The notes under the pieces were generated by a model. It was not told the DNA's origin. It did no database searches and saw only the letters and a program-made list of their open reading frames with translations. From IMG/VR virus record IMGVR_UViG_3300011013_000083, positions 1 through 25,313 of that record: a stretch of 25,313 nt of DNA. One strand, 5' to 3'. This document shows positions 1 to 25,313 of this stretch, in pieces (positions within the stretch are counted from its first letter, which is position 1; each line of letters opens with the position of its first letter). Origin of the DNA: a virus. The translations under genes were made by a program, and so were the position numbers.

Positions 1-184
1 CGATTCCTAAGAAAGGGTTAATATTCTGATCAATTCCACCCATTGGTGCTTGGATATCAGCTTTTTCATAAACAACTATAAGTCCAGCAGCAACTAATTC
101 TAATGAGTTAGTTCTTGATACTGTAATTCCACGTTGCTCACAGTTTCTTTGGATTTTATCCAAGATTTGTACGTCGTTAGCCAT
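1..184 (-). CDS. N-terminus of probable major capsid protein (partial)
   Basis: The frame opens with ATG at 184, has a strong Shine-Dalgarno (AAAGGAGA) just upstream, and runs off the window edge after 61 residues (MANDVQILDKIQRNCEQ...). The visible part is a helical, hydrophobic-rich N-terminus with no diagnostic motif. The assignment rests on position: it directly follows the prohead protease, as gp23 follows gp21/gp22 in T4-like phages, and it has its own long leader with a T4-late-type box. It could instead be a scaffold or decoration protein. That it is a real gene is near certain; its identity is inferred. Confidence 0.6.
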   Translation of the reverse strand, partial: MANDVQILDKIQRNCEQRGITVSRTNSLELVAAGLIVVYEKADIQAPMGGIDQNINPFLGI

Positions 185-196
185 TCTGTGTCTCCT

Positions 197-211
197 TTAC
201 GATTATCGTAA
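197..211. promoter_or_regulatory. Inverted repeat just upstream of the Shine-Dalgarno
   Basis: A perfect 15-nt inverted repeat (TTACGAT-A-ATCGTAA on the minus strand) can fold as a 6-bp stem with a 3-nt loop. It ends next to the AAAGGAGA ribosome binding site of the gene starting at 184. It could modulate translation or protect the 5' end of the transcript from the promoter at 212-219. The function is inferred. Confidence 0.35.
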
Positions 212-219
212 TATTTATA
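212..219 (-). promoter_or_regulatory. T4-late-type promoter box TATAAATA
   Basis: The minus strand reads TATAAATA, the exact consensus of T4 late promoters recognised through gp55. It lies 27 nt before the ATG of the probable capsid gene, in a non-coding gap of about 107 nt. In DNA this AT-rich the octamer can occur by chance a few times per window, so the call rests on placement before a late structural gene. Confidence 0.4.
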
Positions 220-291
220 CGTATTTCAGCCTTTACTATATCAGACGGTTAGGCTTAAAATTATTTGATTATATTTGAGTATACTTAAGTA

Positions 292-1911
292 TTATATGTG
301 ATTTTGTAACTTATCTAGAGAAAAATTCTTGTTACATTCTCTACATCTAACCTGATGCTGCATGTATATTTGCTCATGGCCACAATTATCGCACACTATA
401 TAATCTAACCCTTTATCAGAACGTCCATCGTCTAGTGACTCTGACTGTATGACACTGCCTCCAGTCATGCTTGTCGGTGCTCCAGCTCCACCATATCCAG
501 CAATTAAAGCCTTTTTAAGCTTATTTTTTAATGCTTCTCTTGTTAGCCACTTAGCAGCTTCTCTACCTTTTTTCTTCTTCTCTTCTGGGGAAATTTCTTT
601 AGGTTTAGACGCAACTGATCTGCTAATTTTTTGTTTAGATGACTTTGGGATGCTTTTGCCGCCCATTGATTGAGCACCTAGTCCCATAGCTCCTGCTATA
701 ACTAAGTTTTTAGTGGCTCTACCTATTTCACCTTTTTCTATATCACTTTCATCTGTAGATTTGGCCATATGCGACTTAATTTTATCTATAACATTACTAG
801 CTTTATCAGGATGAACTCCTCTGTCAGTAAGATCTCTATGCATTGACTTTAAATATTCAGGGTTTTTCATTGCTTTAGAGGCATGGACTTTAAGCATATT
901 GGCTTGTCTAGCTAATTTGGCATTTTTAATTTTCATGTTATTAGAACTATCTAAAGTATCTTTAGGTTTAGTTTGTGTGATTGGATTGGTTTTTAATTTA
1001 CCTACTTCTTGCTGGTAAACGTCTTTAGCATTTAAGTTAATGTTAGCACTATCTTTACCTGAACTAGCTATAGGTGCACTAGCTGCAGGTGCACTAGCTG
1101 CAGGTGCACTAGCTGCAGTAGGCCTCATCATTTTTGTATTGGCTTTAACGCCTAATGCTTTAACTAATTTGTTGATTTTATGAACATTATTAGCAACTTT
1201 ATGCATTAAAGCTTGTTTCATGATCTCTGTTGGACCCGATGTTTTAACCTCAATATCTATTCCTAGAGATTTTGCTAATTCCTGTATTTTCATAATGTTA
1301 TCGTGAATTGTGTTTGCCGATGCATGCCTTTCGATGTGTCTGAACGATGGCACATTCGTCTCTGCTAAGTGTATAACCGATTTGATTAATTGCTTATCGG
1401 CCTCCCAATTTGAGGACGATTTGTCAAGATTGAGTGGCTCTATTAATGTAGCATTGTTCGCAGGTGTCATCGTTATAGCAACTGAGTGAATCTTAGTGCG
1501 AGCTAATCTATTAGGGTCTTTAATACCCCTTGAGATAACTCCACCCTCGACTGAAGCCTTAACTTTCAATGGGCAATCATCTCTGTGAATATTTCTTAAG
1601 ATAGCAGCTGCTGCTCTAGCATTAGGATGATCTTCATCATTATGTAGATACCCCTTGGCATAAATATATGGCGCTTTTATTTTATCCCAATAGTATTCAT
1701 GACGCTCATTTTCACAATCTTCTCTTTTAAATATTTTTTTAGATTCTGTAACCATACCTAAAGAATTGAAGAATCCCTTTCCGTGATTATCATTCAGTCT
1801 TCTTAATTCACTTATATCAGCACCCTCTACGCTCAAAGTTTCGCCTTGAGTGTCCATAAGTTCTGATCCAGCACACATATCTATATATAGTCTTTTATTT
1901 TTTTTACCCAT
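292..1911 (-). CDS. Prohead protease with long helical extension and C-terminal zinc ribbon
   Basis: This is a 539-residue protein. Its first 150 residues look like a prohead maturation serine protease of the T4 gp21 / HK97-protease superfamily. A histidine sits in DNHG (H43), the likely nucleophile is S120 in VKASVEGG, and H142 lies in the following strand (KIHSVAITMTP). The protease would cleave scaffold and capsid proteins inside the prohead. Residues ~190-400 are lysine-rich and helical, like a scaffold or core protein, with an ASAPA repeat linker near residues 264-283. A glycine-rich segment follows. The last 33 residues form a zinc ribbon with C507, C510, C523 and C526. Typical proteases of this class are about 200 residues, so this is a fusion. 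The gene sits just before the probable capsid gene. A TATAAT box lies 6 nt before the ATG, within and next to the stop of the upstream gene. Confidence 0.82.
   Translation of the reverse strand: MGKKNKRLYIDMCAGSELMDTQGETLSVEGADISELRRLNDNHGKGFFNSLGMVTESKKIFKREDCENERHEYYWDKIKAPYIYAKGYLHNDEDHPNARAAAAILRNIHRDDCPLKVKASVEGGVISRGIKDPNRLARTKIHSVAITMTPANNATLIEPLNLDKSSSNWEADKQLIKSVIHLAETNVPSFRHIERHASANTIHDNIMKIQELAKSLGIDIEVKTSGPTEIMKQALMHKVANNVHKINKLVKALGVKANTKMMRPTAASAPAASAPAASAPIASSGKDSANINLNAKDVYQQEVGKLKTNPITQTKPKDTLDSSNNMKIKNAKLARQANMLKVHASKAMKNPEYLKSMHRDLTDRGVHPDKASNVIDKIKSHMAKSTDESDIEKGEIGRATKNLVIAGAMGLGAQSMGGKSIPKSSKQKISRSVASKPKEISPEEKKKKGREAAKWLTREALKNKLKKALIAGYGGAGAPTSMTGGSVIQSESLDDGRSDKGLDYIVCDNCGHEQIYMQHQVRCRECNKNFSLDKLQNHI
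1061..1120. repeat. 15-bp tandem repeat, four units, inside the protease gene
   Basis: Four consecutive 15-bp units occur; the two central ones (1076-1090 and 1091-1105) are identical and the outer two differ at a few bases. On the minus strand they encode Ala-Ser-Ala-Pro-Ala repeats, a flexible linker between the protease/scaffold part and the rest of the protein. Such repeats can change copy number by slippage. Confidence 0.9.
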
Positions 1912-1917
1912 AACCTT

Positions 1918-1926
1918 ATTATACTA
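1918..1926 (-). promoter_or_regulatory. -10 box TAGTATAAT, 6 nt before the protease ATG
   Basis: The minus strand reads TAG-TATAAT-AAGGTT-ATG. The TAG is also the stop codon of the upstream HNH-kinase gene. With a normal 6-7 nt distance from -10 to start site, transcription would begin at or next to the A of the ATG, giving a leaderless mRNA. No clear -35 box is visible. The same spacing recurs at four other genes here. Confidence 0.55.
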
Positions 1927-3015
1927 TATTTTAAGGTTATGTAAAAACATTAACACTTCATCGTAATCTCCACTAAACATGGAGTAATTATCCCTTAATG
2001 ATAACATTCTCTTGTATCTTTTTTCTATAAAATTACTATTAATTTTACCATTTCTACTCAACAGTCGCGTCTTTATGACGTCAGGTGACTCTATTAGCAT
2101 GATTAAACTAACATCGTATTTCTTGTTCACATATCTGCCGTATACGGTTGATATATTAGTAGGTATATCTAATAAAATAGGCTTATCATTGTAGTAGTTA
2201 TTGGAAATAAAACTATCTAAATTTTTAATATTAATATCATCATAACTAAGAATCGTGAACTTATCAATTAACTCCTTACACATGGTTGTCTTACCTGAGC
2301 CAAATTGACCACCTAACATGTATAATTTTCTAGGTCTATAATTACCTTCATACTTGTTGTTTTTATCAATATTCTGCCAAGCCCACATGGGCTGTAAGTT
2401 GCTTAATGCCCAACACTCTTTAAACTCAACATCATCAGTACTACTGTATGAGAACCAACTATCAGGGATTTTGTGATCTATATGCCACTTTCCATAGTTA
2501 TCCCAAGTCATGCCTTCTTCAAATAGGTTTTCCAAGTGTTCTTTGAGCTCATCAGGTTTATAGCCTAATTTTTCATATGATATATTGTCTTGCTCCTCTA
2601 CACTAACTTTAAGCATGCTCTTATTAAGTTTGTTCATTATATAGTTTCTTATTTTAAATTGTTCCCCCTTAGTGGGGAATCCTTCAAACTTCTCTCTAGA
2701 TATTCCTTTTTTATTACATACTTTCATTACCCTAGCTTCTAACAACGCTTTCTTATGCTCTTTAGTGAAGTTCACACCCTTTTTAGCTTTAGAAATCTTG
2801 TCACCCCAAGTAATTTTTCTACCTTTCTTACAAGTATTAAAAACACCAGCCTCTGCCGAGCATTTCTTACATAGGCGATGTCGACGACACCAGCGTACCT
2901 CACGCTGACCGTGCTTACATTCGACTATTACTTTAATTGAAGATTGGGGTTTTAATTGATTTACGGAAACTTCTTTTCCGCGATACATTACAGTTTTTGT
3001 GATCACTTTGTTCAT
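1924..3015 (-). CDS. HNH homing endonuclease fused to a P-loop kinase
   Basis: The start is taken as the ATG at 3015. The frame is open to a TTG at 3033, but those codons are the promoter box. The protein has 363 residues. Residues 1-222 are an HNH homing endonuclease. An N-terminal cysteine cluster (C33, C43, C49, C52) is followed by a NUMOD3-like segment (GDKISKAKKG), the shared TWDNYG motif, the catalytic HIDH at 178-181, and a SNLQPMWA segment. The family tail (DKNNKYE) runs without a stop into residues 228-363, a small P-loop kinase with GGQFGSGKTT at 235-244 and a C-terminal helical lid region. The substrate is unknown; a nucleotide or nucleoside kinase or a zeta-toxin-type fold is possible. 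It looks as if the endonuclease stop codon was lost next to a resident kinase gene. Confidence 0.85.
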   Translation of the reverse strand: MNKVITKTVMYRGKEVSVNQLKPQSSIKVIVECKHGQREVRWCRRHRLCKKCSAEAGVFNTCKKGRKITWGDKISKAKKGVNFTKEHKKALLEARVMKVCNKKGISREKFEGFPTKGEQFKIRNYIMNKLNKSMLKVSVEEQDNISYEKLGYKPDELKEHLENLFEEGMTWDNYGKWHIDHKIPDSWFSYSSTDDVEFKECWALSNLQPMWAWQNIDKNNKYEGNYRPRKLYMLGGQFGSGKTTMCKELIDKFTILSYDDINIKNLDSFISNNYYNDKPILLDIPTNISTVYGRYVNKKYDVSLIMLIESPDVIKTRLLSRNGKINSNFIEKRYKRMLSLRDNYSMFSGDYDEVLMFLHNLKI

Positions 3016-3021
3016 AGTAGT

Positions 3022-3030
3022 ATTATACCA
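3022..3030 (-). promoter_or_regulatory. Extended -10 promoter TGGTATAAT, 6 nt before ATG
   Basis: The minus strand reads TGGTATAATACTACTATG: a TGn extended -10 element, exactly 6 nt, then the start codon of the HNH-kinase fusion. This predicts a leaderless transcript. There is no Shine-Dalgarno between box and ATG. Confidence 0.6.
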
Positions 3031-3062
3031 CAAACTAACCTTTGCTGTGATTACTTATTCAT

Positions 3063-3088
3063 AACTCTGTGTTTTTAGGATCTGGTTT
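3063..3088. repeat. 26-bp direct repeat, copy 1 (intergenic)
   Basis: The sequence AACTCTGTGTTTTTAGGATC plus six more bases (TGGTTT) is identical to 3475-3500. This copy lies in the 78-119 nt gap between the 78-aa gene and the HNH-kinase gene. It corresponds to a coding fragment of the small ORF ending at 3345, so it appears to be a copied scrap of that gene. Confidence 0.9.
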
Positions 3089-3111
3089 TTAATATTGATT
3101 TTATTACTTAT

Positions 3112-3348
3112 TTATGGCTTTAAATTGTCGTCATTGAAAGTGATATTTTGGAGTGCTTTTAGCATATTAGGGTCAATTATTAGTCTATCTGGTGAGCCAA
3201 AGCTTCTAGCGTGAGCTGCCGATAAGGCATTGCTTAAAGCTTTAGCTGTTAAAACCATATCATCATCTATAATTTTTAGCCTAATTAAGAATGTTTTCAT
3301 CTTTCGCTCTATATTCCAATCTGCGTCGTAAATTCCAGAATCGTTCAT
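3112..3348 (-). CDS. Small hypothetical protein, 78 aa
   Basis: I do not recognise this protein. It has 78 residues, is acidic at its N-terminus, has a central helix rich in Leu/Ala (TAKALSNALSAAHA) and ends in NLKP. No transmembrane segment or metal site is visible. Its ATG overlaps the TGA of the 59-aa ORF upstream (ATGA overlap), and that ORF overlaps the 116-aa gene before it, so the three are translationally coupled. The stop is followed by the first copy of the 26-bp direct repeat. Confidence 0.65.
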   Translation of the reverse strand: MNDSGIYDADWNIERKMKTFLIRLKIIDDDMVLTAKALSNALSAAHARSFGSPDRLIIDPNMLKALQNITFNDDNLKP

Positions 3349-3524
3349 AGCTTGCCTCCAGCCATATAATATGCTTTAACATCTTGCTCTTTATCAAACA
3401 TACCTGGCTTTTCTAAGCCTAATCTTACTAAGATATCTCTCATTTCATTGGAAAGTTTAAGCCCATTAAGTGAGAACTCTGTGTTTTTAGGATCTGGTTT
3501 CGGATATAGATTTAATAAGCTCAA
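3345..3524 (-). CDS. Small hypothetical protein, 59 aa, TTG start
   Basis: This frame fills the gap between the 116-aa and 78-aa genes. A TTG at 3524 lies 9 nt after an AAGG Shine-Dalgarno and opens a 59-residue frame (MSLLNLYPKPDPKNTEF...), ending in a TGA that overlaps the next ATG. The first 38 nt overlap the end of the 116-aa gene in another frame. Codon content looks protein-like (EMRDILVRLGLEKPG), and the tight overlaps at both ends match the compact style of the neighbouring genes. The function is unknown. The start is the least certain part; M29 is an alternative. Confidence 0.5.
   Translation of the reverse strand: MSLLNLYPKPDPKNTEFSLNGLKLSNEMRDILVRLGLEKPGMFDKEQDVKAYYMAGGKL
3475..3500. 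repeat. 26-bp direct repeat, copy 2 (coding)
   Basis: This copy is identical to 3063-3088. It lies inside the 59-aa ORF, where it encodes the PDPKNTEF segment, and it covers the stop codon of the 116-aa gene. The two copies bracket about 390 bp containing most of the 59-aa ORF and the entire 78-aa gene. Confidence 0.9.
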
Positions 3525-3837
3525 ATTCTTTTACCTTTTCTACTGCTTTTTTAGTTGTATCTTTGACTGTCTCTACGGATACATTATTCATATGAGCTAT
3601 TTCTTTATCTGATGGGGGATTTGACAAGTAATCTGCTGTATACTTAAAAAAGCAATAATTAGACATTTGATGGTTTATCGCCCAAGGACAACCTGGTAGA
3701 AGTGCTTCTTCTTCTTCTATGAATTCTTCTTCAGAGTTACGTAAAGCCTTTAGCCTAAGAACAGCTAAAGGACAATATTCACAGGGAAGCTCTGATAATT
3801 TTCTAGGACACCGCGGATCCATTTTCTTATTCTTCAT
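3487..3837 (-). CDS. Cysteine-rich, HTH-like protein, 116 aa
   Basis: This 116-residue protein has five cysteines in its first 62 residues: C10, C19, C22 (PCEYCPL), C50 (PGCPW) and C62 (NYCFFKY). That pattern suggests a zinc site or possibly an iron-sulfur cluster. Residues ~75-105 (SDKEIAHMNNVSVETVKDTT) resemble a helix-turn-helix like sigma region 4 or a small DNA-binding regulator. A role as a transcription factor or an RNA-polymerase-binding protein is plausible but inferred. Its ATG overlaps the end of the upstream HNH gene, which was apparently inserted precisely in front of it. Confidence 0.7.
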   Translation of the reverse strand: MKNKKMDPRCPRKLSELPCEYCPLAVLRLKALRNSEEEFIEEEEALLPGCPWAINHQMSNYCFFKYTADYLSNPPSDKEIAHMNNVSVETVKDTTKKAVEKVKEFELIKSISETRS

Positions 3838-4480
3838 ACTTAGCCCCTTTACTTAAATTATCTTTAGCCCATAATGGTTGCAGATTACTATAATGACAAG
3901 CTTTGAGGAGCTCTTCTTCATCCTCTAAATTAAAAGAAGCTAATGGCTTAATGTGATCTATGTGCCAACCTTTTAAGCCATAGTTATCCCAAGTCATTCC
4001 CTCTTGAAATTGATCTTCCAGGTGTTTCCTTAGTTCTTCTATAGTACAGCCTAAATCAGATACAGCTGAACCAGTTTTGTAGTTATTGTTAATAGCTTTA
4101 TTTAATCTAGATCTTAATACATGCTTTAGTTTATAGTTTTTATCGTTATTGTACTTTTTAATGTGTATATCTGCATATTTTTTTTTAATCTTATCTTTAT
4201 TTTTGTCATACCAAATTTTCTTTAACTTCGATACTTTATGTGGATTTTTACTCTTCCATTCTAAGCTTTTTTTATTTACATGTTCTTTATTTTTATCTTT
4301 CCAAGCTTTTATGTAAATATTTTGCTTATTTATTCTTTCTTTTGCGTAATCAGGGTCTTTCATTCTTTTTATGTTATTGTTCTTCCAATCGTCTCTTCTT
4401 TTTAAAGTATAGCAACTTGAGCACATTTTAAGTCTAACGTGATCTATGTTGTTACTTTTACATTTTATACACTTATTCAT
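3827..4480 (-). CDS. HNH homing endonuclease, 217 aa
   Basis: This is a free-standing HNH endonuclease. It has an N-terminal zinc finger (C4, C7, C20, C23), a very lysine/asparagine-rich middle (residues 30-120) that probably contacts DNA, and a C-terminal catalytic domain with TWDNYGLKGW, HIDH at 173-176 and the helix CHYSNLQPLWAKDNLSKG. The DNA of the catalytic part is nearly identical to that of the HNH gene at 9235-9816, so the two share recent ancestry. The ATG overlaps the stop of the NadR-like gene, and the stop region overlaps the ATG of the 116-aa gene. It has been inserted without breaking either neighbour. No separate promoter is seen. Confidence 0.93.
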   Translation of the reverse strand: MNKCIKCKSNNIDHVRLKMCSSCYTLKRRDDWKNNNIKRMKDPDYAKERINKQNIYIKAWKDKNKEHVNKKSLEWKSKNPHKVSKLKKIWYDKNKDKIKKKYADIHIKKYNNDKNYKLKHVLRSRLNKAINNNYKTGSAVSDLGCTIEELRKHLEDQFQEGMTWDNYGLKGWHIDHIKPLASFNLEDEEELLKACHYSNLQPLWAKDNLSKGAKYEE

Positions 4481-5009
4481 TCAGGTAATCCAACATAAAC
4501 CTGATCCTATCCTCATCTGCACAATCTACTATGTGGTGATCTATATTATTATCTGATATAAAATCTCTAACTCTCTGATCAATATCTTTAGCTTGATCTT
4601 CCGTTTCGTATCTACCTTCTGGATTAAACTCTTTTTGTCTATCTAAAACGAAGTTAATATGCTTAATTCCATTAAGTTTAGCCTTATTTAAGAATTTAAT
4701 TGCAGCATCTTCAATCAGTGATTCACCATTATTATAGTATTTCTCGTAAATGGGGGAGAGAATTATTGGAGAATCAGTTATAATGTAATCTACTTTTCCA
4801 TATAACATATACTCTGATCTTGCTTGTTTTCCAAAAATATAAACTTGGTCATATTCACCAATTTTATTTCCAGCCCAAGCCCAACTTTTAACATACTCTC
4901 TCACGAGTTCTACATTTAATCCTAACATTTTCATGCTGTGGTAAAGACCTGCTGCGGTAGTGGATTTACCAAGCCCACTACCACCTAGCATATTAACTAC
5001 AACAGTCAT
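4473..5009 (-). CDS. NadR/AAA_28-like P-loop kinase, 178 aa
   Basis: This 178-residue P-loop protein has a Walker A at 9-16 (GGSGLGKS), a REYVKSWAW segment, a Walker-B-like strand (VDYIITDSPI), and a late basic segment (DRQKEFNPEGR) typical of nucleotide-kinase lids. The overall pattern matches phage ATPases related to the kinase domain of NadR, or deoxynucleotide kinases. It probably phosphorylates a nucleoside or nucleotide in the cytoplasm; the substrate is not visible. It starts right after the stop of the 191-aa gene (TAAATG) with an AGAGGAA ribosome site, and its stop overlaps the HNH gene. Confidence 0.8.
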   Translation of the reverse strand: MTVVVNMLGGSGLGKSTTAAGLYHSMKMLGLNVELVREYVKSWAWAGNKIGEYDQVYIFGKQARSEYMLYGKVDYIITDSPIILSPIYEKYYNNGESLIEDAAIKFLNKAKLNGIKHINFVLDRQKEFNPEGRYETEDQAKDIDQRVRDFISDNNIDHHIVDCADEDRIRFMLDYLNE

Positions 5010-5585
5010 TTATTCCTCTGATCCAGTAACTTCCTCTTTCACTTCTACTTTTCTAAGACCTAGAATAGTAATTTTGTGGTTAACGCCATAGATATCAGCA
5101 TCAATAACATCTCCAACTTTAGCACCTAAAAGAACTTCTCTTAGGTCAGGGGTTAGGCATTCTTCCATTGGAAACTTACTTCTAAAAATACCTTTATCTT
5201 CTTCAAGATCAGGAGTGCTTGATGTGATTAGAACAATACTATCTTCTTCAATAATACCATTATCATCATTGATGTAGTTCTTTTCAGTATCTTCTTTATC
5301 AGAAGCTTTATTAAAATCAACTAATTTAAACTCTTCAGCTTTAGCATCTAGATCATCTAGGTTAATGCCAGTAAGTTCAATTACTGCTAAATTTCTATAT
5401 TGAAAGTCATTTAACATTCCCATAGTACTTCCAAGATCTGTTTGGAATATCTGAAATTGGTCAGTTAAATGCTTAATCATCATTTGAGACATCTGCATTG
5501 CCATCTGTGAATTTTGTAGAGCTGTCTCTAACTCTTTAATTCTGTCTTTAGTAGATGGTGCTTTTTTTTGTTTCATACCTTTCAT
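5010..5585 (-). CDS. Hypothetical protein with N-terminal coiled coil, 191 aa
   Basis: I do not recognise this protein. Residues ~12-60 form a methionine- and glutamine-rich coiled coil (QNSQMAMQMSQMMIKHL). The middle is acidic (DKEDTEKNYINDDNG). Residues ~120-185 look like a small beta domain (GAKVGDVIDADIYGVNHKITILGLRKVE), reminiscent of the C-terminal domain of GreA-type or similar small-barrel proteins. The start at 5585 has a GGAGG site 4 nt upstream and overlaps the stop of the previous gene (ATGA). No membrane segment is seen. Confidence 0.75.
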   Translation of the reverse strand: MKGMKQKKAPSTKDRIKELETALQNSQMAMQMSQMMIKHLTDQFQIFQTDLGSTMGMLNDFQYRNLAVIELTGINLDDLDAKAEEFKLVDFNKASDKEDTEKNYINDDNGIIEEDSIVLITSSTPDLEEDKGIFRSKFPMEECLTPDLREVLLGAKVGDVIDADIYGVNHKITILGLRKVEVKEEVTGSEE

Positions 5586-5836
5586 CTTTCCTCCGTGACG
5601 TTTAATTTCTTTAGTATTGTACGTAATTCTATGTATACATTAGTTGATTTAGCTACTTCCTCGCCAGCGTATATTTCAATTATTGTAGTTGAAAATCCAG
5701 TTGTCGGATCATATAATGAAGTATATGAGTTTGGAATTCTACTCCACTTCGCAACTTTTTTCCATCTATGGCCTCTCAGCCTTGAATTGAGCTTCGAGAG
5801 GAATCCATTCAGTACAAGCTTTATCATCATCATCAT
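5582..5836 (-). CDS. Small hypothetical protein, up to 84 aa, start uncertain
   Basis: The C-terminal ~55 residues (HRWKKVAKWSRIPNSYTSLY onward) look like a real protein, and the stop overlaps the start of the 191-aa gene. The start is unclear. The only ATG codons in frame are a run of four at 5836-5825, which lie within the end of the HAD gene and have no good Shine-Dalgarno. A non-ATG start nearer 5775 is possible. The function is unknown; it is mostly beta-strand-like and basic at the N-terminus. Confidence 0.55.
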   Translation of the reverse strand: MMMMIKLVLNGFLSKLNSRLRGHRWKKVAKWSRIPNSYTSLYDPTTGFSTTIIEIYAGEEVAKSTNVYIELRTILKKLNVTEER

Positions 5837-6119
5837 AATAGTAATCCGGCTTTGTTAGTATTACATTTATATGTTTAGTTAATCTTAATGCTCTGATTGC
5901 GGTTTCAGCCCATGATGCTCCACCAGCAGACCAAACAACAACCATATGTCCAGCTAAGAAATGAGCTTTTAACCCATTAATATTAGCTTGAATTTTTCTT
6001 TTGTAAAAAGTGTGTCCATTGTTTACAATTTTAACTGCATTTTTGTCACCCTTTTTACAGGTTTGCCACTCCAATAGAGTGTCATCTACATCAAAAAACG
6101 GTTTTTCTTTCCTTAAACG
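5766..6119 (-). CDS. HAD-superfamily phosphatase, no canonical start codon visible
   Basis: The open frame runs from just after the kinase stop (6120-6122) to 5766, 117 codons. It contains HAD motif I (FFDVDDTL, 6096-6075), motif II (VVVWSAG) and motif IV (KPDYYYDDDD), in the order seen in small phage HAD phosphatases that act on nucleotide or polynucleotide phosphates. No ATG, GTG or TTG precedes motif I in frame. The first possible start, TTG at 6074, would delete the catalytic DxD. A good ribosome site (AAGGAAAG) sits at about 6108-6115. Options are a rare start codon, readthrough of the kinase TAA (same frame), or loss of the start by a small deletion or assembly error. Confidence 0.65.
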   Translation of the reverse strand, partial: RLRKEKPFFDVDDTLLEWQTCKKGDKNAVKIVNNGHTFYKRKIQANINGLKAHFLAGHMVVVWSAGGASWAETAIRALRLTKHINVILTKPDYYYDDDDKACTEWIPLEAQFKAERP

Positions 6120-6962
6120 TTATCCTAATTTCTCTTTTATGCGACTTGCATAAATTTTTAATATCTGGACCTCGTCTTGTGTAAACTCTTCTTTTCTTTC
6201 TTCTTTAAATATATTTTCAAGTTCCTGTTCTAAGAAAACTTTGATATCTTTTTCCAGTCGTTGGAAGGCTTCTCCTTTCTTCTTAACAAGTGGAGCTTTG
6301 AGTAAGCCTCTGATAGCGTTTGCCCGCTCGAGTTTTGATTCAAGTGCCTCTTTACTGTCAGTGCTTTGTACGTTGGTATATGTCTCATTGTTGCTTTGTC
6401 GTAAAGTCCTAGTACTATCAGTATTTCCATTAAAGGATTTAGATATTTTGTCCTTTCCATCTTCGTTTTTAACCTCTTCGTGTTCTTTAACTGAAAAGTC
6501 TTTAAGTTGTCTTTTTTCAAAATTGTGTTTAGTTGCGAGTTCATCATATAATCTACCTGCTTGTACAAATTGTAATCTATTAATTGGCTCATTGTTGGCT
6601 ACACATCTATTCCAATGTGCTTCAACGTCTTCATCATACATCAGTATCTTAGTCGTGTTGTTATTATATTCTAATCTAGAAAGATACTCTAAGTCTTCCA
6701 AAGTTAAGCAAGGCATTCTATTATATACTTCTGGCCATACACATTCACCGTATGGAGAGCGATCAAACACTACATCTTTTCCAGCATATATATTATACAT
6801 ATCAACAATTTCTTCAAGATATGATGGACCAGAATATCCAGGTTGTGTATACTTTTTATCAGGTGCCTCCATATGAACAATGTCGAAACCTTGTTTCTTA
6901 TATATATTAGCAACAGATGTTTTACCACTCCTATCAAGTCCCTCTAAAATAACGAAACTCAC
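6120..6962 (-). CDS. Deoxynucleoside monophosphate (thymidylate-like) kinase with charged C-terminal extension
   Basis: The start is taken as GTG at 6962, 4 nt after GGAGG; an upstream GTG at 6974 would place the ribosome site inside the gene. The protein has 280 residues. The N-terminal ~165 residues are a P-loop kinase of the thymidylate kinase type: FVILEGLDRSGKTS at the start, a DRSPYGE motif, and a lid region (EPINRLQFVQ). It would make dNDPs for phage DNA synthesis. Residues ~165-280 are an unrelated, highly charged extension, first low-complexity (Ser/Asn/Thr) and then helical (KLERANAIRGLLK...). The family is normally about 200 residues. The stop is in the same frame as the following HAD gene. 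The GTG overlaps the stop of an HNH remnant (TAGTG). Confidence 0.8.
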   Translation of the reverse strand: MSFVILEGLDRSGKTSVANIYKKQGFDIVHMEAPDKKYTQPGYSGPSYLEEIVDMYNIYAGKDVVFDRSPYGECVWPEVYNRMPCLTLEDLEYLSRLEYNNNTTKILMYDEDVEAHWNRCVANNEPINRLQFVQAGRLYDELATKHNFEKRQLKDFSVKEHEEVKNEDGKDKISKSFNGNTDSTRTLRQSNNETYTNVQSTDSKEALESKLERANAIRGLLKAPLVKKKGEAFQRLEKDIKVFLEQELENIFKEERKEEFTQDEVQILKIYASRIKEKLG

Positions 6963-7000
6963 TATTCCTCCCACTTATTGCTTTTGCTTAAATTATCTGG
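6962..7000 (-). pseudogene. 3' scrap of an HNH homing endonuclease gene
   Basis: The minus strand encodes PDNLSKSNKWEE followed by a stop. This matches the extreme C-terminus of the HNH family here (KDNLSKGAKYEE, KDNLSKGNRYED) in protein and DNA (GATAATTTAAGnAAA). The stop overlaps the next gene's GTG, just as intact HNH genes overlap their neighbours. The catalytic part is missing. It is the tail of a deleted copy; the 54-aa ORF and its promoter just upstream may be the remaining head. Confidence 0.65.
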
Positions 7001-7001
7001 T

Positions 7002-7166
7002 TTAATTGTCTTTACATAAACTTTTAATATAATTATAACCAAATGGACCAACATAACTACTATCAATAAATCTAAGGTTTAATCTTTGAAATACTTTACG
7101 AAAATCTATTAAAATATCAGCTGGATTATGATATGGTAAATTAATTACTTTTGATCGTTTTTTCAT
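7002..7166 (-). CDS. Small ORF, 54 aa, leaderless promoter
   Basis: ATG at 7166 opens a 54-residue basic ORF (MKKRSKVINLPYHNPADIL...SLCKDN) directly after the terminator of the portal gene. A TATAAT box lies exactly 6 nt before the ATG. The protein is not recognised. Its end overlaps nothing but is followed within 2 nt by the in-frame-shifted HNH tail, so it may be the surviving first part of a damaged homing endonuclease gene. It could also be an independent small protein. No Shine-Dalgarno is present. Confidence 0.5.
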   Translation of the reverse strand: MKKRSKVINLPYHNPADILIDFRKVFQRLNLRFIDSSYVGPFGYNYIKSLCKDN

Positions 7167-7172
7167 ATATAG

Positions 7173-7178
7173 ATTATA
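7173..7178 (-). promoter_or_regulatory. -10 box TATAAT, 6 nt before ATG
   Basis: The minus strand reads ACG-TATAAT-CTATAT-ATG, immediately downstream of the terminator that ends the portal transcript. It would restart transcription for the kinase/accessory module as a leaderless message. A second overlapping TATAAT lies 10 nt upstream. Confidence 0.55.
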
Positions 7179-7190
7179 CGTGATTATAAA

Positions 7191-7218
7191 ATAAAAAAGG
7201 CCCTACTTTCGTAGGGCC
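7191..7218 (-). terminator. Strong intrinsic terminator after the portal gene
   Basis: The minus strand reads GGCCCTAC-GAAA-GTAGGGCC followed by TTTTTTATTTTAT. It is a perfect 8-bp stem with a GAAA tetraloop and a long T tract, 25 nt after the portal stop codon. It is the only clear Rho-independent terminator in the window and separates the packaging transcript from the next module. Confidence 0.95.
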
Positions 7219-7242
7219 CAACGGAGGAGGTTGGAGTAAATA

Positions 7243-9183
7243 TTATTCGTCGCTCTTATTCAGAGGATTCTTAACATTAACTCCGTGTATATTAGCAGCA
7301 CCAGTGTTTCCAGTGGTTTTAGCAATATCTTTAATTGATTTACCTTGATTAACAGCATTGACAGCAGCTTGACCTTTAACTTGATTCATCTCAGCTTCAT
7401 GCTTCTCTTGTTCTCGGCCATGAGCAGCATCATCAAGTTGTCTTTGATGTTCAGCGGCTTCTTGTTCTGCTTGTGCTTGCTGTTCTTGCGCTTGCGCTTG
7501 CTGTTCTTGCTCTTGTGCTTGCTGTTCTTGCGCTTGTTTTGTTTGATCTATACTTAATAGCATTTGTTGCCAATTTAAGAAAGCAGGATCTTCTGGTATA
7601 TATTGTAGTTCTCTTTTTGCAGATGCACCTTTATCACCAAAGAATTCTTCTCTAATTTCTCCGCGTGTCATGTTTTGGCTTACTAGCTGCCAAAATGCTT
7701 GATTCAGTGGAAGATCACCAACTGGATGCTTAATCTTTTCTTTACGTGCAGCAATTAAAAGATCATTCATTGTTTTATTAACTGTCATCTCGGCTTGTAG
7801 CAGTGACACTTCTGTCTGAGGCGTTTCATCTGAATACCCTTCAAACTGAAACTTATATTTCTTAGAATATAGCGGATCAATTGCTGGAAGTATGTCACAA
7901 TTAATAAAATCTTCAATGAACATTAAAATTGGATAAAGACCTTTCTCTCTTGAAAATTCAATTTTAGCTTGATTACCTTCTTGGCCAGATGTTTTACTTG
8001 AACCAGCTAAATTATCTAATCCTAACTCCATAGGATCAATTTGAAATTGGGAACAGATTGATCTCATAAGGTGATTATTGTATTCTATATACTCCATCTC
8101 TTTAGATCCACCGGCCATTGGAACCCATTGAACATCATCTAATCCAGCAATAATCGGAGTTCTCCATGCATTCTGTGCTCCATTAATGAGATTATAGAAT
8201 TGTCTTCTAAAAGCTGTCATTTGAGTTTGAGTTACTGTACCCTTTAAGTGTAATACACCTTTAGCAGCTTGACCGTGTGTAAAAAAGTTAGAGTTATAAT
8301 GCTCTGTATTCATATGGTGAGTAAGGTTCATAATAGCTAACTCCAATGGGGAGTAGCAGTAACCATTACCGTCTGCAAAGTTTTGGGGATTGTACAGCTT
8401 AAATATCATATCCTCATCACCAAATACGGCAAGAGGTCTATTGTCATAAGATGTTTGAACGTACTTATAATAATCTAGTGGTCGCTCATTTATTTGATAG
8501 TTACGCCTAGGATCATTGTCTGATTGAGGTTCAGAAATATTCTTGACTGATTTAACTTGTTCTTCAATTTGTTTCTTAGGTGCATTTTCATTGATATTAA
8601 ATACAGCCTCTGCAGGAACTGGTCTGAATCTATGCAAAGCGCCTCTACGAGTTAAAATCTTCTCTACGGCTATATTACCAAATGTAAGTGCATCACGTAC
8701 GGTCATTTTTAGGAATTCACCGAATAACATCTTATCATCATCTGGTGTATTATCCAATCTTCCACAATTATAAATAAAAGCTTGAATATTCTCAATCTCT
8801 GACTTTTCAGCATTGGTATAGTCTTCTCCGTGGTCTCTCTTTACTACCCTAAATCCCATATCAAATTTCTTAAGTTGAGGTCTAGAAAAACGAACAACAG
8901 TATTAACTCTATTCATAATAATAGAGGAACATAACCAATCTCTAAGTGAAACATCTTTTAATGTCTTATTAGATAATCTTGAAAGTCTAAATTTAAAAAG
9001 TGTTTGCTGAGATTGCTGAGAGTAAAAAGGATCAGTTATGATCGCCTTTCTTCCTATTTCAGGATCTCCGTCATCAGAAGATGTATCAGGCTTTTCTGGT
9101 ATTGCATCTGGATCAGCATTTTTACTTAGCTCCTCCATCTCTTGCTTTATACTCTTTTTAAGCCAATTGTCTAAAAGTCCCAT
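7243..9183 (-). CDS. Portal protein (T4 gp20-like)
   Basis: This 646-residue portal protein would form the dodecameric ring at one capsid vertex through which DNA is packaged and ejected. Recognisable portal features are the early clip/wing region (VNTVVRFSRPQ), TVRDALTFGNIAVEKI, the FKLYNPQNFADGNGYCYSPLE segment, the long helix TEHYNSNFFTHGQAAKGVLHL, and the LAGSSKTSGQEGNQAKIEFS stretch preceding the C-terminal stem helices. Residues ~547-600 are an unusual Gln/Ala/Glu-rich coiled coil, probably the barrel/crown region extended by repeat expansion. A GAGGA site lies 8 nt upstream, and a TATAAT promoter at 9211-9216 gives it a 27-nt leader. It lies next to the terminase, as in most packaging modules. 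Confidence 0.9.
   Translation of the reverse strand: MGLLDNWLKKSIKQEMEELSKNADPDAIPEKPDTSSDDGDPEIGRKAIITDPFYSQQSQQTLFKFRLSRLSNKTLKDVSLRDWLCSSIIMNRVNTVVRFSRPQLKKFDMGFRVVKRDHGEDYTNAEKSEIENIQAFIYNCGRLDNTPDDDKMLFGEFLKMTVRDALTFGNIAVEKILTRRGALHRFRPVPAEAVFNINENAPKKQIEEQVKSVKNISEPQSDNDPRRNYQINERPLDYYKYVQTSYDNRPLAVFGDEDMIFKLYNPQNFADGNGYCYSPLELAIMNLTHHMNTEHYNSNFFTHGQAAKGVLHLKGTVTQTQMTAFRRQFYNLINGAQNAWRTPIIAGLDDVQWVPMAGGSKEMEYIEYNNHLMRSICSQFQIDPMELGLDNLAGSSKTSGQEGNQAKIEFSREKGLYPILMFIEDFINCDILPAIDPLYSKKYKFQFEGYSDETPQTEVSLLQAEMTVNKTMNDLLIAARKEKIKHPVGDLPLNQAFWQLVSQNMTRGEIREEFFGDKGASAKRELQYIPEDPAFLNWQQMLLSIDQTKQAQEQQAQEQEQQAQAQEQQAQAEQEAAEHQRQLDDAAHGREQEKHEAEMNQVKGQAAVNAVNQGKSIKDIAKTTGNTGAANIHGVNVKNPLNKSDE
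7461..7544. repeat. Imperfect tandem repeat coding for Gln-Ala-Glu-rich coiled coil
   Basis: Repeats of the type (G)CTTGCTGTTCTTGCGCTT on the plus strand encode overlapping AQEQQ/AQAEQ units in the portal C-terminus. The units are about 18-24 nt with variation, suggesting slippage expansion in a coiled-coil segment. Confidence 0.75.
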
Positions 9184-9210
9184 ATTATTTTCCTCATTCC
9201 GTTTAAATCT

Positions 9211-9219
9211 ATTATACTC
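9211..9219 (-). promoter_or_regulatory. Promoter -10 box GAGTATAAT for the portal gene
   Basis: TATAAT lies 27 nt before the portal ATG, with a normal leader carrying a GAGGA ribosome site. It is just beyond the stop of the HNH gene at 9235. Unlike the leaderless sites, this one has room for a 5' untranslated region. Confidence 0.45.
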
Positions 9220-9234
9220 AATTAAACTTATTAT

Positions 9235-9816
9235 CTAATCTTCGTACCTATTTCCCTTACTTAGATTATCTTTGGCCCACTTAGGTTGTAAGTTACTTAA
9301 TGACCAAGATTCTTTAAATTGATCACAATCCATGCTGCTGTAGGTGAACCAACTATCAGGAGTTTTATGGTCTATGTGCCAACCTTTTAAGCCATAGTTA
9401 TCCCAAGTCATTCCTTCTTGAAATTGACCTTCTAAGTGTTTCTTTAGCTCTTCTATAGAGTAACCTACTTTTTTTAAATATGATTCGCCCTTTTTACATG
9501 ATCCTCTATTAAATAATCTACCTCTTATAGCAGAACTCATATTGCATCTTAATACGAGTTGCTCTTTAGAATAGAGGCTAATACCCTTATTCCAAACTTT
9601 ACACTCGCTTTTTGCTTTGCTCATTTTTTCTCTATATTCAAGTGTTCTTTTACCTTTTAAATAATCTCTCCCCTTGTGGGCACAGACTTTACATAGTGTA
9701 TTAGATCTAGATTTCATACCGTATCCACGCTTTTTATTACAACTATCACAATACAACATATATCTTTTTGTCTTTTTTAGTCTACCTATGTACATAAAAT
9801 CATTCAAATCAACCAT
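9235..9816 (-). CDS. HNH homing endonuclease, 193 aa
   Basis: This HNH endonuclease lies between the second terminase piece and the portal gene. It has an N-terminal zinc finger (C23, C26, C42, C45), a NUMOD3-like segment (YREKMSKAKSECKVWNKG), TWDNYGLKGW, the catalytic HIDH at 147-150 and SLSNLQPKWAKDNLSKG at the end. The catalytic half is nearly identical at DNA level to the HNH gene at 3827-4480, while the N-terminal halves differ, so the DNA-binding part has been swapped. A -10-like box TGTAAT lies exactly 6 nt before the ATG. It probably cleaves an HNH-free allele of this terminase-portal junction. Confidence 0.93.
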   Translation of the reverse strand: MVDLNDFMYIGRLKKTKRYMLYCDSCNKKRGYGMKSRSNTLCKVCAHKGRDYLKGKRTLEYREKMSKAKSECKVWNKGISLYSKEQLVLRCNMSSAIRGRLFNRGSCKKGESYLKKVGYSIEELKKHLEGQFQEGMTWDNYGLKGWHIDHKTPDSWFTYSSMDCDQFKESWSLSNLQPKWAKDNLSKGNRYED

Positions 9817-9822
9817 TACAAT

Positions 9823-9828
9823 ATTACA
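9823..9828 (-). promoter_or_regulatory. -10-like box TGTAAT, 6 nt before ATG
   Basis: The minus strand reads CAG-TGTAAT-ATTGTA-ATG. It matches TATAAT at five of six positions and has the same 6-nt spacing to the start codon as the other leaderless candidates. It lies in the 43-nt gap after the terminase C gene. Confidence 0.4.
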
Positions 9829-9859
9829 CTGTAGTTGATTTTTAGATAATTAGTTAGGC

Positions 9860-11374
9860 TTAGAGTGACCACAAAAAACCTCCGCCACTGGACCAATCAT
9901 CATCGTCGTCATCTAAGTCAGATAATTTACCAATTTTACCTAATTTAGATAAATCTGGTTCTTCAGTTTCTATCTGTATTCCATTTGCTGCGGCAAATTC
10001 TTCTGCTGTTGGTGTTTTATAGTAACTGCCTCTACTATCTATTGTGGCTTCTTTTTCTACATCTGTAGTTTTGCCTAGAACCATAGTTCCTTTGCCCATG
10101 AGCATAGTAAGTGGATACCGAAGAGCATCCAACCAGTGATCATACTCGGACTCTGGTCTTTCTGTAATAGTTCCATCTGCCGATGTCTTAAAGTGATAAG
10201 TTAAAAACTCGTCCTTTAACGGGCCAGTTGTCTCTTTGGCTAGATGTATTTTCGTATCTTGTGTTCCGGGTACTCGTAATAATTTCTTAATAACTTGGAT
10301 ACCTGTATTAATAGCTTTATCATTATCAGGTGAAACTGGCAGTCCAGCCTTTCTCATTTCAGTAACAGCACCTTGATCGGCAATATCTGGAAAGTATAAC
10401 TGACATCTATATTTATGGTGATATCTAGTTTTAAGATAGTGAATCCACTCTGGCTGTGACACGTATGTCATACCATCAGCTCTAACTATAAAAATATTAT
10501 CTTTTTTGTCTACAAAGAAGTAAACAACTGTATTTGGATTTGACCAACCCCAGTCGACTCCAGCATAGCATTGTAATTTCATTGCATGGCATTTTTTAAC
10601 GAATATATCATGGGTACATTCTCCAGGATAGTCTATTCCTGTTAATGTTTTCCACATTCCATTCCACTCTTTGACGTGGATTTTCTCATCAAATTCTTTA
10701 TAGATAATACCTTCAACTGAAGGTTTAAGATTCATAAGTTGCGACAATGCCCAGTCAGTACCTTCTGATCTTACTTTCTTGATAAGTTCTCCAACTGGCT
10801 TTAACATCCAAGATTTAGATACTTGCTTCTTTGCATCACCTATACATATTGCTGCAGCAGGACACTTTAAGCACTTTTCACCTGGCATTATGTGCTTAGT
10901 ATATTCTTTTTGTTTCTTTGGATCTTTTAACTTAAATGTATCTTTATCAACAACTTCCATGTCGTCTAAAATGTGATATGATTCGGTCGGAATTGTTCCA
11001 GATCGTTCATCGGGACATGCTTGTGTAAATTCCCATGCTGTCCACCTACGAACATGACGACCTGCATCTTCAGCATCTTCCATCATCTTGTTCATTAGTC
11101 CATATCTAGACTTACGTGTAGAAATCCCTACTCTAAGAGCAATCTTGTCACCCTTTGAATCAAGCATACCAGAAATCTCTTTAAAGGCCTTTAGACCTTC
11201 ACCAGAAACGGTATCGATCTCATCTGTCACAACAAGTGGAACGTGCGGACCGTTGCAATTCTTATGAATGTAATTGCTACTAATATAAGAATTAGTTAGA
11301 TCACTATTATTTCTTGCAACCTCTATCTGAACAACCTCTTGTTTACCTATATTGGTTATCTTATTAATTTTCAT
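9860..11374 (-). CDS. terL: Terminase large subunit, C-terminal gene (split intein C part + second half of TerL)
   Basis: This 504-residue protein begins with a 39-residue split-intein C fragment ending IHKN, followed by Cys40 as the first extein residue. From there it is a large terminase. The Walker B is at 47-52 (LVVTDE), and a coupling segment follows (KIALRVGISTRKSR). A four-cysteine site occurs (C120, C168, C171, C177). The RNase H-fold nuclease has D274 (GVDWG), D330/D333 (PDIAD) and D416 (YDHWLDALRY). Walker A is on the other gene (12789-13595), so function requires trans-splicing: 177 + 465 extein residues make a 642-residue TerL. The ATG overlaps the end of the homing endonuclease gene and has an AAAGG site. 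It can be transcribed from the endonuclease promoter. Confidence 0.93.
   Translation of the reverse strand: MKINKITNIGKQEVVQIEVARNNSDLTNSYISSNYIHKNCNGPHVPLVVTDEIDTVSGEGLKAFKEISGMLDSKGDKIALRVGISTRKSRYGLMNKMMEDAEDAGRHVRRWTAWEFTQACPDERSGTIPTESYHILDDMEVVDKDTFKLKDPKKQKEYTKHIMPGEKCLKCPAAAICIGDAKKQVSKSWMLKPVGELIKKVRSEGTDWALSQLMNLKPSVEGIIYKEFDEKIHVKEWNGMWKTLTGIDYPGECTHDIFVKKCHAMKLQCYAGVDWGWSNPNTVVYFFVDKKDNIFIVRADGMTYVSQPEWIHYLKTRYHHKYRCQLYFPDIADQGAVTEMRKAGLPVSPDNDKAINTGIQVIKKLLRVPGTQDTKIHLAKETTGPLKDEFLTYHFKTSADGTITERPESEYDHWLDALRYPLTMLMGKGTMVLGKTTDVEKEATIDSRGSYYKTPTAEEFAAANGIQIETEEPDLSKLGKIGKLSDLDDDDDDWSSGGGFLWSL
11258..11374 (-). other. Split intein, C-terminal fragment (39 aa)
   Basis: Residues 1-39 contain an intein F block (QEVVQIEV) and a G block ending IHKN before Cys+1. 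The terminal Asn and the +1 Cys needed for splicing are present. The penultimate residue is Lys instead of the common His, with a His two before the Asn. The start Met is a normal feature of split-intein C pieces. It pairs with the fragment at 12789-13064. Confidence 0.88.
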
Positions 11375-12764
11375 CTATTACCTTTATATATAGTCTTTGT
11401 CCAGCGTCATAGATCTTATGTAGCTTCATGTTTTTAGCCACTTCTTTCTCTGTCTTACCATCTTTAGCTTTACACATTAATCTATTGTATGTGACTTTAT
11501 TATTTGTCCATTTAAACGATAAAATATCATGAGAATGAGTAAAACCTTTATTCTCTAAGTGTTTACCAGTTCCATATCTTAAATCAACCCAATTGTGTAT
11601 TTTTTTTAATTCTAGTTTTTTCTCTAAATAAGATAATAATTTAGAAAAGCCACCAATAACTTGGGTATTCAACGCACTACAAAATCTTTCAACCTTTAAT
11701 ATCTTACTTCTAACAGTATATGACATAATGCATACAAGTTTATCATTAAAGTATAAGCCAACATGTTTTGCATCTCTATATCCCATAAGATGGTTTTCAT
11801 CTAAGAAGCGTCTAACTTCTTTTACTTCTTTTACTTTAGTTTTTCTTCCATATATGACTTGCTCAAAGTTACCTTGTTTAGCTTGTATCATAGAGTTAAT
11901 TATATTTATTTTATTATTTATTTCATCTGCTCTGAACTGTAATATATGCTCACCATTATCCTCAAATACTTTCCTTAAATTAAAATGATAATTTTTATCT
12001 TTAATTTTATCTGAGTGCCAATACAATCCATCTGCGTTTAAATATAACGTATCAGATACTTGAAAATCTGGCCTATATGAGTACTTTGTTGTCGCGCAAC
12101 GTGTGTAACCTTCATCTAACAGTATCTGCTCTATGTCTGTAACTGACGATGTATATCTTGCTTGTATCTTGTTTAAATCTGGACCATATTTATTTATTAA
12201 TGAATTTAGCGTTGTTCTAGGAATGTTTAGTCGTCTTGATAACTCTTTGACTGTAGCACCTTCTACTTTTTTTATTAAACCTTTAGCTATTTTTGTATCA
12301 ACCATCTTTTGACTGATGTTCTTACTCTTCATCGGATTGTCTACGCCATATCTCTTTAACATAGTGGCTTTAGTCTTTTGTGGGTTACATGCATTAATTC
12401 TATTAGGGAGAGATAATGCACATTCATAACCATATTTGTCAAGCATAGTTGCCCTACGCTTAGATAAGCTCTCTGAGGTATGACCAGTTGGATGATTGTA
12501 TCTAGATATGTTTGTAGCTTTTCTCTTATCTTTTACTTCTGATAAAGAATTAGTTTCTATGTTTTTAATTTTTCTTAATAGATTGGCTCTTTTAGGGTGA
12601 TTGGTTTTGCGCTTGCCTACAACATTAGACACTTTAGCTTCCCACTCTCCAAATTCACTATCAATAAATGTAGCGAACTTAGACCAGCGTGTAAATGTAG
12701 AATCTTTTATATCTACATTGTCTATTTTTAACAATTCTAATTTAACATACTCTAAATCTTTCAT
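11364..12764 (-). CDS. Vsr-like (EDxHD) homing endonuclease inside the fractured terminase gene
   Basis: This 466-residue protein lies exactly between the two terminase pieces. Residues ~85-160 carry repeats of the TMLKRYGVDNPMKSK type that are common in phage homing endonucleases. Residues 168-193 form an HTH (ATVKELSRRLNIPRTTLNSL). Residues 228-282 are the catalytic domain of the Vsr-related EDxHD family, with D233 (YRPDF), D245 and H250 (ADGLYWH), H260 (NYH) and D280/E281 (FRADEI). Residues ~305-440 are the GNAT-like domain often fused to these enzymes (LMGYRDAKHVGLYFNDKLV...GGFSKLL). It would cut an uninterrupted terL and spread the intein-endonuclease cassette. An extended -10 box sits 6 nt before its ATG, and its stop overlaps the next ATG. 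Confidence 0.9.
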   Translation of the reverse strand: MKDLEYVKLELLKIDNVDIKDSTFTRWSKFATFIDSEFGEWEAKVSNVVGKRKTNHPKRANLLRKIKNIETNSLSEVKDKRKATNISRYNHPTGHTSESLSKRRATMLDKYGYECALSLPNRINACNPQKTKATMLKRYGVDNPMKSKNISQKMVDTKIAKGLIKKVEGATVKELSRRLNIPRTTLNSLINKYGPDLNKIQARYTSSVTDIEQILLDEGYTRCATTKYSYRPDFQVSDTLYLNADGLYWHSDKIKDKNYHFNLRKVFEDNGEHILQFRADEINNKINIINSMIQAKQGNFEQVIYGRKTKVKEVKEVRRFLDENHLMGYRDAKHVGLYFNDKLVCIMSYTVRSKILKVERFCSALNTQVIGGFSKLLSYLEKKLELKKIHNWVDLRYGTGKHLENKGFTHSHDILSFKWTNNKVTYNRLMCKAKDGKTEKEVAKNMKLHKIYDAGQRLYIKVIDEN

Positions 12765-12770
12765 ATCTAT

Positions 12771-12779
12771 ATTATACCA
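12771..12779 (-). promoter_or_regulatory. Extended -10 promoter TGGTATAAT, 6 nt before ATG
   Basis: The minus strand reads TGGTATAATATAGATATG in the 24-nt gap between the terminase N gene and the endonuclease gene. No -35 box or Shine-Dalgarno is seen. It predicts a leaderless mRNA for the endonuclease that continues into the terminase C gene. Confidence 0.6.
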
Positions 12780-12788
12780 GACGTTCCA

Positions 12789-13064
12789 TTAGTCGCCAGT
12801 CTTAATGATGTCATGATCCTTTGTTAGATTTTGTAATTCAATCCAACCTTCATTAGTCCACACTTTGTGATCTAATGTTCCTTCTATAATGGTGCCATCT
12901 TCTAGTTCTACACGAAGACATTCAGCCATTTTCTTCTTAATATCTATTACTTCTGTGTGTCCTTGTGGACTCTCTATGTTATCTCCAACCTTAATGCCAC
13001 CTATAGTATTTTTTTTCCAATTGTTGTTTACATATTGATTTACTGGCATAGTACTGACTAGACA
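12789..13064 (-). other. Split intein, N-terminal fragment (91 aa)
   Basis: The fragment begins with Cys178 (CLVSTMPVNQY) and contains KVGD and the block B TxxH (TLDH) needed for the N-S acyl shift. It then stops in the place where an inserted endonuclease domain would begin. The segment HKVWTNEGWIELQNLTKDH closely resembles HKVLTDKGWIEAQNLNKDH of the polymerase intein in this genome. Confidence 0.9.
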
Positions 13065-13595
13065 GGCTTTAAGTGTACAAGGAAGCACTTCTAGTGTCAC
13101 TGGACGTCCATCTACATTGAATGCAGACTTCTCCATGTTTAGTTTCTGAAGAACTCTATCTTCTTGTAATAACTTCTTATTATCTATAATAGGACGAATT
13201 CTCTGATTAAGCATAAAATTTGTTTGATATTCATAACAACGCTTTGCCTGAGCAATAACTGCCCCAACGTGACAAACATCTCTACTGTCATGTAACATTA
13301 CTAACAATTCGGCAATTGCCATACCGAGAGTTTTTCCAGAACCTCTTCCAGCTACATATAGCAACTCTTCAATGTCTTCTGGATTTCTTTTATTTACAGT
13401 AATATCATAAACTTCCCAAATAATCTGCAAAGGGTTAGTATCTGCGAATCGTGAAACTGTGTGATCTGGTAAGTGCATACCAAAAAACACTTGAATAAAC
13501 TTAGAAAGTTCTTCTTTAGTTTCGCATTTTTTAAAGAATAGTTTAGATCTAACCTTAAGAGGTATCTTGGCGAGATCAACGTTATGATTAGTCAT
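12789..13595 (-). CDS. terL: Terminase large subunit, N-terminal gene (first half of TerL + split intein N part)
   Basis: This 268-residue protein has two parts. Residues 1-177 are the N-terminal part of a phage large terminase ATPase, with Walker A at 83-89 (GRGSGKT) and the usual following helix, ending at VLPCTLKA. Residue C178 begins an intein N fragment of 91 residues, with the block A/N2 region ending GIKVGD and a block B with TLDH (GTIIEGTLDHKVWTNEGW), ending in TGD and a stop. Joining KA to CNGPHVPLVVTDE of the other gene restores a normal terminase sequence between Walker A and Walker B. The start overlaps the end of the 100-aa gene (AATGAC). The product is inactive alone. Confidence 0.94.
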   Translation of the reverse strand: MTNHNVDLAKIPLKVRSKLFFKKCETKEELSKFIQVFFGMHLPDHTVSRFADTNPLQIIWEVYDITVNKRNPEDIEELLYVAGRGSGKTLGMAIAELLVMLHDSRDVCHVGAVIAQAKRCYEYQTNFMLNQRIRPIIDNKKLLQEDRVLQKLNMEKSAFNVDGRPVTLEVLPCTLKACLVSTMPVNQYVNNNWKKNTIGGIKVGDNIESPQGHTEVIDIKKKMAECLRVELEDGTIIEGTLDHKVWTNEGWIELQNLTKDHDIIKTGD

Positions 13596-13890
13596 TTTCT
13601 TCTATAATCCTTCTGAGTGTATCTCCGGGTGCTTCAATTATATTCTTGTATTGTCTTTGTAGTTCTTCTAGCTTAACCTTATAAACTTGCATTATGTCTT
13701 CTTTAAATTTAACAAGATAATCCCTTGTATACGCATCAAAAGCTACCTTTACACCACCCATAGTAACTCCAGAACTAAGATTCTGAGTGCTAGATAGTAC
13801 TACTTGCTCTAGTTCATTGATAGTAGCTTTAATCTTTTTAATTCTTTCTCTCAAATCTAAGGCCAATTCAAGCTCTTGTTCAGTTATCAC
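13588..13890 (-). CDS. Small coiled-coil protein, 100 aa
   Basis: I do not recognise this protein. It has 100 residues starting with GTG at 13890, next to the stop of the previous gene (TAAGTG) with AAGGG upstream. Two helical, charged segments (residues 3-30 and 55-88, e.g. KVKLEELQRQYKNIIE) are separated by a short Ser/Gly-rich loop. It lies between the probable small terminase and TerL and overlaps TerL by 8 nt, so a role in packaging is likely from context only. Confidence 0.75.
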   Translation of the reverse strand: MITEQELELALDLRERIKKIKATINELEQVVLSSTQNLSSGVTMGGVKVAFDAYTRDYLVKFKEDIMQVYKVKLEELQRQYKNIIEAPGDTLRRIIEEND

Positions 13891-14508
13891 TTATTTGCCC
13901 TTATTTAATAGTGAGTCCAAGTCGATGTCATCATCTGGTTTTTTATTGTTATTAATTTTTGGAGTTGTTGAAACCTGTGGAGCAAGTGCGTCGAACATTG
14001 GTGACATTGCATTATTTTTAGCACTAGGTGTCGCACCCTGTACTATTTTTCCTAAAGTCTCAGTTACTTCCTTGTATTCCTTAATTGATTTAATTCTTAA
14101 ATTTGGTTTTGGCGCCGTAGGATCAAGCATATAGTTTCTCATTTGTTCGACATGCTCTACACTAGCTACGCCTAGCATAGATGTTAAGAAGTCGACTTGC
14201 TCGATAACTGATTTTACAACTTTAGCTTTAACTCTATCTCTTAGAGTACTTTGCATGCGTTCTCTATCTGATCCCCATTTACGAATAGCAGCAGTCATGA
14301 TAATTTTACTTAGCTCATATTGAGGGAATTGATTTTGAATTTCATTAAAAGAACTACCAATTAAGTACATTTCATATAATTTAAGAGATTCAGCTTCATC
14401 AATTGCTCCAGCTGTCTTATTCTTTCTTAGATACTTCTCACCTAATTCAATTTCTTGACTAGATAATCCTACTTTTTCATCGTCGTTAAAAGATCGCTTA
14501 AGAGCCAT
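13891..14508 (-). CDS. Probable terminase small subunit
   Basis: This 205-residue protein is placed two genes upstream of TerL in the packaging module. Residues ~40-75 resemble a helix-turn-helix (LKLYEMYLIGSSFNEIQNQF) and are followed by long helices (RERMQSTLRDRVKAKVVKSV) that could form the oligomerisation core. The C-terminus is disordered and acidic (DDDIDLDSLLNKGK), as in many small terminases that touch TerL through their tails. There is no decisive motif, so this is context plus architecture. The first codons overlap the end of an HNH remnant, and a GGGAG ribosome site lies within that remnant. Confidence 0.6.
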   Translation of the reverse strand: MALKRSFNDDEKVGLSSQEIELGEKYLRKNKTAGAIDEAESLKLYEMYLIGSSFNEIQNQFPQYELSKIIMTAAIRKWGSDRERMQSTLRDRVKAKVVKSVIEQVDFLTSMLGVASVEHVEQMRNYMLDPTAPKPNLRIKSIKEYKEVTETLGKIVQGATPSAKNNAMSPMFDALAPQVSTTPKINNNKKPDDDIDLDSLLNKGK

Positions 14509-14746
14509 TTTTAATCTCCCACTCCAAATTATTATTTTTACTTAAATTATCTTTTTCTAAAAGAAGCTGCAAATTAGTATAGTGTTGGAGTTTTATTAGT
14601 TCTTCTAAACTATTTGCGGTGGAACTTGATATTCTATTTTTATTATTTGCTCTCCAGTTTGCGTCTTTGCATGATCTACTGCAAAAAGAACTAGTTCTTT
14701 TAGGCTTAAATTCAATGTTGCAATATTTACACTTTTTTAATGCCAT
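14498..14746 (-). pseudogene. Degenerate HNH homing endonuclease (82 aa), catalytic core deleted
   Basis: The first ~35 residues are a zinc finger (CKYCNIEF and FCSRSCKD) typical of HNH endonucleases. The last ~35 match the family tail (EELIKLQHYTNLQLLLEKDNLSK; compare EELLKACHYSNLQPLWAKDNLSK at 3827-4480). The TWDNYG and HIDH catalytic segment in between, about 100 residues, is missing. The frame is still open and overlaps both neighbours, so it is an internal-deletion derivative. It may still bind DNA. Confidence 0.8.
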
Positions 14747-14942
14747 ATATTGACTCCATATCTACATAAGTTATCATATTATCTAATTTGTCTTGCTGTA
14801 CTTGAAGTGTATCTAGATACCCACGAAAGGAAAGGGGAGGATTACCTTCGAGGAAGTGTAACCACAGTTCTTGTCTTAAATCATCGTCACTAGTCAGACG
14901 GTTGATTTTCTTCGCTATGTAACCAAAAATCTTGTTTTTCAT
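14727..14942 (-). CDS. Small hypothetical protein, 71 aa
   Basis: The start at 14942 overlaps the previous gene by 53 nt and lies right after GAGAAGG. Residues ~5-45 (IAKKINRLTSDDDLRQELWLHFLEG) vaguely resemble sigma-factor region 2 (DDLRQELWL), but the protein is far too short for a sigma factor. Its C-terminus reads into the start of the HNH remnant, so the gene may have been truncated when that element inserted. The function is unknown. Confidence 0.6.
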   Translation of the reverse strand: MKNKIFGYIAKKINRLTSDDDLRQELWLHFLEGNPPLSFRGYLDTLQVQQDKLDNMITYVDMESIYGIKKV

Positions 14943-15333
14943 CCTTCTCTTCTTTGTATATCTCTACACTAACACTCCACTCTTTACTTAGGTAGCTTTT
15001 AATAAATCTTTCTCCAATTTCTTGAAGTTTATAACCCAATCCAGTTTCATCAGTTTCCCGCTTAGACTTTATGAACCTTTTTAACTTAAGAGAGTTGAAA
15101 AATCCAATATTATTGCCTTTTTCAAACTTTTCCAATAACTTAAGGTTATCATATAGCTTAGAAGGTAATAATAACCGATACTTAACTTCTTTTTTGTTGA
15201 AGTCGATAGATGTTCCCACATCTAACACGTCTTCAACGATACAAAGTCCAGCCATATGTACATTATCTCTCATTTCATCCGTGAGTAAATTTGCATTTAC
15301 TAACCAACTATGATGATTCATATAACCTTCCAT
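14890..15333 (-). CDS. Hypothetical protein, 147 aa
   Basis: I do not recognise this protein. It has 147 residues of mixed alpha/beta character, with a basic middle (NSLKLKRFIKSKRETDE) and an acidic C-terminal tail. The start ATG at 15333 has an AGGAGAG site and a TGGTATAAT promoter 18 nt upstream, so it opens a new transcription unit right after the gp47-like nuclease gene. No signal peptide or membrane helix is seen. Confidence 0.75.
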   Translation of the reverse strand: MEGYMNHHSWLVNANLLTDEMRDNVHMAGLCIVEDVLDVGTSIDFNKKEVKYRLLLPSKLYDNLKLLEKFEKGNNIGFFNSLKLKRFIKSKRETDETGLGYKLQEIGERFIKSYLSKEWSVSVEIYKEEKDEKQDFWLHSEENQPSD

Positions 15334-15351
15334 GTACTCTCTCCTAACCTC

Positions 15352-15360
15352 ATTATACCA
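15352..15360 (-). promoter_or_regulatory. Extended -10 promoter TGGTATAAT with 18-nt leader
   Basis: An exact TGG-TATAAT lies in the gap between the gp47-like gene and the 147-aa gene. Here 18 nt, including an AGGAGAG ribosome site, separate the box from the ATG, so translation would be conventional. It probably starts the packaging transcript. Confidence 0.6.
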
Positions 15361-15363
15361 AGT

Positions 15364-16368
15364 TTATTGGATGTTCTTTATTATTTCTTGTGCTTTATGT
15401 ATAATCAGTGATTTGTCTGCTCCACCACTATATACCTTTTGTACATACTCAGAAATTATCTCATTAACCCCAGATGATTTAATTTGGACTCTAGCAGTCT
15501 TCTCAGAATCAATTGGGTTAGCTTTAACTATGATATTTTTGCCATCAATTAACTTAAAATATTTTTTAGACTTGAAGTAAGCAGAAAGTTCAGCCTTTGG
15601 ACCAGTAACCTTTAGGATCCACTTATTCTGATTGTCAAGTGATTGTTCAAGCATGGCATGTAGGCTGGCTATATTGTTAAGTTGATCAATTTCAAATTCT
15701 AAACTTCTCCATTTTGGGAACGGGGATTCGATGAATGTCTGCTTATAGGTAACAGTGTCGAATAGTAAAAGTCCCTTAGTTTGATCCACGTCGGTGGCGT
15801 TATGAGCGTATGGAGTTCCGGGATATGTGACACTACCGAAAGATTGGCGCTTGTGGATATGTCCAGATATGATAACATCTGCAGAAACTTTATCAGCATT
15901 GATACCGCAGTCTTCTCTTTTGAATCCATAATCTGCTCCAATAAATGTGTTGTGTGTGATGCATATAGGTTGTGTTTGCTGTGGGAAGTCTTCGTATTTG
16001 GAAACATATGGAACCACTGTTATATTGTGCTCTGGGAGCTCTGTTGTTTTATCAAAGATAGTAAGACCATTTAATCCTTCAAAAGACTGAAGAGCATGAT
16101 ATTTAGCGTCTTTAGGCTTATACATGTCATGATTACCTAAAACATACCAATACTTAGCACCATCAGCCACGATAGTTTTTATATGATCCCTAAACTCTTT
16201 CATCAGTTCTGACCTAAGAACAGCATGATTGTGAAACGTGTCACCTAAATTACAAACTATATCTGGCTTTTGTTTTCTCGCCGTGTCTTCTACCCACCTA
16301 AGGAAGGCAGCTGATTGTTCAAAATTATTCACTCTTAAGTGAGGGTCGCCTATAAACATTATGTTCAA
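15364..16368 (-). CDS. Mre11/SbcD-type recombination nuclease (T4 gp47-like)
   Basis: This is a 334-residue calcineurin-like metallophosphoesterase, close to the 339 residues of T4 gp47. The metal motifs are in order: GDPHLR (D8, H10), LGDTFHN (D43), GNHD (78-81), ITHNT and SGHIHKR. As the nuclease of an SbcCD/Mre11-Rad50 complex it would resect DNA ends for recombination-dependent replication. The Rad50/gp46 partner is not in this window. The TTG at 16368 is 5 nt after GGAG and overlaps the upstream stop; the ATG at 16359 is the alternative start. It sits downstream of UvsX. Confidence 0.92.
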   Translation of the reverse strand: MNIMFIGDPHLRVNNFEQSAAFLRWVEDTARKQKPDIVCNLGDTFHNHAVLRSELMKEFRDHIKTIVADGAKYWYVLGNHDMYKPKDAKYHALQSFEGLNGLTIFDKTTELPEHNITVVPYVSKYEDFPQQTQPICITHNTFIGADYGFKREDCGINADKVSADVIISGHIHKRQSFGSVTYPGTPYAHNATDVDQTKGLLLFDTVTYKQTFIESPFPKWRSLEFEIDQLNNIASLHAMLEQSLDNQNKWILKVTGPKAELSAYFKSKKYFKLIDGKNIIVKANPIDSEKTARVQIKSSGVNEIISEYVQKVYSGGADKSLIIHKAQEIIKNIQ

Positions 16369-16628
16369 AATAACTCCATTTTCTCTAATATAGAGATTAA
16401 TCCATTTTCGTACACCTTAACTCCATATGGTTCATTTAAAATTAAAACTCTCAATTCGCCAGCATTTGTCATAATTTTCCTTATAGAACTGCAATATATA
16501 CTATTTACAGAAGTCATTTCCGTTATAAGGGTGTTGTATGTTTTTGAACCCACATTTACACAGTTTGGCACTTTAAAATCATCCAATGATTCATCTACTA
16601 ACAAGCAAATACGTTCAATTACCGTCAT
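16365..16628 (-). CDS. Small hypothetical protein, 87 aa
   Basis: I do not recognise this protein. Its ATG overlaps the stop of the 74-aa gene (GATGAATGACGG), and its end overlaps the start of the gp47-like nuclease, so it is part of a tightly coupled operon. It is alpha/beta-like with a short hydrophobic strand (ELRVLILNEPYGVKVY) and three cysteines that form no clear metal site. Confidence 0.65.
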   Translation of the reverse strand: MTVIERICLLVDESLDDFKVPNCVNVGSKTYNTLITEMTSVNSIYCSSIRKIMTNAGELRVLILNEPYGVKVYENGLISILEKMELF

Positions 16629-16849
16629 TCATCAAACTCCTTCCTAAAGCACTTAGCCCATTGATATTCAACTAGTGCTTCTGAATGATTCCATATTTGA
16701 CTAGGGTTATCCTTAAAGTCGTGTTTGTAAAATTCATTAGCGTAGATATTTGTCTTGATAACATTATCAGCACACATCTTTATTTTATCTTCTGTTTGCG
16801 ATTTTTGGTATTGAACACCCAAAGTAAATACTTGAAACAATGCGGACAT
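16625..16849 (-). CDS. Small hypothetical protein, 74 aa
   Basis: I do not recognise this protein. It has 74 residues, with a hydrophobic N-terminus (MSALFQVFTLGVQYQ) followed by a hydrophilic part rich in Asn and aromatic residues (HDFKDNPSQIWNHSEALVEYQWAKC). The N-terminus is too short and polar to call a membrane helix. No convincing ribosome site precedes the ATG, so the start is uncertain. It is coupled to the 87-aa gene by a 4-nt overlap. Confidence 0.6.
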   Translation of the reverse strand: MSALFQVFTLGVQYQKSQTEDKIKMCADNVIKTNIYANEFYKHDFKDNPSQIWNHSEALVEYQWAKCFRKEFDE

Positions 16850-16890
16850 GCTGAAGCAAAAAGCTGCTATATAGTAAAAGTGGTATGATT

Positions 16891-17172
16891 TTAATTTTCT
16901 AATAATGCCTCCTCTACAATAATATCTAACATAGTTCTACCGTTTATACCAATATAATCAGCGGGCTTATCTTCACCAAACTTTATTTCTATAAACCCTA
17001 TGGCAGTGTGATATCGTAAACAGGTTTCATCTTGTGGATTACATATACATCTATCTGATCCACTTTTTAGTTTCTTTAAGGTATCTTCACCTAAAGTAAC
17101 AGAAGAGGGGATTGACTCACCTCTTCTGATTAACGCTTGAATTAATTCATCAATTTGCTCTGAAATTTTCAT
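16891..17172 (-). CDS. Hypothetical protein, 93 aa
   Basis: I do not recognise this protein. Its ATG shares one base with the UvsX stop (TAATG). An N-terminal helix (SEQIDELIQALIRRGESI) is followed by a cysteine-containing loop (CICNPQDETC) and a strand-rich part (AIGFIEIKFGEDK). The three cysteines could bind a metal but give no known signature. The 41-nt gap after it holds nothing obvious on this strand. Confidence 0.65.
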   Translation of the reverse strand: MKISEQIDELIQALIRRGESIPSSVTLGEDTLKKLKSGSDRCICNPQDETCLRYHTAIGFIEIKFGEDKPADYIGINGRTMLDIIVEEALLEN

Positions 17173-18275
17173 TAGATATCTTCGATTTTTACATCTACAA
17201 TATTCATATCTTCATTTCTAGCTTTGAGTGCTGAATCGTCAACACCTAAACAGGCTTGATATACCTCGTCTAGAAGATTAGCCTCAGCAGTGATAAAAAA
17301 TTTCATATTGGTCTCACCTTTGACTTGAGGATAGTTTGCAAACTGCCACATCATATTATTAGGTTTACCTGTATTTGCTGAGATGGGATGAAAAATAACT
17401 CCTAGAGACTTAGCAAGCTCATAGATTTCATTTTCTGTATCAATAATTCCTGTATCATAACGAAGTGAGAATTCAGCAACTCTATATGGAGCACCAACTC
17501 TGTTCTTCTTCCCTTTAACTCTTACTTTATGACCAACTTGGAAAGCACCACCAGCGATAGTTTTACCTTCTTCTATACGACCATCTTTCTTATCAACTCT
17601 TTCAACTTGTAACATGTAGTCACAAAAGTGTTTAAGTGATCTACCATCAGGAATAATCCATGGGTTGTTCATTTTCTTGTACTGATCCATTTCTTCATAT
17701 ACTTGTTGAATTAGAATTGTAGTAATGCTAAATCTTCTAATTATAGGAAGCAGTCCTTTGAGTGCTGGACCAAGATATTTGGCACCAGAACCACCCATAG
17801 TGATGTCTGTGGACTTATTCTTATGATCCCCAGGATAACGTATAGACTTGACTGAATCAATCATGAGACCATTGATAGGTGCACCATCTTGAAGCATTTC
17901 TAATACATCCTTTTCCATCCAATCAAAGATTTCTAGAGGATCATTTGTTTGCTTAACTAGTAATCTGTCAAGATCACCACCTAACTTTTGGAACCATTCT
18001 TTATTGAAAGAAAATTCTGCATCAATGAGAATTTGTATTGATTCCGGGTATTTCTTTTGAAGTTCAATTAGGCAAAGTTGAGCTAGTAATGACTTACCAC
18101 CTGATTCTGGTCCAAAAAAACATACCGCTTTACCTTCTGTGATTCCACCGTTGCCGACAGCCCAATTAAAACTAGGAGATCCCAGCTGAATTACGTTATC
18201 TGATGGAGCTGGCATAGAAGTTGCAACTTTAGCAAAATCGCTTTCTAGTTTCTTCATCCATTTTTTTGTTGACAT
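17172..18275 (-). CDS. uvsX: UvsX/RecA-type recombinase
   Basis: This is a 367-residue RecA-family ATPase. Walker A is at 55-62 (GPESGGKS) and Walker B is at GLMIDSVKSI. Other RecA-core features include TTILIQQVYEEMD and a catalytic-glutamate region (IQILIDAEF). It would form filaments on single-stranded DNA and drive strand invasion for recombination-dependent replication and repair. The length is close to UvsX (391) and RecA (~350). It lies after the SSB and a UvsY-sized protein, an order that suggests one recombination operon. Good ribosome site AAGGAG. Confidence 0.92.
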   Translation of the reverse strand: MSTKKWMKKLESDFAKVATSMPAPSDNVIQLGSPSFNWAVGNGGITEGKAVCFFGPESGGKSLLAQLCLIELQKKYPESIQILIDAEFSFNKEWFQKLGGDLDRLLVKQTNDPLEIFDWMEKDVLEMLQDGAPINGLMIDSVKSIRYPGDHKNKSTDITMGGSGAKYLGPALKGLLPIIRRFSITTILIQQVYEEMDQYKKMNNPWIIPDGRSLKHFCDYMLQVERVDKKDGRIEEGKTIAGGAFQVGHKVRVKGKKNRVGAPYRVAEFSLRYDTGIIDTENEIYELAKSLGVIFHPISANTGKPNNMMWQFANYPQVKGETNMKFFITAEANLLDEVYQACLGVDDSALKARNEDMNIVDVKIEDI

Positions 18276-18284
18276 TTTATCTCC

Positions 18285-18725
18285 TTAAAATCCTTCAAAT
18301 GCAGTATTGTTCCCAACAGTAGATATTGCTTTAACATCATCGTGAGCACTTTTAAATGCATAGTATTTATTCTTTAAAAATGTAACCATAGCTTCAGAAG
18401 CTGCATATGTATCCTTTGCTGCGATGACATCCGAATCTAAATCGACATACATTTCACGTACACCATTAGAAATCTTAATGCCTTTAGCAGTACAATAATC
18501 TCCAGCCTTATCTAAATAAGCAATTGCCTTAACCTTATCTAGTTGAGCTTTTGATTGTAAATTCGCTTTTACGGCTTTAGATAGCATAGAACTTGTAAGA
18601 TCCATCGCGTTGATAAAGTCCCTCAGATATTGGTGAGTCATCATTTTATTGATACTTCCAATATCTGAGATTAACTTTGTGTATTCAACGAGTTTGGTTA
18701 CATCTATTGTTTGTAACTCGCTCAT
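18285..18725 (-). CDS. Helical protein, possible UvsY-like recombination mediator
   Basis: This 146-residue, almost entirely helical protein lies between the SSB and UvsX genes with AAGGAG ribosome sites on both. The pattern of alternating helices with a conserved-looking segment (DKAGDYCTAKGIKISNGVREMYVDLDSDV) and a C-terminal helix (FLKNKYYAFKSAHDDVKAI) resembles the size and layout of UvsY (137 aa), which loads UvsX onto SSB-coated DNA. Similarity at residue level is too weak to be sure, so the call rests on place, size and fold class. Confidence 0.5.
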   Translation of the reverse strand: MSELQTIDVTKLVEYTKLISDIGSINKMMTHQYLRDFINAMDLTSSMLSKAVKANLQSKAQLDKVKAIAYLDKAGDYCTAKGIKISNGVREMYVDLDSDVIAAKDTYAASEAMVTFLKNKYYAFKSAHDDVKAISTVGNNTAFEGF

Positions 18726-18734
18726 TTACTCTCC

Positions 18735-19679
18735 TTATGAGTTGAAGATATCGTCAGCCATAGCCAAAATATCTTCTGTATCAGAAGCAGTTGTAACTGG
18801 TTTAGCTGGAGTAGATTGAGTTTCTTCTGCAGCACCAAGATTAAGATTAACAGTTCCACCTTGAGGTTTCGCAACTTCTGCAACTTCTTGCACAGCTTGC
18901 CCTTCTTCTAATCCAAAACCTGCAATTAGTAATTCAGGGGTTGTTTGTGCTTCATGAACTAAGTTCATGACTAAAATTTCTTTTAATTCATCATAACTTA
19001 GTTTTTGATAAAGATTATTTAGATCATAAGCAATTGCATCAAAATTTTGAACGATATTTTCAGCTAATGGAGTTCTATCGTCTTGGAATTGTGGAACTCC
19101 ATTAGCATCTTTTATCATTGTTTGGTTCTTCTTAGCATCGTAAGTAGTATCGAAACCCTTACCTGATCTAGTAACATTAAACCATACACCTGAATCAGTA
19201 GTTTCTGAGTTTAAAGATGTAGGATCTTGTGAGTAATCATTGATATATTGATTCATAAGTGCGATAACTTTCTTATGTGCAGTTGTTTTAAGTTCTAAAA
19301 CACCTACTTGACCAGACTTATCTGATGCATTATAAGCATATACAGATTTAGGTCTTAGTTGAGAGATAAACTTATTGATTTCTTCAACCTTTTTTTCATC
19401 AGTAATAGTTTCTAACTTCTTCTTTAAAAGATCTAGATAATCGTACACTGGACATTGACCTTCATAAGTTGAACTTGACGCAAACGGTCTCATTCTTCCT
19501 GAATTTGGATCAATTAGTCCCCAGACAACATTCCATTTTCTATATGGATAACCGTTGGCTTCTGGACCAAATGGAGGTAAGAAACGCACGATATTGTCGC
19601 CTTCTTGCACTTTGTGTCTTACTGTTTTCTTGAATGATTTCGGGTTTAGAGAATCGAGATTGATTTTGATGTTTGACAT
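18735..19679 (-). CDS. Single-stranded DNA-binding protein (T4 gp32-like)
   Basis: This 314-residue protein, close to T4 gp32 (301), has an N-terminal segment with LDSLNPKSFKKTVRHKV, then the OB-fold start (GDNIVRFLPPFGP) and a long middle rich in aromatics. A disordered linker of Ala, Thr and Pro leads to an acidic tail (DTEDILAMADDIFNS) of the kind that recruits replication and recombination partners. Only one cysteine is present, so the zinc site of T4 gp32 is absent. An AAGGAA site lies 6 nt before the ATG. It has its own promoter overlapping the stop of the upstream gene. Confidence 0.85.
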   Translation of the reverse strand: MSNIKINLDSLNPKSFKKTVRHKVQEGDNIVRFLPPFGPEANGYPYRKWNVVWGLIDPNSGRMRPFASSSTYEGQCPVYDYLDLLKKKLETITDEKKVEEINKFISQLRPKSVYAYNASDKSGQVGVLELKTTAHKKVIALMNQYINDYSQDPTSLNSETTDSGVWFNVTRSGKGFDTTYDAKKNQTMIKDANGVPQFQDDRTPLAENIVQNFDAIAYDLNNLYQKLSYDELKEILVMNLVHEAQTTPELLIAGFGLEEGQAVQEVAEVAKPQGGTVNLNLGAAEETQSTPAKPVTTASDTEDILAMADDIFNS

Positions 19680-19709
19680 TTAATTTCCTTGTTCTAGCAA
19701 TATTGCCAT
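19680..19709 (-). other. Possible leader peptide 2 upstream of SSB (9 codons)
   Basis: ATG at 19709 opens MAILLEQGN and the TAA is immediately followed by the SSB ATG (TAAATG). It contains the SSB ribosome site. It could couple translation to the SSB gene or be a chance ORF. It follows another mini-ORF at 19713-19736. Confidence 0.25.
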
Positions 19710-19712
19710 AGT

Positions 19713-19736
19713 TTATTTTCTACCGATAACCGGCAT
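19713..19736 (-). other. Possible leaderless leader peptide 1 upstream of SSB (7 codons)
   Basis: The ATG at 19736 is exactly 6 nt after TATAAT, the same geometry as the leaderless genes, and encodes MPVIGRK then TAA. It overlaps a short CCG-CGG stem (CCGGTTATCGG). A regulatory role is speculative. Confidence 0.25.
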
Positions 19737-19742
19737 AGTTAT

Positions 19743-19751
19743 ATTATACCA
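19743..19751 (-). promoter_or_regulatory. Extended -10 promoter TGGTATAAT for SSB
   Basis: TGG-TATAAT overlaps the last codons and stop (GTG-GTA-TAA) of the 154-aa gene. The transcript would start near 19736, leaving about 57 nt before the SSB ATG. This gives the abundant SSB its own start signal inside the replication operon. Confidence 0.55.
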
Positions 19752-20208
19752 CGTTTTTCTTTTTATGGGTAGATTTAGTTACTTTCTCGGTGGTTTTCAT
19801 GTTAAATCCAAGACCGATAAAAGCCCCAGAACCTTCAATATCAGGACTAACGTAATAGACTGTATCTACAATTGCTGGACGCTTAAGCAATGCAAACTCT
19901 ATAGCTTTGTCTAGCAAATTAAGATCATTATCCTTAATAACTTTAAGAATTATATTTCCATATTCTTCTTCTGTATTGTACATTAGGTTATCATACTTTT
20001 GTAACTTAAGATGATACGGATTAATTTCAGGATTGTATTTGCCTGTTATTGTTGTTAATGTATCTCTTATGTTTCTAATAGTTGCTGTTTTTTGAACACC
20101 ACGCTTTCCTCTATTCTGTGCAACTTCTTCTGCAAAGTTTGGTTTATGCAAAACCATTTCATTTGGTTTAAGTTTTTCTGGAGCTTTGTCCACTCTAATG
20201 TAATGCAT
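19744..20208 (-). CDS. Hypothetical protein, 154 aa
   Basis: I do not recognise this protein. It has 154 residues, with a basic N-terminal half (KRGVQKTATIRNIRDTL), a helical centre (EEEYGNIILKVIKDNDLNLLDKAIEFALL) and a lysine-rich tail (KVTKSTHKKKNVV) that could bind nucleic acid. A GGAGG ribosome site precedes the ATG just after the polymerase stop. A TATAAATA box lies 34 nt upstream in the end of the polymerase gene. Its position between polymerase and SSB suggests a replication role, from context only. Confidence 0.7.
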   Translation of the reverse strand: MHYIRVDKAPEKLKPNEMVLHKPNFAEEVAQNRGKRGVQKTATIRNIRDTLTTITGKYNPEINPYHLKLQKYDNLMYNTEEEYGNIILKVIKDNDLNLLDKAIEFALLKRPAIVDTVYYVSPDIEGSGAFIGLGFNMKTTEKVTKSTHKKKNVV

Positions 20209-20216
20209 TCATCCTC

Positions 20217-23200
20217 CTATTTGATGATTTCAATTTCTTTAATATTTATACTTACCGCTTGCCTCCAACCTTCCTTTAAGGTTCCTCTCACATAAACAAT
20301 ACTGTTTTCCGGATAGCGCAGTGACTTTTTCTTATTCCAGTCTACACATTCTAAATTTGAGTAACCATCAGAAAGTCTAATATTAAGCATACAATAATCC
20401 TTACCAGATTTCTTTGATATACCCTTTCTAATATTGGAACCTTCATATAGCATTATCATTCCAATCTCTCCTTTAAATCCTTTGTTCACTAAGCCTTCAG
20501 CTATCTTAATATTATTAATGATTGTAGTTGTATCACCATTAGCTCGTGGCATTAAAAATGGTGCACCTTTATTTCCAGTTTCTATAAGATGCGGCCATTT
20601 AGATTTTAAGTAGTCCTTCACATCAGCATCAGCTAGCAAGTGCTTATTAAAAGTCTTATTCATTTCTTTTTCCATAAAGAATATAGTTAGTGGGTTAGTA
20701 TCTTTTACATCTGGTTTCCATGCAATTTTACCACCCCTAAGTGAATTATATTCAGCTAAGAATGCTAATCTCTGATCTGCATATGTAGGTAATGTTTTAT
20801 CCATAAAAGAATCAGCTGCTCTGGCTTTTACCATTGCCTCCACAACACCTTTATTAACTTTGCGATGTTCTACTCTCAGGACGTAGTCTGTAAGATCGAC
20901 AAATGGACCTTTAAGAACTAGCTCTTGTACAGCTGTTGGCCCAACTCTCTTAATTGCAGAAATTGGAGAAGTAATAGAATCACCATCTACCTTAAAAAAT
21001 TCAGATGGATCTTTCATTGAAGGCGGCTTAATAGTGTCACCTAATAATGATATAAATCCTCTTACCTTATCTTCTTTACCTTCATTATTTAACACTGCTG
21101 CCCACCACTCTAATGGGTGATAATGCTTCAAGTACATAGTTATGTATCCCAACTCAGAATAACAATGACTATGTGATCTGTTGAACGAGTATCTAGAGAA
21201 CGCTTGAATAGTAGAACATAATGCATCTTGCTGCTCAATTGTCCAACCTTTTGCAGCTGTTGCCTCTCTGATTCTTTCAAATGCAGACATCATAACATCA
21301 TGCTTTTTCTTTGCAATTGCATCTCTAATGCGATCTGTTTCTTCAAGTGTATAACTACAAATACCAACTAAGATTGCCATCACCTGTTCTTGGAAGCAAT
21401 TATGAACTATATTTCCACCAGCTAAAAAACTATGATTATTCTCAACTGTTATATCAAAAACCCTAACCTCTTTATTAGCCTTAATAGACAAAACATTAGA
21501 CCATTTAATATGCTTGTTTTCTAAACATACTATTTTTTCGCATATACTTTTTGGTATAGACTTGTCTTTAAACTTGTTTGAAAAATGCTGTCTAATATTA
21601 CCAAGATCACGTTTAACCCCTTTATATTCATTTATATAATACCTAGGTACTCTTATTGAATAATTTTCTTTTTTAACCTTATCGAACTTTAATGGTAGCC
21701 TACTTATATCTCTAATTGCTACACAATATACACCATTATCTTCAAAATAAGATGATTCAATTCTAAAACTATCTAAAGCTTTATATATATCATAAGCCAA
21801 TTGTTGATTGCTTAATCTCATTAAGCCATTCTGTGCACAGCCATCGCCATCAAAAAAACCAGCCAACATGGACAATGAATAAGATTCTGGTAAAAACTTT
21901 TCTTTACACCTTAAGTTGTGTATACCCATTTTTTTAGCTAATAATTTAATATTATTTTCTTGATAATTTTTACTAAAATAACCATTGTTAGAATTGGCTT
22001 GTCTAAGATTGGCATACCAGCATCTTCCTCTATATTCAGAAAACCCTCCCTTAATACCAAATTCTTTAGTTGCTATATCAACTACTATATCTGCGTTTTC
22101 TTTTGAGCTACATGCTACATCGTATGAACTACCACAAAGGTTACCATCAGCAAGTAAAAGACCAATTAGCCAGTCTTTATTATCTCCAATAGTGCGTCTC
22201 TCTTCTTGAGTCCAAAAACTCTTAACTAAATGATCTTTATTTAAGTTTTGCGCTTCAATCCAACCTTTGTCCGTTAAGACCTTATGATCCGGAGTACATA
22301 CTAATTCTTCACCATGTGATAATCTAATTCTAAGAGTTTCTTTAAAACCATTATCAAATTTTGCCAATACATTCTGGTATGAACCATCTTCAGTTAACAC
22401 CTTATCAAAGGGCTTAATATCAGATATGTTAATTTGCCCCCTATCTGTTAAAACTTTAGTATCTGAAGCAACACAGCAAACGCCGTATGTTTCCTCTAAG
22501 TATTCTTTTAAATCTGGGTGTATGTATTTAGGTTCTCGTTTGCCCATACGGACATCCATATACCATTGAGTAGCTGAAATACCCGATTCCATCGTCGAAT
22601 CCATTGCTCCAGGACGAAGTAGGGCTGTCATGATCGATAAATGTCCTCTTTCAGAAGGAATAAATTGTGTAACTGCATTCTTGACAACATCAGTATTGAA
22701 TTGGAATGAAGAATCTGTTTTTTTGTTGTAGAAATCAGCGTATACAGACTCATCTTCTGGAAGTCTATATATTAATGCCATTCCATTCTCATCTGGCTCT
22801 AAATAATTAACTGTATCTTTTAATGAATTAACACAATCAGTTACCATTGCCATTGTGTTTAGTCCTAGAATATCAGCCTTAACTAACGCTGATTTCTCAA
22901 CCATCTTAGCATTATATTGAGTCACAAGAATATTTGCATGCATGCCATTGTCATACATTGTAAGAGTTGGAACACGGCCATCTTGAAGATTAAGTGTTGA
23001 TATAACGAATGCTGATGCGTGTCTAGACCATCCTCTAACAATACCTAAGAGATTCTTTACTAAACCCTCTATATCTGGATAGATATCAAAGAAGTTGCGT
23101 AACATCTCATTCTCATCCATCTGGCCAACATGCTTTATACCCTCTCTATCAGTGTATCCATATAGAAAATCAACCTCATCAACACCTTGTGGCGAATCTG

Positions 23201-25262
23201 GAATTGTTTTACAAACGGCATCGATCTCAAAGTCTTTACGATTACGACCATATACAGCCATCATTGCGTCTTTAATTGCGTTCTTCGTCTTCATTGTTGA
23301 GAATGTAGAGATTTGTGCGAATCCTAATCCATACTTATCTTTAAGATAATTCATAACGTGAGGACGTGCTGTTCTAGATATATCCATATCAATATCTGGC
23401 CATGAGCCTGCTCGAATACGAGCATGTGATAAAAATCTCTCAAATGGAAGATGTGCTGCAACAGGGTCGACATGAATGATTTGTAAATAATAAGATATTA
23501 AACAACCACCAGCTGAACCCCTTCCCAATGACTGAAGAAAACCTGCATCTCTTGAATATTGAGATATATCTTCATATACTAAGAAGTATGGAATAAAATT
23601 CATAGCCTCATTCTTCATGATTACATCTAGTTCTTTTTTAAACCGCTCTACGTAAACTGGATCATCTTTCCACCTGCCATGTCCCTTTATTTTTTCCATC
23701 ATCACATAGTAGGTTTGCTTGTCATAGTCATCGGTTTTAGCCTTGATATAATCAGGAACCTCTATTTCTGGTAAGTGGAAATTAAATTTAATATCAACTG
23801 ATTTAGCAGCGTTTGTTATATCTAAAGTATGTTGAACCCATTTACTATATTCAAATTCAGTTAGTTTATCACCTAAATGAATTTTAAGTTCTTTAAAAAT
23901 TTGAACAGTATCTTTTATATGGTATGATTCATGAAAGTGAGTACCGTCTTTATGGGCATTCTTAGATAAGCAATCTTGAACTAGTTTATCTTCTGGTTTA
24001 ATGAAACAAGCACCTGATACAGGAATACAGTGTCCACCGAACTCAGCCCACATATCAAATAAGAAGTTATTGTATGCTTTATTTAAGTTACCATCAGTCA
24101 CTAATGGATTGTTCTTAACATTCCTAAAACCGATTTTGCCGTCAAATACTCTTGTTATATCTACAGGATTAAATTCAAATAGAATGTCAAAATCAACATT
24201 AAACTGATGAAATCTATCGATTGCTAATTGTTCATTACCTGCTTGGAATGCTTGACCAATTGGTCCTTTAATATCAGAAGATCCAAATCTAAGTCCTTCT
24301 TTATGAGCTTTAACTTGATCTAATGTAACGATTGGTGTTGTAATACCATTAATCTCTTCAGCTGTATTATATCCAATTGAAGAAAGATGAACTATATTAT
24401 TATAACCTTTATTAGATATTGCCCAAGCATTAAGAGTATAGATGTCATCTCCATCTCTTATGTTTAGCCCTGTCCCAGACACTGCTACGGTTTTTTCTGT
24501 ATTTCTCGCAGAATTGAATAATGAAATAGCTGATCCCTGATCTACTACTGAAATACCTGGAATACCATTATCTGCAGCATATTTATACCACTCATCCGGC
24601 AAAGGTACGCCATCTGTCATGTTATATTGAGAATGTACGTGTAATTGTGCCATTTCAGGGAACGCACATTCTGATACCTTAATATCTTCAGTTGAAATTG
24701 TTGGAACATAGAATGTGTCATCTTCATCAAGAAGTCCAGATATAATCTTATCAACTTCTATAGTTGCTTGTATGTCCGACAAGGCATCATGTGCATCAAT
24801 AGGGATTCCATATAGTTCCGCCAGAGTTCCTAGTTTTAAATTTGCTGACGCTATTTTTGTCTTTACCTTTTTAGCTCTATTGAAAGTACAATGAATTGCT
24901 ATATCAAACATTTTAAAGAAGTCTGATGTTCTATTTAATTTCTTAAATGTAGATGCTATAAATTTCTTATCAAATCCTACATTATATCCCGCAATTGTAA
25001 ACTTAACACCAAAGGAATTAACATACTGGACGAACTTCTCAATCATATCTTCTGGTAATTGATATGTACGAAGATCATCCATAGTTGTACCAGTAACTTT
25101 CAAAGCGTAGGGATCAATTGTTCCCCAGTTAATTGGTTGACAAAATTCATTAAAAGATTTTTGAGGTACTCCGTTGATTATCGGAATACATGCGAGTTGA
25201 ATTATATCATTCTTCTTTTCATTAAGACCAGTAGTCTCAACATCTAACCATAAAAAATTCAT
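20217..25262 (-). CDS. DNA polymerase III alpha (C family) with proofreading exonuclease, interrupted by an intein
   Basis: The 1681-residue precursor gives a 1322-residue enzyme after splicing. Residues 1-180 are a DEDDh 3'-5' exonuclease (DVETTGL at 7-13, HDALSDIQAT later). The PHP domain starts at HVHS (208-211) but with substitutions relative to bacterial DnaE. The palm has GRGSAGG and PDIDMDI with catalytic D623 and D625, and the third Asp at D797 (KADILGL). Residues 930-1288 are an intein. After it come QEQVM, FNRSHSHCY, tandem helix-hairpin-helix-like segments and a C-terminal OB fold (~1600-1681). It would be the replicative polymerase, with editing activity in one chain. An AAGGAG site lies 5 nt before the ATG. 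Confidence 0.96.
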   Translation of the reverse strand: MNFLWLDVETTGLNEKKNDIIQLACIPIINGVPQKSFNEFCQPINWGTIDPYALKVTGTTMDDLRTYQLPEDMIEKFVQYVNSFGVKFTIAGYNVGFDKKFIASTFKKLNRTSDFFKMFDIAIHCTFNRAKKVKTKIASANLKLGTLAELYGIPIDAHDALSDIQATIEVDKIISGLLDEDDTFYVPTISTEDIKVSECAFPEMAQLHVHSQYNMTDGVPLPDEWYKYAADNGIPGISVVDQGSAISLFNSARNTEKTVAVSGTGLNIRDGDDIYTLNAWAISNKGYNNIVHLSSIGYNTAEEINGITTPIVTLDQVKAHKEGLRFGSSDIKGPIGQAFQAGNEQLAIDRFHQFNVDFDILFEFNPVDITRVFDGKIGFRNVKNNPLVTDGNLNKAYNNFLFDMWAEFGGHCIPVSGACFIKPEDKLVQDCLSKNAHKDGTHFHESYHIKDTVQIFKELKIHLGDKLTEFEYSKWVQHTLDITNAAKSVDIKFNFHLPEIEVPDYIKAKTDDYDKQTYYVMMEKIKGHGRWKDDPVYVERFKKELDVIMKNEAMNFIPYFLVYEDISQYSRDAGFLQSLGRGSAGGCLISYYLQIIHVDPVAAHLPFERFLSHARIRAGSWPDIDMDISRTARPHVMNYLKDKYGLGFAQISTFSTMKTKNAIKDAMMAVYGRNRKDFEIDAVCKTIPDSPQGVDEVDFLYGYTDREGIKHVGQMDENEMLRNFFDIYPDIEGLVKNLLGIVRGWSRHASAFVISTLNLQDGRVPTLTMYDNGMHANILVTQYNAKMVEKSALVKADILGLNTMAMVTDCVNSLKDTVNYLEPDENGMALIYRLPEDESVYADFYNKKTDSSFQFNTDVVKNAVTQFIPSERGHLSIMTALLRPGAMDSTMESGISATQWYMDVRMGKREPKYIHPDLKEYLEETYGVCCVASDTKVLTDRGQINISDIKPFDKVLTEDGSYQNVLAKFDNGFKETLRIRLSHGEELVCTPDHKVLTDKGWIEAQNLNKDHLVKSFWTQEERRTIGDNKDWLIGLLLADGNLCGSSYDVACSSKENADIVVDIATKEFGIKGGFSEYRGRCWYANLRQANSNNGYFSKNYQENNIKLLAKKMGIHNLRCKEKFLPESYSLSMLAGFFDGDGCAQNGLMRLSNQQLAYDIYKALDSFRIESSYFEDNGVYCVAIRDISRLPLKFDKVKKENYSIRVPRYYINEYKGVKRDLGNIRQHFSNKFKDKSIPKSICEKIVCLENKHIKWSNVLSIKANKEVRVFDITVENNHSFLAGGNIVHNCFQEQVMAILVGICSYTLEETDRIRDAIAKKKHDVMMSAFERIREATAAKGWTIEQQDALCSTIQAFSRYSFNRSHSHCYSELGYITMYLKHYHPLEWWAAVLNNEGKEDKVRGFISLLGDTIKPPSMKDPSEFFKVDGDSITSPISAIKRVGPTAVQELVLKGPFVDLTDYVLRVEHRKVNKGVVEAMVKARAADSFMDKTLPTYADQRLAFLAEYNSLRGGKIAWKPDVKDTNPLTIFFMEKEMNKTFNKHLLADADVKDYLKSKWPHLIETGNKGAPFLMPRANGDTTTIINNIKIAEGLVNKGFKGEIGMIMLYEGSNIRKGISKKSGKDYCMLNIRLSDGYSNLECVDWNKKKSLRYPENSIVYVRGTLKEGWRQAVSINIKEIEIIK
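20243..20250 (-). promoter_or_regulatory. TATAAATA box upstream of the 154-aa gene
   Basis: This is the same octamer as upstream of the capsid gene, 34 nt before the ATG at 20208 and inside the 3' end of the polymerase gene. It could be a late-type promoter. A further copy inside the polymerase gene near 24580 shows that chance occurrences exist, so confidence is low. Confidence 0.25.
21399..22475 (-). other. Cis-splicing intein with LAGLIDADG endonuclease in the polymerase
   Basis: The intein is 359 residues, residues 930-1288 of the precursor. Cys1 starts CVASDTKVLTD; block B has TPDH (VCTPDHKVLTDKGW). Two LAGLIDADG motifs are intact: LIGLLLADG at 1032-1040 and LAGFFDGDG at 1133-1141. The end is VFDITVENNHSFLAGG...VHN before Cys+1. 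All canonical splicing residues are present. Excision joins TYGVC to CFQEQVM, restoring the conserved TYGVxxYQEQVM segment of the polymerase with correct length. The endonuclease would cleave intein-free polymerase genes. Confidence 0.95.
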
Positions 25263-25276
25263 TCATTCTCCTTAGA

Positions 25277-25294
25277 CCTCAAAAGTTTATGAGG
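25277..25294. promoter_or_regulatory. Small hairpin in the polymerase leader
   Basis: CCTCA and TGAGG form a 5-bp stem with an 8-nt loop just upstream of the AAGGAG site. A second, competing pairing of CCTCAA (25300-25305, minus strand) with TTGAGG (25277-25282) is possible. It may tune translation of the polymerase; only 51 nt of leader are in the window, so this is tentative. Confidence 0.25.
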
Positions 25295-25313
25295 GGGTTG
25301 AGGATATTAAAAA

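What the first reader, a model, noticed from the sequence alone, without database searches (positions are those of the whole stretch)
9860..13595. Large terminase encoded as a fractured gene: split intein halves flanking a Vsr-like homing endonuclease
The sequence shows a TerL N piece (Walker A) ending in a 91-residue intein N fragment, then a 466-aa EDxHD endonuclease, then a 39-residue intein C fragment followed by the rest of TerL (Walker B and nuclease). The join KA/CNGPHVP restores a normal terminase. This is the 'fractured gene' arrangement known from phage-like metagenomic loci, where a split intein and a Vsr-like free-standing endonuclease together replace a cis intein. Here it hits the packaging motor, between Walker A and Walker B, so no DNA can be packaged unless two separate products trans-splice. 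The endonuclease has its own promoter, which also reads into the second half, so the two halves may be made at different times or levels.
Basis: partly seen in the sequence, partly recalled or inferred. Interest (0 to 1): 0.92.

Follow-up and report, generated by a model that had tools for sequence, protein, structure and literature searches.

The report
Phage packaging-motor gene split by intein
In this uncultured phage the gene for the DNA-packaging motor is broken into two separate genes, each carrying half of a protein-splicing element with a DNA-cutting gene wedged between them, so the motor is probably made by stitching two proteins together; relatives show that this same gap is repeatedly invaded, refilled with different genes, and sometimes holds no cutting gene at all.

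Summary
TerL is encoded as 268-aa (13595-12789) and 504-aa (11374-9860) pieces carrying a 91-aa IntN and a 39-aa IntC; without them a 642-aa TerL results, 88% identical to an intact relative, no gap. The kind is known ('fractured genes'; phages PA5oct and MIJ3 have polB broken around a relative of this endonuclease). Split TerL inteins are known too, but atypically split (IntN 25-37 aa). New is what relatives show: 12 genotypes are split at this exact codon, never with a cis intein; gap contents range over EDxHD (either orientation), HNH, another nuclease, and in three no nuclease (PolX-like gene plus unknown ORF, or trypsin-like protease). Some terL genes carry three inteins, and the window's own population is polymorphic for a second, Walker-A intein. 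Selection on the intein halves and a co-conversion tract support splicing and homing. Trans-splicing is untested; Lys instead of His at the penultimate splice position leaves its efficiency open.

The parts
13065..13595 (-). TerL N-extein, residues 1-177, Walker A GRGSGKT
   Evidence: 84% identical over residues 1-185 to intact L020/L021
12789..13064 (-). IntN, 91 aa (CLVS...HDIIKTGD) plus stop
   Evidence: profile hits gp41-1 and NrdJ-1 inteins
12771..12779 (-). extended -10 promoter motif TGGTATAAT, 6 nt before the HEG start codon (mRNA probably leaderless)
11364..12764 (-). EDxHD/Vsr-like homing endonuclease of the Hef-like kind, 466 aa: DNA-binding repeats (DUF7487/HTH), nuclease core, GNAT domain
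11847..12152 (-). nuclease core (HEG residues 205-306; E212, D233, H250, H260 invariant in 15 relatives)
   Evidence: fold matches 3r3p, 3hrl, Vsr
11367..11846 (-). C-terminal GNAT-fold domain of the HEG (residues 307-466)
11258..11374 (-). IntC, 39 aa (MKINKIT...YIHKN); its ribosome-binding site (AAAGG) lies inside the HEG 3' end
9860..11257 (-). TerL C-extein (CNGPHVP...; Walker B VVTDEID and nuclease motif DWGWSNP) plus stop
   Evidence: 88% identical to L001
13331..13332 (-). site A: point (Walker A Lys|Thr) at which a sibling genome (L032) and others carry a cis LAGLIDADG intein; empty in the window
9235..9816 (-). neighbouring HNH / endonuclease-VII-like gene right behind the C piece (a separate HEG candidate)
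   Evidence: phrog_1035, E 4e-6

Best explanation
A 'fractured' terL. (1) Two separately translated precursors are made: TerL(1-177)-IntN and IntC-TerL(178-642); shown by the ORFs. (2) IntN and IntC bind, fold into one Hint domain and splice in trans (Cys1, block-B His, terminal Asn, Cys+1), giving a normal 642-aa TerL; inferred from motifs, selection and intact relatives, not shown. (3) The gene in the gap is a free-standing EDxHD homing endonuclease with its own extended -10 promoter; it cuts terL alleles lacking the insertion at or near KA|CNGPH, and repair from the occupied genome copies the whole block (IntN-gene-IntC); inferred from the nuclease fold, the scattered distribution and a co-conversion tract in relatives. 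(4) Once the intein is split it is hard to fuse again, so the gap stays and its contents turn over: endonucleases are replaced, inverted, stacked or lost, and other genes take their place; the different contents are shown, the order of events is inferred.
For: Exact 642-aa join. Same codon empty in more than 40 distinct related TerLs and split in 12 genotypes. IntN profile finds gp41-1 and NrdJ-1. IntN/IntC under purifying selection where synonymous sites are not saturated: dN/dS 0.1-0.34 among L065, L066, L067. L067 v L068: synonymous differences 3% in the intein against 42% in the C-extein; third-position differences rise from 14.5% within 300 nt of the site to 34% beyond 600 nt (Spearman rho 0.20, p 5e-7), and the stretch upstream of site A is 77% identical: a co-conversion gradient. 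Site-B occupancy needs at least 4 changes on the TerL tree; the window's sister L001 is empty. HEG nuclease core fits I-Bth0305I 3r3p (Foldseek rank 1, Z 7.8), 3hrl Z 8.5, Vsr 1cw0 Z 6.2. A relative of the HEG breaks polB in PA5oct and MIJ3 (PMC6892783). Contigs of 87-135 kb with the fracture hold no other terL. Promoter motif.
Against: Splicing and cleavage are untested. The penultimate intein residue is Lys (IHKN|C) in the window but His in all other split loci seen; from general knowledge Npu/Ssp DnaE lack that His and splice well, so it is not disqualifying. The window's IntC is only 29-39% identical to the others. The window is a 25-kb fragment, so a second terL elsewhere in this genome cannot be ruled out. 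Within the window's own clade no other split allele was found, so homing there is not directly seen. dN/dS of IntN in the closest pair L067/L068 (0.58) rests on very few changes.
Confidence: 0.87

Rival explanations
1. The two TerL pieces work as a non-covalent split enzyme and the intein halves are relics, as in Aeh1 NrdA (mobE) or phage 25 gp43A/B.
For: Split phage enzymes without splicing exist (PMC2988022). Lys instead of His at the penultimate splice position in the window.
Against: IntN blocks and IntC ends are conserved over deep divergence and under purifying selection, which relics would not be; the break lies inside the ATPase fold between Walker A and B; Cys+1 is present in every split allele.
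Confidence: 0.07
2. Assembly artefact or strain mixture: the real gene is intact or has a cis intein.
For: All sequences are metagenomic; the same population holds another terL haplotype with a Walker-A intein (L032).
Against: An independent contig with 11 SNPs and no indel across the locus; 11 other genotypes broken at the same codon in unrelated samples.
Confidence: 0.02
3. Group I intron or other RNA intron with an intron-encoded endonuclease.
For: HEG inside an essential gene; ICP1 terL is split by a spliced intron (PMC10448857).
Against: No Rfam match in the window; only 24 nt between IntN stop and HEG start and an overlap at the other end; both flanks are coding intein halves.
Confidence: 0.01
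4. The gene in the gap is not mainly a homing enzyme but a restriction-modification-like protein (REase-fold nuclease plus Mom/GNAT acyltransferase) that protects or attacks DNA, with the fracture as a by-product.
For: C-terminal GNAT fold, best Foldseek hit phage Mu Mom; Iyer et al. read Mom-REase fusions of jumbo phages as modification plus restriction (PMC7824862).
Against: Only a fold match: profile search finds no Mom. A relative is called Hef-like homing endonuclease in PA5oct and sits in polB there; location exactly inside an intein; DNA-binding repeats typical of HEGs.
Confidence: 0.08

Closest known systems
Fractured genes of Dassa et al. 2009 (NAR 37:2560), e.g. gp41-1, NrdJ-1, IMPDH-1 loci
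   Same: Essential phage gene broken by a canonically split intein with a free-standing (often EDxHD/Vsr-like) endonuclease in the gap; IntN about 90-100 aa, IntC about 40 aa
   Different: Host gene is terL, just before Walker B; GNAT domain on the endonuclease; in relatives the gap holds other nucleases or none. The paper was not held; its features are taken from later papers and from memory.
Split polB of Pseudomonas phages PA5oct and MIJ3
   Same: Two polymerase genes flank a relative of this endonuclease (about 31.5% identity over query residues 196-461); MIJ3 described as split intein with HEG (PMC6892783)
   Different: Different host gene and intein; annotated HNH or Hef-like
AceL-TerL, GOS-TerL, Cat-TerL split inteins
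   Same: Split inteins in phage large terminase
   Different: Atypical split with IntN of 25-37 aa and IntC of 104-115 aa (PMC11766414); here IntN 91, IntC 39
Mycobacteriophage TerL1-a to -e cis inteins
   Same: TerL ATPase domain as intein hotspot; site A here equals the Lys|Thr P-loop site TerL1-a (PMC5050341)
   Different: Cis inteins; site B is split and lies before Walker B
I-Bth0305I (EDxHD homing endonuclease, PDB 3r3p)
   Same: Best fold match of the nuclease core
   Different: Catalytic domain only in the PDB; no GNAT domain known to me

Membership tests
Fractured gene (split intein + free-standing HEG) | Conserved enzyme gene broken in two ORFs whose exteins rejoin without gap | tested here: met
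   642 aa, 88% to L001, no gap
Fractured gene (split intein + free-standing HEG) | Intein splicing motifs: Cys1, block-B TxxH, terminal Asn, Cys/Ser/Thr +1 | tested here: met
   CLVS..., GTLDH...KN|C; penultimate His absent (Lys)
Fractured gene (split intein + free-standing HEG) | Free-standing endonuclease gene in the gap | tested here: met
   phrog_3339 E 4e-48; fold
Fractured gene (split intein + free-standing HEG) | Insertion-free alleles of the same site | tested here: met
   more than 40 distinct TerLs
Fractured gene (split intein + free-standing HEG) | Protein trans-splicing | not testable with these tools
   needs expression
EDxHD / Vsr-like homing endonuclease | Vsr-like catalytic fold with conserved E, D, H residues | tested here: met
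   3r3p and 3hrl top matches, Vsr Z 5.7-6.2; E212, D233, H250, H260 invariant in 15 sequences
EDxHD / Vsr-like homing endonuclease | Site-specific cleavage of the empty allele | not testable with these tools
   only indirect: co-conversion tract in L067/L068
AceL/GOS/Cat-TerL atypically split inteins | IntN of 25-37 aa | tested here: not met
   IntN 91 aa; numbers of the others from PMC11766414
Mom-family DNA acyltransferase (HEG C-terminal domain) | GNAT fold | tested here: met
   Z 12.9 to RimI, Foldseek rank 1 is Mu Mom 8bv8
Mom-family DNA acyltransferase (HEG C-terminal domain) | Sequence-level homology to Mom | tested here: inconclusive
   profile of 15 relatives does not find 8bv8
Group I intron | Conserved intron RNA core | tested here: not met
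   no Rfam match in the window

The most novel reading that the evidence does not exclude
The split intein has become a standing slot inside an essential gene: because a broken intein is hard to rejoin, the gap between the terL halves persists after the homing endonuclease is lost or replaced, and is then filled with ordinary genes (PolX-like gene plus an unknown ORF in two lineages, a trypsin-like protease in a third) that sit where they are hard to delete. In addition the endonuclease itself may carry a DNA-modifying (Mom-like) domain.
Probability: 0.45. Interest if true: 0.75.

Novelty: new variant of a known kind. Interest (0 to 1): 0.62.

Why it matters
It gives a natural series, in one gene and at one codon, from empty through endonuclease-bearing to endonuclease-free split alleles, which makes the question of how genes get broken by inteins and stay broken directly testable. 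It also supplies a new set of canonically split inteins (candidate orthogonal splicing tools) and terL genes with up to three inteins. It points to one endonuclease family that seems to be read in two ways in the literature (Hef-like homing enzyme, or Mom-REase modification system).

Tried and rejected
RNA intron: no Rfam match. Assembly artefact: contradicted by an independent contig and by other genotypes. Second intact terL: none in six records of 87-166 kb searched (five fractured, one intact); the window itself is a fragment. Generic sigma-70 scan: no excess; terminator-like sites lie inside coding sequence. Single-sequence PDB search with the HEG gave nothing useful, its profile only weak T7 endonuclease I matches; a fold search was needed. 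Profile search for Mom with the GNAT part: no hit. Named phages: only distant matches for TerL, the best Myxococcus phage Mx1. One bacterial-genome hit, in a Flavobacteriaceae MAG, may be a misbinned phage contig, so the host stays unknown. Scans for the cargo genes found them only inside these split terL loci, but such scans find close relatives only. In one search the IntC of L159 was read in the wrong frame; its numbers there are void (the right reading, ends IHHN|C). Dassa 2009 not held; no paper on the Mom structure found.
Full report
Observation. The N piece (13595-12789) carries 177 residues of TerL with Walker A and a 91-residue IntN; the C piece (11374-9860) starts with a 39-residue IntC and carries 465 residues of TerL with Walker B and the nuclease motif DWGWSNP. 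Joined, the exteins make 642 residues, the same length as the intact TerL of L001 and 87.5% identical to it without a gap; the junction is after residue 177, Walker A is at 83-89 and Walker B at 186-192. The locus is repeated in a second contig (3300002242_000617) with 11 single-base differences in 10.4 kb and no indel.

Intein. Pfam and NCBIfam see only weak intein signal in the N piece, but seven IntN from related loci align with Cys1, the GTLDH block and a conserved tail, and their profile finds the solved split inteins gp41-1 (E 1.6e-4) and NrdJ-1 (E 0.008). IntC ends IHKN|C in the window and INHN|C or IHHN|C in the others; the Lys at the penultimate place is unusual for this set. Between related split loci dN/dS of IntN and IntC is 0.1-0.34 where synonymous sites are not saturated, so the halves are under selection, which relics would not be.

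Endonuclease. The 466-aa gene hits phrog_3339 'homing endonuclease' (E 4e-48) and Pfam DUF7487. AlphaFold2 on 15 relatives gave mean pLDDT 81.6. Folded alone, the middle part has the I-Bth0305I catalytic domain as best Foldseek match (probability 1.00), with 3hrl at Z 8.5, 3r3p at Z 7.8 and Vsr at Z 5.7-6.2. Residues E212, D233, H250 and H260 are invariant. Residues 307-466 form a GNAT fold (Z 12.9 to RimI; Foldseek rank 1 is phage Mu Mom). Sequence profiles do not confirm Mom. Iyer et al. (PMC7824862) describe Mom domains fused to REase-fold nucleases in jumbo phages, and count five momylating enzymes in PA5oct, read as modification plus restriction; in the PA5oct record a relative of the window's protein is annotated Hef-like homing endonuclease and lies between two pieces of DNA polymerase, and so does its MIJ3 counterpart, which the MIJ3 authors read as a split intein with a homing endonuclease (PMC6892783). 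The same protein family thus seems to have been read in two ways (inference: I did not check the accessions behind the count of five).

Expression. TGGTATAAT occurs four times in the window, always on the coding strand just before a gene start, and no shuffle reaches four; the 15352 copy is conserved before the same gene in many relatives. At 12771 it stands 6 nt before the endonuclease ATG, so the mRNA may be leaderless. Co-directional endonucleases of L065 and L067 also have a TATAAT just upstream. The C piece has AAAGG 6 nt before its ATG, inside the endonuclease end. Separate control of the second half is therefore plausible, not shown.

Relatives at the same site (site B). More than 40 distinct TerLs are empty there; in 12 genotypes it is occupied, always split, never by a cis intein. 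Contents: EDxHD alone in the reading direction (window, L011, L067, L068); EDxHD reversed (L159/L035); HNH alone (L178); HNH plus EDxHD (L062/L066 group); HNH plus reversed EDxHD (L198); HNH plus a DUF7487 protein with another nuclease-like end (L188); PolX-like nucleotidyltransferase plus an unknown ORF and no nuclease (L149/L150 and L155-L161); and a trypsin-like protease without nuclease (L197, a single 126-kb contig). The PolX-like and unknown genes were found nowhere else in IMG/VR by these scans. Records of 87-135 kb with the fracture hold only the split terL.

Other sites. Site A (Walker A Lys|Thr, equal to TerL1-a of mycobacteriophages, PMC5050341) carries cis LAGLIDADG inteins in many loci; the L062/L066 group has a third intein (site C, before DWGWSNP), so one terL there has three, one of them split. 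L032, from the same sample as the window's twin contig and 99.9% identical to the window over 6.3 kb, has the site-A intein: the window's own population is polymorphic. Its contig ends before site B.

Movement. On a tree of 51 TerLs site-B occupancy needs at least four changes; the window's nearest relative L001 is empty. L067 and L068 are nearly identical in the intein (3% synonymous differences) and diverge with distance from the site (third-position differences 14.5% within 300 nt, 34% beyond 600 nt), the pattern expected of co-conversion after homing. Empty alleles in the window's clade mostly have Cys at +1, elsewhere Leu or Val; this could be a footprint of past loss or a pre-existing permissive residue, and I cannot tell which.

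Verdict. The arrangement is a fractured gene as known since 2009, in a host gene where other split inteins (AceL, GOS, Cat TerL) are known but with a different, atypical split (PMC11766414). I file the window as a member of that kind, and the site-B family as a new variant because of the exchangeable and partly nuclease-free content. Splicing, cutting and timing remain to be tested.

Noticed in passing
20217-25262 (-): DNA polymerase III alpha (with exonuclease and PHP domains) carries a cis intein with LAGLIDADG domain (about residues 929-1288): a second intein-bearing gene in the same 25 kb.
   Followed up: partly
L032:6001-7620 against window 13233-13334: A sibling genome, 99.9% identical, has an in-frame cis intein at Walker A that the window lacks: intein polymorphism within one virus population.
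   Followed up: yes
L062, L066, L070, L076: terL with three inteins: cis at Walker A, split before Walker B with HNH and EDxHD genes, cis before the nuclease motif.
   Followed up: yes
L149:2369-3776, L155:2370-3798, L197:4212-4952: Split terL loci without endonuclease: PolX-like gene plus unknown ORF, or trypsin-like protease, between the halves.
   Followed up: partly
1924-3033, 3827-4480, 9235-9816 (-): Three HNH/endonuclease-VII-like genes sharing DNA-level similarity; the first has a P-loop-like C-terminal part.
   Followed up: no
3022, 12771, 15352, 19743 (-): Shared extended -10 motif TGGTATAAT; three copies sit about 6 nt before an ATG (possible leaderless mRNAs).
   Followed up: partly
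L201 (PA5oct 216800-223672), L200 (MIJ3 123071-131943): polB broken around a relative of this endonuclease; Iyer et al. describe Mom-REase fusions in such phages while the genome records say Hef-like homing endonuclease.
   Followed up: partly
L199 (JALWTD010000010.1): A close relative's terL with the Walker A intein lies in a Flavobacteriaceae MAG contig; weak host hint or misbinning.
   Followed up: no
L188:2860-4101: At Walker A this terL has a mini-intein without endonuclease domain, besides the split intein at site B.
   Followed up: no
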